DNA of 64,000 nucleotides. Source: Deltaproteobacteria bacterium (GTDB lineage: Bacteria; Myxococcota_A; Polyangia; JAAYKL01). A model generated the notes under the pieces. That model was not told the DNA's origin and searched no databases. It saw nothing but the letters and a program-made list of their open reading frames with translations. The position numbers were made by a program, and so were the translations under genes. The stretch spans positions 1 to 64,000 of the forward strand of contig JAUVDV010000003.1 in assembly GCA_030595125.1 (NCBI GenBank), given 5' to 3'. Shown in pieces: positions 1 to 64,000 of the stretch. How positions within the stretch are numbered: the first letter of the stretch is position 1; every line of letters begins with the position of its first letter.

Positions 1-2
1 CC

Positions 3-188
3 CTGCAGCTCCCCTCAACCCGTTCCCGAAATCACTATGTTCGCTGCCCTGTCCTGGTCCACGAGCAGACCAAAGGCACACTGGCCGTAACCTACCAGGG
101 GAATCTCGTGGCCGAATACACAACAGATGGAGAGTTGATCAGAATCAACAAGCCGAAGAGAAAGAGAAAATCAACCAAGGCAGCATGA
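3..188 (+). pseudogene. C-terminal fragment of an ISNCY-like transposase (enters from left edge)
   Basis: An open frame runs in from the left edge for 61 codons to a TGA. The visible part reads NHYVRCPVLVHEQ, then GTLAVTYQGNLVAEYTTDGE, then a Lys/Arg-rich tail. This is the pattern of the extreme C-terminus of ISNCY/integrase-core transposases, where a short beta-rich segment with 'G.L.v.y.g..lA.Y...G.l' follows the catalytic domain. The catalytic residues lie outside the window, so it cannot be told whether the gene is intact. The neighbouring degraded toxin-antitoxin remnant fits a mobile-element scar. Family assignment is from pattern memory and is moderate only. Confidence 0.45.
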
Positions 189-252
189 TGACAAAAGCGG
201 ACATTTTAAAAAGCTTATGATGCGGACTTGTTTAGTTGCTGCTGACACAGTA

Positions 253-762
253 CTAAAGTCCTCGGCGGCGTTTGACTTGATCCATGGCGCGCTTGTACTC
301 GATCTCCCAGTCGCGGGTACCTTCCTGGAGGTTTTTGATCTTGTCGCGGGCTTCTTTGTCCATGTCGTCCTCTATCTCGGTGTGGCTCTTTATCACCGGG
401 CGCATGGTGACCTTGAGTTCGTGATCCTCGGCGAAGATCTCCTCCACGAATTGGCTGTGCATGAACGTGCCGATAATCTGATCCATAATGTAGTCGATCG
501 CTTCGTCCCCGAAAATAAAGCCGGTCCGTTCGGCCATCTGGCGCTTGATCTTGTGGAAGGAGGAATAAGGCAGGCCCCTGACCTCGCACATGTCCTTTGC
601 CTTCTCGGTGAGATCGCGATTAGTGCGAATGTATTCTTTGAGGACAGCCGCGATATCCTGCTCGACTTCGTCAGGAGACTCGGTCTCTATTTGCTCCTGG
701 TCGATCAGTTTATTGGTTATTTCCGCCGCGATAATGTCTATTTTTCCAGAGAACAGTCTCAT
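253..762 (-). CDS. DUF507 family protein
   Basis: 169 aa, acidic, no signal peptide or membrane segment. The N-terminus begins MRLFSGKIDIIAAEITNKL, the typical opening of DUF507 proteins ('MRL...k...la..i...L'), followed by two helical halves rich in Glu/Lys (a V.QDI..VLKEYI region and an EAIDYIMDQII region). The start was placed at the MRL methionine because GGAAAGG lies about 8 nt upstream; an ATG seven codons earlier has no such site. The molecular function of DUF507 is unknown; it is common in delta-proteobacteria and Aquificae. It stands alone here, between a transposase remnant and a broken toxin-antitoxin pair. Confidence 0.75.
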   Translation of the reverse strand: MRLFSGKIDIIAAEITNKLIDQEQIETESPDEVEQDIAAVLKEYIRTNRDLTEKAKDMCEVRGLPYSSFHKIKRQMAERTGFIFGDEAIDYIMDQIIGTFMHSQFVEEIFAEDHELKVTMRPVIKSHTEIEDDMDKEARDKIKNLQEGTRDWEIEYKRAMDQVKRRRGL

Positions 763-833
763 GGGGCGTGCCTTTCCCGGCATGGAGCCTGCTGATTGTC
801 AAGACGGCGGAGTATGGATCGGAGGGGGAGGGG

Positions 834-850
834 TGTCAACGAAGTTTGGG
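834..850 (+). repeat. 17-bp direct repeat, left copy
   Basis: TGTCAACGAAGTTTGGG occurs here and again at 1444-1460 in the same orientation. The two copies bracket about 590 bp that hold the MNT antitoxin gene and the truncated HEPN toxin start. Confidence 0.7.
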
Positions 851-872
851 CTAGATGGACAGAGTGGACTTG

Positions 873-953
873 AGTGGACGGGGTGGAATGTAACTTGAGT
901 GATCCGGTCCTGTTTTGGGCGTCCACCTTGTCCACAACGTCCATGTTGTCCAC
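873..953 (+). repeat. GTGGAC/GTCCAC palindromic interspersed repeat, copy 1
   Basis: Several GTGGA(C) words on the left face GTCCAC words on the right around a shared core (TTGAG-T-GATCCGGTC-C-TGTTTT), so the RNA or single strand could fold into a branched hairpin. A clearly related copy lies in the opposite orientation at 42596-42668 with the same core. More GTGGAC words continue leftwards to about 856. No protein is supported here. Confidence 0.65.
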
Positions 954-1013
954 TTGGATAGCGCCTTCGCTAATAGATGACCGCCATCGATCAATTGGAG
1001 TCCATTCTTGTTC

Positions 1014-1070
1014 CAGATCGCTTTGCGACTTTCGCAGCCAGCCGCGGACGAGGTCAGACTTCCGCTTCAT
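1014..1070 (-). pseudogene. Truncated HEPN-domain toxin (first ~19 codons only)
   Basis: An ATG overlapping the end of the MNT gene opens MKRKSDLVRGWLRKSQSDL, the recognisable first helix of HEPN-domain proteins (usually 'VRgWL.KA..DL..A'). After this the match stops and the frame continues into unrelated sequence that contains the GTGGAC repeat, with no R-x4-6-H catalytic motif of HEPN RNases. The overlap with the upstream MNT gene is the normal arrangement of an MNT/HEPN pair, so this reads as a toxin lost by deletion or rearrangement. Confidence 0.6.
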
Positions 1071-1380
1071 ACAGGGAGGTTCCTTCGCGGATAGCTGTCG
1101 ATATAAAGGATTGGGCCACATCGCTCCATTCATCGACTTCTTCCGGCGTATATACGATTACTTCCACTTCGTACGGAAGATCGGCGAGTGACGAATAAAG
1201 CGGCGCGGCCCGCCTATATCTCGGTTCATTCGATTCTCCGATCACGAGAATGTCGAAATCGCTGCCTTGTCGTTCGGTTCCCCTTGCGCGACTTCCAAAC
1301 AAGACAATTCGCTTCGCTTGCATTTTTCGCCTTATGCGAAGCACAATCTCGTCTGTGATTTTTGAAATATCGTCTTTCAT
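1054..1380 (-). CDS. MNT-type nucleotidyltransferase (MntA-like antitoxin)
   Basis: 108 aa. Residues about 24-48 carry the minimal nucleotidyltransferase signature GSRARG...SDFDILVI, the GSxARG-(X)n-SDxDxxV motif that binds Mg-ATP. A third acidic position is likely in the EVEVIVYT strand. Proteins of this size act as the antitoxin partner of HEPN RNases; in characterised MntA/HepT pairs the antitoxin AMPylates the toxin. Here the downstream HEPN gene is reduced to about 19 codons, leaving the antitoxin as an orphan. The promoter region is AT-rich (TATTATAAAAGAGAT before the ATG). Not a membrane or secreted protein. Confidence 0.8.
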   Translation of the reverse strand: MKDDISKITDEIVLRIRRKMQAKRIVLFGSRARGTERQGSDFDILVIGESNEPRYRRAAPLYSSLADLPYEVEVIVYTPEEVDEWSDVAQSFISTAIREGTSLYEAEV

Positions 1381-1443
1381 ATCTCTTTTATAATATTAAC
1401 CATTTTTCAATACCGTGTCACGAACCAGGATCTACCGGGTCTT

Positions 1444-1460
1444 TGTCAACGAAGTTTGGG
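1444..1460 (+). repeat. 17-bp direct repeat, right copy
   Basis: Second exact copy of TGTCAACGAAGTTTGGG (first at 834-850). It lies just upstream of the MNT gene, so the MNT/HEPN remnant sits between the two. Confidence 0.7.
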
Positions 1461-1591
1461 GTTGAAACATCCAGGATCTCAACTCAATCATTCTACTTCC
1501 CCCCACATGTGTTAGTTGTTCACTGGCTATAAAAATTGCCTTTTCAATTATGTCTTTTTGAGAAAAGTAAATTTGACTGGAACCGCTTGCG

Positions 1592-2008
1592 CTATTCGCC
1601 GCCCTTGGATTTCGCGACGTCCTCGTACTTGGAGGGACACTTTGTGAGGATCTCGCTGGCTTCGAGGAGGTCCTCTCCCTCGACGAGCACGCCCTGGACA
1701 ACCAGTTCCCGGCCCGGTTTCATGGTGTCCGGCAGGATCCCCGAGTACGCGATTTCCAGGAGTTTGCCGTTCTTTGCAAGCTTGAACCGGAACTCGTCGG
1801 TGCCGGGTTTCTGTTTGATGGAATCCTTCACGAGCAGCCCGTTGACACGCACGGGCGTTCCTTCGAAGCGGGCACGTTCGGAAAAGAGTTCCTCCACAGT
1901 CTTGTAGTAGACCATCGATTCGCCGAAGCTCGAAGCCACAAGGTATCCGAGTCCGCCCCCGACTATCAGAACCGTCACCAGGATTTTTATGATTTTACTT
2001 GTGTTCAT
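1592..2008 (-). CDS. ccmE: CcmE heme chaperone, CXXXY variant
   Basis: 138 aa. One N-terminal membrane segment (about residues 7-27) anchors a periplasmic OB-fold (VRVNGLLVKDS, FRFKLAKNGKLLEIAYSGILPD, VVQGVLVEGEDLLEA). In System I cytochrome c maturation CcmE binds heme covalently through His in an HXXXY motif; here the equivalent site reads CPSKY (Cys124, Tyr128). The CXXXY form is known in archaea and some sulfate-reducing delta-proteobacteria and goes with a variant System I. It is the last gene of a four-gene minus-strand run, 16 bp after a lipoprotein gene. No other ccm gene lies in the window. It fits with the octaheme cytochrome at 53-54.6 kb. Confidence 0.85.
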   Translation of the reverse strand: MNTSKIIKILVTVLIVGGGLGYLVASSFGESMVYYKTVEELFSERARFEGTPVRVNGLLVKDSIKQKPGTDEFRFKLAKNGKLLEIAYSGILPDTMKPGRELVVQGVLVEGEDLLEASEILTKCPSKYEDVAKSKGGE

Positions 2009-2024
2009 CGGCCTTCGCAGGTGC

Positions 2025-2492
2025 TTACAGGTTGGGGTTGAATGTCAAGACGGCTTTGCCCAGATCCTCTTCGATAACGGCGAAGCGGTCGAATGGACCG
2101 GCTGTTTCCACAAGCACCACCTTGTCGTCTACCACAAACATGGTCTCGCTGAGAACCCAATCCTGCGCACCGTGGGGAAGAAGAAAGTTGACAGTGCAGC
2201 CGTCGAGGCCCTTTTCGGTCTTGAAGCACTTTTCCGACTGAACCAAATATCCCTGGGCTTCCAGGTGCTGCGACACGGCATCGGTCCAGAATTCCAGCGA
2301 CGCCTCGGGGTAGTTGTCCACTTCCCGCGCTTTCAACATCACGCCGTCGGCGGTGATCATCTTGAAGTCGTTGGATTTCTCGAAGCGCTTGAAGGAATCG
2401 GGGGCCTTCATGGTGTATGAAGGGCCGCAGGACAAGGCTAAAAGCGCAATGAGCGCCAAGATCAGGAGTATCGTTCTTTTCATTATCTTCAT
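2025..2492 (-). CDS. Small lipoprotein of unknown function
   Basis: 155 aa. The signal peptide ends in the lipobox LALSC (Cys22), predicting an outer- or inner-membrane lipoprotein. The mature part has alternating strands (FEKSNDFKMITADGV, LEFWTDAVSQHLEAQGY, WVLSETMFVVDDKVVLVE) but I do not recognise a family. The start is preceded by AGAGGAG with 7-nt spacing; this Shine-Dalgarno sequence lies inside the last codons of the upstream DUF4349-like gene, only 1 nt away, so translation is probably coupled. It lies between that gene and ccmE in one operon. Confidence 0.7.
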   Translation of the reverse strand: MKIMKRTILLILALIALLALSCGPSYTMKAPDSFKRFEKSNDFKMITADGVMLKAREVDNYPEASLEFWTDAVSQHLEAQGYLVQSEKCFKTEKGLDGCTVNFLLPHGAQDWVLSETMFVVDDKVVLVETAGPFDRFAVIEEDLGKAVLTFNPNL

Positions 2493-2493
2493 T

Positions 2494-3180
2494 TTAAAAC
2501 TCCTCTAAAAAGTGGTCGAGGTTGACCGTGTTCAGCCACTCGAACGGGGAGTTGACGTAGATGATCCGATCGCGCTGTCTGAACTCGAAGGATATTTCGA
2601 TCACGGCCCATTTGGCGCGATCCCGGGCCACTCTGAGTTGTCCCTTGACCCTTTCTATCTCGGTGACGAGATCGGTCATGGTCTGCTCGATTCGCAGCGT
2701 GGCTTGCACATTGGAATCATCAAAGAAACCGCGCAGTTTGGCGAGTATCTTTCGCTTGGACTTTAACTGTCCTTCCAGCTGGGAAATCTCCTGGGTGAGG
2801 TCTTTTCGATCCATTGATTTCTCCACAACCAGGCCTTCTTTGGCGGCGACCTCGAGCATCGCCGACATCTTCCGGGGCGGCACCTTGAGGTAAATCTCGG
2901 CGTCGGTGACCAGGATGGGGAATCCACCGATCTTGGCAGCCTCTTGTGCGAGAACCGTCCGCGCATCCGCCGGATTGATGACCTTGAGAAGCATCCTCGA
3001 TACCAGCGCCGTTTGCCGACCGTCTACAGGCTCGTCCTTCTTTTCCTCTGCAGTATCCGTGGCCGCGACCTCCTCGGTGACAGCGGGTTTTGTCTCCGCT
3101 TTCGCCGGTTTATCCTGAGCAAGGACGACAGAAGGCGACACGAGCGCGATGAGCGCCACAAGTATTGTTATTCGTTTCAT
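2494..3180 (-). CDS. Secreted DUF4349-like coiled-coil protein
   Basis: 228 aa with a cleavable signal peptide (cleavage near SVVLAQ) and a Glu/Lys/Thr-rich linker. The mature domain follows the DUF4349 plan: a ferredoxin-like part (VSRMLLKVINPADAR..., EIYLKVPPRKMSAMLEV), a long coiled coil (about residues 125-195, with paired helices around KRKILAKLRGFFDD) and a closing beta strand (WAVIEISFEFRQRDRI). Its start overlaps the stop of the larger DUF4349-like lipoprotein as TGATG, so the two are translationally coupled and may form a heteromer. DUF4349 proteins are usually lipoproteins or membrane anchored; their role is unknown. Confidence 0.7.
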   Translation of the reverse strand: MKRITILVALIALVSPSVVLAQDKPAKAETKPAVTEEVAATDTAEEKKDEPVDGRQTALVSRMLLKVINPADARTVLAQEAAKIGGFPILVTDAEIYLKVPPRKMSAMLEVAAKEGLVVEKSMDRKDLTQEISQLEGQLKSKRKILAKLRGFFDDSNVQATLRIEQTMTDLVTEIERVKGQLRVARDRAKWAVIEISFEFRQRDRIIYVNSPFEWLNTVNLDHFLEEF

Positions 3181-4499
3181 CAGTTCACCTCGAAGGTGGC
3201 GAGTGAGTCGATCATGCTCTTATGATGCGCCTCGTATGCTTCTTCGCTCGGGTAGAAGACCTCCACCACGTACAGATCCTCGTAGCGGGAGTAGACGGCC
3301 ACCATGTAGTAGCGAGGTTGTACGTCCTCGCTCTTGTACAGGCGGTAGGCCATGGGCCCGGCCTTGCCCTCGTCGATGAGCTTCTCGCCCCGACCCTTCA
3401 TTTCGTGATTGACCGCCCCGGACCAGAATTCGTTGTTGCCAAGGGGTTCATTGTCGACGACGCCGCCCCTGACGATCGTGGTGTCGGCCGCCTGGGCACG
3501 ATACACATCGTCCTTTTCGAAGAGCACGAACTCCGGTGGCAAGACCATGGAGAACTCGTCCTTGCCGTCCCAGATGCTGGTCATATGGGGAGAGAGATCG
3601 CGCACCCAGACGAATGGAGATCGGGAAACCATGATGGCCGAATCCTCCAACACCGGCTGTAGCTCGATGGTTATTGTGTAGAAGTCTACCAGGTTCTGCA
3701 GGGTGGCGAGGGTGGACTCCATGGATTCGATTTGCTCCGAGAGGCGTTTGATCTCCTCGAGGATGAGCAGGCGTTCTTCTACTTCCTCTACCTTCTCAAG
3801 CAAGAGAAGCAGCCGCGCCCGGGACTCTTTCGATACGGCAAGACGGGTTCCGAGGTCGGTGAACTGCTCGGTGACGTCCAGGGCCTTGATTCTTCGTTCG
3901 AGGAGCTCACCGAGCTTGACGAACGCGCCCAGAACCTCGTCGAAATCCTTTGCGGGCACCCTCACGACGATGACGTCGCGGGTGAGGGACTCGATGTAGC
4001 CTCCCCGATCCTCCGTGAGACGGGTGACCTCGTCCACCGCTTCGAGGAGCCTCTTGACGCGAAGCTTGAGGTAGCCGGTGTACACGACGAGAGGAGGAGC
4101 TTCCTCTTCTTGTTTTGCTGTTGTTTCCTTGCCCTGTGCCTGCTCCAGCATGTTCTGCGAGTTCTTCTGTAGTGGGTCGTAGTTGGAGGATTTCTTCCCC
4201 TGGCTGTGTTTGACCTTGGCCTTCTTCGCAGCGGGATTCCTGGCGGCCATCTCGAACATCGCTTCGTCATTGACGTCTGGGATGCCATCCATGTCACCGT
4301 AGTAGTCATGCTCATCGCCCCTGTATGACGCCGCCTGCATGACCATGCCTTCTTCGGACTCGTAGGAGCCTCCACTTGCGCCCGGGGCGGGCGGTGGAGG
4401 AGCTTCCCCGTACGCCGCGTCGTACGACGACTTGTACATGGCGCCGCCGCAACCCGCCGCCATACCGCAAATTGCAAGGACCAAAGCAAGGTGTTTCAT
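3180..4499 (-). CDS. DUF4349-like lipoprotein
   Basis: 439 aa. The signal peptide MKHLALVLAICGMAAGCGG has lipobox AAGC. A Gly/Ser/Tyr-rich linker is followed by a DUF4349-type core: a strand-rich part (VVYTGYLKLRVKRLLEAVDEV, VIVVRVPAKDFDEVL), a coiled coil around residues 225-285 (RARLLLLLEKVEEVEERLLI...) and a closing strand (VDFYTITIELQPV). About 140 further C-terminal residues form a domain I do not recognise. The start was moved nine codons inside the longest frame because GGGAG lies about 8 nt before this ATG, which also gives a clean signal peptide. First gene of the operon that ends with ccmE. Confidence 0.75.
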   Translation of the reverse strand: MKHLALVLAICGMAAGCGGAMYKSSYDAAYGEAPPPPAPGASGGSYESEEGMVMQAASYRGDEHDYYGDMDGIPDVNDEAMFEMAARNPAAKKAKVKHSQGKKSSNYDPLQKNSQNMLEQAQGKETTAKQEEEAPPLVVYTGYLKLRVKRLLEAVDEVTRLTEDRGGYIESLTRDVIVVRVPAKDFDEVLGAFVKLGELLERRIKALDVTEQFTDLGTRLAVSKESRARLLLLLEKVEEVEERLLILEEIKRLSEQIESMESTLATLQNLVDFYTITIELQPVLEDSAIMVSRSPFVWVRDLSPHMTSIWDGKDEFSMVLPPEFVLFEKDDVYRAQAADTTIVRGGVVDNEPLGNNEFWSGAVNHEMKGRGEKLIDEGKAGPMAYRLYKSEDVQPRYYMVAVYSRYEDLYVVEVFYPSEEAYEAHHKSMIDSLATFEVN

Positions 4500-4665
4500 T
4501 TGTGTTCTCCCAACAGTTGTTTTCATGAACGAATAGATACTACGTCTCTGTCGACGGATCGATCAAAGACAAAATTCACGCCGCAGATTGATCGTTTGCG
4601 AGATCCGGGAGTCCAATACGTGTTAACATTCAATACAGCGTTAAAATATTATAAGGAGGTGACCC

Positions 4666-6267
4666 ATGAGATTGTTCAATACTGTACTGGGCCTTTCAAT
4701 CTGTTCCGCGTTCTTTCTCGTCATGTTCGGTTGCGGGATGTTCGACGGCGAAGAGGGTGCTGATTCGGGGGCGGCCACCGATTCGGATTCCGATTCGGAC
4801 GGGGACACTGACACTGATTCGGATACGGATTCGGATTCGGAAGACTACGCGACAGGCAATCTCGAATGGGCCAAAAAAATAGGGAGTGTCGAAGACGTGG
4901 AATGCAGGTCCGTAGCTGGTCTGGATGACGATTCCCTGATCCTGGTGGGAGGCTTCCAGGACACGGCAACCTTTGGCGCGGGGGAGTCGGCTGAAACAGC
5001 GTTGACGGCCGCAGGGATCTCGGACGTGTTTCTCGCCAAATTAAACTCGGACGGCACGGTGGCATGGGCCAAAAGGGCGGGGAGCCCCGAAGACGACGGC
5101 ATTGAGACGGCATACGATGTCACTCTTCTTGCGGGAGGTTCCTTTATTGCGACGGGCACGTACCAGGATACGGCCGTATTCGGTCCAGGCGAATCCAGTG
5201 AGACATTACTGAACACTCCCTCGGCAGCCGAGGAAGCGTTTGTCGCCAAGTTCAACCCGGACGGCACGGTGGCGTGGGCCAAGAGCGCCGGTGGAGCAGA
5301 CGGAGATCGCGGCATGGCTATCGATGCGCTTGCGAGCGGTTCCTTTCTGGTGACAGGCCATTTCTCGTCGAGCGCAACATGGGGAGCGGGCGAGTCCTCA
5401 GAATCTACCCTGAACGCCTCGGGGATGACCGATGTGTTTTTGGCCAGGTACAACGATGATGGAACGATTGCCTGGGCCAAACAGGCAGGAGGAACCGGAT
5501 CCGACGAGGGGCTCGATCTGGCGACGGCCACGGACGGAACAACGATACTGGTAGGTTCCTTCGAGGGTAGCGCAGTGTTCGGTTCCGGAGAGAGCGCGGA
5601 AACGAGTCTCGAAACCGCCGGGGGCTCGGACGGATTTTTCGCCAAATACAATCCCGACGGCACCATCGCATGGGCCAAGAAGATCGGCGGAATAGGGCAG
5701 GACTCGGTTGAGGGAGTAGCCCTCCTCGATGACGGGTCATTTCTGTTGGCCGGCCACCTGATCGGCTCGGTCGTTTTCGGATTGGGTGAGCCCAACGAGA
5801 CACCATCCGACGGGACGTGGGGCGTTTTCCTGGCCAAGTACGATGGGAGCGGCCAGCTCCTGTGGGCTAAGGGCATTTCAAAGGATGGCAACGGAGGAGT
5901 TGATATAGGCGGCATCGTCAAACTCCCGGACGATACCTTCCGTGTAACGGGCGGGTTCGGTGGATCCGGATCGATTATCTTCGGCAAGGGGGAGAGCGAC
6001 GAAGAATCGGTCACTACCGGAGACCAATTCCATCACGCCTATATAGCCGGCTACGATCCCAACGGAACCTTTTCATGGGTCAGGACCGCCGGCGGCAACG
6101 ACGGCCATGTGACAGGCGGACTCAATCTGACCGCGCTCCACAACGATTCGGTAGTGGCGGTCGGATTCCTGGGGGGTACGGCGATATTCGGGAGTGGTGA
6201 AGATAGCGAAACCGAGCTGACCTCCGACGGCCAGGTGGACGCATTCATCGTGAAGCTGGCTCCTTAA
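4666..6267 (+). CDS. SBBP/delta-60-type beta-propeller lipoprotein
   Basis: 533 aa. Lipoprotein signal peptide (FLVMFGCGMF) followed by an Asp/Ser/Thr linker (DSDSDSDGDTDTDSDTD). The remainder is about nine copies of a 50-60-residue unit containing 'FLAKLNSDGTVAWAK', 'GSFIATGTYQDTAVFGPGES' and variants, which is the SBBP/delta-60 repeat pattern and should form a beta-propeller on the cell surface. AAGGAGGTGA precedes the ATG with ideal spacing. Function is unknown; such proteins are abundant in Myxococcota. The UMF1-type transporter gene follows after 13 bp, but the protein types do not suggest a shared function. Confidence 0.8.
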   Translation: MRLFNTVLGLSICSAFFLVMFGCGMFDGEEGADSGAATDSDSDSDGDTDTDSDTDSDSEDYATGNLEWAKKIGSVEDVECRSVAGLDDDSLILVGGFQDTATFGAGESAETALTAAGISDVFLAKLNSDGTVAWAKRAGSPEDDGIETAYDVTLLAGGSFIATGTYQDTAVFGPGESSETLLNTPSAAEEAFVAKFNPDGTVAWAKSAGGADGDRGMAIDALASGSFLVTGHFSSSATWGAGESSESTLNASGMTDVFLARYNDDGTIAWAKQAGGTGSDEGLDLATATDGTTILVGSFEGSAVFGSGESAETSLETAGGSDGFFAKYNPDGTIAWAKKIGGIGQDSVEGVALLDDGSFLLAGHLIGSVVFGLGEPNETPSDGTWGVFLAKYDGSGQLLWAKGISKDGNGGVDIGGIVKLPDDTFRVTGGFGGSGSIIFGKGESDEESVTTGDQFHHAYIAGYDPNGTFSWVRTAGGNDGHVTGGLNLTALHNDSVVAVGFLGGTAIFGSGEDSETELTSDGQVDAFIVKLAP

Positions 6268-6280
6268 GGATCCCAAGGAC

Positions 6281-7558
6281 ATGAAGGACAATATCGAAAC
6301 GGCGCCCCGGTCGCGGCGTTTCGCCTGGTGCTTCTTTGATTTCGCAAATTCAGCCTTTCCCACGGTGATTGTCACCGCCGTTTACGTGATCTATTTCAAA
6401 TCAGTGGTTGTGGGGGAGGGGGGCTCCCCCGGCGAATCCGACAGGCTGTGGGGGATCTCAAATTCGGTGGCCGCCGCAATCGTTTTTCTCTCCGCTCCGT
6501 TACTGGGCGCCATCGCCGATATCACGGGGCGGAAACAGCAATTTCTTGTGGCCTACGTGGCGCTGTGTGTGGGAGCCACCGCGCTCCTCTCCCTCACTGG
6601 TCCGGGCACAGTCGCGCTGGCGATGGGGTTGTTCATCGCCGCGTCGGTGGGTTTCGAGGGTTCCTGCGTGTTCTACAATGCATTCCTGCCGGAGTTAGTG
6701 CCGAAAAACCGAATGGAAAAGTTGTCCGGTCTGGGTTGGGCCCTTGGCTACATCGGTGGACTCGGGTGCCTGCTGCTGGTGTTGCCCATCGCGCAGAGTC
6801 ACACCGCCATGGTGCCCCTTGTCGTTGCGGGGTGGTTCGGTCTCCTGGCCATTCCCAGTCTTGTTTTGCTCAAGGACCGCAACAGAATCACGGGCTCCCC
6901 CGGATCCGAGGGGTTGCTGAGGATGGGGTTGGGGCGCGTCGTCGGCACCTTCAAGGAAATTCGCAAGCATCGCAACCTCATGAGGTTTCTGCTCTCGTAC
7001 TTCTTCTATAACAACGCGGTGATCACCATTATTGTGTTCGCCGTGGCCTTCTCCAGGGATTCGCTCTCCTTCACAACCACCGAGAATATAATCCTTGTCA
7101 TTGTGATGAACATCATCGCGGCGCCCGGCGCGTTCGCTTTCGGCTGGATTGCGCAGGAGGTCGGAGCGAAGCGAACCATAATGATAACCCTGATCATGTG
7201 GCTCGTGGTGGTCGCGGGTTCGGAGGCAGCTGCCTGGCCGGGCCTGTTTTCCGTGGAGGGCGCGAAGACCTGCTTCTGGTTCGTGGCCGCGCTCGCGTCG
7301 TTGTGTATAGGCGCCATTCAGGCGACCAGCCGGGCCTTCGTGGGGCAGCTTGCTCCCGCAGGTCGCGCGGGAGAGTTCTACGGCTTCATGGCGTTCGCCG
7401 GCAAGGGATCCGCAGTGCTGGGCCCGTTCGTATTCGGCGTAGCCTCGGATGTGTTTGACAGCCAGCGCGTCGCTGTGCTCACAATCGGCGTGTTCTTTGC
7501 TGTTGGGCTGGCGCTTCTTTCGCGAGTGAAACGGCCGGGGGCGGAGAGTGACGGATAG
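6281..7558 (+). CDS. UMF1-family (Atg22-like) MFS transporter
   Basis: 425 aa, polytopic, with about 12 membrane segments. The opening RRFAWCFFDFANSAFPTVIVT is the hallmark of the UMF1/Atg22-like branch of the major facilitator superfamily ('awalYDwANSaf.t.i.t'). Other supporting segments are GGRKQ-like loop DITGRKQ between helices 2 and 3, and ASRAFVGQLAPAGRAGEFYGF near helix 11. The substrate is unknown; yeast Atg22 exports amino acids from vacuoles. The stop codon overlaps the GTG start of the next gene by one base (TAGTG), so the two are probably co-translated. Confidence 0.85.
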   Translation: MKDNIETAPRSRRFAWCFFDFANSAFPTVIVTAVYVIYFKSVVVGEGGSPGESDRLWGISNSVAAAIVFLSAPLLGAIADITGRKQQFLVAYVALCVGATALLSLTGPGTVALAMGLFIAASVGFEGSCVFYNAFLPELVPKNRMEKLSGLGWALGYIGGLGCLLLVLPIAQSHTAMVPLVVAGWFGLLAIPSLVLLKDRNRITGSPGSEGLLRMGLGRVVGTFKEIRKHRNLMRFLLSYFFYNNAVITIIVFAVAFSRDSLSFTTTENIILVIVMNIIAAPGAFAFGWIAQEVGAKRTIMITLIMWLVVVAGSEAAAWPGLFSVEGAKTCFWFVAALASLCIGAIQATSRAFVGQLAPAGRAGEFYGFMAFAGKGSAVLGPFVFGVASDVFDSQRVAVLTIGVFFAVGLALLSRVKRPGAESDG

Positions 7559-8034
7559 TGGTTTCCAGGTCAGCGCTGACAGTAACCGCGGGCGTGATAT
7601 GGTACGCGGGAGCGATCTCCGTAAGCATGCGGGGGTCCTTTCTTCTCGCCGAGGCGTCAACGCTTCACGCAAGTAGTTTTCCGTGGCACTGGGCCATGTT
7701 CGGTCTGGGTGTCTTGGTCGGTATCCTGAAGGCCTGGTTGATATTCTCCAGGAGCGCGCTTCGAAACCTGCGGCGCATTCAAGCGTTGAAGAGTCCTGCC
7801 TGGTGGAACCTGTATCCTCTGTGGTTCTACCCGCTCCTCGCGCTCATGATCGCAACGGGGATTTCGATGTCGCGTTTCGCTACGGGCGACTACGAGAGAC
7901 TGTGCGCGGTCATCCCTGCCTACTTCATTGTCGGGATTGGTCTGGCATTGGGGGGAATTCCGTACTTATCGACGGCGAAGAGAAACCGCTCCGATAAGCG
8001 CGAGGAGCGCGAAGAGACCGGACAGGGGCTCTGA
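7558..8034 (+). CDS. Hypothetical integral membrane protein
   Basis: 158 aa starting with GTG overlapping the stop of the MFS gene. Four hydrophobic segments are visible (about residues 6-22, 45-63, 88-105, 123-140), separated by short loops with Trp (SPAWWNLYPLWFYPLL) and ending in a charged tail (KRNRSDKREEREE). I do not recognise a family. The last 69 bp overlap the 3' end of the convergent MYXO-CTERM gene, so the charged tail is antisense to the Arg-rich sorting tail of that protein. Confidence 0.6.
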   Translation: MVSRSALTVTAGVIWYAGAISVSMRGSFLLAEASTLHASSFPWHWAMFGLGVLVGILKAWLIFSRSALRNLRRIQALKSPAWWNLYPLWFYPLLALMIATGISMSRFATGDYERLCAVIPAYFIVGIGLALGGIPYLSTAKRNRSDKREEREETGQGL

Positions 8035-8895
8035 AGTTTCTCCTCCTACAGCGTAACAGCCGCAACTACTGTCCCCGTGTTCGTCTTCGTTATCGAGACC
8101 GAAACACTCGCATTCCCCTTCCCTGCAGTTGCCACCCTCTTTTCCCACGTCGCGACAGGCCTGATCGCACGTCAGCGGATCGCACTGCGGGTCGGTGTCC
8201 GAATCGGTGTCCGCGTCGGAGTCACTGTCGGAGTCTGTGTCCGAGTCTGTATCGGAGTCTGTGTCAGCATCCGTGGTTCCGCTGGTTTCGATGACGAGCC
8301 TCATCACCCAGTCGCCGTTTATTCCCAGGTTTCCCGACCACTGCCACTGAAAGTCGCCCCCGAAGTCCCCGTACACCAGGTTGCGTGCGTATGTGATGCC
8401 GTCGGCATCGCGAAGCGGAAAGGCGACACCGTCGGATGGGAACTCGAACGCAACGCGAATCGGACCATCATCTATTGTGATTCCCTCTGAAGAGAGATCG
8501 ACCGTGTTGATGCCGGTATTGGAGCTGAAGAGCAGCAGGCTGGTGTCCTCGTATATGGGAGCGCCGGAAGGAGCAAGCTGCGCCTCGGCGTCGTCCTCCC
8601 ATATCCGAAGAGGGAAGCTGAGTCCCGTCGCCTCGGCGGTGGGATCGCAGGACATTCCTACCGCAACAACCGGAGAGAGTATTAGCTGGACTTCGAGAAT
8701 ATCCACCGGGTAGTCCCCCGGTTGTGGAATGAAGACCGACGCGACGTATTCTCCCTCTATGAATCCGCAACTCGCCACTCCGAGCAACGGGTTGGCGAGA
8801 GTGTCGTTCTGCAGAGTGATGATGTCCCCGCGAGCCACAGTGGCCGTGAGCAAAAGAACCGCCAGCACCGTCATGGTCAGTGTTCTGATTTTCAT
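7966..8895 (-). CDS. Secreted protein with MYXO-CTERM-like sorting tail
   Basis: 309 aa. Signal peptide ends near TVARGD. The mature N-terminal domain (about residues 25-205) is beta-rich and unassigned. It is followed by a (DTDSDS)n linker, a Cys-rich EGF-like stretch (CDPLTCDQACRDVGKEGGNC...CEC) and a C-terminus with SSCGCYAVGG, a hydrophobic helix (LSGLFALLALIGAVSL) and RRR. That order (Cys motif, transmembrane helix, Arg cluster at the very end) is the MYXO-CTERM signal recognised by a myxobacterial sorting system. The start is the ATG with GAGGACGTAGGGA upstream, 28 bp after the VWA lipoprotein gene. Confidence 0.75.
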   Translation of the reverse strand: MKIRTLTMTVLAVLLLTATVARGDIITLQNDTLANPLLGVASCGFIEGEYVASVFIPQPGDYPVDILEVQLILSPVVAVGMSCDPTAEATGLSFPLRIWEDDAEAQLAPSGAPIYEDTSLLLFSSNTGINTVDLSSEGITIDDGPIRVAFEFPSDGVAFPLRDADGITYARNLVYGDFGGDFQWQWSGNLGINGDWVMRLVIETSGTTDADTDSDTDSDTDSDSDSDADTDSDTDPQCDPLTCDQACRDVGKEGGNCREGECECFGLDNEDEHGDSSCGCYAVGGETSEPLSGLFALLALIGAVSLRRR

Positions 8896-8923
8896 TTCCC
8901 TACGTCCTCTTTGGTTGTGTCGC

Positions 8924-9979
8924 CTATTCGATGATGAAATCGTCGCAGGCAACCTCAATGAGATCCATCGCGTTCTCCAGGGCCGCGACCATGTTGCCCT
9001 GCAATTGCGCCTCGCACATGTCATGCATGAGCCCGTGCTGCCCCGACGCGTTGATATGGTCATCGAGGAAAGACTCCAATCGGCTTGCCGAAATAGCTCC
9101 GTCGTCTCCGTAGTCGCAAGGAGCGCTTCCGTCAGGGGAAGCCTGTCCGGCGATCACCACTATCGCGTACTTCTCCTCGCCTCCGAAGCGGGCGTCCAAC
9201 ATTGACTTGAACGTGGTCAGATCCGTGAGGTTGTGCTCCGTGGGGTATTCGAAACAGGAGTGAGTGACGTCAGGCAGATCCCAATAATCATCGACTCTCG
9301 AGCAGTCATCCTCGTCCGTGATGAAGATGGCGACGAAGAGGGCGTCCTCGCGGAAGAAGCCGTCGTTGGGGCCGCCGGCGCCGGACTTTTCAATGGCCTT
9401 TTGCATGGCGTACAGAGGCATTTCGTAGGCAGGTCCGTAGATCCCCACCTGAGCGAGGTCCGTGAAATCCGATTCAACGGTCGATCCCGGGCCATCGATC
9501 CAGGGATCGGCGCTCCCGTCCGGGAAGAGCAGATCGCCGTCCTTGCCATCGAGCGAGATCGCTCCGGGGACGCCGGTGACGTAGTAGTGGGTGGAGATTC
9601 CCGTAGTGGTGACACCGAGGCGATAGTCCAGCTGGGTTCCGGCGACGGTCTCATATTCCTCCAGAACGGTTATGAAATCCGGGAAGGAGTCGATCAGCAT
9701 TTGTTGTTCCGATTCCATAGTGTTGGAGTCGTCGATGATGAAGAGCAGGTCGACCGCCTGACATCCCTCCGTGGAGTTGCCGGTATCCGTGTCCGAATCG
9801 GTATCGGAGTCCGTGTCGGAGTCGGTGTCCGTATCGGTATCGGTGTCCGTGTCTGTGTCCGCGTCGGAACTCGACGGATGGGTTGACGCCGACTCGCAAG
9901 AGACGCCCGCCGCGCAGGGCAGGGCGAGGGCGACAAGGAAGACCAGGAGACGAATCGATTTGGCATTGACGACGATCAT
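8924..9979 (-). CDS. VWA-like secreted/lipoprotein with Asp-rich linker
   Basis: 351 aa. Signal peptide followed by Cys (AGVSC, possible lipobox) and a pure (SDTD)n linker. The main domain starts VDLLFIIDDSNTMESEQQMLI, the degenerate MIDAS form (DxSxS as D-D-S-N-T) of the von Willebrand A domains found in myxobacterial surface proteins; EDALFVAIFITDEDDCS supplies the later MIDAS acidic region. Four or more Cys may form disulfides. The start is the ATG with AAGGAG 8 nt upstream; a GTG three codons earlier overlaps that site. First gene of a two-gene operon with the MYXO-CTERM protein. Likely surface adhesion or binding. Confidence 0.75.
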   Translation of the reverse strand: MIVVNAKSIRLLVFLVALALPCAAGVSCESASTHPSSSDADTDTDTDTDTDTDSDTDSDTDSDTDTGNSTEGCQAVDLLFIIDDSNTMESEQQMLIDSFPDFITVLEEYETVAGTQLDYRLGVTTTGISTHYYVTGVPGAISLDGKDGDLLFPDGSADPWIDGPGSTVESDFTDLAQVGIYGPAYEMPLYAMQKAIEKSGAGGPNDGFFREDALFVAIFITDEDDCSRVDDYWDLPDVTHSCFEYPTEHNLTDLTTFKSMLDARFGGEEKYAIVVIAGQASPDGSAPCDYGDDGAISASRLESFLDDHINASGQHGLMHDMCEAQLQGNMVAALENAMDLIEVACDDFIIE

Positions 9980-10060
9980 GGGCCACACTCCTTAAGAATG
10001 AGGTTATATAGGTAACTGTAGTCAGTCTAACATATGTGGACGGTCGTTGGGGATGTGCGG

Positions 10061-10087
10061 TACCAATAACTAATTGGTATCTTTTTT
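10061..10087 (+). terminator. Intrinsic terminator in the leader of the following gene
   Basis: TACCAAT and ATTGGTA form a perfect 7-bp stem with a 5-nt loop, followed at once by TCTTTTTT. It reads toward the barrel protein gene at 10158, yet no gene upstream is on this strand, so it would act inside that gene's own leader or end a short RNA. A second hairpin with a GAAA tetraloop (GGGC-GAAA-GCCC, 10116-10127) lies between it and the Shine-Dalgarno site. Confidence 0.6.
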
Positions 10088-10157
10088 CAGGCTTCGCGGG
10101 TCCATATAGTTGAAAGGGCGAAAGCCCAAATAAGAGATAGCCGTTCAGGAGGACATT

Positions 10158-11501
10158 ATGAATAAGGCAACTTTGGTCGGTATTTTTTGCTGCCTGGCGC
10201 TTCTCTTCGCCACAGGACATGCAGACGCGCAGAAGAAGAAAAAATCAAAGAAGAAGGGCAAGAAGGCCAGGGTCACCGTTGTGGAGGACGCAGGTGAGAA
10301 GGCCGCCGCCCCCGTGATCATCCTGGAGAACACCCTGGAAGCCTGTCAGGACAAACAGGACAACGACAGGGACGGACATGTCGACTGCGAGGATCAGGAT
10401 TGCGAGATTTTTGCCATGTGCGTCAGGGAGCCGGAGCCCGTGCCGTTCGCACTCATGCCTGTAACCCCGCAGGTGCACGTCGCGCCGCCGCCCCCCAGGA
10501 CAGAAACCGGCAGGCTATGCTCGGACGGGCTCGACAACAACAACAACGGCCTGATCGACTGTTTCGAGAAATCCTGTCAGCGATACAGGTATTGCAGAAA
10601 GCAGATCTATTACCTCCCCGAGCCGGAGGACAAGGCGCCCGGCCTGTTCATTACATTCGGTGGCGGGGTTGCGTTCCCCAATTTCAGTGGTGCCGATTCC
10701 ACAGCCTGGTCAAACCGGTATGACGAGGAGATTGAGTTCGAGCCCGATATTGGTTTTCTGGTGGATCTGCAGCTTGGTTACCTTCCCATTAAATGGGTCG
10801 GTTTCGGTCTGAATTACACGGGGGGCGCAACACAAGGCACCAACTACAACGACGGAATCCGTGATACGACGCTCTACCTGCGATACAAGTACGATGCGAT
10901 CAAAACCTTCAACCACATAGGCGGTTTCGTTCGGTTCCAGTACCCGTTTAGCAGAATCGTTCCCTACATCAATGTCGCCGCCGGTTACACATATGTTTAC
11001 CAGGAGTGGCGCGTTTACAATGGAAACGAGGATTGGGACGACATTCGCTACTATGATGACGACCATCTAAATTACACCAGGGAGACGCTGGTCGAGGACG
11101 ACAAGCACTTCACGCTTGCTGTAGAGCCCGGTGTCGATGTGTTTCTGCGCAAGAGATCCATCGCCATCGGCCTGAGGGCATGGATGCCGGTATTCGCCAC
11201 CTCGGGCGGGGGCAACGACAACATGGGCGTGATTCTCAACGTCACGTTTACTCCAATGTGGAGAGAAAAGCCGCAGATCAGGCCGGAGTATATGGACCCC
11301 GTCAGCACACTCGACGAAGAGATGCCGGAGCCCGAGACGACACCGGCTGATGAGATGGTGACCGCAGCGACCGGCGGCGCAGTTGTCATGGTGGAGCCGG
11401 AGTTCGAATCGAAACCCGAACCGGTTGCCGAACCCGCTGCCGCAGACGTCCCCCCCGCCCCCGAAGCAAAGCCCATCGAGCCCACCGAAGATCCTTATTA
11501 G
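10158..11501 (+). CDS. Outer-membrane beta-barrel protein with Cys/Asp-rich calcium-type motifs
   Basis: 447 aa. Signal peptide (cleavage near GHADAQ) then a Lys-rich segment. Two copies of a C-x-D-x-x-D-N-D/N-x-x-G-x-x-D-C motif occur (about residues 62-78 and 115-130: 'CQDKQDNDRDGHVDC' and 'CSDGLDNNNNGLIDC'), a calcium-loop-like motif common in myxobacterial surface proteins. Residues about 155-375 alternate aromatic-rich strands typical of an outer-membrane porin-like barrel (GLFITFGGGVAF, YVYQEWRVYN). The C-terminal 70 residues are Pro/Glu/Ala-rich. AGGAGGAC precedes the ATG. Role unknown. Confidence 0.7.
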   Translation: MNKATLVGIFCCLALLFATGHADAQKKKKSKKKGKKARVTVVEDAGEKAAAPVIILENTLEACQDKQDNDRDGHVDCEDQDCEIFAMCVREPEPVPFALMPVTPQVHVAPPPPRTETGRLCSDGLDNNNNGLIDCFEKSCQRYRYCRKQIYYLPEPEDKAPGLFITFGGGVAFPNFSGADSTAWSNRYDEEIEFEPDIGFLVDLQLGYLPIKWVGFGLNYTGGATQGTNYNDGIRDTTLYLRYKYDAIKTFNHIGGFVRFQYPFSRIVPYINVAAGYTYVYQEWRVYNGNEDWDDIRYYDDDHLNYTRETLVEDDKHFTLAVEPGVDVFLRKRSIAIGLRAWMPVFATSGGGNDNMGVILNVTFTPMWREKPQIRPEYMDPVSTLDEEMPEPETTPADEMVTAATGGAVVMVEPEFESKPEPVAEPAAADVPPAPEAKPIEPTEDPY

Positions 11502-11570
11502 AAGCGACGGCGCACAAACATCAAACGACAAACTTGAAGATCAATGCTGCCAGCCCTCACTGCGGCGGCA

Positions 11571-11765
11571 CCGCGGAAATAAATCCCGCGGCCAGAAATG
11601 AAGAACCCAAAAAGGCCCGAGGCCTCAAGCGGAAGCCCCCTATCCCCGGCCCTTTCCCCCGGAAGGGGAAAGGGGGAAACAACGGGCAGGGTTCTCAGTG
11701 CTTCAGGGCGAAGCCCTTTCCGACACGAAGTGGCGCATTTCTGGCCGCGGGATTTATTTCCGCGG
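11571..11765 (+). mobile_element. 195-bp palindromic element with 30-bp terminal inverted repeats, copy 1
   Basis: The first 30 bp (11571-11600) and the last 30 bp (11736-11765) are exact inverted repeats beginning CCGCGGAAATAAATCCCGCG. The interior holds a C/G-run hairpin (CCTTTCCCCC...GGGGGAAAGG type) and another small hairpin (AGGGCGAAGCCCT). There is no room for a transposase. A second copy lies inverted at 21501-21693, and the shared sequence extends about 26 bp beyond the right end (11766-11791). This fits a non-autonomous MITE-like element or a large REP-type palindrome. It fills most of the 331-bp gap between the barrel gene and the Mrp cluster. Confidence 0.8.
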
Positions 11766-11832
11766 TACAGGGCCAGACGAAATGCATCGTTAAAGAGGTG
11801 ATGAATCTTCAGTGCAAGCGTCGCCTACTAAT

Positions 11833-13548
11833 CTAAACAGAAAAATAGAAGAAGATGAGATACATGATGCCCACCACAGAGGTGAGCCCCACGCCGATGC
11901 CGATAGATTGAATCAGAGTGCCGCGGGCGGCGGCAGATGAGTCTGATGTCCGGATTATGGACCCCGGGTGGTAGATCGCGTTGGTGACATTCTCGACCGA
12001 CCTGACGACGAATCTCGTGAAGGCCTGCGCGCCGTTGTCGAGCGGTCCTTCGGTGAACCGCAAGAGGTAGTTGCCGGCCTTGCGGTAGAACCAGTCGGTG
12101 TCCGTGGTGATAGTCATGTGTCCGCCGAGATATCGCGCGAAGATCATGAAGACCAGGCCGGTTGCGATCATGCACCCCAGAGAGCCGAATATATGATCGG
12201 CCGTGTACGGGTGGTACTCGCTGGCGAAGGGCAACAGCCGATAGAGCAGGTCGGGAAAGATGCCGAACATGGTGCACAGGAATGCGCCGCCGATCATGGC
12301 CGCGGTCATATTTTTGGGCAAGCGTCCGACCTTGATTCCCCGGTCAGGTGCGATGAAGGTGTAGTAGGGGAGCTTCAGTCCCGTGCTGAGGAAAGTACCA
12401 ATCGAGGCCAGGACGAGCATCAGCTCGATGACCGGCATGTGGACGTCAGAAGCCGCCGTGATGATCATCGACTTGCTGATGAAGCCGTTCCATCCCGGCG
12501 CGCCGGCGATGGAGAAGGCGCCGATCATGTAGAGAATGAACGTGAGGGGCATCTTGCGCAAGATCCCGCCGAGCTCGCTCATCCGGCGTCTTCCCGTAGC
12601 GTGGATCACCGCTCCGGCGCCCATGAACAACACTCCCTTGTACAGGATATGGCTGAATGCGTGGGAGGTGGCGCCGTCGACCGCCAGTTCCGTGCCGAGC
12701 CCGACCCCGCAGACCATGTATCCCACCTGACTGATGATGTGGTAACCGAGCAGACGGCGGATATCGTTTTCAAGCATGGCGAAGACGACGCCGTAGAGGG
12801 TCATTATCGCGCCCGCCCAGATCAGAATCTCGGTGCCGGAGAAGACCAGGGCAAGGACCAGCACCGCCGTCTTGGTGGTGTAGGCGGTGAGATAGATCGC
12901 TCCGGTGACAGAGGCCTCGGGATATGCGTCCGAGAGCCAGGCCGAAAGTGGGGGGACCGCGGCGTTCAGACAGAATCCGATCAGGATAAGGTAGAACGGG
13001 AGCCCGGGCGCGGGTGTGACCACTGCTATGGAGTCGGTTGCGGCGAGCTGGAATACGATACCGGCCATCAGGCATGCGCCGCCCGCTATATGGACCAGCA
13101 GGTATCGGTAGGCCGCATGTCGCGAGGACCGGTTATTTCTGGAGAGAATCACCGCAGCCGAGGAAACGGCCATGAGCTCCCAGAACACGAACAGGGTGAA
13201 GTAGTCTCCGGCAAAAACAACTCCCAGCGAGGCCCCGACATAAAAAAGGCCGGCCACATGTTGTCCGGGCTGCTTGATATGCAGGGCGTACAGGGTTGCG
13301 AGGAAGGACAGAATCACGAAAACATACGCGAAACAAAGTCGAATAAGCTCTACCTTGAGCAGTATCAACTGGTAGTCATCGAGGAACGGGATCGTCCAGA
13401 ATTCACCTGGCGTGAAGGTCAACAGCTGCGCGAAGGCTATCACCGGAACAAGCAGAATAAACACATCGCGTATCCTGCCGCGCAGGGACGGGACAAGGAT
13501 GGCCGCCCCGATATAGATCAACGCCGGGGGGAAGATGCAGCTAGGCAT
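11833..13548 (-). CDS. NuoL/M/N-family (MrpD-like) antiporter subunit, third paralogue
   Basis: 571 aa, about 14-16 membrane helices, proton-conducting membrane transporter domain (PF00361). The helix-5 Glu is kept (FVFWELMAV) and the helix-8 Lys is kept (AYTTKTAVL), but the helix-7 segment reads LNAAVPPLSAWL where paralogues have VKAGIMPLHSWL, so both the Lys and the His are gone. A long amphipathic/lateral C-terminal region follows. The start overlaps the lipoyl-like protein gene by 8 bp, with GGAGGAGG upstream. Last gene of the Mrp-like operon. It probably sits in the complex as a modified or non-pumping antiporter-like subunit. Confidence 0.8.
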   Translation of the reverse strand: MPSCIFPPALIYIGAAILVPSLRGRIRDVFILLVPVIAFAQLLTFTPGEFWTIPFLDDYQLILLKVELIRLCFAYVFVILSFLATLYALHIKQPGQHVAGLFYVGASLGVVFAGDYFTLFVFWELMAVSSAAVILSRNNRSSRHAAYRYLLVHIAGGACLMAGIVFQLAATDSIAVVTPAPGLPFYLILIGFCLNAAVPPLSAWLSDAYPEASVTGAIYLTAYTTKTAVLVLALVFSGTEILIWAGAIMTLYGVVFAMLENDIRRLLGYHIISQVGYMVCGVGLGTELAVDGATSHAFSHILYKGVLFMGAGAVIHATGRRRMSELGGILRKMPLTFILYMIGAFSIAGAPGWNGFISKSMIITAASDVHMPVIELMLVLASIGTFLSTGLKLPYYTFIAPDRGIKVGRLPKNMTAAMIGGAFLCTMFGIFPDLLYRLLPFASEYHPYTADHIFGSLGCMIATGLVFMIFARYLGGHMTITTDTDWFYRKAGNYLLRFTEGPLDNGAQAFTRFVVRSVENVTNAIYHPGSIIRTSDSSAAARGTLIQSIGIGVGLTSVVGIMYLIFFYFSV

Positions 13549-14035
13549 GAGCGTCCTCCTCCCCGCAGAACCGCTTCTGCAGCATTTCGGCCACAGTGTG
13601 GGTCACTTCGATGTTGTACAGTGTCTCGCCTGCGCGAAGCTCATTGCCCGGGTCGGCAAACAGCTGAACCACTTTTCCTCGCGCCGGAGCGAGCAAGACT
13701 TTTGTATTCCCGGAGATTTCGATCTCCACGATCGGCTGGTTTTCAGAAACCCGCACGCCGCTTTCCACCAGCCAATTCAGTACTCTGGCTGTCGAGCTCC
13801 CGGTATCCGCGTTCCGTTGCTCCAGGGGAACCGAGAAAGTGGTGCGCCACAGAAAAAACTGGCCGAGCACTCTGGATACGAGAATGATGGCGACACAACC
13901 GATGCCCCCAAAGACCGCTTCGAAGCATGGAATGGTGTGCCAGGGGTAAATTGTATGGTGTGGATGCACGAAGAACTCGGCCGCGCAGACCAATGCGAGC
14001 GCGCCGATTACAATGAAGTAGGTTCGTTTGCTCAT
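13541..14035 (-). CDS. Membrane-anchored lipoyl/biotinyl-like domain protein in Mrp operon
   Basis: 164 aa. Two N-terminal membrane helices (about residues 5-23 and 40-62) are followed by a domain at about 85-150 with the layout of a lipoyl/biotinyl carrier: VLNWLVESGVRVSENQPIVE, then EISGNTKVLLAPARGKVV, then FADPGNELRAGETLYNIE. In true carriers the hairpin carries an acceptor Lys (DKA or MKM); here that turn is SGN, so no lipoylation or biotinylation site is visible. It is locked between two NuoL/M-family genes (7-bp gap upstream, 8-bp overlap downstream) and must be expressed with them. I know no characterised subunit of this kind in Mrp complexes. Confidence 0.7.
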   Translation of the reverse strand: MSKRTYFIVIGALALVCAAEFFVHPHHTIYPWHTIPCFEAVFGGIGCVAIILVSRVLGQFFLWRTTFSVPLEQRNADTGSSTARVLNWLVESGVRVSENQPIVEIEISGNTKVLLAPARGKVVQLFADPGNELRAGETLYNIEVTHTVAEMLQKRFCGEEDAHA

Positions 14036-14042
14036 CTTACAC

Positions 14043-15542
14043 CTATCCTCCCTGCAGGACCTGCCGGACCACAGTCTTCGCCAGCTCCAGGAAGTGCAGT
14101 GGTACGTTGGGTGCGAAGAACAAGGCTATCGAAACGACCGCAGAGATACACAGCGGGATCACCATGAAAAGGGAGGCCTCGCCCGACGGCAGCGCGTCTT
14201 CGCCGGCGCCCGGCTCGGGTTTTCTGAAAAATGCTCTGAAAACAATTGGGAAGAAGTAGGCTGCGTTGAGCACGGAACTCGCCAGCAGGACCACCAGGAA
14301 TAACATTTCCTCCGCTTGAAGAGCGCCGATGCACAGGTACCACTTGCTGATGAAACCGGCCACCGGCGGCAGACCGGCCATACCCATGGCGCCCACGGTG
14401 AAGGCGGCCATTGTGTACGGCATCCTGCGCCCGATCCCGTTCAACTCGCTGATCTTTGTTTTGTGTGCGTTGACGTAGATAGCGCCCGCACAGAAAAAGA
14501 GGGTGATCTTCATGAAGGCGTGGTTGACGAGGTGCATTGTGCTTCCGAGCATGGCGCTTTCGGACAGGAGCGCGCCGCCGAGCACGATGTACGACAGCTG
14601 GCTGATGGTGGAGAAAGCCAGCCGCTTCTTGAGGTTGTCCTGGGCCAGGGCCACCAGCGATCCCACGATGATGGTGAAGGCCGCGAAACCGGCAAGCCAG
14701 ATCCATACGCCGAGGTCGCTCAGCAACCCGGTGCCGAAGACGAACCAGAGAACCCTCAGGCAGCCGAAGACACCCGACTTGACCACGGCGACGGCGTGCA
14801 GCAGGGCGCTGACCGGTGTCGGCGCGATCATCGCAGTCGGCAGCCAGGAGTGAAGAGGCATGATGCCCGCCTTGACCCCGATACCGATAATGAACGCAAC
14901 GAACAGGAGCCTCAGAGTGGGGTGATCGGCGGTTCCCTTGAGGATACCGCCGGGTGTGAACTCGAGGGTCCCCGCGAACGAATACGTGGCCACCAGCGCC
15001 GCCAGAAGGAAAACCCCGGCGGTGAGGGTGTAGGCGAGATACTTGCGGCCGGCCTTGAGCGCCTCGGGCGTCTCCTTGTGGATGACCAGGGGATAGGTAG
15101 CCAGGGTGAGCATCTCGTAGAAGATGAAGAAGGTAAGGATATTTGCGGACATTGCCACGCCGATGGTGGCGGAGAGGCACAAGGCGAATGAGAAATAGTA
15201 GCGCGTCTGGGCATGCTCGTTGAGGCCTCGCATGTAGCCGATGGAGTATATCGAGGTGATGATCCACAGGGAGGAGGCAATAAGGGCGAAGAACAACCCC
15301 AGGGGATCTACCCGGAGCTTGAGCGAAACACCGTCGGCGAGGGTGAGGATCTCGGTGACCGGGGCCTTCCCGTCGAGGACCATCGGCAGCAGAGAGAGGA
15401 CCAGTCCGAATTTGACCACCCCGGCAGCCAGAGTCCAGAACTCGCGGATGTTCCTGTGCTTGCCGAAGAACAGGATAAGTACGGCGGCCGCAAGCGAGAC
15501 CAGAATTGCCAGAAGCGGTCGTATGGAGTGGATTATTTCCAT
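14043..15542 (-). CDS. NuoM/MrpD-like antiporter subunit, second paralogue
   Basis: 499 aa, about 14 membrane helices, PF00361 family. Key charged residues are present: Glu in helix 5 (FYEMLTLATYPL), Lys in helix 7 (GVKAGIMPLHSWLP) and Lys in helix 8 (VAVVKSGVFG). It resembles the D-type subunits of group-4 hydrogenases and Mrp complexes more than respiratory NuoM, as judged from the operon. GGAGGACGGATA precedes the ATG. It follows the first MrpD by 11 bp and precedes the lipoyl-like protein by 7 bp. Confidence 0.85.
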   Translation of the reverse strand: MEIIHSIRPLLAILVSLAAAVLILFFGKHRNIREFWTLAAGVVKFGLVLSLLPMVLDGKAPVTEILTLADGVSLKLRVDPLGLFFALIASSLWIITSIYSIGYMRGLNEHAQTRYYFSFALCLSATIGVAMSANILTFFIFYEMLTLATYPLVIHKETPEALKAGRKYLAYTLTAGVFLLAALVATYSFAGTLEFTPGGILKGTADHPTLRLLFVAFIIGIGVKAGIMPLHSWLPTAMIAPTPVSALLHAVAVVKSGVFGCLRVLWFVFGTGLLSDLGVWIWLAGFAAFTIIVGSLVALAQDNLKKRLAFSTISQLSYIVLGGALLSESAMLGSTMHLVNHAFMKITLFFCAGAIYVNAHKTKISELNGIGRRMPYTMAAFTVGAMGMAGLPPVAGFISKWYLCIGALQAEEMLFLVVLLASSVLNAAYFFPIVFRAFFRKPEPGAGEDALPSGEASLFMVIPLCISAVVSIALFFAPNVPLHFLELAKTVVRQVLQGG

Positions 15543-15553
15543 TATCCGTCCTC

Positions 15554-17038
15554 CTACAGAATTCCCGCCGGAGTAGTTTGTCCGATTACCATTTCAATAA
15601 TCCAGTGACTGGCGAAACCGAGCGCCAGAATGCCGATGGCCAGCACGAGGATCGGGATCAACATGCTCTTCGGCGCCTCGTTTCGTTCGATCGGAAGATC
15701 GATCCCGCCGCTCCTGGGTTTCCAGAATACGTGCTCGATGACCCGGAAGAAGTAGACGGCGTTGAGCAGGCTCGAGATCATTATTATTACGACGAAGGCC
15801 CACTTGCCGGCCGATATCGCGCCGAGAACAAGATACCACTTGCTGAAGAACCCGGCGGTCGGGGGCAACCCGATCATCGACAGGGCGGCAACGGCGAAAG
15901 CGGCCGATGTCCACGGCATCGTGCGATGCAGATTGCCGAACCGCTCGATGGTCCGCGTTCCGTGCCGGTAGATTATCGCGCCGACAATGGCGAAGAGACA
16001 GGCCTTCATGAACGCGTGGTTGAGGATGTGCAGCACGCTGCCGATGAACCCCTCGCGGTTGCCCATTGTAAGACCGAGGACGATGTATCCGATCTGGCTG
16101 ATGCTGGAGTAGGCCAACATCATCTTGATGTCGCTCTGGGAGATGGCCACGATCGACCCGAAGATTATGGCGACCGCCGCAACCCAGCCCAGGATCTCCA
16201 TGATCGGCAGGGTTTCAAATGAGAAGCGAATGTCGAACACAGTGAACAACACTCTTATGAAAACGTAGGCCGCGACCTTGCTCATCAGCGGCGCAATGTA
16301 GGCGCTAACTGCTGACGGGGCGTGTGTGTATGCTCCGGGGAGCCATGTGTGGAGCGGGAAGAGCCCCATCTTGATCCCCAGGCCGAGAATAAAGAATATG
16401 GATGAAACTACGATGACCTTTGATCCGTAGAGCGGCGGGAGCAGGGTGGAGAGGTCGTGAATGTTGAGCGAGCCAGTCGCAATGTAAAGATAACCAACGC
16501 CGAGCAGGTAGAAGCAGGCGCCGATGGTCCCGATGATAATGTATTTGTAAGTGGCGAAATGGGCCTTCTCGTCGCCGATGGCGATGAGCGCATATGCTGA
16601 CAGAGACGAGATCTCCAGAAACACATATATGTTGAACATGTCTCCGGTGACCAGCATACCGAGCAGACCCGTGAACAGCAGGAGTAGAATGCAGTAGAAA
16701 TGGACCTCTTTGTCGGGGCGTTCCTGGGTGATGCTCTTCTGGGAGTAGATGGTGATGAGCACGGAGATGAAACACACCAGCACCGTCATGAACGCGTTGA
16801 GATGATCGATGTAGTATTCGATGCCCCACGGAGGAGCCCAGCCTGCGAGACGGTAACTTATCGGCCCATGCTGCAGCACCTGGACCAGGATCCCGATTGA
16901 CGTCGCCAATGAGGCTATCATCGCCGTCGTGGCCATGTAGAAGGGGAGCTTCTTGTTCCACATGCCGACCAGCGGAACCACAAAGGAAACGAGCATCGGG
17001 ATGACAACCACCAGTATGGGGAAGTGACTGTCGTACAT
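15554..17038 (-). CDS. mrpD: Mrp antiporter subunit D
   Basis: 494 aa, about 14 membrane helices. Residues expected for a working MrpD are seen: Glu in helix 5 (YVFLEISSLSAY), Lys in helix 7 (GIKMGLFPLHTWLPGAY) and Lys in helix 8 (LMSKVAAYVF). The HAPSAVSAYIAPLMSKV region is characteristic of MrpD/MbhH. The start ATG overlaps the stop of the MrpC gene by one base. This is the canonical D subunit; two further paralogues follow. It would exchange Na+ (or another cation) for protons across the inner membrane. Confidence 0.9.
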   Translation of the reverse strand: MYDSHFPILVVVIPMLVSFVVPLVGMWNKKLPFYMATTAMIASLATSIGILVQVLQHGPISYRLAGWAPPWGIEYYIDHLNAFMTVLVCFISVLITIYSQKSITQERPDKEVHFYCILLLLFTGLLGMLVTGDMFNIYVFLEISSLSAYALIAIGDEKAHFATYKYIIIGTIGACFYLLGVGYLYIATGSLNIHDLSTLLPPLYGSKVIVVSSIFFILGLGIKMGLFPLHTWLPGAYTHAPSAVSAYIAPLMSKVAAYVFIRVLFTVFDIRFSFETLPIMEILGWVAAVAIIFGSIVAISQSDIKMMLAYSSISQIGYIVLGLTMGNREGFIGSVLHILNHAFMKACLFAIVGAIIYRHGTRTIERFGNLHRTMPWTSAAFAVAALSMIGLPPTAGFFSKWYLVLGAISAGKWAFVVIIMISSLLNAVYFFRVIEHVFWKPRSGGIDLPIERNEAPKSMLIPILVLAIGILALGFASHWIIEMVIGQTTPAGIL

Positions 17039-17421
17039 CAGAGTTTCCCTATGATTTCGTCTTCGTCGAGCGTTTTATATTTCTTGTAGAGATTGAGCAG
17101 GACGGCCAGCGCCACGCCGGTGGTTCCGACGCCGACGACGATGGCGGTGAGCATCAGCACATGGGGCAGTGGATTGACGTAATGGCTCGCCTGGATCAAG
17201 AGATCGGCGCCGTGACCGTGTCCGTGGGCTCCCTCGACAATCGGGATCGTGCCGCCGTCTTTGGCTCCGATGGAAACGAAGAACAGGATGAGCGACCACT
17301 GGAAGATATTCATCCCCACCAGCTTCTTGACCAGATTTTTCTTCGCCATCATGCCGTACAGGCCGATCATCATCAGCATGATGTAAATGAAGTAGTTGGC
17401 GTGGCCGAAAATGTTTTCCAC
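17038..17421 (-). CDS. mrpC: Mrp antiporter subunit C (NuoK-like)
   Basis: 127 aa with three membrane helices, NuoK/MrpC fold. The middle helix holds KLVGMNIFQWSLILFF and the third PLPHVLMLTAIVVGVGTTGVAL, the usual 'DPLPqALvLTaIVIg.a.ta' signature of MrpC. A His-rich loop (HGHGHG) lies between helices 2 and 3; it is unusual and could bind metal, but this is speculative. GTG start with a weak AGGT upstream. Located between MrpB and MrpD as in other Mrp operons. Confidence 0.88.
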   Translation of the reverse strand: MENIFGHANYFIYIMLMMIGLYGMMAKKNLVKKLVGMNIFQWSLILFFVSIGAKDGGTIPIVEGAHGHGHGADLLIQASHYVNPLPHVLMLTAIVVGVGTTGVALAVLLNLYKKYKTLDEDEIIGKL

Positions 17422-17430
17422 AGTGTTTAC

Positions 17431-17847
17431 CTACTCAAAATCCAGCAAATCGTGAAAGATGGAGATCAATGCCGCCATGACCGTGATACCCACCCCGATC
17501 TCGATGCCGAGCATTCCCATGCCCCTCGGCTCGATCACAGGCAGAACTCCGTAATCGAGGAAATTCTCGCCGAGCAGCAAGCAAAGGAGACCGATGCCCG
17601 CATAGAGAAAAACGCCCACGCTGGTCAACACGGTGAGCGCCTTGATCGAGAATCTTCGCTTCATTTCGTCGAGGCCGTATGCGACGGCGAACAGAATGAA
17701 GCTGGCGGCGAGGATCACTCCGCCCTGAAAGCCGCCTCCGGGGCTGGAGTGGCCGTGCATGATGACGTACAGCGCGAAGAGCTGAATGAACGGCACGAGC
17801 AAGCGGGCCACGGTCTTGATGACGATGCTTTCCTGTTCCTGGATCAT
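17431..17847 (-). CDS. mrpB: Mrp antiporter subunit B (MnhB domain)
   Basis: 138 aa, four membrane helices. The segment FALYVIMHGHSSPGGGFQGGVILAASFIL is the diagnostic MnhB motif (shown here only as part of the helix pair: HGHSSPGGGFQGG). The start overlaps the stop of the preceding 94-aa gene as ATGA. Forms part of the small-subunit bundle of the Mrp complex in the inner membrane. Confidence 0.9.
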   Translation of the reverse strand: MIQEQESIVIKTVARLLVPFIQLFALYVIMHGHSSPGGGFQGGVILAASFILFAVAYGLDEMKRRFSIKALTVLTSVGVFLYAGIGLLCLLLGENFLDYGVLPVIEPRGMGMLGIEIGVGITVMAALISIFHDLLDFE

Positions 17848-18128
17848 GCCCCGTCCTCCTTCCTGAAGCGTCGCAGAAGGAAGAGACAGCAGATTGCCGC
17901 AGTGAACACCACCGTGGTTTCGCCCAGGGTGTCGTAACTCCTGTAGTCCGCGAGTACGGCGGTTACCATGTTGGGCACCTCCGTCTCATGGAACGATTGC
18001 TCGATGTAATGTGGAGACACATGGGAGTTGGCCGGCGAGTTGGGGTCGCCCCAGACGGGCATATCCAACGCGCCGAATATCAAAAGGCCGCCCGTGGCCA
18101 CAGACAATGCCAGATAGAGGAACTTCAA
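17844..18128 (-). CDS. MbhE-like / MrpA-C-terminal-like small membrane subunit
   Basis: 94 aa. TTG start inside the stop of the preceding gene (TTGA overlap) with GAGGAGG at good distance; no ATG is available. Two membrane helices flank a periplasmic stretch (SHVSPHYIEQSFHETEVPNMVTAVLADYRSYDTLGET), and 'N.VTAVL.dyRg.DTLGE..V' is the conserved motif of the region that in one-piece MrpA/MrpB proteins joins the DUF4040 and MnhB parts, and that forms MbhE in archaeal complexes. The gene is therefore one of the split pieces, as in Mbh-type clusters. Confidence 0.8.
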   Translation of the reverse strand: MKFLYLALSVATGGLLIFGALDMPVWGDPNSPANSHVSPHYIEQSFHETEVPNMVTAVLADYRSYDTLGETTVVFTAAICCLFLLRRFRKEDGA

Positions 18129-18370
18129 TCTTTGCTCCTCCTCTCTGTCTTGAACACTGCTATGACAAAGAACACCGTTGTGATTCCGGCGCCAACCGAA
18201 GCCTCCGTGAAGGCGACATCGACTGCGCCCATCTCGATCCACAACAGGCACATCAGCAGGCTGAACGCTGCGAGCAGGATAACCGAGCCGAGAAGATCCT
18301 TGACCACCAAGGCGCCGATCGCGCACGCGACAATGAAAACGAGGAGTATAAGGTCGAGTTGCCAGATCAT
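18125..18370 (-). CDS. DUF4040/MbhD-like small membrane subunit
   Basis: 81 aa, three helices. The sequence FSLLMCLLWIEMGAVDVAFTEASVGAGI carries the DUF4040 motif 'aPDvAlTEA.VGaG' (here AVDVAFTEASVGAG), which corresponds to the C-terminal part of MrpA and to MbhD. The start overlaps the MrpG stop as ATGA. Together with the next gene it supplies the split MrpA/B connector; no full-length MrpA exists in the operon. Confidence 0.85.
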   Translation of the reverse strand: MIWQLDLILLVFIVACAIGALVVKDLLGSVILLAAFSLLMCLLWIEMGAVDVAFTEASVGAGITTVFFVIAVFKTERRSKD

Positions 18371-18681
18371 CGTTTTTTGTCTCTGGTCCACACCGGCAGA
18401 TTGTTTTTCATCGCGGCCCTGGCGATCGAGTGCGTCGCAGTGGGGCTTGTAAGGAAAATAAACACGGCTATGAAAATGATCTTCAGGCTGCCAATCGCGA
18501 ATCCGTTGTAAAGCGCAATGCCGGTGACGACCAGCAACGCGCCAAGCGTGTCGCACTTGCCGGCGGCGTGCATCCTGGTGAAGAAATCGGGAAAGCGGAG
18601 AATCCCGATAGCTCCCAGCAAGAAGAGAATCATCCCCAGTATAATGAGAATGCCGGCCGCGTAGCTGACTGCCGTGTCCAA
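18367..18681 (-). CDS. mrpG: Mrp antiporter subunit G
   Basis: 104 aa, three helices. LGAIGILRFPDFFTRMHAAGKCDTLG matches the MnhG/PhaG signature 'G.iGllRlPD.y.R.HAa.k..TLG' (conserved RFPDFFTRMHAAG). A TTG start one base after the MrpF stop, behind GGGGGTGG, gives the usual protein length; an upstream ATG would add an unlikely Arg-rich leader. Confidence 0.88.
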   Translation of the reverse strand: MDTAVSYAAGILIILGMILFLLGAIGILRFPDFFTRMHAAGKCDTLGALLVVTGIALYNGFAIGSLKIIFIAVFIFLTSPTATHSIARAAMKNNLPVWTRDKKR

Positions 18682-18682
18682 C

Positions 18683-18976
18683 TTACACCACCCCCTTCTT
18701 CTCGAAGTACTTCGAGAACGCGAGCACACCGATGAAATTGATCAGCGCGTAAACCAGCGCGATGTCCGTGAAGAAATCAATCTTCTCAAAAATGAGGCCG
18801 ATGAACAGTACGACAGCGATTGTCTTGGTGCCCACGACGTTGATTGCGACGATGCGGTTGATCGCGCCGGGGCCTCTGAACACGCGGTACATGCACAGGA
18901 GAACCAGAAAAAGGATCGCCACGCTGGTCCATATAAAGAAATCGATCATCGACAGGTCGCCCAAATGATCCATCAC
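18683..18976 (-). CDS. mrpF: Mrp antiporter subunit F
   Basis: 97 aa, three helices. LCMYRVFRGPGAINRIVAINVVGTKTIAVV follows the MnhF/MrpF pattern 'yRl.rGPt..dRivAld.i.t'. The gene overlaps the MrpE stop (GTGATG); either the GTG or the adjacent ATG could start it. Confidence 0.88.
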   Translation of the reverse strand: MMDHLGDLSMIDFFIWTSVAILFLVLLCMYRVFRGPGAINRIVAINVVGTKTIAVVLFIGLIFEKIDFFTDIALVYALINFIGVLAFSKYFEKKGVV

Positions 18977-19494
18977 TTTTCACCCGCTTCCATATAGACG
19001 CGGGCGACTCGGTTTTCCATGTCGCCGCTGAGAAGATCTTTGGCCGCCTTGTCACTGATGGCGTGCACGTGGAACTCCCCGTCGATGATGTCCATGGTGA
19101 TAGTGCCCGGAGTGAGCGTGATCGAGTTGGCCAGTGTAACCATAGAGAAGTCGCTGGTGAGTTTGGTCTTGAACTTGATCACATGCGGCCTGATCTTTTT
19201 TGGGTTCAGCACAAGGTAGGCGACGTGAATGTTGGAAAGGAATATCTGGTAGATCAGCCATGGCAGATAAATGATGAATCGCCAGGCCGTGGTTAGTCGG
19301 CGTTTTTTTGTTCGTATCTGGTGTATCAACAGATCGTGCGAGGCAAATGCCACAAGGGCCGAGCAAATTGCGCCGAGAGTGAGGTGGAACGGATCGAAGT
19401 GCCCCGAGAGCATCAACCAGAACACGAACATGATGACAAAAACCACCGCACGACCAAGGTTGTCCGCGATCTTTTTCGGTCTTTCTTCGTGCAT
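18973..19494 (-). CDS. mrpE: Mrp antiporter subunit E
   Basis: 173 aa. Two N-terminal helices and a cytoplasmic domain with VAYLVLNPKKIRPHVIKF, then TLANSITLTPGTITMDI, the highly conserved MrpE motif 'lLAnsITLTPGTltvdi'. The start was set at the second ATG because AGAGGA lies 6-7 nt upstream of it. First gene of the operon; the 186 bp to the divergent HEAT-like gene should hold the promoter, but no strong sigma-70 boxes are obvious. Confidence 0.88.
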   Translation of the reverse strand: MHEERPKKIADNLGRAVVFVIMFVFWLMLSGHFDPFHLTLGAICSALVAFASHDLLIHQIRTKKRRLTTAWRFIIYLPWLIYQIFLSNIHVAYLVLNPKKIRPHVIKFKTKLTSDFSMVTLANSITLTPGTITMDIIDGEFHVHAISDKAAKDLLSGDMENRVARVYMEAGEK

Positions 19495-19680
19495 GGTCAT
19501 TCCTCTTCGGGACCAAGACTTTGTCTGGATATGGGTGGCCTGTATCCCATTCCCCCGTCGATGGCAAGGGCGGATATCGAAGATGAAGATGTCGGGTTTA
19601 GGACAGGCTCTCACTGGACATTAGGATCTTGCGCAGAGAACACTCTTGGTTCAACATCTTCGAGCCTGGAGGTTTGCCGT

Positions 19681-20592
19681 ATGAAGAGTGTGCTCCCACT
19701 GATAGCAGCCGCGTCGATGTTCCTTTTTGGAGCGCGTGCGATGCCCGATCCGGCGCCGCCTCCTGACACGCTGGACGCTGAAACGATCCGGCTGCTGGAT
19801 TCCGTTATCGGTAATTCCGATCCCGGAGCGTGTCGAAAGATTGCGGGCAAACTCAGCGCGACGGAGATAGTGACGGCGATATACCGGGGAGGCCGCTCCA
19901 CGCGTCTCGCAGCCCTGGAGGTTGCCGGATACGTGGATCATCCCTGGCCAATCCTTCCTTATCTGGTGGCGTTGATGAATGCTCCCGAGCGCCAGACGGC
20001 GTCGAGATCTACCGGGGCCATGCTGCGTTGCCTTCAAAGAATTTCATCGAGCCCGTCAGGACCCGCAGATGTCATCGAAGGGGAGTTCGAACAACTTGTC
20101 ATGGCGCTGTTCGAAGTGGCCGATAATCATTTACTGGCGTCGGATCTCAGAGCGTCGGCGCTGTTCGGTGTGGGCATGATCGACAATATGACCGGACGAA
20201 GGCGCGAACCGTCGCAGGCCCATCTCGAGGACGAAGACATCGCTGTCAGAGCGGCCGCAATAGGGCTCCTGAATCCCCCGCTTCGCGACGGTGTTCTCGG
20301 CGTCCTCGTGCGGATCGCAACATCGTCGGAGGAAACCCCGATGCACCGCAGCCAGGCCGTGGGTCTTTTATGCGAAAACGCCCATGCGCACGGGGTCAAG
20401 GCACCTTCAAAAGACCTGGCGAAGATCATTCGCTCGTTGTTGTCAGCGGAGCTTCCCGCCGAGGCAGTCCTGCCGATCATGGCTTGTCTGCGGCGGTTTC
20501 CACCCGATGCAAGGGCCGATCTCGTGGACCTGGCACTCAAGCATCCGGACCCGGCCGTCGGAAAGTTCTGGGAGAGCACGGAAAACCGCTGA
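19681..20592 (+). CDS. Secreted HEAT-like helical repeat protein
   Basis: 303 aa. Signal peptide MKSVLPLIAAASMFLFGARA. The mature protein is almost wholly alpha-helical with irregular 35-45-residue repeats (AALEVAGYVDHPWPILPYLVALM, LRASALFGVGMIDNMT, IAVRAAAIGLLNPPLRDGV), in keeping with HEAT/ARM folds. GGAGG precedes the ATG. No catalytic motif is seen. It is divergent from the Mrp cluster; a link with it is not implied by the sequence. Confidence 0.6.
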   Translation: MKSVLPLIAAASMFLFGARAMPDPAPPPDTLDAETIRLLDSVIGNSDPGACRKIAGKLSATEIVTAIYRGGRSTRLAALEVAGYVDHPWPILPYLVALMNAPERQTASRSTGAMLRCLQRISSSPSGPADVIEGEFEQLVMALFEVADNHLLASDLRASALFGVGMIDNMTGRRREPSQAHLEDEDIAVRAAAIGLLNPPLRDGVLGVLVRIATSSEETPMHRSQAVGLLCENAHAHGVKAPSKDLAKIIRSLLSAELPAEAVLPIMACLRRFPPDARADLVDLALKHPDPAVGKFWESTENR

Positions 20593-20673
20593 GTTGCGAT
20601 CACGGCGTTGCCACCAGGGACAGAATGGTCAATACTCCCCATCATTCATTCAAGACCATAGAAAGGAAGAACA

Positions 20674-21438
20674 ATGCGCTGGACGATATCATTAATTTCG
20701 GCATTTCTCATCAGCGGACTCCTCGTAACGGGCTGTGGAGTTCCCCAGGATCAGTACGACGCCGACATGGCGGCGCTGAAGGCTACGATCGCCAAGGTAC
20801 GCGGTGAAGCCGCATCACTCCAGCAGGAACTGGATGCCATCACCGCCAGGAAAGTCGCCATGGAGGACGAGGTCAACAGGCTCAAGGACGCGCTTCAGAC
20901 GTTGACCGGAGAGCGGGACGCGCTCGCCAAAGCGGAGGAGCTGGCCAAGAAGCGCTTGGAGACATTCCGGGCCATGCTGGCCAAGTTCAAGGCAATGGTC
21001 CAGTCCGGCAAAATCAAGATCAAAATTTCCAATAACAAGATGATCGTGGAGATGGCTTCGGCCATCCTGTTCCCGAGCGGCAAGGCCAGACTCTCTGATG
21101 AAGGCGAGGAAGCCCTGACAGAGGTGGCGGGGATTCTCGCGACCATCGGCGACAGGGACTTCCAGGTGGCGGGGCACACGGACAACATTCCCATCAAGAA
21201 GAGGCAGTTCAAATCAAACTGGGCGCTCTCTTCCGCGCGGGCCGTGGCGGTCGTTCGGCATCTGATCGACAGCGGGATGAAGCCAAAGAACCTCTCGGCG
21301 GCGGGATACGGGGACACTCAGCCCGTGGCGGACAACAAGACAGGGGAGGGCAGGGCTCAGAATCGACGGATCGAAATCGTTCTCCAGCCCAACCTCGACG
21401 AACTCCCCGATCTCTCCTCCCTCGAAAAAATGATGTAG
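20674..21438 (+). CDS. OmpA/MotB-domain lipoprotein with coiled coil
   Basis: 254 aa. Lipobox VTGC (Cys21); a coiled coil at about residues 32-112; then an OmpA-like peptidoglycan-binding domain (about 125-245) with AILFPSGKARLSDEGEEAL, VAGHTDNIPI and the LS.ARA.AVVRHLID, GYGDTQPVA and RAQNRRIEIV signatures. The TD and RR residues that bind meso-diaminopimelate are present. It should tether the outer membrane to peptidoglycan. AAAGGAAGAA precedes the ATG. The repeat element copy 2 starts about 60 bp downstream. Confidence 0.88.
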   Translation: MRWTISLISAFLISGLLVTGCGVPQDQYDADMAALKATIAKVRGEAASLQQELDAITARKVAMEDEVNRLKDALQTLTGERDALAKAEELAKKRLETFRAMLAKFKAMVQSGKIKIKISNNKMIVEMASAILFPSGKARLSDEGEEALTEVAGILATIGDRDFQVAGHTDNIPIKKRQFKSNWALSSARAVAVVRHLIDSGMKPKNLSAAGYGDTQPVADNKTGEGRAQNRRIEIVLQPNLDELPDLSSLEKMM

Positions 21439-21500
21439 GGGCGGGTCTCCGTGCCGAAAATCTGACACATCTCCAACGATGCATTTCGCCTGGCCCTGTA

Positions 21501-21693
21501 CCGCGGAAATAAATCCCGCGGCCAGAAATGCGCCACTTCGTGTCGGAAAGGGCTTCGCCCTGAAGCACTGAGAGCCCTGTCCATTGTCCCCCCTTTCCCC
21601 TGCCGGGGGAAAGGGTTGGGGTTAGGGGGCTTCCGCTTGAGGCCTATGGCCTTCTTTGTTCTTCATTTCTGGCCGCGGGATTTATTTTCGCGG
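21501..21693 (-). mobile_element. 193-bp palindromic element with 30-bp terminal inverted repeats, copy 2
   Basis: Inverted copy of the element at 11571-11765. Its ends (21501-21530 and 21664-21693) are inverted repeats with one mismatch; the interior matches copy 1 in reverse with scattered changes and a small length difference. The shared sequence continues about 26 bp past the left end. The right-hand inverted repeat runs into the 3' end of the flavodoxin-SCP2 gene and provides its stop codon (TAA at 21682-21684). Confidence 0.8.
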
Positions 21694-22776
21694 CGCAGGG
21701 AATATCCTCTGAAATCTTCCCAATAAACTCTTTGAGCCGGTGGCCTTCATGTCTCCGCGCGCCAGTGCGGTTCGTGCGTCGAGGCGTTGCAGGATTATCT
21801 CCACCAGGATCTCCTCGGTGGTTTCGAGGGTCAAAGTCGGTGACGGATGTGTTCCCTCGGATGCCGCACATCGTCCTTTATCGATGGTCAGGTGCCAGTT
21901 GTCGGCTTCTTCGTCTCGCAAATTAAACAGGATGACAGCCTCCAGATCGCCCGCGGCAACGGGGTCGTAACAGGCGGCCAACTCGTGCGCCAGGATCCTC
22001 AAGTCTCTGGATACCGCAGCCCGGAGTTGCTCCCGATCATTGCCACCGGCGCCGATTTCACTGGCAATCTGCCAGTAGGTGCCGGAGTTTCGGCGAAAGG
22101 TCTCCAGATCCCGCGTGAACGGGAGTGAGGCGTCGGACTCTGTTTGCGCTTCGATCCATCCTTCGCGGACCAGCTCCGCGCCGGCCCTCTCGAAGGCCAT
22201 CCGTACCTTTCGTCCGGTGATCGGCTTGCCCGCGTCGAAGTCGAGGAAGAAGCTCTCCGTTCTGAGTAACTTGCCGACCGGTTTCGCGTAGATACCGTCG
22301 CAGATCAACTCAAAGGTCTTGACCAGGCCGTCCATTATCTTCGGGTTTCTGTGCGCCCCCACCGCGATCAACGCAGCGCGGTCGGGCCCCCTTTTGGGAT
22401 ACCGTTCCGTATTGCGTTCCAGGCCTATCTCGCCGCCCTGTGTGATGATGGGAAGAGAGGTGGGAAGCAGGCGTTCAAGGAAGGCCTTGATGAGCGCCGA
22501 AAAGGAGTAGTAGTAGACCGGTGTCGCCAGGACGAGGGTGTCGCAGTCCAGAAACTTCTCCGTGAGCATCGCCATGTCGTCGTTCTGGGAGCACTTTCCG
22601 GCGCGATTGGGGTCCCAGCAATGGAAGCACCCGGTGCAGGGTCTGACGTCGTAGTCTCGCAGGTCGATCTGTTCCACAAGACCACCGGCTGCGACCGCGC
22701 CCGAGTTGAATAGTTCAAGCAGATCCTTGGTGTAGCCGTTTTTCCTGGGCGCGCCGTTGATAACGAGGATTTTCAT
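21682..22776 (-). CDS. NADPH-dependent FMN reductase-like protein fused to SCP2-like domain
   Basis: 364 aa, cytoplasmic. Residues 1-190: flavodoxin-like FMN reductase fold with ILVINGAPRKNGYTKDLLE (phosphate loop), CTGCFHCWDPNRAGKC, and LATPVYYYSFSALIKAFLERL. Residues about 265-355: a second domain (VILFNLRDEEADNWHLTIDKGRC..., TLTLETTEEILVEIILQRLDARTALARGDMKATG) with the SCP2 sterol-carrier pattern. Proteins joining these domains are usually annotated as flavodoxin family/NADPH-dependent oxidoreductases. The final codons and TAA come from the inverted-repeat element, so the original C-terminus may have been replaced. Substrate unknown. Confidence 0.75.
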   Translation of the reverse strand: MKILVINGAPRKNGYTKDLLELFNSGAVAAGGLVEQIDLRDYDVRPCTGCFHCWDPNRAGKCSQNDDMAMLTEKFLDCDTLVLATPVYYYSFSALIKAFLERLLPTSLPIITQGGEIGLERNTERYPKRGPDRAALIAVGAHRNPKIMDGLVKTFELICDGIYAKPVGKLLRTESFFLDFDAGKPITGRKVRMAFERAGAELVREGWIEAQTESDASLPFTRDLETFRRNSGTYWQIASEIGAGGNDREQLRAAVSRDLRILAHELAACYDPVAAGDLEAVILFNLRDEEADNWHLTIDKGRCAASEGTHPSPTLTLETTEEILVEIILQRLDARTALARGDMKATGSKSLLGRFQRIFPAPRK

Positions 22777-22898
22777 TCATATATCTCCTGAACAATGGGT
22801 TGTAGCCCTGAAATGTAAGGCTATCAAGTGCTCGACCGGGGCGAAATCTGGACAGTCGCGCGCCGGTTATGTAGCTTCCCTGGGCAGGAGGCTTGGGA

Positions 22899-24137
22899 TT
22901 GGTTTTTCGCACAAACGCACATCTTTCGATCTTGTCGTTCTCAACCGCAGCGGTGGTTCTGATGGCGTCGAGCATGATCCATGCACAGGCGGAGGACGCC
23001 GTTGGCGAATTCCCCATTCTCAGACGCACCGCGGAAATGACGCCTGTTCGCGTGGGGGCGCGACGGTACAGCGCGGTTCAGGCACGAGTTTATAGAGGCG
23101 CGATTCTCCGCCTGAAAAAGACCGGCATGGCGCGCGGTTGTCCGAAGGGTTGGTTGGAACGTGAGGGGGGAGGGTACGTTTGCGCCGCGAATCTCAAGAA
23201 GACCGACGAGACTGAGCCCAGACCAACAGCGCGAGATCTCCCCGGCATTCTCGATGGGCTGGAGGCCTGGAAGGTGATCCGGGGAGGTTCCCGTTTCTTC
23301 AAGCGCGTCAAGGATATCGATCGCAGACACCTCTACCGTTTCCTGATGAAAGGCTCCTACCTGATGATACGCGAGAGCCTGACCAGGTACGGGACCGATT
23401 ATCACCGCAACCGCGAGGGGTGGTGGGCAACGTCTGGTAACACCGTGAAGCTCGATCCGCCTATTATGTCGCTTGGTATCGAGACAACCGAGGGTGAGAT
23501 CCCTCCGGCAGGTGTGATCATAGAAGATGAAGTAGGGGTATGGGCAACTCCGGATGCGAGCGGACAGCAAACATCGACGTTGGAGCGGTGGTCCACCATC
23601 GCCGGGGTTGCGGGGAAGCCTCTGTCCGTTGAAGACGGGTGGGTGGAGATTCCGGACAAGGGATACGTAGAAGACGACAAGATTGCTCGTGTGAGAAAAT
23701 TTTCCCTGCCCCGAAACGTATTGAAAAAGGAGAGGTGGATCGCCATCGACCTGAAGGAGCAGATGCTTCACGCGTACGTGGGCGAGAGGTTGATTCGGGT
23801 TGTTCCGTGCTCCACCGGTATCAGAAACAACACCCGTCCCGGGAGATATCGCATCAAGTGGAAGCGTCGGCTGCAGACGATGAACCTTCGGCGAGGACAT
23901 TTGCGCGTGGAGGATGTCCAGTACGTGATGTACTATGACCGGAGGCGCAGCATCGCAATTCACGCCGCTTTTTGGAATAATGACTTCGGCAAGCGAAAGA
24001 GTCACGGATGCGTCAACCTGCCCAGAGACGACGCGAAGTGGATCTACGATTGGAGCACGCCCAACTCCCTGCCCGAGGATTCGGAGAATTTCCACTGCCA
24101 GACTGACAAGGGAACCCGCGTCATCGTTTTTAATTGA
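22899..24137 (+). CDS. L,D-transpeptidase (YkuD domain)
   Basis: 412 aa, secreted. TTG start with AGGAGG 7 nt upstream. Signal peptide then an SH3-like N-terminal region (VGARRYSAVQARVYRGAIL...). The catalytic YkuD domain occupies about residues 280-410, with WIAIDLKEQMLHAYVGERL at its start and the active-site motif IAIHAAFWN...SHGCVNL (His and the nucleophile Cys about 18 residues apart). It would make or modify 3-3 crosslinks in peptidoglycan or attach lipoproteins in the periplasm. The next gene begins 27 bp downstream. Confidence 0.85.
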   Translation: MVFRTNAHLSILSFSTAAVVLMASSMIHAQAEDAVGEFPILRRTAEMTPVRVGARRYSAVQARVYRGAILRLKKTGMARGCPKGWLEREGGGYVCAANLKKTDETEPRPTARDLPGILDGLEAWKVIRGGSRFFKRVKDIDRRHLYRFLMKGSYLMIRESLTRYGTDYHRNREGWWATSGNTVKLDPPIMSLGIETTEGEIPPAGVIIEDEVGVWATPDASGQQTSTLERWSTIAGVAGKPLSVEDGWVEIPDKGYVEDDKIARVRKFSLPRNVLKKERWIAIDLKEQMLHAYVGERLIRVVPCSTGIRNNTRPGRYRIKWKRRLQTMNLRRGHLRVEDVQYVMYYDRRRSIAIHAAFWNNDFGKRKSHGCVNLPRDDAKWIYDWSTPNSLPEDSENFHCQTDKGTRVIVFN

Positions 24138-24164
24138 GTTTATTCATGCTATGCTCTCTGAATA

Positions 24165-25868
24165 ATGTGTCGTTTCTTTTTCACTCCAATAGTCGCAGTT
24201 CTGATGGTCTTCATGGTCGTTGCGTGCGATGGCGATCCCAGCAAGATCGGGGCCGACGGAGGAAGCGATTCGGGCACCAGCGGCGACACTGACACCGATA
24301 CGGATACAGATACAGACACTGATACGGACACATCGCCTGTTTTTCGTCCCCCAACGACTCTTCTCCAAACTGTCGCAACCCTCGCACCTGCCCAGGACCT
24401 CTCAGACAACCCCGACAGGACACTGTGGGGACTCACCGAACCGGGGCCGGGCGAACCGTATCTCTACCTGGATAACCTGGGCGTGGGCGCTGCCACCGAG
24501 ACTCCCGTCGGAGAGCCGAGCTCCCTCCTGTACATATGGCAAATCACCGACACGCAGATTGTCGACGAGGAGTCGCCCGCCAGACTGATAAACGGGGATT
24601 TCTACGAAGAGTCCGCCTATAGAAACCAGGAGTCGTGGACGTCCCATTTTCTGGAGGCATGTATCCGGACCGGAAACGATTTCGTGGATTTTCGTCCTTT
24701 CGATCTCGCCCTGTTGACCGGCGACATGATCGACAACATTCATGAAAACGAACTCGAATGGTTCATGCAGGTGATGGATGGACATATCGTCCACCCGGAT
24801 TCCGGGGACGACGACGATCCCCTGCCCGGCGAAGAGAACGATCCTCACGATCCTTTCCAGGCTGAGGGTTTCCATCAGAGTGTTCCCTGGTACAGCACCG
24901 CCGGGAACCACGATCTCCTGGAGTTAGGTAACGGTTCCCTCGTAGCCCCTTTGCTGGCGGATCCCACGGGCGACACCACCTCATTCTTGTCAAAGGCGGT
25001 CGTCCCCACGTGCCTGGACCAGCCATGGTACGACGATGAGTCACCGTCGCCGCCGCGTTGCTACCTTCCCCCCAAGGACCAGTTCACAAGCTCCAGCGTG
25101 ATCCCTGATTCCCAGCGGGCTTTCATCGATCTCTACGACTGGATCTTCGCCCATTTCGGCTCCACGACCGTCCCCGATGGTCACGGGTACACGCAGAACA
25201 GCCTCGACTACGTTATTGGAAGCTACGTGACGGAGAACATCGTCCCGGATCTTCCGTTCGTATTGATCTCCATCGACATGGTGTCCAACTCCGGGCAGTG
25301 GGGCACCTTCGACCAGGCCCGACACGACTGGCTCGAGGCGCGCCTCATCGACGCTGAAAACGCCGGGCAGATGGTTATTGTGATCAGTCATCACACGGGC
25401 CACAGCCTTGACGATGAGGACGAGCGGGACGACTTCATATCCATGCTCAACGAATACCCAAATGTGGTCGCACACATCGGCGGGCACACCCATGCGAACC
25501 GGGTCACTCCGAGACCGGCGCCTGCGGGGTACGACCCGGAACACGGATACTGGGAGATCGAGACGTCGGCGATAGTTGATTGGCCTTCGCAAATGCGTTT
25601 CATCGAGATCGTGGACAACCGCGACGGCACCGGAGAAATTTACTGCACCATGGTCGACTACCAGATCCCTGTCGATTTCCCGGTGGTCGAAGGCGGACGT
25701 TTCTACACTCTGTTCGATGTTCAATCGGGCGGCGAAGCGATAGGCACCGGAGTTCCCGAGGATCGCAACGTCATCCTCAGATTTGCGTGGCCTCAGTATA
25801 TGGCCGATGCCCTGGCCGTGCTCCCGCACCGGGAGATTGAGTCCCTCAATTTCGAAACAGATCAGTAA
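24165..25868 (+). CDS. Calcineurin-like metallophosphoesterase lipoprotein
   Basis: 567 aa. Lipobox VVAC, then a (DTDTDT)n linker. Metallophosphoesterase motifs appear in order: QITDTQIVDEESPAR (DxH with His replaced by Gln), LLTGDMIDN (GDxxDN), TAGNHD (GNHD), VISHHTGH and GGHTHAN. The DTQ variant and the 'DEESPAR' motif place it with the large secreted actinobacterial/myxobacterial metallophosphoesterases of the TIGR03767/03768 type rather than with UshA nucleotidases. The substrate is unknown. An inverted repeat (TTATTCA...TGAATAA) overlaps its start region. Confidence 0.85.
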   Translation: MCRFFFTPIVAVLMVFMVVACDGDPSKIGADGGSDSGTSGDTDTDTDTDTDTDTDTSPVFRPPTTLLQTVATLAPAQDLSDNPDRTLWGLTEPGPGEPYLYLDNLGVGAATETPVGEPSSLLYIWQITDTQIVDEESPARLINGDFYEESAYRNQESWTSHFLEACIRTGNDFVDFRPFDLALLTGDMIDNIHENELEWFMQVMDGHIVHPDSGDDDDPLPGEENDPHDPFQAEGFHQSVPWYSTAGNHDLLELGNGSLVAPLLADPTGDTTSFLSKAVVPTCLDQPWYDDESPSPPRCYLPPKDQFTSSSVIPDSQRAFIDLYDWIFAHFGSTTVPDGHGYTQNSLDYVIGSYVTENIVPDLPFVLISIDMVSNSGQWGTFDQARHDWLEARLIDAENAGQMVIVISHHTGHSLDDEDERDDFISMLNEYPNVVAHIGGHTHANRVTPRPAPAGYDPEHGYWEIETSAIVDWPSQMRFIEIVDNRDGTGEIYCTMVDYQIPVDFPVVEGGRFYTLFDVQSGGEAIGTGVPEDRNVILRFAWPQYMADALAVLPHREIESLNFETDQ

Positions 25869-26004
25869 AATAAGTCCGAGGTTGTGTTCAGATGGCACAC
25901 TTTGTGACACCTGCATGAGATTCCCCGGTGATCTGTTTCCGCGCGCCAGGGCAACATATGTTATTGTTAATTCAGAATGAATTTCAGTTGGTATGGCGTT
26001 TGCT

Positions 26005-26055
26005 TTAAACCCTATCCCGGCCTTCCCCTGAGATAGGGGAAGGGGAAGGTGATGG
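26005..26055 (+). repeat. G/C-run palindromic repeat, copy 1
   Basis: CCCTATCCCGGCCTTCCCCT, then AGGGGAAGGGGAAGG and TGATGG; the arms form a hairpin. A related copy lies inverted at 43321-43369. This copy is intergenic, 80 bp before the Beta_propel gene. Confidence 0.65.
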
Positions 26056-26135
26056 AGGCCAGCTTTAAGTGCAAGGCATGAAATGCCATGCTCGATGAAC
26101 TTGAAGAAGATTCTTTTTTTAACAGGAGAACTATT

Positions 26136-28199
26136 ATGAAAAGCTCACTTACAAAAAAACCGACCTGGAACAGATTCAGAGTATCCATATTTGCGGCCTG
26201 CATTGCGGCAGGAGCGATTACATTCACCGGGTGCTACCATGTGGAGGACTGGAACGAAATCGACTCCGTTGAGGTCAATCACGCGCTAAACGGTTTTGGC
26301 GATTGCACCTCCTTCGAGGCGTACGCCAAGCTCGCAGCCATCCAATTGATGAGGGCCAGGGTAGAGCAGGCGAGAGACGCCGACGCTCAATGGGCGGGTA
26401 ATGAAGAGGGTGTATTCGCGGGCGCCGATGGTGACATTGGCGATGACGGCGAATCGGATCACTCCGAAACCAATAACCAGGAAGAGGGCGTGGACGAGGC
26501 CGATCTCATCAAGACCGACGGGAACTACCTCTACTCGCTGTACAAGGGCCAGCTAATCATTGTCGAGGCCGGCGAGGAGGGCGCCCTTGGTGAGGCCGGG
26601 CGTGTCGAGGTGGGTGGCTACGCGAACGAACTCTTCATATACAACGATACGGCGGTTGTCTTTTCCAGTCTCAACGACAACGATGTGTCCCCGGAGCTTC
26701 GTTACGACAGTCAAAGTCTTGATGGAGTAAACTACGATTGCTGGGATGGATGGTGCTGGAATGAAAACCAGTACGCGCGAATCTCGCTGATCGACATTTC
26801 GGAAAAGACATCGCCGCAGGTGATTCGCACTGTCGAATACTCGGGTGAATACGTGACGTCCCGTCTCGTGGACAATGCTTTGCGCGTGGTCATCTATTCT
26901 CCGCTGCCCGCGCTGGAAACACAGTGGTACTGGGAGGAATACGACAGTGATTCGTGGTGGAATTCGGTGTCCAGCGTCAACACGATGTACAAGAAGATAA
27001 TCCAGAGGAACGAAGATCGCATCAACGCCTTGACCCTCGACGACTTCATGCCCGGGAAGCTCGATTCTGCGGACGGGGAAGTCGGGTACATCACGGACTG
27101 CAACGAAGCCCTCGGCTCGATGACACCCACGGGTATCGGCCTGACCACAGTCGTCTCCATGGATCTCGATGACGTCTCCAAGGAATCTGCGACGAATACC
27201 GTTTTCGGCGCCAGGGGCATCGTTTACGCAAGCACCAGCGCGCTTTACCTCACGACCTCTCGCGAGTACGTCATGGATGCTTTCATCACAGGTTTGTGGC
27301 AGGGCGAAACATCCGGCATTCACAAATTCGACATCGCGCGAAGCGACGCCGCGGCGTTTTATCTGGCGACCGGAAGCGTTTCGGGCCGAATGCTGGATCA
27401 GTTTTGCATGGGCGAGCACAATGATTATCTCAGAGTAGCCACCACGACCGGCTTCGCGGGGTGGTTTGAAAACAACAACCTGGAGAATCACGTTTATGTA
27501 TTGCGCGAGCAGGGGAAACTGCTCGAAACAGTGGGAACGCTGGACGGACTTGGATTGGGCGAGGAGATATACGCGGCTCGCTTCATGGGCGACAGGGGTT
27601 ACCTGGTCACCTTTTTCGAGATGGACCCCTTGTACACACTGGATATGTCCAACCCCGCCGCTCCTCAGGTCGCCGGCGAATGGCACGGCCCGGGCTACTC
27701 CACGTATCTTCACCCCGTAGGAGAAAATAGTGTCTTGTCGGTGGGTCTGGTGGATGGACGAACCGCGCTCACCCTCTATGACATCGCCAATTTTGCGGCA
27801 CCGACCCTGGTGTCGCGTCTGTTCTTCCCCGATTGGGAATACTCCTCCGCCGCAGTCTATGAACACAAGGCTTTCACCTTCAACTCCGAGTCCGGAATGC
27901 TGGCTCTTCCCTATTACGAGTATGAGGATAACGGCACCGGCCTCTTCCTTTACGACGTTCAGGTCAGCGGCGTAACCCTGACATCTACTTTGCAACTCAA
28001 CGGAGGCAGCGACTTTTACGAGGGCGCCGCGCGCCGCAGCGCCTATATCGGTGACTACATCTACGGCGTCTCCCGTTGCAGAATCACGTCGGGAAACCTG
28101 AGCGATCCTTCAGTTGCCACAGACACCATCGAACTGTTCAACGTGGGCTCCTGCGACGACTACAACGACTGGTACTGGGGCGGCGGCCAGGACTGGTAG
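26136..28199 (+). CDS. Secreted beta-propeller protein (Beta_propel, PF09826-type) lipoprotein
   Basis: 687 aa. N-terminal membrane segment ending TFTGC (lipobox). The diagnostic motif NNQEEGVDEADLIKTDGNYLY (quoted here in part: EEGVDEADLIKTDGNYLY) is that of the family of secreted proteins with a C-terminal beta-propeller found in Bacillus, halophiles and Myxococcota. Blade-like segments follow (ISLIDISEKTSPQVIRTVEY, IYASTSALYLTTSREY, TLDMSNPAAPQVAGEW, LTLYDIANFAAPTLVSRL). The start uses the ATG after ACAGGAGAAC; an upstream in-frame ATG would put 16 residues before the signal. Function unknown. Confidence 0.82.
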   Translation: MKSSLTKKPTWNRFRVSIFAACIAAGAITFTGCYHVEDWNEIDSVEVNHALNGFGDCTSFEAYAKLAAIQLMRARVEQARDADAQWAGNEEGVFAGADGDIGDDGESDHSETNNQEEGVDEADLIKTDGNYLYSLYKGQLIIVEAGEEGALGEAGRVEVGGYANELFIYNDTAVVFSSLNDNDVSPELRYDSQSLDGVNYDCWDGWCWNENQYARISLIDISEKTSPQVIRTVEYSGEYVTSRLVDNALRVVIYSPLPALETQWYWEEYDSDSWWNSVSSVNTMYKKIIQRNEDRINALTLDDFMPGKLDSADGEVGYITDCNEALGSMTPTGIGLTTVVSMDLDDVSKESATNTVFGARGIVYASTSALYLTTSREYVMDAFITGLWQGETSGIHKFDIARSDAAAFYLATGSVSGRMLDQFCMGEHNDYLRVATTTGFAGWFENNNLENHVYVLREQGKLLETVGTLDGLGLGEEIYAARFMGDRGYLVTFFEMDPLYTLDMSNPAAPQVAGEWHGPGYSTYLHPVGENSVLSVGLVDGRTALTLYDIANFAAPTLVSRLFFPDWEYSSAAVYEHKAFTFNSESGMLALPYYEYEDNGTGLFLYDVQVSGVTLTSTLQLNGGSDFYEGAARRSAYIGDYIYGVSRCRITSGNLSDPSVATDTIELFNVGSCDDYNDWYWGGGQDW

Positions 28200-28220
28200 C
28201 CCGGAGCAATGATTGACAGG

Positions 28221-28248
28221 TTGACCCAGTATACCCCTGTGGTATAAT
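28221..28248 (+). promoter_or_regulatory. Promoter and palindromic operator of brnTA
   Basis: TTGACC and TATAAT are separated by 16 bp. A perfect palindrome TATACC-N5-GGTATA (28230-28246) overlaps the spacer and -10 box and is well placed for autorepression by BrnA. The leader is only about 10 nt long before the GTG start. Confidence 0.75.
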
Positions 28249-28257
28249 ATTTATATT

Positions 28258-28518
28258 GTGGAATTCGAGTTCAGCAAACGAAAAAGCGCGTCAAACAAGC
28301 AGAAGCACGGCATCGATTTCGTTGACGCTCAAGCCCTTTGGGACGATCCCGACAGGCTTGAAGTTCCGGCGAAGACTCAATCCGAGCAGCGATTTGTGTT
28401 GATTGGAAGAATTGCCGAAAAACACTGGTCGGCTGTATTCACAACCCGCACTGACAAAACTCGAATTATTTCTGTGCGCCGTTCGCGAAAACAGGAGGTG
28501 AAAGCATATGAAGGCTAG
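28258..28518 (+). CDS. brnT: BrnT-family RNase toxin
   Basis: 86 aa with a GTG start. FEFSKRKSASNKQKHGIDFVDAQALWDD is the usual BrnT opening ('F.WD..Ka..N..KHGvsF.eA..vF.D'); RFVLIGRIAEKHWSAVFTTRTDKTRIISVRRSRKQEVKAYE closes the RelE-like fold with the catalytic basic/aromatic residues. BrnT cuts mRNA; BrnA neutralises it. The toxin gene comes first and overlaps the antitoxin gene by 11 bp, as in other brnTA operons. Confidence 0.9.
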   Translation: MEFEFSKRKSASNKQKHGIDFVDAQALWDDPDRLEVPAKTQSEQRFVLIGRIAEKHWSAVFTTRTDKTRIISVRRSRKQEVKAYEG

Positions 28519-28738
28519 TGAATTCGACAAAAAGTTCGATAACGGCGAGGAAATTATCCAGCATCTGGATTTCTCCAGGGCAAGACGACCCGGAAGAGAA
28601 CAGAAACGAGTCAATGTCGACTTTCCCGTATGGATGATTCAATCCCTGGACCGGGAAGCTACCCGCCTTGGTGTGCCCCGGCAATCTGTCATCAAATTCT
28701 GGATTGCGGAGCGTCTTGAACAGAAGACTCAAGCCTGA
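28508..28738 (+). CDS. brnA: BrnA-family antitoxin (RHH)
   Basis: 76 aa. The N-terminal part (EFDKKFDNGEEIIQHLDFS) should wrap the toxin; the C-terminal half has a ribbon-helix-helix pattern, RVNVDFPVWMIQSLDREATR with LGVPRQSVIKFWIAERLEQ. AGGAGGTGAAAGCAT supplies the ribosome site inside the end of brnT. Likely binds the palindrome over the promoter to autoregulate the operon. Confidence 0.88.
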   Translation: MKASEFDKKFDNGEEIIQHLDFSRARRPGREQKRVNVDFPVWMIQSLDREATRLGVPRQSVIKFWIAERLEQKTQA

Positions 28739-28837
28739 TCTGGTTTTTCAGCACCTGACTATATACATACCGCCGGTTCTGTTATTCTCTGCGCGTTCGG
28801 CATACAGTTCGGCGCTGATGCCAATAAAGAAAAAACA

Positions 28838-29383
28838 ATGAAAATACCAATCCCCTATAAACTCACAATTGTTTCGATACTGCTGCTGCTGATGTACAGC
28901 GCGTGTGGATCCGTCAACACATTCGAGGATTTTTCACCGGCGGTCGATGAGGATATCGGGGCGGGAGAGAACAGTGACGTGGACGCCGGCGCGGACGCAG
29001 CCGTTCAGGGAGATCCGTGCTCGGTAAACAATCCGTGGGAATGCAATCCGGTGGCAGACTACTCTGTTGATCCACCTGTCAACGAGGGTTGCGAGGGAAC
29101 CGACGTGTCGTGCGACTACTGGGAGCCGACATCCGGATTCACTTGTCTTCTGGACGCCACGGAGGCGCCCGGAAATTCATGCGATGTCGAGAAGGGTCCG
29201 TGGTGCAAGGCGGGTGCAGCCTGTCTGACGGTCGGCGGCGCATCGAACGGAATCTGTGTGAAGTTCTGTTGCGGGGCGCAGGACTGCGATCCTGTCCAAA
29301 GCTGTAAACCGGGAGATTGGCCCAACGTCACCGGTGATCTGGGATACTGCCTTGCTCCGGACGGAGGCATAGACGCCGGCTAA
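28838..29383 (+). CDS. Cys-rich lipoprotein of unknown function
   Basis: 181 aa. Lipobox MYSAC (Cys23). After an acidic linker, about 14 Cys residues occur in the mature part (DPCSVNNPWEC, GCEGTDVSC, FTCLLD, SCDVEKGPWCKAGAACL, ICVKFCCGAQDC, SCKPG), suggesting disulfide-bonded modules of the kind seen in myxobacterial surface lipoproteins. No family recognised. Its last 4 bp overlap the convergent ddl gene. Confidence 0.6.
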   Translation: MKIPIPYKLTIVSILLLLMYSACGSVNTFEDFSPAVDEDIGAGENSDVDAGADAAVQGDPCSVNNPWECNPVADYSVDPPVNEGCEGTDVSCDYWEPTSGFTCLLDATEAPGNSCDVEKGPWCKAGAACLTVGGASNGICVKFCCGAQDCDPVQSCKPGDWPNVTGDLGYCLAPDGGIDAG

Positions 29384-30288
29384 TCCACGTGCAATCGCGC
29401 GCCTTCCATCATCCTGAAAACGAGATCCACAAAGGGTATTCCCCCGTGGGCGGCTATTTCCGGCAGCAGGCTGGTCGGCGTCATTCCCGGAATGGTGTTG
29501 ACCTCCAGGATCACCGGCGGTTCCTCTCGCGGGAGGATGAGATCGATTCGGGCGGCCCCCGCGCAGCCGACGGCGGCAAATGCGCTCGCTCCAAGATCAC
29601 AGGCCCGATCGATGGCGTTTTTATCCAGGCGAGGAGGGATGTGATGTGTGGAGCCGCCCTGTTCGTACTTGGCCCCGTAGTCGTAAAATTCCCGGTGCGG
29701 TTCGATCTCCACGGAGCCGAGCACCTCTCCGTCGAATACAGCCACCTGTACCTCTATTCCGGGTACGTATTTCTCCACCAGGGCGCGTTTCGAACCGGAC
29801 AGGGCCTTTTGAATGGAGGTCTCCAGGTCATCCATTTTTCGCACGATGGTTACGCCCACAGATGATCCCTCGTTTACCGGTTTGACCACCACGGGTAACG
29901 AGAGGCCGCCGTCGGGTGTAACATTTGCGTCGGTGACGACCATTCCAGGAGCCACATTCAGGCCCGCAGAAGCAAGGATGTCCCTGGTTCGCGATTTATC
30001 CATCGCGAGAGCGGAAGCCAGGGGGCCGGAACCGGTGTAGGGGATCCCCATGACTTCGAGCATTCCCTGGACGGTTCCGTCTTCACCCCACCTTCCGTGA
30101 AGGGCGATAAAGACGGCTTCCACCTGGGCTTGACGAAGCTGCCTGTCCAGTTCCCGCGTGGCGTCGATCCGGATGACTTCATAACCGGATTCATCGAGTC
30201 CGTCAGCCACCGCCTCGCCGCTCTGAAGTGAGATCTCGCGCTCTGCGGAAATCCCTCCCATCAATACTCCCACCCGCTTGAATCTCAT
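29380..30288 (-). CDS. ddl: D-alanine--D-alanine ligase
   Basis: 302 aa, ATP-grasp enzyme making D-Ala-D-Ala for peptidoglycan. Visible motifs: VGVLMGGISAEREISLQSG (N-terminal substrate loop with the catalytic Glu), ALHGRWGEDGTVQGMLEVMG, PYTGSGPLASALAMDK, PVVVKPVNEGSSVGV, EKYVPGIEVQVAVFDG and ILEVNTIPGMTPTSLLP (Mg-binding Glu/Asn). The start uses the ATG behind GGAGG; the longest frame adds eight residues not typical of the family. It is not in a mur cluster here; flanking genes are unrelated. Confidence 0.93.
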   Translation of the reverse strand: MRFKRVGVLMGGISAEREISLQSGEAVADGLDESGYEVIRIDATRELDRQLRQAQVEAVFIALHGRWGEDGTVQGMLEVMGIPYTGSGPLASALAMDKSRTRDILASAGLNVAPGMVVTDANVTPDGGLSLPVVVKPVNEGSSVGVTIVRKMDDLETSIQKALSGSKRALVEKYVPGIEVQVAVFDGEVLGSVEIEPHREFYDYGAKYEQGGSTHHIPPRLDKNAIDRACDLGASAFAAVGCAGAARIDLILPREEPPVILEVNTIPGMTPTSLLPEIAAHGGIPFVDLVFRMMEGARLHVD

Positions 30289-30444
30289 CGAGACCTCCAT
30301 TTGTATCCCCAATGATGTACCAACGCACGACCCGGGGATCCATATTTCGGCTCGTTGTAGTGCGGAAGAGGGGAGGTTTTTTGGAACCGCTCGTGTTCAG
30401 TGTGATATTAGAGGTGCGAATTCGAACTGGAGGCAAGTTCCAAT

Positions 30445-31737
30445 ATGACATTTACAGAAGCGGCCCTCGAAGTCCTCGAGCGCGAGGGCCGACCGATGCA
30501 TGCAAGGGAGATCGCCGACAAGGCGGTCGAATGGAATCTTCTGTCACATGTGGGAAAGACACCGGTGCAAACCATGTCCGCGCGGATCTCCGCGATTGTG
30601 TCAAAGGGGCATGGAGCAGGACCGTTCGTGCGCGTCAGGCCTGGTGTTTTCGCTCTGGGGAAATGGGGCGGCTCCCCACCCGGTGCCGCTGCGCCGCGCA
30701 AGCAGAGTGCCCACAAAGACGTCGAGGCGTCGGACAAAGCCGAGCAGCAGGCCGGTGAGGGAACATCGTCGACGCGTAAACGCAGGCGCCGCAGAAAGAA
30801 GAAGCGACCGGAGGAGGTCGTGGAAGCACCCAGGGAGAAGGCGCTGCCCGAGAAGAAAGCGCTGCCCGAAAAGAAAGCGCTGCCCGAGAAGAAAAAACTA
30901 CCCGAGAAGAAAGCGCTGCCCGAGAGGAAAGCACCGGAGAAGAAAAAGCTATCATCGCCGCCGCCCCCCGCCAAAGACGACAGCGAGATCACCGATCGCG
31001 TGGAGAGAATGCTCAGGCAACAGACCAGTCCGGTTCAACCGGCAAAGCTGGTGGCGCACTTCGGGCGGGAGGGACGCAGATGGGTCCAGTTGCTCGAGGC
31101 ATTGCTGGCGGCCGACGGGATCGAGCGAGAGCACAGGGGTTTGCGGCCGAGGTTCGTCGAGCACCGCAACGGATGGGCTCTTGCCGCGCGGGAGGTGAGC
31201 TCCGAAATAGTGGAGTTGGAGAGCAAGGTGTACGACACTGCCGACAGGCTCGCACAGATCGCCGGTCGTCAGGTGCTCAAGAAGATCCGCAGCCAGCCCA
31301 TGAACGCGTTTGTTCGCGTGGTCGTCCTGTTTCTGCGCCGCACCGGATTTGGCGAGATGGTGTCGGTCAACAGGGGAGCGGGGCAAGAGGTTCATCTTTC
31401 GGTCCAGGACAGGCGAAGGGGAGGGCGTTTCAACACGGCGGTGGTGGTAAAACGTGATTCCCCGAACAAGCCGGTAAATGAGAGCGCCATTACCGATCTG
31501 CGCGGCGCCATGCACCATTACGACTCAATGCGGGGAATGATAATCACAACCGGTGTCTTCAGTGATCGCGCGCGTTCGGAGGCCATGGTTCCCAACCTTT
31601 CCCCGGTGGTCCTTGTGGATGGGGAGATTTTTGCGAAAGATCTGGTGAAGCTGGGAATCGGAGTGCGGGAACGCAACGTCAACCTTCCGGCATTCGACGA
31701 TGCCTTCTTTACATCGCTGGGGTCCGGGGATAAATGA
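30445..31737 (+). CDS. HARE-HTH domain fused to restriction-endonuclease-like (Mrr-type) domain
   Basis: 430 aa. Residues 1-72 (FTEAALEVLEREGRPMHAREIADKAVEWNLL..., FVRVRPGVFAL) match the HARE-HTH domain, which is shared with RNA polymerase delta, ASXL and DNA-associated proteins. A linker of about 110 residues contains five KKALPE-type repeats. The C-terminal part (about 280-420) fits the Mrr_cat fold, with AFVRVVVLFLRRTGFGEM, FNTAVVVKRDSP and MRGMIITTGVFSDRARSEA...PVVLVDGEIFAKDLVKLGIGV. The expected (E/Q)xK core reads VVK and the GxxGxD core reads GAGQEV, so nuclease activity is uncertain. The stop overlaps the start of the kinase gene by 4 bp. Confidence 0.75.
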   Translation: MTFTEAALEVLEREGRPMHAREIADKAVEWNLLSHVGKTPVQTMSARISAIVSKGHGAGPFVRVRPGVFALGKWGGSPPGAAAPRKQSAHKDVEASDKAEQQAGEGTSSTRKRRRRRKKKRPEEVVEAPREKALPEKKALPEKKALPEKKKLPEKKALPERKAPEKKKLSSPPPPAKDDSEITDRVERMLRQQTSPVQPAKLVAHFGREGRRWVQLLEALLAADGIEREHRGLRPRFVEHRNGWALAAREVSSEIVELESKVYDTADRLAQIAGRQVLKKIRSQPMNAFVRVVVLFLRRTGFGEMVSVNRGAGQEVHLSVQDRRRGGRFNTAVVVKRDSPNKPVNESAITDLRGAMHHYDSMRGMIITTGVFSDRARSEAMVPNLSPVVLVDGEIFAKDLVKLGIGVRERNVNLPAFDDAFFTSLGSGDK

Positions 31738-34289
31738 GCCCGCTTTCCCGCAGTTCTTGCTTCACCTTCAGCGACGACGAGATGCCGGTAAGCTTTGGGC
31801 GATACCATCTACTGTCGAGGATCGGGAGCGATCCTGTCGGAGAGGATTTCCTGGCAGCGTGGGGTGTTGACGAGGGTGTCGATCAACTGAGGGTGCTCCG
31901 ATGCGTATATCCGATCATCGCAGAGGAAACCGAGTTCGTCGGGCTGTTCTCCGAGGAGGCGCGATCTCTTTCGCGACTTTCGAGCGTGAATGTCGTTCGG
32001 ATCATGGAGGTGGGCGTCGAGGGGAAGATACCGTTTGTCGCTCGGGAGCACGTGGAGGGGTTGAACCTGGAGCGGTTGATCATGCTCGCGCAGGGACGAA
32101 CGGCCCTGTGGCCCTGGGAGCTGGCCGCACATGTGACGACGGAGATCCTGAGGGGGCTCGATTACGTGCACCGGCGGGAGGACTTGCACGGCAACCCAAT
32201 GGGAATGAGGCACGGGGATATCAGGCCCGCCAATGTGCTTGTCTCCATGAACGGTGAGGTGAAACTGGCCAATTTCGGGTCCACCCTGAGGTTTATTGCG
32301 GACGAGAAGACCAACGCCCGTTTGAGTGATATCCGCGATCGGTTCTTTCCTCCCGAGGGAATCGACGAGGTAGAGCCGACGGTCGACGCAGATCTGTGGG
32401 GCGTCGGCCTGATCCTGGTGATGTTGCTGGGCGGCAGAATTCCCTCCAAACAGAGTGGAGAGCACGATGCGCCGTGGATGCCGCCTCAGATGTCCTCCAG
32501 GGTGGAGTCCTTGCCCGAGGTGGTGGACACGTTCATAGGGAGGGCTCTCAACCCGGATCCCTCTTTCCGCTTTTCAACGGCCAGGGAGATGCGCACAGCG
32601 CTCCTGCAGGTAATGCAGGCTCACGCGAAAGGACATCCGCCGGACGATCTCGCTGACTGGATCAGGGAACTCGGCGGGAGCGAACGGAAGTCCGAGGAGG
32701 AGATGGTTCGCCGCCTGCTCGGGAAGGAGGCGCAGATCCAGCTCGACGAGACCGCTGACGGAACAGGCGCGCTCGCTGTGGGGCACGTGCTGGACGGCCG
32801 GTATCACCTGTTGCGGAGGCTCGGAGAGGGTGGAATGGGCGTGGTGTTCGAGGCGGATCATCTCGGCATCGGAAGAAAGGTGGCGGTAAAGGTGCTCCAC
32901 GACCGTGTGATCGACGAGGAGAACACGGTAGAAAGGTTCAGGCGGGAGGCGCAGATTATCGGTTCTCTCGGTCATCCCAACATCGTGGGCGCGCTCGACT
33001 TCGGGATCACGTCCGAGGGGTACCACTACCTGGCCATGGATCTCCTGGAGGGGAAGTCACTGGCGGAGCACATAGAAAACGGCTCCCTGTCTTCGAGGGA
33101 GCTCACCGTGAGTATGGCCGAAGTCTGCGACGGCTTGCAGGCTGCCCACGATGCCGATGTGATTCATCGGGATCTCAAACCCGACAATGTGTTCCTCACG
33201 CCGGCCGGTGCGCGAATCCTGGACTTCGGTATCGCCAAGAGCACCGGTCTGGACAAGGAGGCCGAGGCCCTCACTCGCACTGGGCATATCTGCGGTACGG
33301 TCGACTACATTGCGCCCGAGCAGATCAGAGGCCTGTCTCAGGATCCGCGTTCAGACATCTATGCTGCGGGTGTGATCATATACGAGGCTCTCACGCAAAC
33401 CACGCCTTTCAAGGGGCGCACTGTGGGGGAGACCCTCCACAAGGTCATTAACGACAAGCTGGTCTCTCCCCGCAAGAGAAGCGGCGACAAGACCATCCCG
33501 GCCGATCTCGAGGCCATATGCATGAAGGCGCTCAGCCGCCGGGCGGACAAGCGTTTTTCCAGCGCCGCCAAGATGGCGTCGGCCCTGAGAGCACTGTTGC
33601 CCCCGCCGGGCGAAACCGCCGATATGGTGGATTCGGGGTCAGGATCCTGGGAAAAGGGGTCGTGGAAGCTCTTGATCGTCGTTGGTATCGCACTGGTGTT
33701 AGGGATCGCCGCGTGGTGCGTTTCAAGCGGGTACTTTGATGAGGATAATCTTCCGGCCGGCGCCGAAATCGAGCCCGAGGCGCAAGAAGATCGGGTGAAG
33801 ACAAGCATCGACACCTCCGAGGGGCCGGTGGTCATTATCCCACCCGACGCAGGGAACAAGCCTGCCGTCAAGGACCTGGTACCTTCGAAGGGCGATCCCG
33901 TAAAATCCGACGTCGAAGAAAAGGAAGACGCCAGGGCCCTGGCACGGGACAAGGTGAGGGCTGGTGAAGCGGCGCTTGCGAGGATGGACATCTCCGGTGC
34001 GGTACGATCCTTCGAGGAGGCCATACAGCTCGATTCCAGAAACAGCCGGGCCTGGTACGGACTGGGCAAGGCTGCATTTCAGCGTGGTGACTACGGCGTC
34101 GCCGTCGACAAGACCGAGCGGGCGCTGCGGCTCTCTCCCTCCAACGTATCCAGAAGAGTCTTCCTGGGGAAAATCTTCCTCGCCGCCGGACAGAAGGCCG
34201 CCGCCGCCGCCCAGTTCAGGCGAGTACTCGCCACCCATCCGGGAAACGAAAAAGCCGCCAAACTGCTTGAGAAAGCAGATCCAAAATGA
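31734..34289 (+). CDS. Membrane Ser/Thr protein kinase with N-terminal pseudokinase and C-terminal TPRs
   Basis: 851 aa. Residues about 22-295 form a degenerate kinase domain: no clear glycine loop, VAIK Lys replaced (Arg56), catalytic loop HGDIRPAN and NFG (180-182) in place of DFG. Residues about 355-620 form an intact Hanks-type kinase: GEGGMG (364-369), Lys386, HRDLKPDN (478-485), DFG (497-499), APEQ and DIYAAG. A single membrane helix lies at about 644-664, followed by a Pro/Asp/Glu linker and about three TPR units (745-850: ARDKVRAGEAALARMDISGA...). The start overlaps the HARE-HTH gene (ATGA). The kinase would be cytoplasmic with the TPR part outside the inner membrane. Confidence 0.88.
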   Translation: MSPLSRSSCFTFSDDEMPVSFGRYHLLSRIGSDPVGEDFLAAWGVDEGVDQLRVLRCVYPIIAEETEFVGLFSEEARSLSRLSSVNVVRIMEVGVEGKIPFVAREHVEGLNLERLIMLAQGRTALWPWELAAHVTTEILRGLDYVHRREDLHGNPMGMRHGDIRPANVLVSMNGEVKLANFGSTLRFIADEKTNARLSDIRDRFFPPEGIDEVEPTVDADLWGVGLILVMLLGGRIPSKQSGEHDAPWMPPQMSSRVESLPEVVDTFIGRALNPDPSFRFSTAREMRTALLQVMQAHAKGHPPDDLADWIRELGGSERKSEEEMVRRLLGKEAQIQLDETADGTGALAVGHVLDGRYHLLRRLGEGGMGVVFEADHLGIGRKVAVKVLHDRVIDEENTVERFRREAQIIGSLGHPNIVGALDFGITSEGYHYLAMDLLEGKSLAEHIENGSLSSRELTVSMAEVCDGLQAAHDADVIHRDLKPDNVFLTPAGARILDFGIAKSTGLDKEAEALTRTGHICGTVDYIAPEQIRGLSQDPRSDIYAAGVIIYEALTQTTPFKGRTVGETLHKVINDKLVSPRKRSGDKTIPADLEAICMKALSRRADKRFSSAAKMASALRALLPPPGETADMVDSGSGSWEKGSWKLLIVVGIALVLGIAAWCVSSGYFDEDNLPAGAEIEPEAQEDRVKTSIDTSEGPVVIIPPDAGNKPAVKDLVPSKGDPVKSDVEEKEDARALARDKVRAGEAALARMDISGAVRSFEEAIQLDSRNSRAWYGLGKAAFQRGDYGVAVDKTERALRLSPSNVSRRVFLGKIFLAAGQKAAAAAQFRRVLATHPGNEKAAKLLEKADPK

Positions 34290-34355
34290 CTCTGGCACCC
34301 TGGAAAGTGAAGCAATTACGGCTCCTTGTGACTGTTTCTACCCGCCACACCCCCA

Positions 34356-34526
34356 CCTTGAAGACATGATCACATGTCGATAGCCTGCCGCCCCCCGCCT
34401 GACAGGCATGATTACATGTTGATAGCCTGCCACCCCCCCGCCTGACAGGCATGATCAAATGTCGATAGCCTGCCACCCCCCCCACCTGAGAGGCATGATC
34501 ACATGTTGATAGGATGCACCCCCAGG
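34356..34526 (+). repeat. Four tandem copies of a 42-44-bp unit
   Basis: Units start near 34356, 34398, 34441 and 34485. The consensus is CCTGACAGGCATGATCACAT followed by GTYGATAGCCTGCCACCCCC. The copies touch each other with no spacers, and sequence changes are few. They lie between two convergent genes (kinase and membrane protein) and fill most of that 296-bp gap. No coding frame is supported. Confidence 0.8.
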
Positions 34527-34585
34527 CCCCGTGGCGCTAAAAACACCTGCGGGCAAGTCCTGCGCATTCACCCTGTTCTTTGTGA

Positions 34586-35896
34586 CTAATCCGGCTGGTA
34601 GATGCGGTCCCGGTCCTTGCCGCCGGCGTAGTATTTCCACATACGATCGAAGGTGACGGCGCCGAATAGGTTGATGACGATCGAGAAGACCACCCCAGCC
34701 ACCAGCAGTTTGCCGAACTTCCGACCTCCGATGGCCAGCATGAGGACGAGGATCGGAGTGTAGTCCAGGGAGAACCGGCACCCGAACTGGACCCACCCGC
34801 TGTTCTGGTAGAGCAGGCTCGGCAGGGCGACGAGTGCAACCGTGAACGCCGCCCACATGTAATGCCGGGTCCGCTGTGCGGGCCAGAGAAGCCACAGGAA
34901 TACCGGGGTCGTGAACCACAGGGCCAGGCCGTGGAGGCTCACCTTGATGTGAGGAGCTTCGGCTGAAATCCAGGGCAGGGACGTGAGCACTATTCCCAGG
35001 TTGTGGGGAAGATAGTGGTAATGAAAGAGTCCCCACTTGGCTATTCTGGCAGTCTGCCTGACCTTGAGGTGACCGTGACCGAACTCGAACGGATCGTCAA
35101 AGCGCGCCCAGTTCATGAGCATCAGTAACCCGATCACCACAAGAATGGGGATCCCGAAGAGAACTACCCGTCGCACGATTTTTGCGAACCCGGCGTTCCT
35201 TACCGCCGATGACACCCACCCAAAGATGTTGCCTGCATCGTCGTCGGCGTGTGCCCGAAGCATCTCGTAAAGGAAGAGCGGGAACGCCATCAACATGGGC
35301 GGCCGACAGGCGAAGGCCAGCCCCAGGAAGAGCCCCGCCAGGATTGGGCGCCGGCCGTCGAGGGAGAGAATGAGGTGAAGCAGCAACATCACCGAGCCCG
35401 TGATATGGGCGGTGTACCAGACGGATCCCTGGACAGCGCTGAAGAAGTAGACCGTCCCCAGAGCGTAAAGCGTAGCGAGCAACCCCATCTCCCAGGGCTT
35501 GCGCGATATTCGGCCTCGCGAGGCCATCATCTGCAGGAGCAGCAGCAGGAGCGCAGGGGCGGCAGCGGCGAGCAGGAGTGTGAATATCCGATCGTTGAAA
35601 TCGAGACCCCATATGGCGACGCCGGGCATCATCAGGATTGCGGGGGCCGGTGGGAAGGAGACGTACCACTTGTCCCCGTACTGTGCCCAATCGTTTCGAT
35701 GAGGTGGATTGCCCTCGATGTGGAACCTGCCGTCCAGCATCGCCTCGGCCATGTACACATAGTGGTTGTCGTGGGAGCTCTCTCCCAGGCGATTCCACAT
35801 GGTCACGGCGAAGACCGCGAGGCAAAGCACGTATACAATCAGAGGACCCTTGAAGAGGCCGACTGTCTTGCGAAATTTACTGTTCTCCACGCTCAT
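34586..35896 (-). CDS. Polytopic membrane protein, GT-C glycosyltransferase-like
   Basis: 436 aa with about 10-11 membrane helices. After the first helix, SSHDNHYVYMAEAMLDGRFHIEGNPPHRNDWAQYGDKWYVSFPP (only summarised: an early periplasmic loop with Asp-Asn-His and Glu) resembles the catalytic first loop of GT-C lipid-linked sugar transferases ('D...Y...A..l..G'). The rest alternates hydrophobic helices and short loops (LLFLGLAFACRPPMLMAFPLFLYE). The family is not certain. No good Shine-Dalgarno site is visible; the chosen ATG precedes a normal first helix. Convergent with the kinase gene. Confidence 0.6.
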   Translation of the reverse strand: MSVENSKFRKTVGLFKGPLIVYVLCLAVFAVTMWNRLGESSHDNHYVYMAEAMLDGRFHIEGNPPHRNDWAQYGDKWYVSFPPAPAILMMPGVAIWGLDFNDRIFTLLLAAAAPALLLLLLQMMASRGRISRKPWEMGLLATLYALGTVYFFSAVQGSVWYTAHITGSVMLLLHLILSLDGRRPILAGLFLGLAFACRPPMLMAFPLFLYEMLRAHADDDAGNIFGWVSSAVRNAGFAKIVRRVVLFGIPILVVIGLLMLMNWARFDDPFEFGHGHLKVRQTARIAKWGLFHYHYLPHNLGIVLTSLPWISAEAPHIKVSLHGLALWFTTPVFLWLLWPAQRTRHYMWAAFTVALVALPSLLYQNSGWVQFGCRFSLDYTPILVLMLAIGGRKFGKLLVAGVVFSIVINLFGAVTFDRMWKYYAGGKDRDRIYQPD

Positions 35897-36012
35897 TGGA
35901 AGGGATCGTGCATGACAGGAAGGGGAGGTGTCAAATTGTGCCGCAGTCGCTCGATTCCAAGGGATTGCCCCTGCCGCTCGCACAGGTAGTAAGGACATGG
36001 TAAAAGGAACTA

Positions 36013-37251
36013 ATGCCGAAGGTTCTGCATATCGAAGATGATCCCAATAATCGCCAGCTCGTAAAAAAAGTTTTGAGCGCCGACGGTTTTACGGTGGTGA
36101 ACGCCATCGACGGTGTGACCGGCATCAAGGCCGCGCTGGCCGTTCAGCCGGATATTATATTGATGGACATCGAACTGCCCGACATGGACGGATACGAGGT
36201 GACGCTCAAGCTTCGCGGCGAGCTCGAGGGACATGACGTGCCCATTGTCGCCGTGACCGGGATGGGCGACAAGGACATGATCGAGGCGGTAGGGTGCGAC
36301 GGTCACATCTTCAAGCCGATCGACGTGACGAAGTTGCCCGGGCAGGTCCGTTCTTTTCTGCGTGCGGGCAGGAAAGTCGACTCCGGGAAGACCCCTGATA
36401 CAAAAGCGACTTCCAGAGACGATCTGCTGCGCGTTCAGGGGCAGAAAATAGCCGGACGATTGCAGGCAAAGATCGAGGAGCTGGAGAAGGCCAACAGGCT
36501 CTTGCTGGAATCCGAGAAGGTACGTTCGGAATTCTATCGAAACCTTTCTCATGAGCTGTCCACTCCACTGACGCCCGTGGTCGGATATTTGAACATGCTG
36601 CGAGGCGGGGAGCTGGGCCCTCTCGATCCGCTCCAGCTACGTTCTTTGGAGTCAGTGAACCGTGGGATTACCAGGGTGAGGGCCGTGGTCGAGAATCTCC
36701 TGGATATGACGGCGCTGACTACCGGGAAGATGACCTTCTTCTCTCGATTCTACGATTTCAACAGGCTGGCCAGGGAGTCCATCAATTTGTGCGAGGACAG
36801 CTTTACCCAGCGGGGCATAGACCTGGAGATTGCCATCCCCGAAAAAACGTACAAGGGTTTTGGCGATCCCGACAAGCTCAAGCGGGCCATGGTGCAGCTC
36901 CTGGAAAACGCTGTGAAGTTTTGTCGCGGGGATGGCAAGGTGCACGTCTGCACGCGTCTGGGCGCGGAGCGCCTTTCATTTCTTGTCTACGATTCGGGGA
37001 AGGGTATTCCGAAGGACGAACTCCAATCCATCTTCAAGACTTTCTACCAGATAGACGGCTCACCAACACGCGAGCACGGCGGAGCGGGGTTGGGACTGGC
37101 CCTGGCCCGCAAGATAGTCGAACGCTTCGGCGGTGAGATCTGGGCGGAGTCGCCTCCACGGGGAGAAGCGAGCCGACTCCAGTGGGCCAATACGATGGTA
37201 GGGCTCTGGGTGCCGGAGCGAATGACCGACGACGAAAATCTCGCCCCCTGA
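36013..37251 (+). CDS. Response-regulator receiver / histidine kinase hybrid
   Basis: 412 aa, soluble. Residues 1-120: REC domain with acidic pocket (EDD at 8-10), phospho-acceptor Asp (ILMDIELPDMDG, about residue 51), Thr (VAVTGMG) and Lys (FKPID). A coiled coil at 145-175 leads to the dimerisation/H-box FYRNLSHELSTPLTP. The ATPase domain has N (QLLENAVKF), G1 (VYDSGKGIPKDE), F (FKTFYQID) and G2 (GGAGLGLALARKIV) boxes. The REC domain precedes the kinase, so the protein may be controlled by another kinase. It has no sensor or membrane part. A strong hairpin follows. Confidence 0.9.
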   Translation: MPKVLHIEDDPNNRQLVKKVLSADGFTVVNAIDGVTGIKAALAVQPDIILMDIELPDMDGYEVTLKLRGELEGHDVPIVAVTGMGDKDMIEAVGCDGHIFKPIDVTKLPGQVRSFLRAGRKVDSGKTPDTKATSRDDLLRVQGQKIAGRLQAKIEELEKANRLLLESEKVRSEFYRNLSHELSTPLTPVVGYLNMLRGGELGPLDPLQLRSLESVNRGITRVRAVVENLLDMTALTTGKMTFFSRFYDFNRLARESINLCEDSFTQRGIDLEIAIPEKTYKGFGDPDKLKRAMVQLLENAVKFCRGDGKVHVCTRLGAERLSFLVYDSGKGIPKDELQSIFKTFYQIDGSPTREHGGAGLGLALARKIVERFGGEIWAESPPRGEASRLQWANTMVGLWVPERMTDDENLAP

Positions 37252-37267
37252 TAAAAGGCAAAAAAAA

Positions 37268-37313
37268 ACGGCGAACTCGAAGATGGGGGGGCATCTGGAT
37301 TCGAATTCGCCGT
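37268..37313 (+). terminator. Long stem-loop downstream of the hybrid histidine kinase
   Basis: ACGGCGAACTCGAA pairs with TTCGAATTCGCCGT (14 bp, one mismatch), and the loop has a second small stem AGATG...CATCT. It lies 17 bp after the stop codon and probably ends or protects the transcript; there is no long T-tract after it, while a run of A precedes it, so it could act on the minus strand too. Confidence 0.55.
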
Positions 37314-37499
37314 CTAACAGAAGAACGGGAAAGCAAACCCCGTGCCACATCGTTTTCGATCAGGGTGCAAGATGGAGTAACCGTACGTAATCACATGAGT
37401 AAGGGCAATATATGTGCTACGGCAAAAATGTGCAGTTTCCGGTGATATCGCAATTCCCAGTTCAATAATGAAAAGACATATTGCAATGTAAGATGTGGA

Positions 37500-40400
37500 C
37501 TACACTGCGAAGTATCTTGCTTGCGGGTGGTGTACCAGTATCGCCGAGGTGGTAGCCTCCGGTACCATCTCCATATTCTCTGTGAGAGAAACTCCGATCC
37601 TTGAAGGATCCAGCAGATCGAAAACCAGTTGCTGGGAGTCGAGATCCGGGCACGACGAGTAGCCGAAGCCGTACCTGAGCCCCTGCCCACCGGAGGGAGA
37701 AGAACCGCCCTGGGCTCTCCCCCGGGTCAGACCGAGTTCATGTCGCATTTGTCGGCTCCAGTATTCGGCCAGAGCCTCGGCGAGTTCCATGGCAAAACCG
37801 TGGGCCATTAGGTAGTCGTGATATCTGTCCGACTCAAAAAGGTGTCTGGCACCCTCTGACAGTTCAGACCCTATAGAGGCCACGAATAGTCCTATTATAT
37901 CACCGCCGTCTTGCTGGCCTTTAAAGTAATCTGTCACGCAGAGGCCGGGGGGGTGATTTTGTCTCGGGAACCCAAAAACGACCTCCCTGTCTTCATGCTC
38001 AACGATCAGATTATCCCCTTCAGATCTGCAACTGAAATAGCCGTAAGCGACCGACGGCTTCGCCAGATTTTTCTCGCTGCATTCCTGGATCAGTCGAGCC
38101 AGGGTGGGTTCGGCCTTTTCCTTCAGCAGCGCTGCGTGCTCCTCTCGGGTTCGCCCGGTACTCGCGTACCCCCACCGGCCGCGAAAGAGTGCCTTGCGGT
38201 TCAGGAGGGAGAACAGTTTCTCCACAGGGATATCAGTCGCGTATCTGGGCCCGAGGAACGGAGCCTCCGGGACGGGATTGTGCGCAGAGATGACCGATTC
38301 TTTTCGCGCGGCCCCGCCATTGCCGGCGGTTTCGTTGTCGGTTGTCGGTTCCAGTTCTCCGCGCTCGAGATCCTGCATCGCGCTCAATCCCGCCATTGCG
38401 TCGGAACAATAGACGACCGGCGCACCGAATGACGGAACGCAATCCCTGGCCACGAACCCCCTGGTGAGGGCCGCGCCGCCGAGAAGTACGGGCATCTTGA
38501 GGCCGGCTTCCTCAAAACGGGGCAGGCTGCTTTTCATATGAAGAGCGGACTTGACGAGCAGCCCGGACAGGCCGACTGCGTGGACGTCCAGTTCCCTGGC
38601 CTTTTCTATTATGGTCTCGACGGGCACATTGGTTCCAATGTTGAAAACCCTGTAACCGTTGTTTGAAAGGATGATATCAACAAGGTTCTTGCCGATGTCG
38701 TGCACATCGCCGGCGACAGTTGCCAGGAGGATCCTGGTTCCTTCATCGATCTGCGATTGCTCCATGTGGGGTTGCAGGAACTTCACGCTCGCCTTCATCA
38801 CCTCCGCAGAGCTGAGCACGAACGGCAGCAACATCTCTCCCTTTTTGAAGAGAATGCCCACCTTTCGCATGGCCGGGACGAGGATCCGGTTGATTATCTC
38901 CATCGGGGCGTAACGTTCCATCAATATGGGCAGGAGGTCCTCGATGTCCGACCTGTCACCGTCCATCAAACGGGATTGAAGCATCTCTTCCGGGAGGAAT
39001 TTCCCTTTTGCGTCGGTCCCCGCGTCAGCGCTTGTCTTGCGCTCCTCAAAATGGGCAAGGTAGGCAGAAAGCGGTGAATCTTCGCCCTTTGTGCGTCTGT
39101 CGAGCATGAGATCCATGCAGATCCGGATGTCCTCCTTCGAGATATTGGAGAGGGGGAGGATCTTGCCGGGGTCCACAATTGCCGCGTCCAGACCCGCGCG
39201 TATGGCCTCGTGGAGAAAGACCGAGTTGAGAAGTTTCCTCGAGGAAACGGGCAGGCCGAAGGAGATATTGCTCACCCCCAGGCTCGTGAAAACACCGGGC
39301 AGGGAATCCTTGATGAGCCCGATGGCCTCGAGGGTTTCTATCGCCGATCTTTCCAGTTTTGAATCCCCCGAGCCGATGGTGAAGGTGAGGGGATCGAAGA
39401 AGAGGTCACACGGACGCAATCCGATTTCGTCAACAGCCAGGGAGTGGATGTCGCGTGCGACCGAGAGCTTGTCTTTGGCGGTTGCGGCCATCCCGTCAGG
39501 ACCGATGGTCAGCGCTATGACCGCCGCACCGAATCTCTTTACCTGCTTCAGAACGCGCCGCGCCGTGGCGCCCCCGTCTTCGAGGTTGATGGAATTGACC
39601 AGGCATCTGCCGGGTATGGTCTCGAGGGCCGCTTCGATTGTCTCGGGGCGAGTGGAGTCGATGACCAGGGGGAGCTTCACGGTTGTGTTGAGGATTTTCA
39701 CCAGGCTGGTGATGTCTTTTACTTCATCGCGACCGGCGAAAGCAGTGCACACGTCTAGCAGGTGAGCTCCCGCAGCCTCCTGATTCGAGCCGATACGCGC
39801 CGCGCCCTCGAAATCCTCGGCCAGCAGCAGCTTCTTGAATTTGCGAGAACCGTGGGTGTTCATGCGCTCGCCGATAATCAGCGGGGGGATTTCCTGTTTT
39901 GCTTCAACGGATTCGTAGAGGCTGGAAAGGGAGGGCGGGAACGCCGGTTCGCGGCTGGCGGGGGCCAGGCCTTTCAACTCCTTTGCGAGCGCGCGTATGT
40001 GCTCGGGATTTGTACCGCAACAGCCACCGACAATTGAGACGCCGTCTTCCACGACGAAGCTCTTCAATCGTCGGGCGAACTCCGATGGATCGAGAGGGTA
40101 GAAAGTCTGGTCGTCCCTGATCTCCGGCATGCCCGCGTTGGGAATCACCGAAATGCGGCCGCGCCACGTGCGGCTCAGGTACTTGACCTGTCCGATCATA
40201 CGCTCGGGACCGGTCGCGCAGTTGATGCCGATGGAAAACAGCGGGAACGGCTCGGCGGTGGTCATGACCGCGTCGATGGATGTGCCCACGAGCATGGTTC
40301 CGGTGGTTTCGATGGTGACCGAGAGCATCACCGGGATGTTGGATCCCAGCTTTTCGAGCGAATCGAAAGCCGCGACAAGGGCAGACTTGATTTGCAGGGG

Positions 40401-40862
40401 ATCCTGGCAGGTTTCCACTATGAGCGCGTCCACGCCCGCCTCGACGAGTGCCGATGCCTGCTCCATGTACGCGATGTGAAGCTCCCTCGCCGGGATCTGG
40501 CCCAGAGAGGGGAGTCTGCTCCCCGGTCCCATAGAGCCGGCCACATACTTGCCGGGGCGTCCGCCGACGGCGTCCAGAGCGTTCTTCACCGCAGCGGCGT
40601 TGATCTCCACCACCCGGTCTTCGAGTCCGTACTCGGCCAGAACCAGACGCGTTCCTCCGAAAGTATTGGTTTCGATGACATCCGCGCCCGCGTCGAGGAA
40701 AGACGTGTGCAGAGCAACCACCGCCGACGGCGCGCTGAGATTGAGATACTCGTTGCATCCCTCGAACCGATCACCCCACGCAGACGAGGGTAGATCCTGC
40801 GCCGCGAGGTTGGACCCGCACGCCCCGTCGAAAATCAGCAGTTCTTTATCTCGAATGCTCAC
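37500..40862 (-). CDS. metH: Cobalamin-dependent methionine synthase
   Basis: 1120 aa, cytoplasmic, transfers the methyl group of 5-methyltetrahydrofolate through cobalamin to homocysteine. Domains in order: homocysteine-binding (about 5-305; INCATGPE and GGCCGTNPEH supply zinc Cys), pterin-binding (about 325-590; IIGERMNTHGSRKFKK), B12 cap (about 635-710), B12-binding (about 715-860; GDVHDIGKN, base-off His) and SAM-dependent activation domain (about 930-1115; RYGFGYSSCPD and VPEATTSAILVHHP). Slightly shorter than E. coli MetH (1227 aa). No cobalamin riboswitch is seen upstream. A B12 uptake locus lies at the right end of the window. Confidence 0.93.
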   Translation of the reverse strand: MSIRDKELLIFDGACGSNLAAQDLPSSAWGDRFEGCNEYLNLSAPSAVVALHTSFLDAGADVIETNTFGGTRLVLAEYGLEDRVVEINAAAVKNALDAVGGRPGKYVAGSMGPGSRLPSLGQIPARELHIAYMEQASALVEAGVDALIVETCQDPLQIKSALVAAFDSLEKLGSNIPVMLSVTIETTGTMLVGTSIDAVMTTAEPFPLFSIGINCATGPERMIGQVKYLSRTWRGRISVIPNAGMPEIRDDQTFYPLDPSEFARRLKSFVVEDGVSIVGGCCGTNPEHIRALAKELKGLAPASREPAFPPSLSSLYESVEAKQEIPPLIIGERMNTHGSRKFKKLLLAEDFEGAARIGSNQEAAGAHLLDVCTAFAGRDEVKDITSLVKILNTTVKLPLVIDSTRPETIEAALETIPGRCLVNSINLEDGGATARRVLKQVKRFGAAVIALTIGPDGMAATAKDKLSVARDIHSLAVDEIGLRPCDLFFDPLTFTIGSGDSKLERSAIETLEAIGLIKDSLPGVFTSLGVSNISFGLPVSSRKLLNSVFLHEAIRAGLDAAIVDPGKILPLSNISKEDIRICMDLMLDRRTKGEDSPLSAYLAHFEERKTSADAGTDAKGKFLPEEMLQSRLMDGDRSDIEDLLPILMERYAPMEIINRILVPAMRKVGILFKKGEMLLPFVLSSAEVMKASVKFLQPHMEQSQIDEGTRILLATVAGDVHDIGKNLVDIILSNNGYRVFNIGTNVPVETIIEKARELDVHAVGLSGLLVKSALHMKSSLPRFEEAGLKMPVLLGGAALTRGFVARDCVPSFGAPVVYCSDAMAGLSAMQDLERGELEPTTDNETAGNGGAARKESVISAHNPVPEAPFLGPRYATDIPVEKLFSLLNRKALFRGRWGYASTGRTREEHAALLKEKAEPTLARLIQECSEKNLAKPSVAYGYFSCRSEGDNLIVEHEDREVVFGFPRQNHPPGLCVTDYFKGQQDGGDIIGLFVASIGSELSEGARHLFESDRYHDYLMAHGFAMELAEALAEYWSRQMRHELGLTRGRAQGGSSPSGGQGLRYGFGYSSCPDLDSQQLVFDLLDPSRIGVSLTENMEMVPEATTSAILVHHPQARYFAV

Positions 40863-40930
40863 CGGTATTCCCTCAGCATCCTGAAAACCGCGTCCATTAT
40901 GACATATCCGCGCCGCGTCTCAACAACGGA

Positions 40931-40949
40931 AAGGTGTCAGACACATTTA
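40931..40949 (+). repeat. GGTGTCAGACACATT short interspersed motif
   Basis: AAGGTGTCAGACACATTTA just outside the 3' end of the HELVH lipoprotein gene. Variants occur at 42404-42420, 42490-42508, 42561-42576 and 55167-55184, always between genes. The core GTGTCAGACAC is nearly palindromic. Confidence 0.5.
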
Positions 40950-40960
40950 CTGAGGCACAT

Positions 40961-42316
40961 TTACAAAGGCGTGTATTCCGATTCGACACATTCGCAGAAG
41001 TAACAACCGACACCACTCTGATCTGATTTGTAGAAACACACGCGGCACTGGTCACACTCTATCCCCTGCGTTTCCTCGCACTCCCCAGGTATCGGATCGC
41101 TGCCATTGACGCAGGGGCCAAGGCTGATGATCACCTCATCGTGAATTGTCCACACATCGTCTCCGATGGCGGTCAGCTTAAGCATGTAGGAACCGGAATC
41201 CAGGTCGAATACCGTATCCACGCCGGGCATCAGCCAGCTTCCCGGCGCGACCGAATGAATCCAATCCGAGGGATCGCATGCCGGTCCGTAGGGGATGGAC
41301 GGCTTTTCAAGACTCGCCGAGAGGAAATCGGACTCTTCCGTGAACTGCTCAGGCGCAAGCCAGGGAAGGCATTCGGTTGCGTTGGTGGACTCGATGCACA
41401 TCCGGTAGAGACCCGCAGCACCGATTTCAAGGGGAATGGATGCACGCAGGGACTGGAAGGTTACGCCATCGGATAGCACTACCGAGCCCGGGCCGGTCGC
41501 CTCGCCCGATTCGCAGGACATCGTCACCTCGTGAAGCCATAGATCCGCGCTCGACCACGGTATCGGATCGAACGCGCCAACCGGCGGATCCGAGAAGCAC
41601 CAATCCTTGCCATGCAAGAACTCGTCGAGTGAGTCATCGAGAGATACTCCCAAAATGGACTGGAACGCACCGTCGAAATCAGAAGGTCCCCAGGTGAGTT
41701 TCGAATCCATACGAACCTCTTTTACGCTATTGACGCCATGTTTTTCCACCAGGAAGCATGCGAACAGGCCGACCAGCGGATAATCTATTTCTTCGCTCGT
41801 AACCCATGGTTCCATGTACGACATCAGCTCATTTCGGGATTGACCTATACTCTGTTCCCAATCCACCACGCCCGAATATATGCCATGGCTGAAGCAGACG
41901 GCGAGTCCCTCCTCCAGAAACACGTGACGTTCCTCCCGGGGCAGGAGCGCGTGCACAAGCTCGTGAACATGGTCGGGTTTAAGCGAGAAAATGTAAGAAC
42001 CGTATGTGCACCCCACCGAATGGCGGGGACAGAAGTCGAAATATAACTCGTCCTCAAGCCAGTAGTACGTAATCTTTTCTCCTTCCGGTAGCGGTTGATT
42101 CAGAAGCGATTCAAGCTGGATCGCTGTACGGTCAAGTGTTGTCAGAGTGCCGAGGCACGGGAGCTCGTCGTGATTGGTTCCGTACCGAAGGACCTCTCCT
42201 TCCCACGTGATAAGCGGAAGCGGCTCCCGGTAGCCGCAAGTGGTGAGGACAACAGCGGCCAGGCTGAGGCAGCCCAGTGCAATGATGGTTTTGCCGCTGG
42301 ATAATCTTGTCATCAT
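40961..42316 (-). CDS. Lipoprotein with HExxH metallopeptidase-like motif
   Basis: 451 aa. Signal peptide with lipobox-like end (VLTTC). In the middle, PDHVHELVHALLP gives an HExxH motif (HELVH) and RHVFLEEGLAVCF follows about 15 residues later, the gluzincin arrangement with Glu as third zinc ligand (EEGLA). Cys-rich C-terminus (CVNGSDPIPGECEETQGIECDQC...) like other myxobacterial surface lipoproteins. The peptidase family is not recognised. The start chosen is the ATG closest to the signal peptide; a GGGAGGG lies 13 nt upstream, longer than ideal. Confidence 0.65.
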   Translation of the reverse strand: MMTRLSSGKTIIALGCLSLAAVVLTTCGYREPLPLITWEGEVLRYGTNHDELPCLGTLTTLDRTAIQLESLLNQPLPEGEKITYYWLEDELYFDFCPRHSVGCTYGSYIFSLKPDHVHELVHALLPREERHVFLEEGLAVCFSHGIYSGVVDWEQSIGQSRNELMSYMEPWVTSEEIDYPLVGLFACFLVEKHGVNSVKEVRMDSKLTWGPSDFDGAFQSILGVSLDDSLDEFLHGKDWCFSDPPVGAFDPIPWSSADLWLHEVTMSCESGEATGPGSVVLSDGVTFQSLRASIPLEIGAAGLYRMCIESTNATECLPWLAPEQFTEESDFLSASLEKPSIPYGPACDPSDWIHSVAPGSWLMPGVDTVFDLDSGSYMLKLTAIGDDVWTIHDEVIISLGPCVNGSDPIPGECEETQGIECDQCRVCFYKSDQSGVGCYFCECVESEYTPL

Positions 42317-42679
42317 TGGAAAAGCTTGCCCTCCCTGCTCTGAGTTCAGAGTCCAGAATACCACAGACCGAAAGAACAGGAATCTTCAAGGGATACTAAA
42401 GGCGGGGTCAGACATATTTTAGGTTCATCTGGATCCAGCCGTGCCGGCCGGCCTGTTCACCGCGCCCTTATTGTTCGGTGCCTCCCCAAGGGTGCCAGAC
42501 ACATTATTTTCCATATTTGTTGACCCAGGGTTACCCTGACTCGATCTATCCCCCTCCAAAGGGTGCCAGTCACTTTCCCCCGAGGTGCTTTTTAAAGTGG
42601 ACTAAATGGACGGTGTGGACACATAAAACAAGACCGGATCCCTCAAATTACTGTCCACCCTGTCCACTGTCTGCTGCCC
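42317..42679. other. 363-bp intergenic region made of short repeats
   Basis: No coding frame is supported. It contains GGGGTCAGACATATTTT (42404-42420), a partial REP-like palindrome (42434-42478, GTTCACCGCGCCCTT), two GGGTGCCAG(A/T)CAC motifs (42490-42508, 42561-42576) and, at 42596-42668, the inverted copy of the GTGGAC/GTCCAC element. Several kinds of interspersed repeat have gathered in one place. Confidence 0.7.
42596..42668 (-). repeat. GTGGAC/GTCCAC palindromic interspersed repeat, copy 2
   Basis: The reverse complement reads GTGGACAGGGTGGAC, then a core TTTGAGGGATCCGGTC-T-TGTTTT, then GTCCACACCGTCCAT...GTCCACT. It matches the element at 873-953 along its whole length. It directly abuts the 3' end of the MshEN gene. 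Confidence 0.65.
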
Positions 42680-43327
42680 CTACTTGAGGGTGAGGACGAT
42701 TTTGATTTCTTCCAGGGTTGCCGTCAACAAGTCGATCTTGCCGCTGAGGGCGTCGATCCGACTGGACATGTTGTCCATGTTGTCCTTTTCCAATTCCTGG
42801 ACAAGGGTGCTCAACTCCGCGCTGACCGCCTCGGGCCTGTCCTCCTCGAGTTCTTCGCCGTAGAAACGTTCGAGGGATTTCTTGAGGCGGAACTCGGGAG
42901 CGATGAGGGGCATGATCTCCATTCCGGTTACATCGGCGATGAGATCGAGGGTGTCGTGGTCGAACGGATCGGACATGGCCACGTAAAGCGTTACACCGGA
43001 GAGCCGCACCGGAATGACGGCGTTTTTGATGGCGATCTCCTTGGGGATGAGCTCGAGGATCTCTGGCGGAATATGGAGTCCCTGGATGTTGACGCACGGG
43101 AGTTCAGCCTGCTTGGAGAGGAACGCGGCAAGGACAGCTTCGTCGATGAATCCCAGGTGAACGAGCGCGCTTCCCAGCCTCTCGCTGGTGTTTGCCTGCT
43201 CCTGGAGTGCAACGCGCAGCTGGATTTCATCTATGAGATTGGAATCGAGCAGCAGGTCTCCCAGACGTTGTGGTATGTGTTTCGCCACTCCAGATTCCTC
43301 CGTAAGGTCAATGCCGGCTTCCATCAT
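42680..43327 (-). CDS. Stand-alone MshEN (GspE N-terminal) domain protein with coiled coil
   Basis: 215 aa. Residues about 20-145 match the N-terminal MshEN/T2SSE_N domain of PilB/GspE ATPases: QRLGDLLLDSNLIDEIQLRVAL, RLGSALVHLGFIDEAVLAAFLSKQ, VNIQGLHIPPEILELIPKEIAIKNAVIPV, VAMSDPFDHDTLDLI. In MshE this domain binds c-di-GMP through two RLG...L motifs, and two RLG...L stretches are present here. No ATPase domain follows; instead there is an acidic coiled coil (about 160-212). The first codons and Shine-Dalgarno sequence are supplied by the G/C-run repeat. Confidence 0.75.
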   Translation of the reverse strand: MMEAGIDLTEESGVAKHIPQRLGDLLLDSNLIDEIQLRVALQEQANTSERLGSALVHLGFIDEAVLAAFLSKQAELPCVNIQGLHIPPEILELIPKEIAIKNAVIPVRLSGVTLYVAMSDPFDHDTLDLIADVTGMEIMPLIAPEFRLKKSLERFYGEELEEDRPEAVSAELSTLVQELEKDNMDNMSSRIDALSGKIDLLTATLEEIKIVLTLK

Positions 43328-43369
43328 CTTCCCCTTCCCCTCGCAGGGGAAGGCCGGGATGGGGTCAAG
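43321..43369 (-). repeat. G/C-run palindromic repeat, copy 2
   Basis: Inverted relative of 26005-26055. On the minus strand it reads CCCCATCCCGGCCTTCCCCT, then GAGGGGAAGGGGAAG and ATGATGG, so the repeat delivers the purine-rich ribosome site and the ATG codons of the MshEN gene. Confidence 0.65.
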
Positions 43370-43808
43370 GGGACACCAAGGAACATATCACAATCAATAG
43401 TCAAGCATGCACGTCAAAAAAGAAAACGGAACCTATTTTTTTTATTCTTCCAGATCCAGCCGGGCTCACATGAACCGTGACTTCGGAATCAACTTCCGAC
43501 CTTCGCGCCGCGCCCTTATGAGGGCGCGGTCAGGATGACCTACCTTCCCGCCCCTCCGGGGGGCGCTACCGGTCAAGCCCGCAGGGCTTTTCAGAAGTTC
43601 CCCGATAATGGATTGAAAGCATCTATTCGCAATCAACGAAAACGCCACGAAGATCGAACCACACTATCTGATTGGGAGCCCGATGATTGAAGCCCTCCGG
43701 GCTTGGCCGAAAGAGTCAACGGTCAATTTTGAAAAACAGGCCATCCTGACCGCGCCCTATTCAGGGCGCGGTGAACAGGTCGGCAAGCACGGCTGGATCC
43801 GGAAGAAC
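43370..43808. repeat. Intergenic cluster of REP-like palindromes
   Basis: No gene is supported. Two related units face each other. The left (43508-43590) has hairpin CCGCGCCCT-TATG-AGGGCGCGG, then TCAGGATGACC, then hairpin AAGCCC-GCA-GGGCTT. The right (43689-43772) has the same parts in reverse order and orientation (AGCCC..GGGCT, then GGCCATCCTGACCGCGCCCT...AGGGCGCGGT). GATCCAGCC follows outside each. GAACCTATTTTTTTT occurs in direct orientation at both outer borders (from 43429 and from 43805). This is the layout of a BIME-like pair or a non-autonomous palindromic element. Confidence 0.65.
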
Positions 43809-46154
43809 CTATTTTTTTTTGTCCAGGCTCAAATAATAGGCGCATCGGTCCATCCAGTCCCGCGCATACGCCCTGTCGCCGTTCGGCGCTGTTTCGTCAT
43901 TGGCGATCTCTTGAAAAACAAGGGCGGCTTCCGTATTTTGCCCCATTTCGAGGAGAGATTGCCCTCGCATATGGCGGGCTGTGAGGGCGATATCCGGGCT
44001 CGTCTCATTATTTTCGATCTTTTCCAGGGCGTCCAGCTTGGCCAGGGTTCCCTCCTGTAATCCGTGGCGAAAGTACTGGCGGGCCAGCAGGTATGCCAGG
44101 AACGGGTTGTCAGGGTAGTTGTGAGCGGCATCGGCGATGGCCAGCATCGCCGCCGGCTCCGAAGGGCCGTCGCGCCCCGGGTTCCTGGCCAGGATCTTCA
44201 TGATGGGGGCGACAACCCGGGGAGCCAGTGGGGCGAGGGCGGTCTTTACTTGAAGGCGCCTGCGATCTGCGTTTGACGGTGCGTCTGCGGAAAGATCGGC
44301 ATACTTCCTTGTAGCCTCACCACTGTTTCCGGCCTCGAATTCCAGATCCGCAAGCATCTCGTGCAGCGCGTTCTTCCTGGATTTGCCCACAGTTGCGTCC
44401 ACGAGCATGTCATCGGCCATTGCACGCGCCTCGTCACACCTGCCGGAGTTCATGAGCCCGCCCATCAACGCCATTCGCGTGGACTCGGTTCCACCGGAGC
44501 GTTCGACCGCATCTTCGAGCAACGCAATCAAATCGTCCCGGTTGCCCGAGTCGGCCGACTTCGAGGCTCTGTCGCGGAGCCGCGCCACCTCATGCACGCA
44601 GACACTCCTGATAACGGAGGGGCGATCGAACCGATGTCGGGCCGCGACGAGATCATTTTCGCGAAGAGGAATTTCGTCCAAAAAACCGAGCCATTCGCTC
44701 CAGAGTTTATTCAGCTCCACTCCCGTGGCTTCTTTCCAGGAGACCCCCGAGTAGACCTTCTTCAGAGCGTCGGCGCCGTGTCGTTCCCTCAACCTGCGGC
44801 AGAAGGAGCCGGCGGCGGAATAGGCTCTTGATGCGTGAGTATCCAGAAAGCCCGGTCCGAAAAGGGTATCGGCGGTCGGAAGCAGATCGAGGCGCTTCAT
44901 CGCTGCGGACCACTGATGGATCGTCAGATTCCCCCGTGGCCCCTGGGCTGCGACGGCAAGGCCCTCGATGAGGCCGGGGTTCGGGTAGAATCCGCCGAGA
45001 CCTCCCGCGATCTTGAACGGCCCGCGGCCGAAACTCGCGGAGACGGCGTGGGCCAGTTCGTGACGGAGCACCTCATGCGGTACCCGATCTACGATCACGT
45101 ACACCTCGGATCTCCACGGCTTGGCGATGTTGGTGCGTCTGGCCCCGATGGCGTTACCTTTTTGACCCCGGTTTTTAAAGAAGAAGACCGCTATTCGGTC
45201 GCGCTCGGTTTCCTCGAGGAAGTTCTCGACCTGATGAAGGGAGAATGCGGCGTCCCGAGTCAGATCCTTCACCGAATCCTCCGGGGTTTTCGGAGAGAAG
45301 TGCAGATCCAGTCGACCGATGGAGACATGCACAGAGAGGAGTTGTTCCAGGTCGGCCCGATCGGTCCGGTGACCCAGATTGTTTCCGGTCGCGTACAGGG
45401 ATAGCGCGGCGACGGCGGATATTCCGAGGGGCACCAGGCTGCGGATACGGGAGCGCTCCGACAGTCGTCGCAATGAGAGTCTCAAGGATGCCGGATCCGC
45501 CAGTAGAGCACCGGCGGACAGGAGCAGCCCGAGGTGGGAGATTCCCGCCAGTCGGTAGGTGACGAGTCGATGATCAATCTCGATGAGCGTGTCGTAGAGG
45601 ACCCCGGGGAAGTAGCCGAAGAACGGACCGAATGCGAACACGGCGGGCGTCGAATGGAAATCGTGAAAGGCCGCCGCGATGCTGCCCGCGAATGCGACGA
45701 ACCATAAGACGGACGCGCTTTTCGGGCCGGGCGACAGCAGACCGGCCAGTAAACCGAACCCGGATGCCAGCAAGACCGAGGGCAGGGGGATAAGCGCAAA
45801 AAAGGCGAGCCCCTCACACAGATTGCAGGGAGGCACTCTCAGGCCGTTGAGCAGCGCGATGGCAAGCGGGATCAGTAGAAGGAGCATTCCGTGGGCGGCG
45901 ACCCTGCCGTACATGGCGAGCACCGAGTACCTTACTCCGGGAAAGGCTGCCTTGCGTGCCCGAACCCTGGACGGATAGACGGAAGCCAGGTGCCCCGCGC
46001 CAAGGGAGCATACAAGGGAAATGAAGAGGGCCAGTTCGAACCCCAGGGTTTCCAGCAGCGGCACGGCACACGCCAGGAGAGCGGCGACGGCTACTACTAC
46101 GAGCCAGCCCATAAATAACCGCCAACGCCATGGAGGATATGATATTCCCCTCAC
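43809..46154 (-). CDS. Polytopic membrane protein with HExxH peptidase domain and TPR tail
   Basis: 781 aa. About eight N-terminal membrane helices (residues 12-270), then an extracytoplasmic domain (about 290-500) with VLRHELAHAVSASFG (HExxH: HELAH) and LIEGLAVAAQG about 30 residues later, a gluzincin/peptidase-MA arrangement. The last 200 residues are helical TPR-like repeats (LIALLEDAVERSGGTESTRMAL, EARAMADDMLVD, LAYLLARQYFRHGLQEGTLAKL). The last codons and stop lie in a T-run (GACAAAAAAAAATAG on this strand). I do not know a named family with this exact order; it may be a surface or envelope protease. Confidence 0.65.
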   Translation of the reverse strand: MRGISYPPWRWRLFMGWLVVVAVAALLACAVPLLETLGFELALFISLVCSLGAGHLASVYPSRVRARKAAFPGVRYSVLAMYGRVAAHGMLLLLIPLAIALLNGLRVPPCNLCEGLAFFALIPLPSVLLASGFGLLAGLLSPGPKSASVLWFVAFAGSIAAAFHDFHSTPAVFAFGPFFGYFPGVLYDTLIEIDHRLVTYRLAGISHLGLLLSAGALLADPASLRLSLRRLSERSRIRSLVPLGISAVAALSLYATGNNLGHRTDRADLEQLLSVHVSIGRLDLHFSPKTPEDSVKDLTRDAAFSLHQVENFLEETERDRIAVFFFKNRGQKGNAIGARRTNIAKPWRSEVYVIVDRVPHEVLRHELAHAVSASFGRGPFKIAGGLGGFYPNPGLIEGLAVAAQGPRGNLTIHQWSAAMKRLDLLPTADTLFGPGFLDTHASRAYSAAGSFCRRLRERHGADALKKVYSGVSWKEATGVELNKLWSEWLGFLDEIPLRENDLVAARHRFDRPSVIRSVCVHEVARLRDRASKSADSGNRDDLIALLEDAVERSGGTESTRMALMGGLMNSGRCDEARAMADDMLVDATVGKSRKNALHEMLADLEFEAGNSGEATRKYADLSADAPSNADRRRLQVKTALAPLAPRVVAPIMKILARNPGRDGPSEPAAMLAIADAAHNYPDNPFLAYLLARQYFRHGLQEGTLAKLDALEKIENNETSPDIALTARHMRGQSLLEMGQNTEAALVFQEIANDETAPNGDRAYARDWMDRCAYYLSLDKKK

Positions 46155-46188
46155 GCTATCAGCCCGTCAGCGACTCGGAGAAGTCGCC

Positions 46189-47826
46189 ATGAAATCTTTT
46201 TTTTGCACGCCTTCATGTTATCATGCGCCCATGTCAACTTCTTTTGAGCGAAAAGTAAACAAGCGTTTCATCCTGTGCATCGCTATTCTGGGCGGATTTT
46301 TCTGTCTAGGAAGCGGCGCGAAGGCCGATCCAACCAACTATCAAAGATATGTGATCGGGGAACGGGCTCTCGGCATGGCGGGAGCCCAGACGGCGGCGGT
46401 GAACGACCCGATGGCAAACTACTACAATCCGGCCGCGATGGCGTTTACGTCGTCGACCATGGTGTCCGCCAGCAAGGCTATATACAGTTTTGATTCCAGG
46501 AAGATAAAGGGAGGGTACGTTCCATGGTCTTCGTTCGCGGACGATGCCACTGTCGATGCGCTCACGCTGGAGCACAAAAATGATCTGACTCTACCGTCCA
46601 CTCTGGCCCTCAGTTCCAAATTCGGGCCGAGGTTGCCGGGAAAAGGGCCGAGACGTCACGCCATCGGTATCGCCATTCTCGTGCCCAATCAGGACGAATA
46701 CACCCTCAGTTCCATGTGGGAGTCGGCGGAGGATGCGCGGCGCGACAAGGAAACGTACAGGTTGTCGGAATCGTACAAGCAGGTATGGACGGGCCTGTCG
46801 TACGCATTTCGTATTTCCCACGAATTCGGGCTCGGCCTCTCGGCGTTTCTGGTGAACACTTCCTTCAAAAGGCACATGACCTTTTCCCGCAGGGCGGAAA
46901 CAGACACCTGTGAACTGGAAGACTGCGGGTATCTGGAATTCAAGGAATCAAATCTTTCAATAGACACTGTTTCTTTGTTGTTCCGGTTGGGAGGCCTCTG
47001 GGAACCGCACGAGAACTGGCGTTTCGGCCTGACTGTGACGGCGCCGACAATTTTGCTCGGAGATCTGAAGCTTTTCAAGACTGAAGGCAGCCTCAAGCAA
47101 ACCTATGGAGCAGCCTGGGTATCGGGAGAAGATGACGACTGGGTGGACTACTATTCTGATTCCTACAATTTGAATGTTAAAACGCGCGAGCCCATGTCCT
47201 TCCGGGCAGGCGCAGCCTACCTGTGGAACAAGCGGTTTGCTGTCGACCTGGACGTCGCTCTTCATCTTCCCGTAAGCTACCACCGGATAAAGGGCGATCC
47301 CGTGATGGAGAGGCGTTGTCCCGATGGCGAGGATCCTTGCGATGACGAGGATACGGAAGCAAGTCCCGAGTGGTTCGACAACGGCATATACAGGTCGGTG
47401 AAACGTAGAGCCGTGACCAACGTGAACATCGGTTGGGAGCTGGTAATCAATGAGATCTGGACTCTGAGAAACGGGTTCTTTACTGATTTTTCGGCGGCGC
47501 CCCCGATCAAGGAGGGTGATGTTCCACAGCAGTCGAGGGTCAACAAATTTGGAACCGGGTTATCTATAGGGTTCAGGGCCCAGGGGTACAATATATCGGT
47601 TGGCGCGACCGGCAGCATAGGGTACGGGAACGCCTCAACCTACAACCCCCACAACGGCCTCTGGCAACCCGCTCCGCTCGAGGAGAAGGCGCTCTACATC
47701 TTCATAGCCGGTGTCCAGAAGGCTGCGGTCAGGGGTTCCAAAAAGGTGGTCAAGGAAGTGGACAAGAAGATAGGAGAGGCAAAAACCAAGGAAGAAGAGG
47801 CAGAGACTCCTGCCGATGGAGCCTGA
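46189..47826 (+). CDS. FadL/OMPP1/TodX-family outer-membrane protein
   Basis: 545 aa. ERALGMAGAQTAAVNDPMANYYNPAAMAF near the mature N-terminus is the signature of the FadL family ('aRalgmGgA.tAvadD..A.yyNPA'). The rest is a beta-barrel pattern with alternating aromatic strands. FadL-type channels take up hydrophobic compounds across the outer membrane. GGAG lies 8 nt before the chosen ATG; a second in-frame ATG 14 codons later gives a tighter signal peptide but has no ribosome site. Asp/Glu/Cys-rich loop (RRCPDGEDPCDDEDTEA) at about 365-385. Divergent from the membrane peptidase gene. Confidence 0.82.
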   Translation: MKSFFCTPSCYHAPMSTSFERKVNKRFILCIAILGGFFCLGSGAKADPTNYQRYVIGERALGMAGAQTAAVNDPMANYYNPAAMAFTSSTMVSASKAIYSFDSRKIKGGYVPWSSFADDATVDALTLEHKNDLTLPSTLALSSKFGPRLPGKGPRRHAIGIAILVPNQDEYTLSSMWESAEDARRDKETYRLSESYKQVWTGLSYAFRISHEFGLGLSAFLVNTSFKRHMTFSRRAETDTCELEDCGYLEFKESNLSIDTVSLLFRLGGLWEPHENWRFGLTVTAPTILLGDLKLFKTEGSLKQTYGAAWVSGEDDDWVDYYSDSYNLNVKTREPMSFRAGAAYLWNKRFAVDLDVALHLPVSYHRIKGDPVMERRCPDGEDPCDDEDTEASPEWFDNGIYRSVKRRAVTNVNIGWELVINEIWTLRNGFFTDFSAAPPIKEGDVPQQSRVNKFGTGLSIGFRAQGYNISVGATGSIGYGNASTYNPHNGLWQPAPLEEKALYIFIAGVQKAAVRGSKKVVKEVDKKIGEAKTKEEEAETPADGA

Positions 47827-47910
47827 GAACGGGTTTGCGTTTGAATACTTGGGCCCCATGTAGCGTCACAGAAGAGTGACGAGGGTCTATTAAACCGAAA
47901 GGGAATGAAA

Positions 47911-48231
47911 ATGCCCAAGAAAACACTGGCACTGATAGTCATGGCAGTCTTTTTGGCTGTTTCAATGACGGCCATGGCTGGGAGCAAGGGAAAGATAAAG
48001 GTGAAGCTGGTCAATCACCTTGGCGCGACCACCAACGGCACAGTGATTGCCAAAAAGGGCAACAAGACCAAGACCTGCAAGACGTCTGCCGGAACCTGCA
48101 CGCTGACGGGCCTCAAGAAGGGAAAGTGGAAGGTCACCGCAAAGACATCGGGCGGAGCAAAGGGCGGCCCGGTAACAAAGAAAGTGAAGGCCGGAAAGAA
48201 AGTCAACCTCACGATCAAGGTGAAGAAATAG
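47911..48231 (+). CDS. Small secreted Lys-rich protein with Ig-like/carboxypeptidase-regulatory pattern
   Basis: 106 aa. Signal peptide ends AMAG; the mature protein is strongly basic (about 30% Lys). KIKVKLVNHLGATTNGTVIAKKG, CTLTGLKKGKWKVTAKTSGG and VKAGKKVNLTIKVKK follow the CarboxypepD_reg-like beta-sandwich plan, with two Cys that may pair. AAAGGGA supports the second of two close ATGs. Similar CarboxypepD_reg-like modules occur in the OmpA-domain protein encoded next. Possibly binds nucleic acid, polysaccharide or a partner by charge; unknown. Confidence 0.6.
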   Translation: MPKKTLALIVMAVFLAVSMTAMAGSKGKIKVKLVNHLGATTNGTVIAKKGNKTKTCKTSAGTCTLTGLKKGKWKVTAKTSGGAKGGPVTKKVKAGKKVNLTIKVKK

Positions 48232-48249
48232 GCGGCGACAGGTGAAATT

Positions 48250-48274
48250 GCAAGCATGAGCTTGCTCCCTTTTC
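48250..48274 (+). terminator. Intrinsic terminator
   Basis: GCAAGC-ATGA-GCTTGC, a perfect 6-bp stem with tetraloop, followed by TCCCTTTTC, 18 bp after the stop of the Lys-rich secreted protein. A further small palindrome AAACATCG-ATC-CGATGTTT lies at 48312-48330. Confidence 0.6.
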
Positions 48275-48463
48275 GTACATCGCCTGCCTCTTTATATCCC
48301 ACCAACCGAGAAAACATCGATCCGATGTTTGATTTTGTTAAAGAAACCAACTATTTTTTTCGTGCGCATATAGAGTTATATGTAATCGATTGGCGGACAC
48401 GTAAGATGTCTCCATTTTTAACGTCAAGACCATGATGCATGTTTTGCATGAAGGAGCTTGTAG

Positions 48464-50692
48464 ATGAGAAAGTCGTCAGGGGTGTGGATAGTGGCCGGCA
48501 TGGCTGCTTTGCTGTTCAATTCTGCGCAAGGATGGGCCCAGGACACGGAGGCCATCGAGTACAGCGACGAGGAAGCAGCAGGCGATGTCGAATACAGCGA
48601 CGAGGAAGCAGCCGGATCCTCAGAGGTATCCGCAGAGGGTGAGTCGGACTGGTCCCTGTCATACGGGGGTGAGGAATCGTCGGAGGGCTCAGAAGAGGAA
48701 TCAGAAGATAATCTGATGCTCTGGGAAGCTTCCGCCAAGGAGGCCTCCAGCGATGATCGCGCGAAGCTGAAACCCTGGGAATTTGGAGCCATGAGGCATC
48801 ACTCCAACCTGACCGGAAGCACGGGCCTGCTGCGCATGCAGGAAGCCGGCTCCGGACCGGCAGGCACTTTCGGGTTCGGCGTTCACGGAACTTATTTCAA
48901 GTATTCCGATTACCTCATCAAGGGGGACGAGAACGTCGGCATGTGGGGCGACGTGAACCTGCGCATCACACCCCTCGATTTTCTGGAGATCCATTATGGG
49001 ATCGCCGCTTCCGCCAACTACAACAACAAGGAGTATCCCGCCCTCTTTCAGACTCTCGGAGACATGGATCTGGGAATCAAGGGGTTCTACTCCTTTACCA
49101 AGTTGCTCACGTTGGGTCTGGACTTCTCGGTCTTCATGCTCAACTCGGTGGGTGAGGTGGCCCTCGATTGGTCGGGTACCAGCTTTGGCATGGACGCCCT
49201 GGCCACCTTCGATTTCGCCGGGATCAGCGATGACTTGCCGTTGCGCGCTCACCTCAAGGCGGGTTACTTCTTTGATCGTGCGGCAAATCTTATCGAGGAT
49301 ATAGAGACAGACCACGGCGGGTGCGGTGCCGATCTGGACGGGGACGGAAACGTGGAATACGCGGGTTGCCTGAGCCCGGTGGAGAGGACGGCCCTCGGCA
49401 TCGATCGAAACGATCAGTTCAGGATTGGTATTGGCATCGATGCGCTGCTTCCCTACGTCTCTCCCATGGTCGAGTACAACCTCGAGATCCCCGTCAACAG
49501 GCAGGACTTCATTTGTCCCAAGGACATCCCGGGCAGCTACGATAGCTGCATGGTCGAGGAATCGGGGTCGGGATTTCGCCAGGTGCTGACAATCGGCGCC
49601 AGGGTTCTTCTGCCGGTGGAAGATCTCGCCATAGATCTCGGTGTTGACATCGGGCTTACGGGATATGCCCCGACGGTCCACGAGATGGCCGCCGAGATTC
49701 CGTATCGCATCATCTTCGGCGCGAGCTACAACTTCGATCCATTCGTCGAGCCGCCGCCACCACCGCCGCCGCCGGTTGTGATAGAGCCGCCACCGCCGCC
49801 GCCGCCGCCCGCGCGGGTAATGGGCCTCGTGCATGACGAGGAGTCGGTGGACACTCCCGTGTCCGGTGCGGTTGTTGTTTATCAGGGCATGGAACTCAAC
49901 GCGCAGGTTTCCGGTAACGACGGTCGGTTCATCTCCTACGAGCTGCCGGAGGGCACTCTGACCCTGAACGTCAGCGCCGATGGTTACAACGACGGCACTT
50001 TCACGGTTGAGATTGCAGAGACTGGAGACGTGGAGCAGTCCTTCCCGCTCAAGGCCGTGCCCAAGAAGGGAACTATCGCGGTCATGGTGATCGACGACAA
50101 GGACAGCCCCATGACCGGCATCGATGTCAAGGTCAAGGGTCCGACGGACCAGACCTTCACAACCGATTCGGACGGCAAGTTGGAGTTCGATACCGACGAG
50201 GGCGAGCACAAGATCATGATTGACGTCGAGGGATACCTGAGCAAGCGGGCAAAGGTCGACGCAATACTGGAGACCAGAACCCAGGTGCAGATTCAGCTTC
50301 GTCCCAAGCCCAAGAAGTCCCTCGTGGTGGTCAAGAAAACCCGTATCCGGATCAAGCGCAAAATCCACTTCGAAACCGATTCCGATCAGATAGATCCGCG
50401 TTCCTTCGGCCTCCTCGACGAGGTTGCGGACACGCTCATCAGGAACCCGGACATCAAGCTGGTCGAGATCCAGGGGCACACGGACAACAGGGGCAAGAAG
50501 GACTACAACGTAGATCTCAGCGAGCGCCGGGCCCGATCGGTCAGGACCTATCTGGCGGATTCAGGTATTGAGCGAAGTAGGCTGCAGTCCAAGGGATTCG
50601 GGCCAGAAAAACCCATCGCTCCAAACGTCACCAGAAACGGCCGCGCCCGAAACCGGCGAGTAGAGTTCCACATCAAGGAGCGCAAAGAGTAG
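48464..50692 (+). CDS. Outer-membrane barrel protein with carboxypeptidase-regulatory repeats and OmpA domain
   Basis: 742 aa. Signal peptide (QGWAQ), then an acidic stretch with a tandem EYSDEEAAG repeat. Residues about 125-425 look like an outer-membrane beta-barrel. Two poly-Pro runs (EPPPPPPPP) precede two CarboxypepD_reg-like Ig modules (VMGLVHDEESVDTPVSGAVVVYQG..., TIAVMVIDDKDSPMTGIDVKVKG). The C-terminal OmpA domain (about 625-740) has KIHFETDSDQIDPRSFGLLDEVA, EIQGHTDNRGKKDYN, LSERRARSV and ARNRRVEFHI. A structural envelope protein linking outer membrane and peptidoglycan. AAGGAG lies 7 nt before the ATG. Confidence 0.85.
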   Translation: MRKSSGVWIVAGMAALLFNSAQGWAQDTEAIEYSDEEAAGDVEYSDEEAAGSSEVSAEGESDWSLSYGGEESSEGSEEESEDNLMLWEASAKEASSDDRAKLKPWEFGAMRHHSNLTGSTGLLRMQEAGSGPAGTFGFGVHGTYFKYSDYLIKGDENVGMWGDVNLRITPLDFLEIHYGIAASANYNNKEYPALFQTLGDMDLGIKGFYSFTKLLTLGLDFSVFMLNSVGEVALDWSGTSFGMDALATFDFAGISDDLPLRAHLKAGYFFDRAANLIEDIETDHGGCGADLDGDGNVEYAGCLSPVERTALGIDRNDQFRIGIGIDALLPYVSPMVEYNLEIPVNRQDFICPKDIPGSYDSCMVEESGSGFRQVLTIGARVLLPVEDLAIDLGVDIGLTGYAPTVHEMAAEIPYRIIFGASYNFDPFVEPPPPPPPPVVIEPPPPPPPPARVMGLVHDEESVDTPVSGAVVVYQGMELNAQVSGNDGRFISYELPEGTLTLNVSADGYNDGTFTVEIAETGDVEQSFPLKAVPKKGTIAVMVIDDKDSPMTGIDVKVKGPTDQTFTTDSDGKLEFDTDEGEHKIMIDVEGYLSKRAKVDAILETRTQVQIQLRPKPKKSLVVVKKTRIRIKRKIHFETDSDQIDPRSFGLLDEVADTLIRNPDIKLVEIQGHTDNRGKKDYNVDLSERRARSVRTYLADSGIERSRLQSKGFGPEKPIAPNVTRNGRARNRRVEFHIKERKE

Positions 50693-50770
50693 ATCTCATC
50701 TGAGGGCCTTGCCCACATCTGTTGAAGTCTGCTACTCACCTGTCGGTTCTATTCCACACAAGGTGAAAAC

Positions 50771-52156
50771 ATGTCAGAAGTTCGTGTTCGTTTTGCGCCG
50801 TCGCCCACGGGGGTTCTCCATCTCGGTGGAGCGCGTACCGCTCTATTCAATTGGCTTTTTGCAAGGCACACAGGGGGCAAGTTCCTGCTCCGGATCGAGG
50901 ACACTGACCAGAAGCGTTCCACAGATGAGTCCACCAACGCGATCCTCGACGCCCTCCAGTGGCTGGGAATGAAGTGGGACGAGGAACCCATCTACCAGTC
51001 GGCTCGCATGGAGGAGTACAAGGCCTCCTTAAGCAGGCTCATCGACGAAGGCAAGGTCTACAAGTGCTACTGCACCCCGGAGGAACGCCAGGTAATGCGG
51101 GACGAGGCGAAGAGCGCGGGGCGCACGTTCATCTATGACGGGCGCTGCGACGGCAAGCCCGACCAGCCGGATAAACAGTTCGTCTGGCGCTTTCGCATAT
51201 CGAAAGACGGGGAAACCGTGGTGGAGGATCTGGTGCAGGGCAGGGTGGTAACGCCCAATTACGAGATCGAGGATCTGGTGATAGCGCGCTCGGACGGGAC
51301 GCCTCTATACAACTTTGTGGTCGTCATAGACGACGCGGCGATGGGCATCACACACGTTGTTCGCGGCAAGGATCACCTCACCAATACACCCAAACAAATG
51401 GCCATCTATCAGGGGCTCGGCTTGCCCATTCCCAGTTTCGCTCACCTGCCTTTGATACTGGGGCTCTCCAAACGTCTGCGCTCGGCGGGGGTCGAGTCCT
51501 ACCGGGATCAGGGTTACTTGCCGGGCGCGGTGAATAACTACATCGCCAGGCTGGGGTGGTCCCACGGGGATCAGGAGATCTTCAGCGATACAGAGCTTGC
51601 CGACAAATTCGATCTGGCCGATGTCAACCGCTCCGAGGGTGCTCTCAACGTGGAGAAGATGGAGTGGATCAATCAGCAGCACATCATGGCGACCGGGCGA
51701 GAGGGCCTGGCGGCCATGGTGGTTCCGTTTCTTTCGACCGCAGGGGTTGAGGTTGCCCTCGACGATCCCCGGCTTCCGCCGGCGTGTGAGACTGTGCAGT
51801 TGCGCTCGAAGACCCTTGTGGAGATGGCTGCCAAGGTGAAGTTCTATTTCCTGGAAGACGATGCCATCGTGTACGATGAAAAGGCCGCGAAGAAATTTCT
51901 TACCCAGGAATCGAAGGTGCGCATCGCTGGTATGGCTACCGCCCTGGAGGGCTCGTTGGACTGGACTGTTCAGTCCATAGAGGATGCGGTCAATGGTTTC
52001 TGCGAGTCCTCGGATATCAAGCTCAAGCATGTCGCTCAGCCCTCGCGGGTGGCACTCACTGGAGAGGCTACCGGTCCGGGGCTCTTTGAAATGATGGTTG
52101 TACTCGGACGTGCATCGGTGCTGAATCGGCTGCGCCGCGCATGTGGAGACGAGTGA
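50771..52156 (+). CDS. gltX: Glutamyl-tRNA synthetase with shortened KMSKS region
   Basis: 461 aa, class I aminoacyl-tRNA synthetase charging tRNA-Glu. HIGH-type motif FAPSPTGVLHLGGARTALFNW, LRIEDTDQKRS, and YRDQGYLPGAVNNYIARLGWSHGD are all present. The KMSKS-equivalent loop, normally 'G.DG.KLSKRHGA', reads LILGLSKRLRSAGVESYRDQ, so about five residues before LSKR are missing while LSKR itself remains. The frame is open throughout, so this is not a frameshift. The C-terminal anticodon-binding domain is of normal length. The next gene starts 3 bp after the stop. Confidence 0.9.
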   Translation: MSEVRVRFAPSPTGVLHLGGARTALFNWLFARHTGGKFLLRIEDTDQKRSTDESTNAILDALQWLGMKWDEEPIYQSARMEEYKASLSRLIDEGKVYKCYCTPEERQVMRDEAKSAGRTFIYDGRCDGKPDQPDKQFVWRFRISKDGETVVEDLVQGRVVTPNYEIEDLVIARSDGTPLYNFVVVIDDAAMGITHVVRGKDHLTNTPKQMAIYQGLGLPIPSFAHLPLILGLSKRLRSAGVESYRDQGYLPGAVNNYIARLGWSHGDQEIFSDTELADKFDLADVNRSEGALNVEKMEWINQQHIMATGREGLAAMVVPFLSTAGVEVALDDPRLPPACETVQLRSKTLVEMAAKVKFYFLEDDAIVYDEKAAKKFLTQESKVRIAGMATALEGSLDWTVQSIEDAVNGFCESSDIKLKHVAQPSRVALTGEATGPGLFEMMVVLGRASVLNRLRRACGDE

Positions 52157-52159
52157 TCT

Positions 52160-53041
52160 TTGCAGCTGCGTGATCTCCACCCAAAGCGATTTTTTATCGA
52201 GTCATGGCGAGATATCGACGCTGAGGCCACCGAGTATAGAGCATCGTCGGGCAACAAAGGTGGTGACCTGCTACGCGCCATCTACGTGTTTGCGGTGGTC
52301 GCGATCTCTCTGATCTTGATGGATGACGAATATTTTGGAGGGCAGGCCGCCTTTCTGAAAATACTCGACTTCATAGACGACGCTAACAGCTCACAAACAA
52401 GCCCGTTTCTCTTTGCGCTGGTCGGCTGGTTGAAGCCCGACGACGGAACATCCATTTACAGCGCCATCATTCAGTCAGGCTATTTCGAACTCTGGAGCCT
52501 GGGTTACTGGGCGAGCTGGAGGGTGATCGGGTTTTTGATCATTCCTGTCATAGCCGTCATCGCGCATCCGAAGATGAAGCTTGGCGAGAGCGGCCTGTCT
52601 TTCAAGGGATTCTCGAAACACGCGTGGGTTTACGGGGTTCTATTCCTGCCGGTGTTGGCGATGGTGATTGTCCTCTCCTTCACTGAGGAGTTCTCCACCT
52701 ACTACCCGTTTTACTCGGAGGCGCATCTTTCCATCTTTAATTTCGTTGTGTGGGAAGTATTCTACATAGCCCAGTTTCTGTCTCTGGAGTTCTTCTTTCG
52801 CGGGTTCATGATACAGCCTCTTCGCAGGACAATGGGATCACCGGTAGTCCTCGCGATGATGATCCCCTATGTCATGATCCACTTCGGTAAACCTCTTCCC
52901 GAGTGCTTCGCCGCCATTATTGCCGGGGTTGTTCTGGGAACTCTCGCGCTGCGAACACGCTCCATCTGGGCTGGCTTTCTCATTCACGTGAGCGTTGCGC
53001 TGTCAATGGATGTCGCCGCCATCTGGCGAACCAACTGGTAA
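52160..53041 (+). CDS. CPBP-family intramembrane metalloprotease
   Basis: 293 aa, about eight membrane helices. The CPBP/Abi motifs are seen in order: SLEFFFRGFMI (Glu and Arg; the first Glu of the usual EE is Leu), MIPYVMIHFGKPLPE (His), and FLIHVSVALSMD (His/Asp). The family includes Rce1-like CaaX proteases and bacteriocin-immunity proteins. TTG start just after the gltX stop, with GGAGACGAG upstream; there is no ATG before residue 54. Likely co-transcribed with gltX. Confidence 0.78.
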   Translation: MQLRDLHPKRFFIESWRDIDAEATEYRASSGNKGGDLLRAIYVFAVVAISLILMDDEYFGGQAAFLKILDFIDDANSSQTSPFLFALVGWLKPDDGTSIYSAIIQSGYFELWSLGYWASWRVIGFLIIPVIAVIAHPKMKLGESGLSFKGFSKHAWVYGVLFLPVLAMVIVLSFTEEFSTYYPFYSEAHLSIFNFVVWEVFYIAQFLSLEFFFRGFMIQPLRRTMGSPVVLAMMIPYVMIHFGKPLPECFAAIIAGVVLGTLALRTRSIWAGFLIHVSVALSMDVAAIWRTNW

Positions 53042-53066
53042 CAGCAAGGGGCGGTGGGGCTCGAGT

Positions 53067-54605
53067 CTATTTCTCCGTTTTTCTGACACCTGTTTTTATG
53101 GGGTCTCCCTCATATCCCAGCGCCTTCCAATCCATGCGACCTTTCTTGAAGTGACAGTTGCCACATTTCAACGCCCCGGACTTTGGAGCGACCTGGTGGT
53201 GTATCGGCCAGTACATCTCCGTCTCGATCCAGCCCAGCGAACCCGAGTACTCCAACCCGGCCGCCTTCATGCCCAACACGGCCGACTGCTCCCAGTCGAA
53301 GGTCTTCCAGAAGCCGTCTTCCCCGAAGAGTTTCGGCACGATCAGTTTCTTGAGCTTGACGTCATAAGGCTGCTTGCCGCGCATGATCTTGAAGGGCATG
53401 ATCCTGGATCCTGGATCAGCGATGGCACCCAGTTGCTTGTTGAGCACGAGAACGTCTCCGGTCAATTCGATCTTCTTGTTCTTTGTGTAGACCTCCTGCG
53501 TTCCATTGGACCATGCATACTCGGGGACGAGCTCCTTGCCCCATTTGAAGGTTCCTTTTTTCTTTGACCATAGCGCCATGCCGAACTTGTCCTTGCCGCT
53601 CTTCAGATCCGTTCCTGCGGTGGACCAATCCCACCATGTCTTGGTCGGAATTTCTTTTGCGTAGAGCGGGATATGACAGGTTTCACAGCCCAACGCCGCC
53701 AGGTGCAGGTTGATCTTCTTGTTCTTGTGCTTCACGTCCTCGTGGCAATCCAGACAGGTGAAGTGGGCGTCGGCTTCGGACATCGGCGCTGTGGCGTAGA
53801 GAGCGCCTCTGATTTCGTGTTTTTCAGCAGTATGACAGTCGGCACAGGTGAAATTCTCGCCACCCATATGCACATCCAGATCTCGCGAGGCCTTCAGCAA
53901 GCTGGAGTCCAGATCGCCGTGCTTTACGCCGTCCCCGCCGCCGCCGTTGAAGTGACACGTGCCACAATTGCGACTGGTTGCCTTGCCGACGTTCTGCGCG
54001 ATCTTTGCGTAGTCCGGAGGAAGGAATTTATTGCCCATAAAAACCTTCTCTTCTTCGGTGGGATACCCGGCGCCGGTGGGGAACTTCTTATAGGTCCCGG
54101 TCTGGTCGTGGCAGACGAGACAGTCGATATTCTCCTTGTTCTTGAAATCAAACTCGTTGTCTTTCCAACCATAACCGATGTGACAGCTGGTACAGCGGGG
54201 CCAGTTGCCATCGAGGGCGATGCAGTAGTTGTTCAGCACATTTGTTTTTCCGTACTGAACGGTTTCGCCATTGGGCAGCTTCTTTTCCGTGAACCAGCGC
54301 CAGTGCCGCGTCATGAGGATGTCATCGCCGACGTCTTCGTGACACTCGAGGCAGGACTTTGTCACATCATGGGGAGTCTCGAACGGACCGGTATTGTCCA
54401 TGTGTTCGTCGATGACCTTCAACTTGGGGGCCACCACTACCGGCGCCTCTTCTCGAGGTTGCTCTTTTTCCGGTTGTTGTTCCGTGAGATCTTTCTTTGA
54501 CGGTGCTTGTTCCGTGGCATCGTCACCGCCACAAGAGGCCATCAGCGCCGCAATAAAAACCACGGCTGTGAGTTCGAAGCACAATATTGACTCTCGGTTT
54601 TTCAT
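53067..54605 (-). CDS. Octaheme c-type cytochrome, tetrathionate-reductase-like lipoprotein
   Basis: 512 aa. Lipobox MASC (Cys25) and a Glu/Gln/Pro linker. Exactly eight CXXCH heme sites are visible: CLECH (from residue 85), CTSCH, CLVCH, CGTCH, CADCH, CLDCH, CETCH and CGNCH. Spacing and the C-terminal part (HHQVAPKSGALKCGNCHFKKGRMDWKALGY) fit the octaheme tetrathionate reductase (OTR) family, which reduces tetrathionate, nitrite or hydroxylamine in vitro. The start was set at the ATG behind AAAGGATGAG. An ArsR-type regulator gene lies 30 bp upstream in the same direction. Needs cytochrome c maturation, for which the window holds ccmE. Confidence 0.88.
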   Translation of the reverse strand: MKNRESILCFELTAVVFIAALMASCGGDDATEQAPSKKDLTEQQPEKEQPREEAPVVVAPKLKVIDEHMDNTGPFETPHDVTKSCLECHEDVGDDILMTRHWRWFTEKKLPNGETVQYGKTNVLNNYCIALDGNWPRCTSCHIGYGWKDNEFDFKNKENIDCLVCHDQTGTYKKFPTGAGYPTEEEKVFMGNKFLPPDYAKIAQNVGKATSRNCGTCHFNGGGGDGVKHGDLDSSLLKASRDLDVHMGGENFTCADCHTAEKHEIRGALYATAPMSEADAHFTCLDCHEDVKHKNKKINLHLAALGCETCHIPLYAKEIPTKTWWDWSTAGTDLKSGKDKFGMALWSKKKGTFKWGKELVPEYAWSNGTQEVYTKNKKIELTGDVLVLNKQLGAIADPGSRIMPFKIMRGKQPYDVKLKKLIVPKLFGEDGFWKTFDWEQSAVLGMKAAGLEYSGSLGWIETEMYWPIHHQVAPKSGALKCGNCHFKKGRMDWKALGYEGDPIKTGVRKTEK

Positions 54606-54635
54606 GTCTCTCATCCTTTTGTCTTTAAAAAACAT

Positions 54636-54998
54636 CTACACGATTTCGTCGTCGGCTATTTCACCTGCTGCGATTCCTCTATCTCGCAGATCCTCAAGCA
54701 GCACCTTCCTGATCTCGAGACAAGCGGCGTAGAGCTTGGGTTGTACGAGGCTATAGAAGACTGTTTGGCCATCTTTTCGCCCATGCACGATATTCTTACC
54801 TCGCAGTAGATTCAGGTGCTGGCTGATGTTGGCCATCGGTACGTCGATCGCCGCTGCGAGCTGTCCCACGCTCTGCTCCCCATCGGCAAGAAGCGCGATG
54901 ATCATGAGTCTCTTTTCGTTGGCGATTGCCTTGCAGAACTCTGCGTGGAGCTTGAATATCTCTGGGTTTTGCATATTCGGCATCTGGTATTTGCGCAT
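54636..54998 (-). CDS. ArsR-family winged-helix regulator
   Basis: About 120 aa (start uncertain: three in-frame ATGs within 25 nt and no clear ribosome site). FCKAIANEKRLMIIALLADGEQSVGQLAAAIDVPMANISQHLNLLRGKNIVHGRKDGQTVFYSL is summarised here: 'AiAnekRLmIiaLL', then 'sVgqLA..idvpmanISQHLnlLR' and 'GRkdGqtvfYsL', the ArsR helix-turn-helix and wing. Two Cys (FCKAI and AACLEI) are available for metal, redox or sulfur sensing, but they are not at the classic CxC ArsR position. It is placed to control itself and the octaheme cytochrome. Confidence 0.85.
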   Translation of the reverse strand: MRKYQMPNMQNPEIFKLHAEFCKAIANEKRLMIIALLADGEQSVGQLAAAIDVPMANISQHLNLLRGKNIVHGRKDGQTVFYSLVQPKLYAACLEIRKVLLEDLRDRGIAAGEIADDEIV

Positions 54999-55013
54999 AA
55001 TCGAAAATGCGCA
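54992..55013 (-). promoter_or_regulatory. Candidate operator at the ArsR-type gene
   Basis: TGCGCAT and ATGCGCA arms separated by 8 bp, with a third ATGCGC half-site just beyond (55015-55020). It overlaps the first possible start codon of the regulator gene, a usual place for autoregulation. No promoter boxes were identified with confidence. Confidence 0.45.
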
Positions 55014-55070
55014 CATGCGCGGAGTATGCGTACACAAACCCGGCCAGTCAAGCCCTGAAACCGGCGCATG

Positions 55071-55159
55071 CTAACTGTCCGATAGATACCGCGCCAGCAC
55101 CCCGTCTATGTCCGCGCCGTTGGAGATGGGTTCATGTGCGTAGTTTTCGCCCGTATCCC
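55071..55159 (-). pseudogene. Orphan 3' fragment of the VFEN-motif lipoprotein gene, copy A
   Basis: On the minus strand this encodes DTGENYAHEPISNGADIDGV, then LARYLSDS and TAG, nearly identical to the last 28 residues of the intact gene at 58992-59846 (DTGANYVHDPISNGADIDGV, LARYLSDG). The match stops abruptly next to a GAGGTCAGACACATT motif (55167-55184). No start or signal peptide is attached. Confidence 0.8.
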
Positions 55160-55166
55160 TTACAGT

Positions 55167-55184
55167 GAGGTCAGACACATTATG
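55167..55184 (+). repeat. GGTCAGACACATT short interspersed motif
   Basis: GAGGTCAGACACATTATG, related to the motif at 40931-40949 and 42490-42508. It sits a few bases beyond the point where homology of orphan gene-tail A ends. Confidence 0.5.
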
Positions 55185-55210
55185 CGAGGCTATCTATCTT
55201 CCAAGCTCAC

Positions 55211-56476
55211 TCACGGAACACAATCGCTCTCCCACCAGGTGATGTCGTTGTCATACCAAGCCGCGCCGAGCACGTCCATGTCGCCGTCTCCGTCGACGTC
55301 TGCGGCGTATACCGAAATGGCGCCGGCGAATGTCCCATCCACGGTGTGCTCGGTCCAGGCGGTGCCGTCTCCCGCAGTGTTCTCCCACCAGGTGATGTCA
55401 TTGGCCAATTCTGCCGCGCCGAGCACGTCCATATCGCCGTCTCCATCAACGTCCGCCGCGTATACCGACCTGGTCTTGTCGAATTCCCCATCCACCGTGT
55501 GCTCAGTCCAGGCGGTCCCGTCGCCGGCTGTGTTTTCCCACCAGGCGATGTCGTCTGCATCAGCCGCCGCCCCGAGCACGTCCATGTCGCCGTCTCCGTC
55601 GACGTCTGCAGCATATACCGAAATGGCGCCGGTGAATTCCCCATCCACCGTGTGCTCGGTCCAAACGGTACCGTCGCCTGCGGTGTTCTCCCACCAGCTG
55701 ATGTCATCGGCGTGTAATGCCGCGCCGAGCACATCCATGTCGCCGTCTCCGTCAACGTCTGCAGCGTATACCGACCTGGCACCATTGAATTCCCCATCCA
55801 CCGTGTGCTCAGTCCAGGCGGTCCCGTCGCCGGCTGTGTTCTCCCACCAGGTGATGTCATCGGCAAGACTCGCCGCGCCGAGCACATCCATATCGCCGTC
55901 TCCGTCAACGTCCGCTGCGTATACTGAAAGGGCATTATCGAATGACCCATCCACCGTGTGCTCGATCCAGGCGGTTCCGTTGCCCGCGGTGTTCTCCCAC
56001 CATGCAATGATCTCGTCTACTTCACTCGCGCCGAGTACGTCTATATCGCCGTCTCCGTCAACGTCCGCTGCGTATACCCACCAGGCGCCGGCGAATTCTC
56101 CATCCACCGTGTGCTCGGTCCAGACTGACCCGTCGCCTGCGGTGTTCTCCCACCAGGCGATAGAATCGGCGTTGTATGCCGCGCCGAGCACGTCCATGTC
56201 ACCGTCTCCATCAACGTCTGCGGCGTATACCGACTTGGCGCCGGCGAATGCCCCGTCTACCGTGTGCTCAGTCCAGGTCGGATCACAGTAGGTGTCTGTT
56301 TCTGTGTCCGTATCGGTGTCGGTATCGGTGTCAGTGTCGCTATCCGTATCGGTGTCCGTGTCGATGTCCACATCCGTATCCGTGTCGGTCCCGGAGTCGG
56401 GGGTGATCTTCCTGTCGTCGTTGCCGCAGGCGGCGAGCCACACGACAACCACGACCAGTTTTAGTATTGTCTTCAC
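55211..56476 (-). CDS. FG-GAP/VCBS-repeat lipoprotein with seven 51-residue units
   Basis: 421 aa. Lipobox LAAC, then a (DTDTDVDI)-type acidic linker of about 40 residues. The remainder is seven near-identical units of 51 residues (153 bp), each 'VDGxFxxxxSVYAADVDGDG', 'DMDVLGAAxxADxIxWWENT', 'AGDGTxWTEHT'. DVDGDGDMD is a calcium-binding FG-GAP/VCBS motif. Seven units are the right number for a closed beta-propeller on the surface. DNA identity between units is high, so unit number may change by recombination. The gene is flanked by orphan tails A and B. Confidence 0.85.
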   Translation of the reverse strand: MKTILKLVVVVVWLAACGNDDRKITPDSGTDTDTDVDIDTDTDTDSDTDTDTDTDTDTETDTYCDPTWTEHTVDGAFAGAKSVYAADVDGDGDMDVLGAAYNADSIAWWENTAGDGSVWTEHTVDGEFAGAWWVYAADVDGDGDIDVLGASEVDEIIAWWENTAGNGTAWIEHTVDGSFDNALSVYAADVDGDGDMDVLGAASLADDITWWENTAGDGTAWTEHTVDGEFNGARSVYAADVDGDGDMDVLGAALHADDISWWENTAGDGTVWTEHTVDGEFTGAISVYAADVDGDGDMDVLGAAADADDIAWWENTAGDGTAWTEHTVDGEFDKTRSVYAADVDGDGDMDVLGAAELANDITWWENTAGDGTAWTEHTVDGTFAGAISVYAADVDGDGDMDVLGAAWYDNDITWWESDCVP

Positions 56477-56563
56477 TTACTTCCCCCGCTTTTGGTTTCG
56501 TTCCTGAATCTCTTGAGTGCGAGGCTCAATGATACCAGAAAGCTTGGCGGGGGGCTGAGTAGT

Positions 56564-56629
56564 TTCCAACTAACCGTCAGGCAAATAGCGCGCAAGCACC
56601 CCGTCTATGTCCGCGCCGTTGGAGATGGG
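56564..56629 (-). pseudogene. Orphan 3' fragment of the VFEN-motif lipoprotein gene, copy B
   Basis: Encodes KPISNGADIDGVLARYLPDG and TAG on the minus strand, matching the last 20 residues of the intact gene at 58992-59846 and also about 6 bp past its stop codon. The homology ends at GGAGATGGG, just before the 3' end of the flotillin gene. Confidence 0.8.
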
Positions 56630-56636
56630 TTTGTTT

Positions 56637-58265
56637 CTACCGCTCGGTTTTGAAAGGCTTGTTGGGGGGGGGCGGCGGCACAGGGGGAGGCTTGTGGGGG
56701 TCCGGTTCTTGTTGGTCGACCATCTTGCCCAGGTACTCCGGCAACTCTATCCCGGCCATCCTGGCTACCTCGTGCAGCGGCGGCAGGCTCTTGATGAGGC
56801 TGGAGGCAAAATTGGCCGTCGAAGATCCGGCGCCCGATCCGCCCGCGCTGTCCCACACGGTGATCTTGTCGATCTTGAGGTTCTTGATGGCCTCCACCTG
56901 CATGGCAACCACCTCCTCGATCTTCTCGATCATCAGCAGGGTGCCCGCGGCCTTTGCGTCGCCAAGGCAGCTCTCCACCATGGCCTGGTAACCGGCGGCC
57001 TTGGAGTCCAGCACCTTGCGGATACCGGCGGCTTCCGCCTCGTACTTGAGCAGGATAGCGTCGGCCTCGCCCTTGGCTTCCTTTCGCGTCTTCTGGGCTT
57101 GGGCCTCTGCGGCGATCTCGATTTTTCGCTTGTCGATCTCCTTGACCACGACCTCTGCGGCGTTGAGCCTCTCCTGTTCGGCCAGGTACTGGGCCTTCTG
57201 GATCTCCACTTCCGCCTCGCGCTTGGCCACCTCACCCCGCTTCAACGCGCCCGCCTCCTTGATGGCCAGCCCGGCGTTGTAGTCGGCGATATTGGCCTTG
57301 GCCACGTTCTCGCCCTTGACCGCCTCCGACTCCTGCCCGTGGACGTAGACACGCTTGTCGGCCTCGGCCTTCTTCTGGCCCTTCACCGACTCGGCCATGT
57401 TCTCGGCGACGCGAATTTCCTTCTCCCTGTTGGCCTCCGCCTCGCCAACCGTGGCCGATGTCTCCTGCTGCATCACGTAGACGCGCATGTCCGCTTCGGC
57501 GGTCTTCTTGCCCTTCTCGGCCTGGGCCACGTTCTCGGCAACCCGCACGTCCTTCTCTCGAACCGCCTCCGCTTCACCGATGGCGCCCGTCTTGTCCTGG
57601 GTGGCCACGTCTACCTTGGCCTGGTTGATGGCCTCCGCTGCGGCCTTCTTGCCGATGGAGTAGATGTAGTTGGACTCGTCGGTGATGTCCGTGATGTTCA
57701 CGTTGATCAGGTACAGGCCGATCTTGTTGAGCTCCGGCTCCACGTTCTTGCGGATGGAGGCCAGGAACGACTCGCGGTCCTGGTTGATCTGCTCGATGGT
57801 CAATGACGCTACCGTGAGACGAAGCTGCCCGAAGATGATCTCCCGGGCCATGCCCTCGATCTCAGTAGCGGGCAGGTTGAGAAGGCGCTCGGCCGCATTG
57901 TTCATGATGGTAGGATCGGTGCTGATACCCACTGTGAACGTGGACGGCACGTTGATCCTGATATTCTGCAGCGACAGGGCGTTTTGCAGATCGATCAGGA
58001 TGGTCATGGGCGTCAGGCTCAGGTACCGGTAGTCCTGAATGAGCGGGAGCACCAGGGAACCACCGCCGTGGATACAATTGGCCGACTGGCCCTTGCCAAC
58101 CTTTCCGTAGACCACCAGGATCTGATCCGACGGACACCGTTTGTAGCGCTTTGCCATCCAGACGAACAGCACGAAGACTATCAGGCCGACTGCGATCCAC
58201 GGCAACAGATCCAGGAAACCTGAAGACGCTGTGTCCATCCCGGGAACAACCTGCATGGGTATCAT
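56637..58265 (-). CDS. Flotillin-family (SPFH) membrane scaffold protein
   Basis: 542 aa. One N-terminal helix (about 19-38), then the SPFH domain (PSDQILVVYGKVGKGQSANCIHGGG..., INVPSTFTVGISTD, AREIIFGQLRLTVASLTIEQINQDRESF, INVNITDITDE) and a long Ala/Glu/Lys coiled coil (about 215-430) with internal repeats (VREKDVRVAENVAQAEKGKK / NREKEIRVAENMAESVKGQK). A Pro-rich tail ends the protein (PPPVPPPPP). Flotillins organise membrane microdomains. GGGGAGG lies 6 nt before the ATG, and the start overlaps the stop of the NfeD-like gene (ATGA), the usual pairing. Confidence 0.9.
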   Translation of the reverse strand: MIPMQVVPGMDTASSGFLDLLPWIAVGLIVFVLFVWMAKRYKRCPSDQILVVYGKVGKGQSANCIHGGGSLVLPLIQDYRYLSLTPMTILIDLQNALSLQNIRINVPSTFTVGISTDPTIMNNAAERLLNLPATEIEGMAREIIFGQLRLTVASLTIEQINQDRESFLASIRKNVEPELNKIGLYLINVNITDITDESNYIYSIGKKAAAEAINQAKVDVATQDKTGAIGEAEAVREKDVRVAENVAQAEKGKKTAEADMRVYVMQQETSATVGEAEANREKEIRVAENMAESVKGQKKAEADKRVYVHGQESEAVKGENVAKANIADYNAGLAIKEAGALKRGEVAKREAEVEIQKAQYLAEQERLNAAEVVVKEIDKRKIEIAAEAQAQKTRKEAKGEADAILLKYEAEAAGIRKVLDSKAAGYQAMVESCLGDAKAAGTLLMIEKIEEVVAMQVEAIKNLKIDKITVWDSAGGSGAGSSTANFASSLIKSLPPLHEVARMAGIELPEYLGKMVDQQEPDPHKPPPVPPPPPNKPFKTER

Positions 58266-58900
58266 TCTTCTACCTCCCCATCTGTACTATCTGTGAATTC
58301 TATCTTTTTTACGACCATGGTGTTTCCCTTCACGACGCCCACTACCTTGACCCGCGTATCGGTGGGAATCTCGTTTCCGTCGGCGCTCACGGCGTCGAAT
58401 ACCTTGAGGTGTTCCTGAACCGCTACCTGCACCTTGCCGGGCTGGTCCTTCCTGATCGTCAGGTAAACGTTACCCTCCTGCCCGATGGCGTTCTTCAGAT
58501 TCATGGTGCCGCTACTTTGCAAACTTCTGAATGCTTGGAAGATCTTGGCGACAATGAAGTTGGTGATTACGCCCGCGCCGACACCTATCCCGATGGACAC
58601 CGCAGAGCCCATCCCGTGACCCTTGTTGAGCATCAGCCCGACAAGGCCGAACATCATGAAGAAGGCCGTTATTCCCTGTACTGAAATCCAGTGAAAATCG
58701 GCCGTGGAATCTGCGTGAATCGCGTCTGCGTCAGCGTCCATATCCATGTCAATGTCCGCATCCACGTCCATGTCCAGGTCGGTATCGCCAAAACCGCCGA
58801 TCATCATGGCGATAACCTGAATGATAAAGAACAGGCCGCTGACTGTGGCCAGTACAGCGAACACCATCTGAAGTGTTGTCAGTGAGTCAAACCATTCCAT
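58262..58900 (-). CDS. NfeD/YqiJ-like membrane OB-fold partner of flotillin
   Basis: 212 aa. Three or four membrane helices (about 10-33, 72-90, 100-120) and a C-terminal OB-fold (about 140-205: NAIGQEGNVYLTIRKDQPGKVQV..., RVKVVGVVKGNTMVVKKIEF). Between helices 1 and 2 is an acidic low-complexity loop with alternating Asp (DLDMDVDADIDMDMDADADA), exposed outside the membrane. NfeD-type proteins occur next to flotillin genes and work with them. GGGAGG precedes the ATG. Confidence 0.82.
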   Translation of the reverse strand: MEWFDSLTTLQMVFAVLATVSGLFFIIQVIAMMIGGFGDTDLDMDVDADIDMDMDADADAIHADSTADFHWISVQGITAFFMMFGLVGLMLNKGHGMGSAVSIGIGVGAGVITNFIVAKIFQAFRSLQSSGTMNLKNAIGQEGNVYLTIRKDQPGKVQVAVQEHLKVFDAVSADGNEIPTDTRVKVVGVVKGNTMVVKKIEFTDSTDGEVEE

Positions 58901-58991
58901 TATTGAGCCTCCCCCTGTATCCGCTCCCGCGGGGATCAGTTCTTTGTGCGATTCGAAAGGACAACAAGGCGCAAGTCTAGCAGGTATCCAA

Positions 58992-59846
58992 CTAACCGTC
59001 AGACAAATAGCGCGCCAGCACGCCGTCGATGTCCGCGCCGTTGGAGATGGGGTCATGCACGTAGTTGGCGCCCGTATCCGGATTTGTCATGGACGGGGCA
59101 GTCACAAGCTTGATGTACGCGAAGCCCCCGGTCTTGATTGCCTGGGCGTCGCCCCCGTCATCCGGTAGATCGTCCAGATCGAAATGATCTCCTCCGGCGG
59201 CGGAGAAATCGAATGGATCTACGGGGTTGGTGTCGGCATTGTAGTAAACGGGATTGACGCCGGCGAACCCCAGCCACTTGTCCGGGAGCTGGGAGTAGGT
59301 TGTTTCGTCCGGGTTTGTGTAGTCGTGGGGGAGGGGCACCCATATGGTTCCGTCGAGGGAGAGAAAGATCACTACATGGTCCATGAAACAGGCGGGGCCT
59401 GCGCCGATGAGGAAGGCGTTCTCGAACACCGCGAAGTCCGTCCCGGGACCGTTTTCTACCAGCCTGCCGGACCAGCCCAGGACAATGTAGTTGTCGATGT
59501 CTTCGACGTATCCAAGCGAAAACACATCAACCGTGTTTCCCGTCGACGAGCCGCTTCCGTGAACTCCGTTGGTGGCATTACTCGAGTCCCCCAATCCTTC
59601 GCCTGTATGTCCAGGTGCGTCCACCACCTCGTCCGCAACGTTTTGCGAATAGTCCCCCGCGTCCTCTTCCGTGCCGGCGTCTGATTCTGTATCCGTGTCG
59701 CTATCTGTGTCTCCGTCCGTGTCCGAGTCAGCGTCTGAACCGGCATCCGCATCGGTGGATGCGTCAGGACCTCCGTCGCCCTCCTCGGTACACGCACAAG
59801 CGAGCACAAGCGCAATCGCGATGATCAGTTTAAAAACAGCATTCAT
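58992..59846 (-). CDS. VFEN-motif surface lipoprotein (LIC_13355-like)
   Basis: 284 aa. Signal peptide with ACAC lipobox, then an Asp/Ser/Thr linker. The mature domain has VDVFSLGYVEDIDNYIVLGW, ENGPGTDFAVFENAFLIG, VVIFLSLDGTIWVPLP and GDHFDLDDL, the pattern of LIC_13355-like 'cell surface' proteins ('vlSLG.gG.i.l.f...i.dg.G.DF.VFEN.F...'), probably a ligand-binding beta-sandwich. The start is 2 bp after the stop of the beta-propeller lipoprotein, with AAGGGG 8 nt before the ATG. Third gene of the cobalamin-riboswitch operon. Its 3' end has been copied twice (55071-55159, 56564-56629). Confidence 0.75.
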   Translation of the reverse strand: MNAVFKLIIAIALVLACACTEEGDGGPDASTDADAGSDADSDTDGDTDSDTDTESDAGTEEDAGDYSQNVADEVVDAPGHTGEGLGDSSNATNGVHGSGSSTGNTVDVFSLGYVEDIDNYIVLGWSGRLVENGPGTDFAVFENAFLIGAGPACFMDHVVIFLSLDGTIWVPLPHDYTNPDETTYSQLPDKWLGFAGVNPVYYNADTNPVDPFDFSAAGGDHFDLDDLPDDGGDAQAIKTGGFAYIKLVTAPSMTNPDTGANYVHDPISNGADIDGVLARYLSDG

Positions 59847-59848
59847 GG

Positions 59849-60985
59849 TTAGACCCCTTCCCCATCTTGATGCACGAAGCAAATCATGAAGGGCGGCAGC
59901 CCCACGTCCAGGGGCTCCTCGGTAATCTCTGAATCGTTTTCCGTGTCGAAGATCCTCAACCCCGGCAACTGAGGCTTGCGGTCGCAAACCCATAGCTGGC
60001 TTCTATCCGGGGAAATCTCCAGAAAACCTATTGTCCAATCGTCGCGGACGATAAGGTCCTCCAGTTTCTTTCCGGTGGAAGGATTGAAGGAGACCAGATG
60101 GGTGGCCGCGCCCGAGGCTGCAGGAACGCCAATGACCGCATAGCCCTTGGTCTCGCTGACGATAACCACGTCCGAGAGATCCCCCCCGACCTCCTGTTCC
60201 GTAATGACAAAACCGCTCAATGTCAGATCGTGGGGATCCAGGTATTCGATACCGCCGTCCAGGGTGTCGAAGGCTCCAGCTTGCGCGATCACTATTTTAT
60301 CAAGGACGGAGTTGTAGCGCAGCTTGCCGTAGGTATTGGACCCGGAGAGGATGATCTCCTCCTCGATCACTCCGGTGGCCGCGTCAATAACAGCGATTGA
60401 ACTCGGGCCTGTAGGGGTAAAATTGACGAGCTTCTGCAATACAACGTAGATCTTGCCTTGCAGATAAAGAACCCAGGCCGCTTCCGGGTTTCCGTCGTCA
60501 TCGGCCATGGAACTCAGATCGACAGTTCCGATTTGCGTGCCACTGGTGGGGTGCACGATGAGCAACTCAGGTTGATCGAAGAGAGCAATAAATGCCCGTC
60601 CCGGGGAGGCCACAGCGATATCCTGCGGGTTGCTGCCGGCTCCTGCCGAGTATTCCGAGGACACCGTCCAGCCGTCATGAGGATCGATGACGTCCACCGC
60701 ATCGGCTCCATATCTCGCGATAATAAAGGGGGTCGACGTTTCTTCATCGAAGCGGCAGACCGAGTCCTCGTGAACAGTCTCGATGCTTTCGGAGATGGAA
60801 AGGTCGGAGAGATCGACCAGAGAATAGGAGCCGGCCTCATAATCGGTGGTCACCACCAGGGCATACGTTCCCCCATCGACCATGTTCGCTATGGGGGGCT
60901 TGTCCGAAGAGGGATCGCAACCTGTCCACAACACCGGCAACACGACCCAAAGGAATAGAAACAGAGAACCTCGTGTCGCCTTCAT
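59849..60985 (-). CDS. YncE/BtuG-like beta-propeller lipoprotein
   Basis: 378 aa. Lipobox WTGC (Cys23). The mature protein consists of YVTN-type blades: YALVVTTDYEAGSYSLVDL, TPFIIARYGADAVDVIDP, NPQDIAVASPGRAFIALFDQ, SSIAVIDAATGVIEEEIIL, KIVIAQAGAFDTLDGGIEYL, GYAVIGVPAASGAATHLVSF, QLWVCDRKPQLPGLRIFD, about seven in all. Position directly after the TonB receptor (TGATG overlap) in a riboswitch-controlled operon matches Bacteroides BtuG, a seven-bladed surface propeller that captures cobalamin for BtuB. Homology to BtuG is inferred from fold and context, not shown. Confidence 0.72.
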   Translation of the reverse strand: MKATRGSLFLFLWVVLPVLWTGCDPSSDKPPIANMVDGGTYALVVTTDYEAGSYSLVDLSDLSISESIETVHEDSVCRFDEETSTPFIIARYGADAVDVIDPHDGWTVSSEYSAGAGSNPQDIAVASPGRAFIALFDQPELLIVHPTSGTQIGTVDLSSMADDDGNPEAAWVLYLQGKIYVVLQKLVNFTPTGPSSIAVIDAATGVIEEEIILSGSNTYGKLRYNSVLDKIVIAQAGAFDTLDGGIEYLDPHDLTLSGFVITEQEVGGDLSDVVIVSETKGYAVIGVPAASGAATHLVSFNPSTGKKLEDLIVRDDWTIGFLEISPDRSQLWVCDRKPQLPGLRIFDTENDSEITEEPLDVGLPPFMICFVHQDGEGV

Positions 60986-63015
60986 CAGGTCCTCCAGTTA
61001 ATGGTTGCCAGGATGGTTCTGCCCGGCAACGGAAATGCTTCGAAGTCTCGCACCGGGCGCAGACGACCCTCTTCGTCCTTGACCGTGATGGTATCCAGGA
61101 GGTTCTTGACCTCAACAGTCAGGCTAAGCTTCGCGGGGAGGTGTTCGGCTCGGGCACCGAGGCCCAGAAACAGGCGGGCCAGGGTATCTTCCTGCATGTT
61201 CGCCTGGTCCAGGTAGTTGCTGCCCGCGTAGTTCACATCGAACCAGAGGGAGCCGGCCCATTTCTCCCAGGGATGCCTTATCTCGATTTTTCCATAGGCT
61301 TCGTGGGCGGGGCGGCCCGGCAACCGCTTGTCGTAGTAGAATGGACGGTCGGATCGATTGACCCCATGAAGGAATGTGTAGTTTGCCTCGAAGAAAACGA
61401 CATCCGCCCAGCCGGTGCCCATGGAGGTCTCTACTCCCAGGATTTCTGCCTTGCTCACGTTTTCGGGCCGGACTGTATTCTGGGAGTTCTGCACATAGAC
61501 GATCAGGTCCTCCACCCTGGAGCCGAAGCCCGCGCATTCGAACCTGCCCATCGAGAGGAAACCCACGTCCGTGACCATGTACGTCAAGCCAAGATCCGCG
61601 TTTAGAGAGAGTTCGGGTTTCAGATCCGGGTTGCCGATGACCGCGCCTCGATCACCAAAAAGCTCCGCCAGATCAGGAGGGCGTACAAAGCGACCTGTGT
61701 TTGCGCGAAAGAACAAGCCCGGAACAATTTCGTACCGCAACCCGAGGGAGGGTTGGATGTAGAAATCATCGAAGAAGACTCCGTGGTGATGCTCAAGCCT
61801 CAGGGCGGGCACCAGGAGGGCATCGTCGGACGGAGTCAGAGAGTATTCCAGGGCCAGAGAGGAGATCACCCTGCTTGCGGGATCAGGTTCGATTCCTGCG
61901 AGCAGTTCCACGGTAGTGAAACGTTCGTATCTGCTCCTCGCGCCGACCGAGATCGACTGATGATCGCCGGCGTGGATTCCCAGAAGGGCTCCACCTCCCA
62001 CGGAATCGGCCCTGGAGACGGTGCGCTGATGACCAACGCCGATCTCGTTGTCCAGGTCCGAGAAGTCTTCGTGCATCACCATGTACCTGGCGTCCAGGAT
62101 GACCTCCACGTTTTCGTCGACCGCCGTTTCGAGGCGCCCACTCAGCGAGTCGCGCAGTGTACGCAAGGAGACAGTCTGGGTGGGAATGCTGGACACACCG
62201 GGAATTCCCTGTCGCTTCAGCATCAGGTCGTTTGCCAGTGTCCAGTGCCGGCCGTCCACATTGCCGTCGATCTTCACGAGGGCCCCGTAGGAAACGTGCT
62301 GGTTGTTCTGCCGACGCTGGATCGCGTCATCATCTTCGTTGAGTAATGTTCCGTTTCGATTGAGATACTCGAAATCGCCCTGGGAGCCGGAAGCGGAAAG
62401 GATCGCCAGCGTGCGCACGTCATCTATTCGATCGCCCCGGAGCGCCAGCAGTCGGGCGGTGTTCCAGGATCCATAGCTCGCACTGATCTCGGTGATCGGC
62501 TCGTCGAACGCCCTGGACTTGAGTGAAATTGCCCCTCCTATCCCGGCGGTTCCAAGGGATACAGGTGTATATCCTCGATAGATCTCGATGCGATCGAGGC
62601 TGTCCAGGGTGAGGTCTCCCAGGTTGACAGAGGCGAACCCACCGGTGTTGAGCAACACACCGTCCATGTAAACCGGGACCTGGCCCGGCGTTGAGCCCCG
62701 AATGCTCGCCGCGCCGTAAGAACCGAGGCCGCCTGTGCGGCGAACCTGGACGCCGACCGCCTGGGAAACAACCTCCGAGACCGATGTCATGCCCCTGGAC
62801 TCCTCATTTACATCCAGGGTCCTGGCAAACCCGGTGACATTGTCGCTGGGCTTTACCTCGTACCCGTGAACGACGGTTTCGAACACGGGCGCTTCTTCTT
62901 CATCGAGGAGGAGATCTTCCGTCTGGGGGTCGACTTCATCGGCATTCGAAGCGCAGGGGCACCAGAGGCATAGCCCCAGAACCGTGCAAATCGAAGTCGA
63001 AATAAAACGCAGCAC
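60985..63015 (-). CDS. btuB: TonB-dependent receptor, probable cobalamin transporter
   Basis: 676 aa, GTG start. Signal peptide, then a TonB-box-like FETVVHG, a plug domain (VSEVVSQAVGVQVRRTGGLG, SIRGSTPGQVPVYMDGVLLN, SLDRIEIYRGYTPVSLG, GIGGAISLKSR) and a 22-strand barrel (RFVRPPDLAELFGDRGAVIGNPDLKPE is summarised as the usual 'RpP...elfgd.g...gNpdLkPE' signature). The last residue region GRTILATINWR ends the barrel. The upstream cobalamin riboswitch makes B12 or a related corrinoid the likely substrate. Two lipoprotein genes follow in the same transcript. Confidence 0.85.
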   Translation of the reverse strand: MLRFISTSICTVLGLCLWCPCASNADEVDPQTEDLLLDEEEAPVFETVVHGYEVKPSDNVTGFARTLDVNEESRGMTSVSEVVSQAVGVQVRRTGGLGSYGAASIRGSTPGQVPVYMDGVLLNTGGFASVNLGDLTLDSLDRIEIYRGYTPVSLGTAGIGGAISLKSRAFDEPITEISASYGSWNTARLLALRGDRIDDVRTLAILSASGSQGDFEYLNRNGTLLNEDDDAIQRRQNNQHVSYGALVKIDGNVDGRHWTLANDLMLKRQGIPGVSSIPTQTVSLRTLRDSLSGRLETAVDENVEVILDARYMVMHEDFSDLDNEIGVGHQRTVSRADSVGGGALLGIHAGDHQSISVGARSRYERFTTVELLAGIEPDPASRVISSLALEYSLTPSDDALLVPALRLEHHHGVFFDDFYIQPSLGLRYEIVPGLFFRANTGRFVRPPDLAELFGDRGAVIGNPDLKPELSLNADLGLTYMVTDVGFLSMGRFECAGFGSRVEDLIVYVQNSQNTVRPENVSKAEILGVETSMGTGWADVVFFEANYTFLHGVNRSDRPFYYDKRLPGRPAHEAYGKIEIRHPWEKWAGSLWFDVNYAGSNYLDQANMQEDTLARLFLGLGARAEHLPAKLSLTVEVKNLLDTITVKDEEGRLRPVRDFEAFPLPGRTILATINWRT

Positions 63016-63052
63016 CTCGAAACCTACCCTTTCCGCGAAGGTGGCTTCGGAT

Positions 63053-63279
63053 GGTCGGCATTTGTGCGCGACCGGGCCTGGTCAGGTTTTCTGACTCGCG
63101 AGGTGGCTTACAGCTCTCACCCGTCGTCACCTTCCCATTCATGCAGTGAACAGTGGTGTTGTCGACGAGGGTGTTCCTCGCTTACAGCGGCGGGACCGTG
63201 TCGGATTTTCACCGACTTCCCTGTGGTCCAGGCCCATATCCGAATGTTGTCAAATGGCGACCGGCATCGTGTACCGACC
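63053..63279 (-). ncRNA. Cobalamin riboswitch
   Basis: On the minus strand the conserved parts appear in order: ACAGGGAAGTCGGTGAAAAT followed by CCGACACGGTCCCGCCGCTG-TAA; CCACTG; GGGAAGG; and the B12-box end GAGTCAGAAAACCTGACC. An outer stem GGTCGG (63279-63274) with CCGACC (63058-63053) may close P1. It lies directly before the TonB receptor gene; a short CGAAG-CCAC-CTTCG hairpin just ahead of the start suggests control of translation initiation. It should lower expression when cobalamin is plentiful. Confidence 0.93.
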
Positions 63280-63375
63280 GTTCAATTGAGGCCAAGATAA
63301 ACTGGGCCAGGGAATATAACAAGGGAAAGGTCGTATTGACATCGACGGGGCTTGCGGAATATCTACGCAACAGGC

Positions 63376-64000
63376 ATGTGCTCACCCAATCACACTACAA
63401 TCGGACATTTTGTTGCGCTCGTCCTCGTCCTCGTGCTCGGCTGTGCGACAGGACCAGAGGATGACGGCAGGCGCGAGCAGGTTGAACCTCCGTCCGACAG
63501 GACAACCTCACACATCGAGATCACCGACACATTCGGTCACGTGGTGAAGCTGGAAAAGCCAGCCGAGAAGATCGCGTCTCTCGCGCCCGGTTTCACGGAG
63601 ATCCTTTTTGCCATCGGATGCAATGATCGAATAAGGGTTCGCGACAACTGGTCGGATTTCCCCGCTGACGCTGCTGCGTTACCGGCCGTGGACGGCCTCG
63701 AACCGTCTCCCGCTATCATCGCGGGTTACGATCCCGATCTCGTGTTGTTGTGCTTCAGGGACGCGCGAAGTCTGAAATCATTCGATCAGATCGGCCTGCC
63801 GGTGGCAATGATGGAACCAAAGACCTTTGCACACGTGGCCGAGGATATTGCGAAGTTGGGAGTGTTGTGCGGACGGGAGGAGCGGGCTCGCAAAGTCGCC
63901 GCGAAAATGCTGCGTGTAAAGGATGAGATTTCACTTGCGCTCAAGAAAACGGACTATCGTCCGGCGGTGTACGTGGAACTCGATGGGGCAGATCCCGCGC
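63376..64000 (+). CDS. btuF: BtuF-like periplasmic corrinoid/heme-type binding lipoprotein (cut by window edge)
   Basis: At least 208 codons, 3' end outside the window. ATG followed by a signal peptide with lipobox LVLGC, a short acidic linker and the cluster A-2/type III binding-protein fold: IEITDTFGHVVKLEKPAEKI, ASLAPGFTEILFAIGCNDRI, GLEPSPAIIAGYDPDLVLL, KSFDQIGLPVAMMEPKTFAHV. BtuF and related heme or siderophore binders share this pattern; the divergent cobalamin riboswitch favours BtuF. About 95 bp separate it from the riboswitch 5' end. BtuC and BtuD genes would be expected just beyond the window. Confidence 0.8.
   Translation, partial: MCSPNHTTIGHFVALVLVLVLGCATGPEDDGRREQVEPPSDRTTSHIEITDTFGHVVKLEKPAEKIASLAPGFTEILFAIGCNDRIRVRDNWSDFPADAAALPAVDGLEPSPAIIAGYDPDLVLLCFRDARSLKSFDQIGLPVAMMEPKTFAHVAEDIAKLGVLCGREERARKVAAKMLRVKDEISLALKKTDYRPAVYVELDGADPA

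Follow-up and report, generated by a model that had tools for sequence, protein, structure and literature searches.

The capture of vitamin B12 at the cell surface by BtuG and BtuH has hitherto been treated as a trait of Bacteroidetes, and a 2018 paper described BtuG as exclusive to that group (in the set PMC6143338, PMC8941943, PMC10404256). Does the end of the 64,000-nucleotide stretch analysed here (the window) encode a system of this type in a deltaproteobacterium, and what would each of its components do? An Rfam scan of the entire window returned a single match, a cobalamin riboswitch (80.9 bits against a gathering score of 31.5, E = 2.4e-18, model positions 1–189 covered), which scored 98.6 bits with our own covariance model R1. 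Three abutting genes follow it on the same strand, encoding in order a TonB-dependent receptor, a propeller lipoprotein and a second lipoprotein, here called VFEN, whose motif in the window protein reads DFAVFENAF (Table 1). Because the receptor and propeller genes overlap by 1 base and the propeller and VFEN genes are only 2 bases apart, there is no space for a terminator at either junction. Thus the riboswitch-headed, tightly coupled operon proposed in the first-pass annotation was confirmed, and a terminator between the receptor and lipoprotein genes, which that annotation had named as evidence against its reading, is excluded. Folding of the expression platform of the riboswitch showed no clear terminator and no single RBS-sequestering helix. 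The divergent BtuF-like gene was also as first described, and beyond position 64,000 of the window it is followed on the contig (C198) by genes for a FecCD permease and an ABC ATPase, so that the search for btuCD in this direction was positive. The entire layout, including the divergent btuFCD genes, recurs in another genome from the same genus (L025). We judged the B12 need of the organism from two marker families, CbiC and MetH. No match to CbiC, the one biosynthetic marker, was found in this 95%-complete genome, and a B12-dependent methionine synthase is encoded outside the operon; MetH is a likely corrinoid consumer, and its presence together with the missing CbiC match fits an organism that scavenges the B12 it uses.

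Table 1. Coordinates of the corrinoid-related features in and just beyond the window
Feature	Position	Strand	Details
VFEN lipoprotein, LIC_13355 family, 284 aa	58992-59846	(-)	Asp-Thr-rich linker at residues 24-65; core from about 66 to 284
Seven-blade beta-propeller lipoprotein, BtuG-like, 378 aa	59849-60985	(-)	Cys23; AF2 pLDDT 93.6; nearest in Foldseek BtuG1/2/3
TonB-dependent outer-membrane receptor, BtuB-like, 676 aa	60985-63015	(-)	GTG start; Pfam plug 1.4e-12, barrel 1.4e-31
Cobalamin riboswitch aptamer RF00174	63064-63246	(-)	48 bases 5' of receptor start codon
btuF-like binding protein	63352 (start about) to 64347 on contig; window part 63352-64000	(+), divergent	Peripla_BP_2 6.4e-29
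btuC-like FecCD permease	ends 65360, beyond window on contig C198		Downstream of btuF-like gene; FecCD 4.5e-77
btuD-like ABC ATPase	65357-66094, beyond window on contig C198		Downstream of btuC-like gene; ABC_tran 4.9e-31
B12-dependent methionine synthase metH, intact, 1120 aa	37500-40862	(-)	Met_synt_B12 8.4e-32; open frame; outside operon

The listed open reading frame of the VFEN gene (58992-59993) is over-extended, and we preferred the lipoprotein start (MNAVFKLIIAIALVLACAC) at 59846; the long starts of this protein (P0001) and of a further lipoprotein considered below (P0005) were both dropped for lipoprotein signal starts. The protein passes the NCBIfam model of the LIC_13355 family, NF033170, with 153.7 bits against a cut-off of 120. 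Empty Pfam and PDB sequence searches suggested a family unrelated to BtuH, a view that was overturned by profile and fold results. For the AF2 model of the core (pLDDT 95), the only PDB match with E < 1e-3 in Foldseek was 8blw_B (E = 2.2e-4), the chain of the B. thetaiotaomicron lipoprotein BtuG1 that carries a BtuH domain (BtuG1 = BtuGH; PMC10404256). Because the TM-score of this match was low (0.43) and the aligned part of the chain was not given, we tested the kinship by sequence. Among Bacteroidales proteins encoded beside DUF5074 propellers, one (from locus L203) matched 8blw chain B over its residues 390-661 (1.4e-67) and also BtuH2 (7biz; 4.7e-37), and is therefore a BtuH. A profile of this BtuH and its relatives, run over all open reading frames of 100 loci, gave eight matches, all of them VFEN proteins (E = 2.2e-4 to 0.04). 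Moreover, hhalign comparison of 57 VFEN with nine BtuH sequences gave 94% (E = 1.2e-7, or 1.5e-8 in global mode), compared with 0.1–0.6% for the propeller and P0005-family profiles used as controls. Hence hhalign, profile matches and Foldseek show that the VFEN lipoprotein is a remote homologue of BtuH and not a separate family, and the first-pass annotation was wrong in assigning the second lipoprotein to a different family. A relationship of VFEN to DUF4465/BtuJ was rejected, as in sequence searches neither P0001 nor its profile matched the DUF4465 Pfam family or its solved members.

The hhalign core spans 56 columns, in which DFxVFENxF of VFEN is aligned with DFxVxGNAF of BtuH. In BtuH2, Asn399 touches the B12 phosphate and Phe401 its lower ligand (PMC8941943). 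These residues are chain residues 299 and 301 (the offset of 100 also fits Gln333 and His476) and correspond to the Asn and Phe of the motif; at the aligned VFEN positions, N78 is conserved in all 57 sequences and F80 in 55. The B12 contacts Gln333, His476, Tyr510, Trp511 and Trp577 of BtuH2 fall in regions that are not confidently alignable with VFEN, and the four of them that touch the corrin ring (His476, Tyr510, Trp511 and Trp577) are not traceable in it. That several corrin contacts cannot be mapped speaks for a reading in which VFEN belongs to a B12 uptake system and binds no corrinoid, acting as a scaffold, vesicle-release or surface-anchoring lipoprotein in the manner of BtuL; BtuL of B. 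thetaiotaomicron and BtuK2 are both lipoproteins of riboswitch-controlled operons without cobalamin binding (PMC12751083). We regard this reading as unlikely, given that VFEN is remotely homologous to BtuH in the binding domain and conserves the two residues that contact the nucleotide loop.

A scan of species genomes for VFEN found 80 loci in Myxococcota, Leptospiraceae, Planctomycetota, Bacteroidota, Acidobacteriota, a Sumerlaeota, a Thermoplasmatota MAG and others; Plesiocystis pacifica and Mariniflexile gromovii are among the carriers that have been cultured. Because the mapping of whole-genome riboswitch matches by contig number was unreliable, model R1 was run on the loci themselves. It found 55 cobalamin riboswitches in the 1.02 Mb of these loci where 0.28 were expected, about 200-fold over background, the expectation following from 58 riboswitches in about 209.5 Mb, the summed size of 38 of the whole genomes. 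In 51 of the 80 loci, the riboswitch precedes VFEN on the same strand; 28 loci have none, and 11 of these 28 include <3 kb of upstream DNA. Gene order varies: the riboswitch is followed by receptor, propeller and VFEN in L087, L141, L138 and L149, by VFEN, receptor and propeller in L084 and L123, and by a P0005-like gene and VFEN in L074, L076, L080 and L083. The Crocinitomicaceae locus L138 repeats the layout of the window, with divergent btuFCD. VFEN is also fused to a propeller (L029, L033 and L034) and, downstream of a riboswitch, to a BtuJ-type DUF4465 domain (L146), and DUF4465 proteins bind B12 experimentally (PMC13398666). When 84 VFEN domains were placed in a tree, the window copy clustered with those of the second genome of its genus and of a Myxococcota MAG. 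The 34-row group to which it belongs also contains the Leptospirales, all of them in a single clade. The Bacteroidota sequences make up a clade of their own, together with one relative that comes from the same family as the window. The tree is midpoint-rooted and does not prove a direction of transfer; with this root, it gives no support to a recent transfer of the window set from Bacteroidota. Hence the survey bore out the presence of VFEN in riboswitch-led operons across phyla, and the single new or laterally acquired set of the first-pass annotation gives way to a widespread one, in which the window copy falls among those of Myxococcota and Leptospirales and apart from those of Bacteroidota. 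Among the ten papers listed by a literature search for BtuG/BtuH outside Bacteroidetes, only the DUF4465 paper was relevant.

The propeller lipoprotein has its gene beside a btuB-like gene, as is the case for BtuG. Chains of BtuG1, BtuG2 and BtuG3 took ranks 1–10 and 12–17 when its model was compared with solved structures by Foldseek, that is 16 of the 17 best matches (TM 0.69–0.74; 12–14% identity over the structural alignment), with a small margin, as the archaeal S-layer propeller 1l0q nearly equals BtuG in the fold match. A profile built without Bacteroidota members reached BtuG at 8e-9, but 1l0q at a better 1.6e-14. By sequence, the protein matched no Pfam family above cut-off and had no DUF5074 match, so that BtuG/DUF5074 membership is not indicated at this level. 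The seven-blade YVTN propeller is a common fold, which is a caveat on likeness to BtuG. Taken together, the Foldseek ranks of the propeller, the btuCD genes and the cross-phylum survey support the BtuG/BtuH-like system outside Bacteroidetes that was first suggested for this locus.

The receptor, with a candidate TonB box (FETVVHG), has E. coli BtuB as its nearest solved structure by sequence (4e-16), and its context is that of a BtuB, a plug and barrel receptor encoded with B12 uptake genes under a B12 riboswitch. It falls below the BtuB equivalog cut-offs (TIGR01779, 100.3 of 599.7 bits, 9.9e-29; PRK10641, 63.3 of 836), and the model with which it scores best is that of the myxochelin (siderophore) receptor MxcH (8.7e-41). 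This last match, together with the propeller fold that Foldseek also finds in the ferrichrome-binding XusB, could indicate that receptor and lipoproteins import a different metal chelate, such as a siderophore or heme-like compound, and that the riboswitch stems from cobalt- or corrinoid-linked control of some other process. Such a function is very improbable in view of the adjoining btuFCD, the cobalamin riboswitches upstream in dozens of loci, the resemblance to BtuG and BtuH, the DUF4465 fusion and the linkage to cobT and cobS in a Leptospirales locus (L192), where these two genes precede a P0005-like/VFEN pair.

The only other cobalamin riboswitch of the genome (C2:31750-31940) stands before P0005, a lone lipoprotein with an Asp-Thr repeat, whose relatives are encoded directly before VFEN in many loci. 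The P0005 family shares two cysteines and a GCxGFxW-like end. Its members match the NCBIfam model of the LIC13354 family, NF047669, weakly: 14 of 15 did so at E ≤ 0.1 and, in another set, 7 of 19 (best 4.9e-10), the bit scores shown (17.6 and 30.6) being far under the cut-off of 130; P0005 itself had no match to this model at E ≤ 0.01. Of 30 genomes in the order to which the Leptospiraceae MAGs belong, 26 carry VFEN, and a P0005-like gene directly precedes it in 16 of 19 loci. A same-strand riboswitch match lies just upstream in 14 of these 19 loci (own model, E ≤ 0.1, some weak), and four of the 14 also exceed Rfam gathering scores, one as AdoCbl-II. For pathogenic Leptospira, the B12 link rests on cited papers: LIC13354 and LIC13355 rise together in host chambers, 3.77- and 3.72-fold (PMC3953431), and in L. 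borgpetersenii the LIC_13355 gene is two tags from cobT (PMC8055020). The chances seem to us evenly balanced that LIC13354 and LIC13355 of pathogenic Leptospira are a corrinoid capture pair and not primarily adhesins, that the LIC_13355/VFEN domain is the ancient, multi-phylum form of the B12-binding domain of BtuH, and that the LIC13354-like domain, an uncharacterised domain with two invariant cysteines, represents another class of lipoproteins for corrinoid capture. Recombinant LIC_13355, of otherwise unknown function, bound laminin, plasminogen and endothelial cells (PMC11891782), but that the family consists primarily of host adhesins with only incidental proximity to B12 genes is scarcely credible, because the binding data come from protein refolded from an insoluble form (PMC11891782), and the family is riboswitch-linked, occurs in Myxococcota, Planctomycetota, Bacteroidota and an archaeal MAG, and is carried by most of the genomes (26 of 30) in the order of the Leptospiraceae MAGs. 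An uncharacterised curated family thereby gains a testable function. The alternative reading that this offers for a surface lipoprotein of Leptospira, so far presented as an adhesin, is of consequence since leptospires are reported to need B12 as an essential nutrient (PMC3953431).

From the operon, its riboswitch, the homologies, the fusions and the linkage across phyla, we consider it highly probable that the window encodes a cobalamin-repressed system for surface corrinoid capture and uptake that feeds a BtuB-like receptor and BtuFCD, a prediction drawn from sequence comparison and structural models. When corrinoid is scarce, the riboswitch would permit the making of the receptor and both lipoproteins. 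The acidic propeller lipoprotein would act as the BtuG-type lid or capture protein of the BtuB-like TonB receptor, and VFEN, presumably also exposed at the surface, would be a BtuH-type accessory capture protein in which the Asn and Phe of DFxVFENxF contact the nucleotide-loop side of the corrinoid. We infer an order of transfer in which VFEN passes the bound corrinoid to the propeller–receptor pair, the receptor imports it with TonB energy, and BtuF and BtuCD then carry it across the inner membrane to its consumers, MetH among them. The third lipoprotein family (P0005), under the other cobalamin riboswitch, would be part of the same system.

The same logic, with recognisable remote homologues, thus appears on the present evidence to serve Myxococcota, spirochaetes, planctomycetes and others. 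Like BtuB–BtuG–BtuH of B. thetaiotaomicron, the window combines a cobalamin riboswitch, a TonB receptor beside a seven-blade propeller lipoprotein, an accessory lipoprotein and BtuFCD (PMC6143338, PMC8941943, PMC10404256), the accessory protein being B12-binding in Bacteroides and predicted to be so here; and in both, the propeller can be fused to a second domain, as in BtuG1 there and in the three fused VFEN–propeller proteins here. Unlike the BtuG and BtuH of Bacteroides, the proteins described here occur in other phyla, the propeller is only 12–14% identical, and VFEN, a remote homologue of BtuH, is shorter and lacks PKD domains. The BtuJ/DUF4465 proteins, augmented jelly-roll B12-binding proteins, are likewise exported and, in several phyla, encoded next to TonB receptors and propellers at loci for cobalamin uptake (PMC12751083, PMC13398666). 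VFEN is joined to a DUF4465 domain in the L146 fusion but has no sequence match to the solved DUF4465 proteins. Unlike Leptospira LIC_13355, published as a laminin- and plasminogen-binding adhesin (PMC11891782), VFEN stands here in a context of corrinoid uptake. Finally, the P0005 family resembles the LIC13354 family (NF047669) in its place directly before VFEN, just as LIC13354 comes before LIC13355 in tag order.

The 3′ end of the window's VFEN gene is duplicated 2.4 kb downstream as a direct repeat, and the two copies enclose flotillin-like and NfeD-like genes. At the corresponding locus of the genus mate (L025), VFEN is directly followed by a different sequence, which is similar to the window's multihaem cytochrome gene. 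In the window, that gene is adjoined by one for an ArsR-like regulator.

Features in the window, at the second riboswitch locus (L004) of its genome and at VFEN loci of other genomes
Feature	Location	Strand	Remark
Direct repeat, 68 bases, two copies	window 56562-56629 and 58984-59051		93% identity
Lipoprotein	window 55211-56476	-	Asp-Thr linker, ~7 DxDGDGDxDVLGA repeats (FG-GAP/VCBS-like)
ArsR-like regulator	window 54636-55037		
Multihaem cytochrome-like lipoprotein	window 53067-54635	-	numerous CxxCH motifs
Cobalamin riboswitch	L004:9750-9940		second of the genome
Lipoprotein	L004:10082-10690	+	(TD)n linker
Two cobalamin riboswitches	L096:5179-5317 and 8859-8997		Sorangium cellulosum
VFEN-DUF4465/BtuJ-type ORF	L146:4012-5904	+	Bacteroidales

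Locus L043, from a genome (G010) of the same family as the window's, has the order receptor, propeller, VFEN; its VFEN clusters with those of Bacteroidota in the tree, and the locus is a candidate for cross-phylum transfer. The VFEN of L085, whose contig was assigned by binning to a Thermoplasmatota archaeon, falls among Planctomycetota VFENs, and thus mis-binning or transfer is possible.

The L004 riboswitch precedes only a single lipoprotein gene, whose product has, besides its linker, a compact domain in which two cysteines are invariant, and relatives of this lipoprotein are encoded directly 5′ of VFEN genes at other loci. The Sorangium cellulosum VFEN gene is flanked on both sides by cobalamin riboswitches, 3.5 kb apart, with btuFCD-like genes nearby. 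A cobalamin riboswitch also precedes the Bacteroidales ORF in which VFEN is fused to a domain of the B12-binding DUF4465/BtuJ type.
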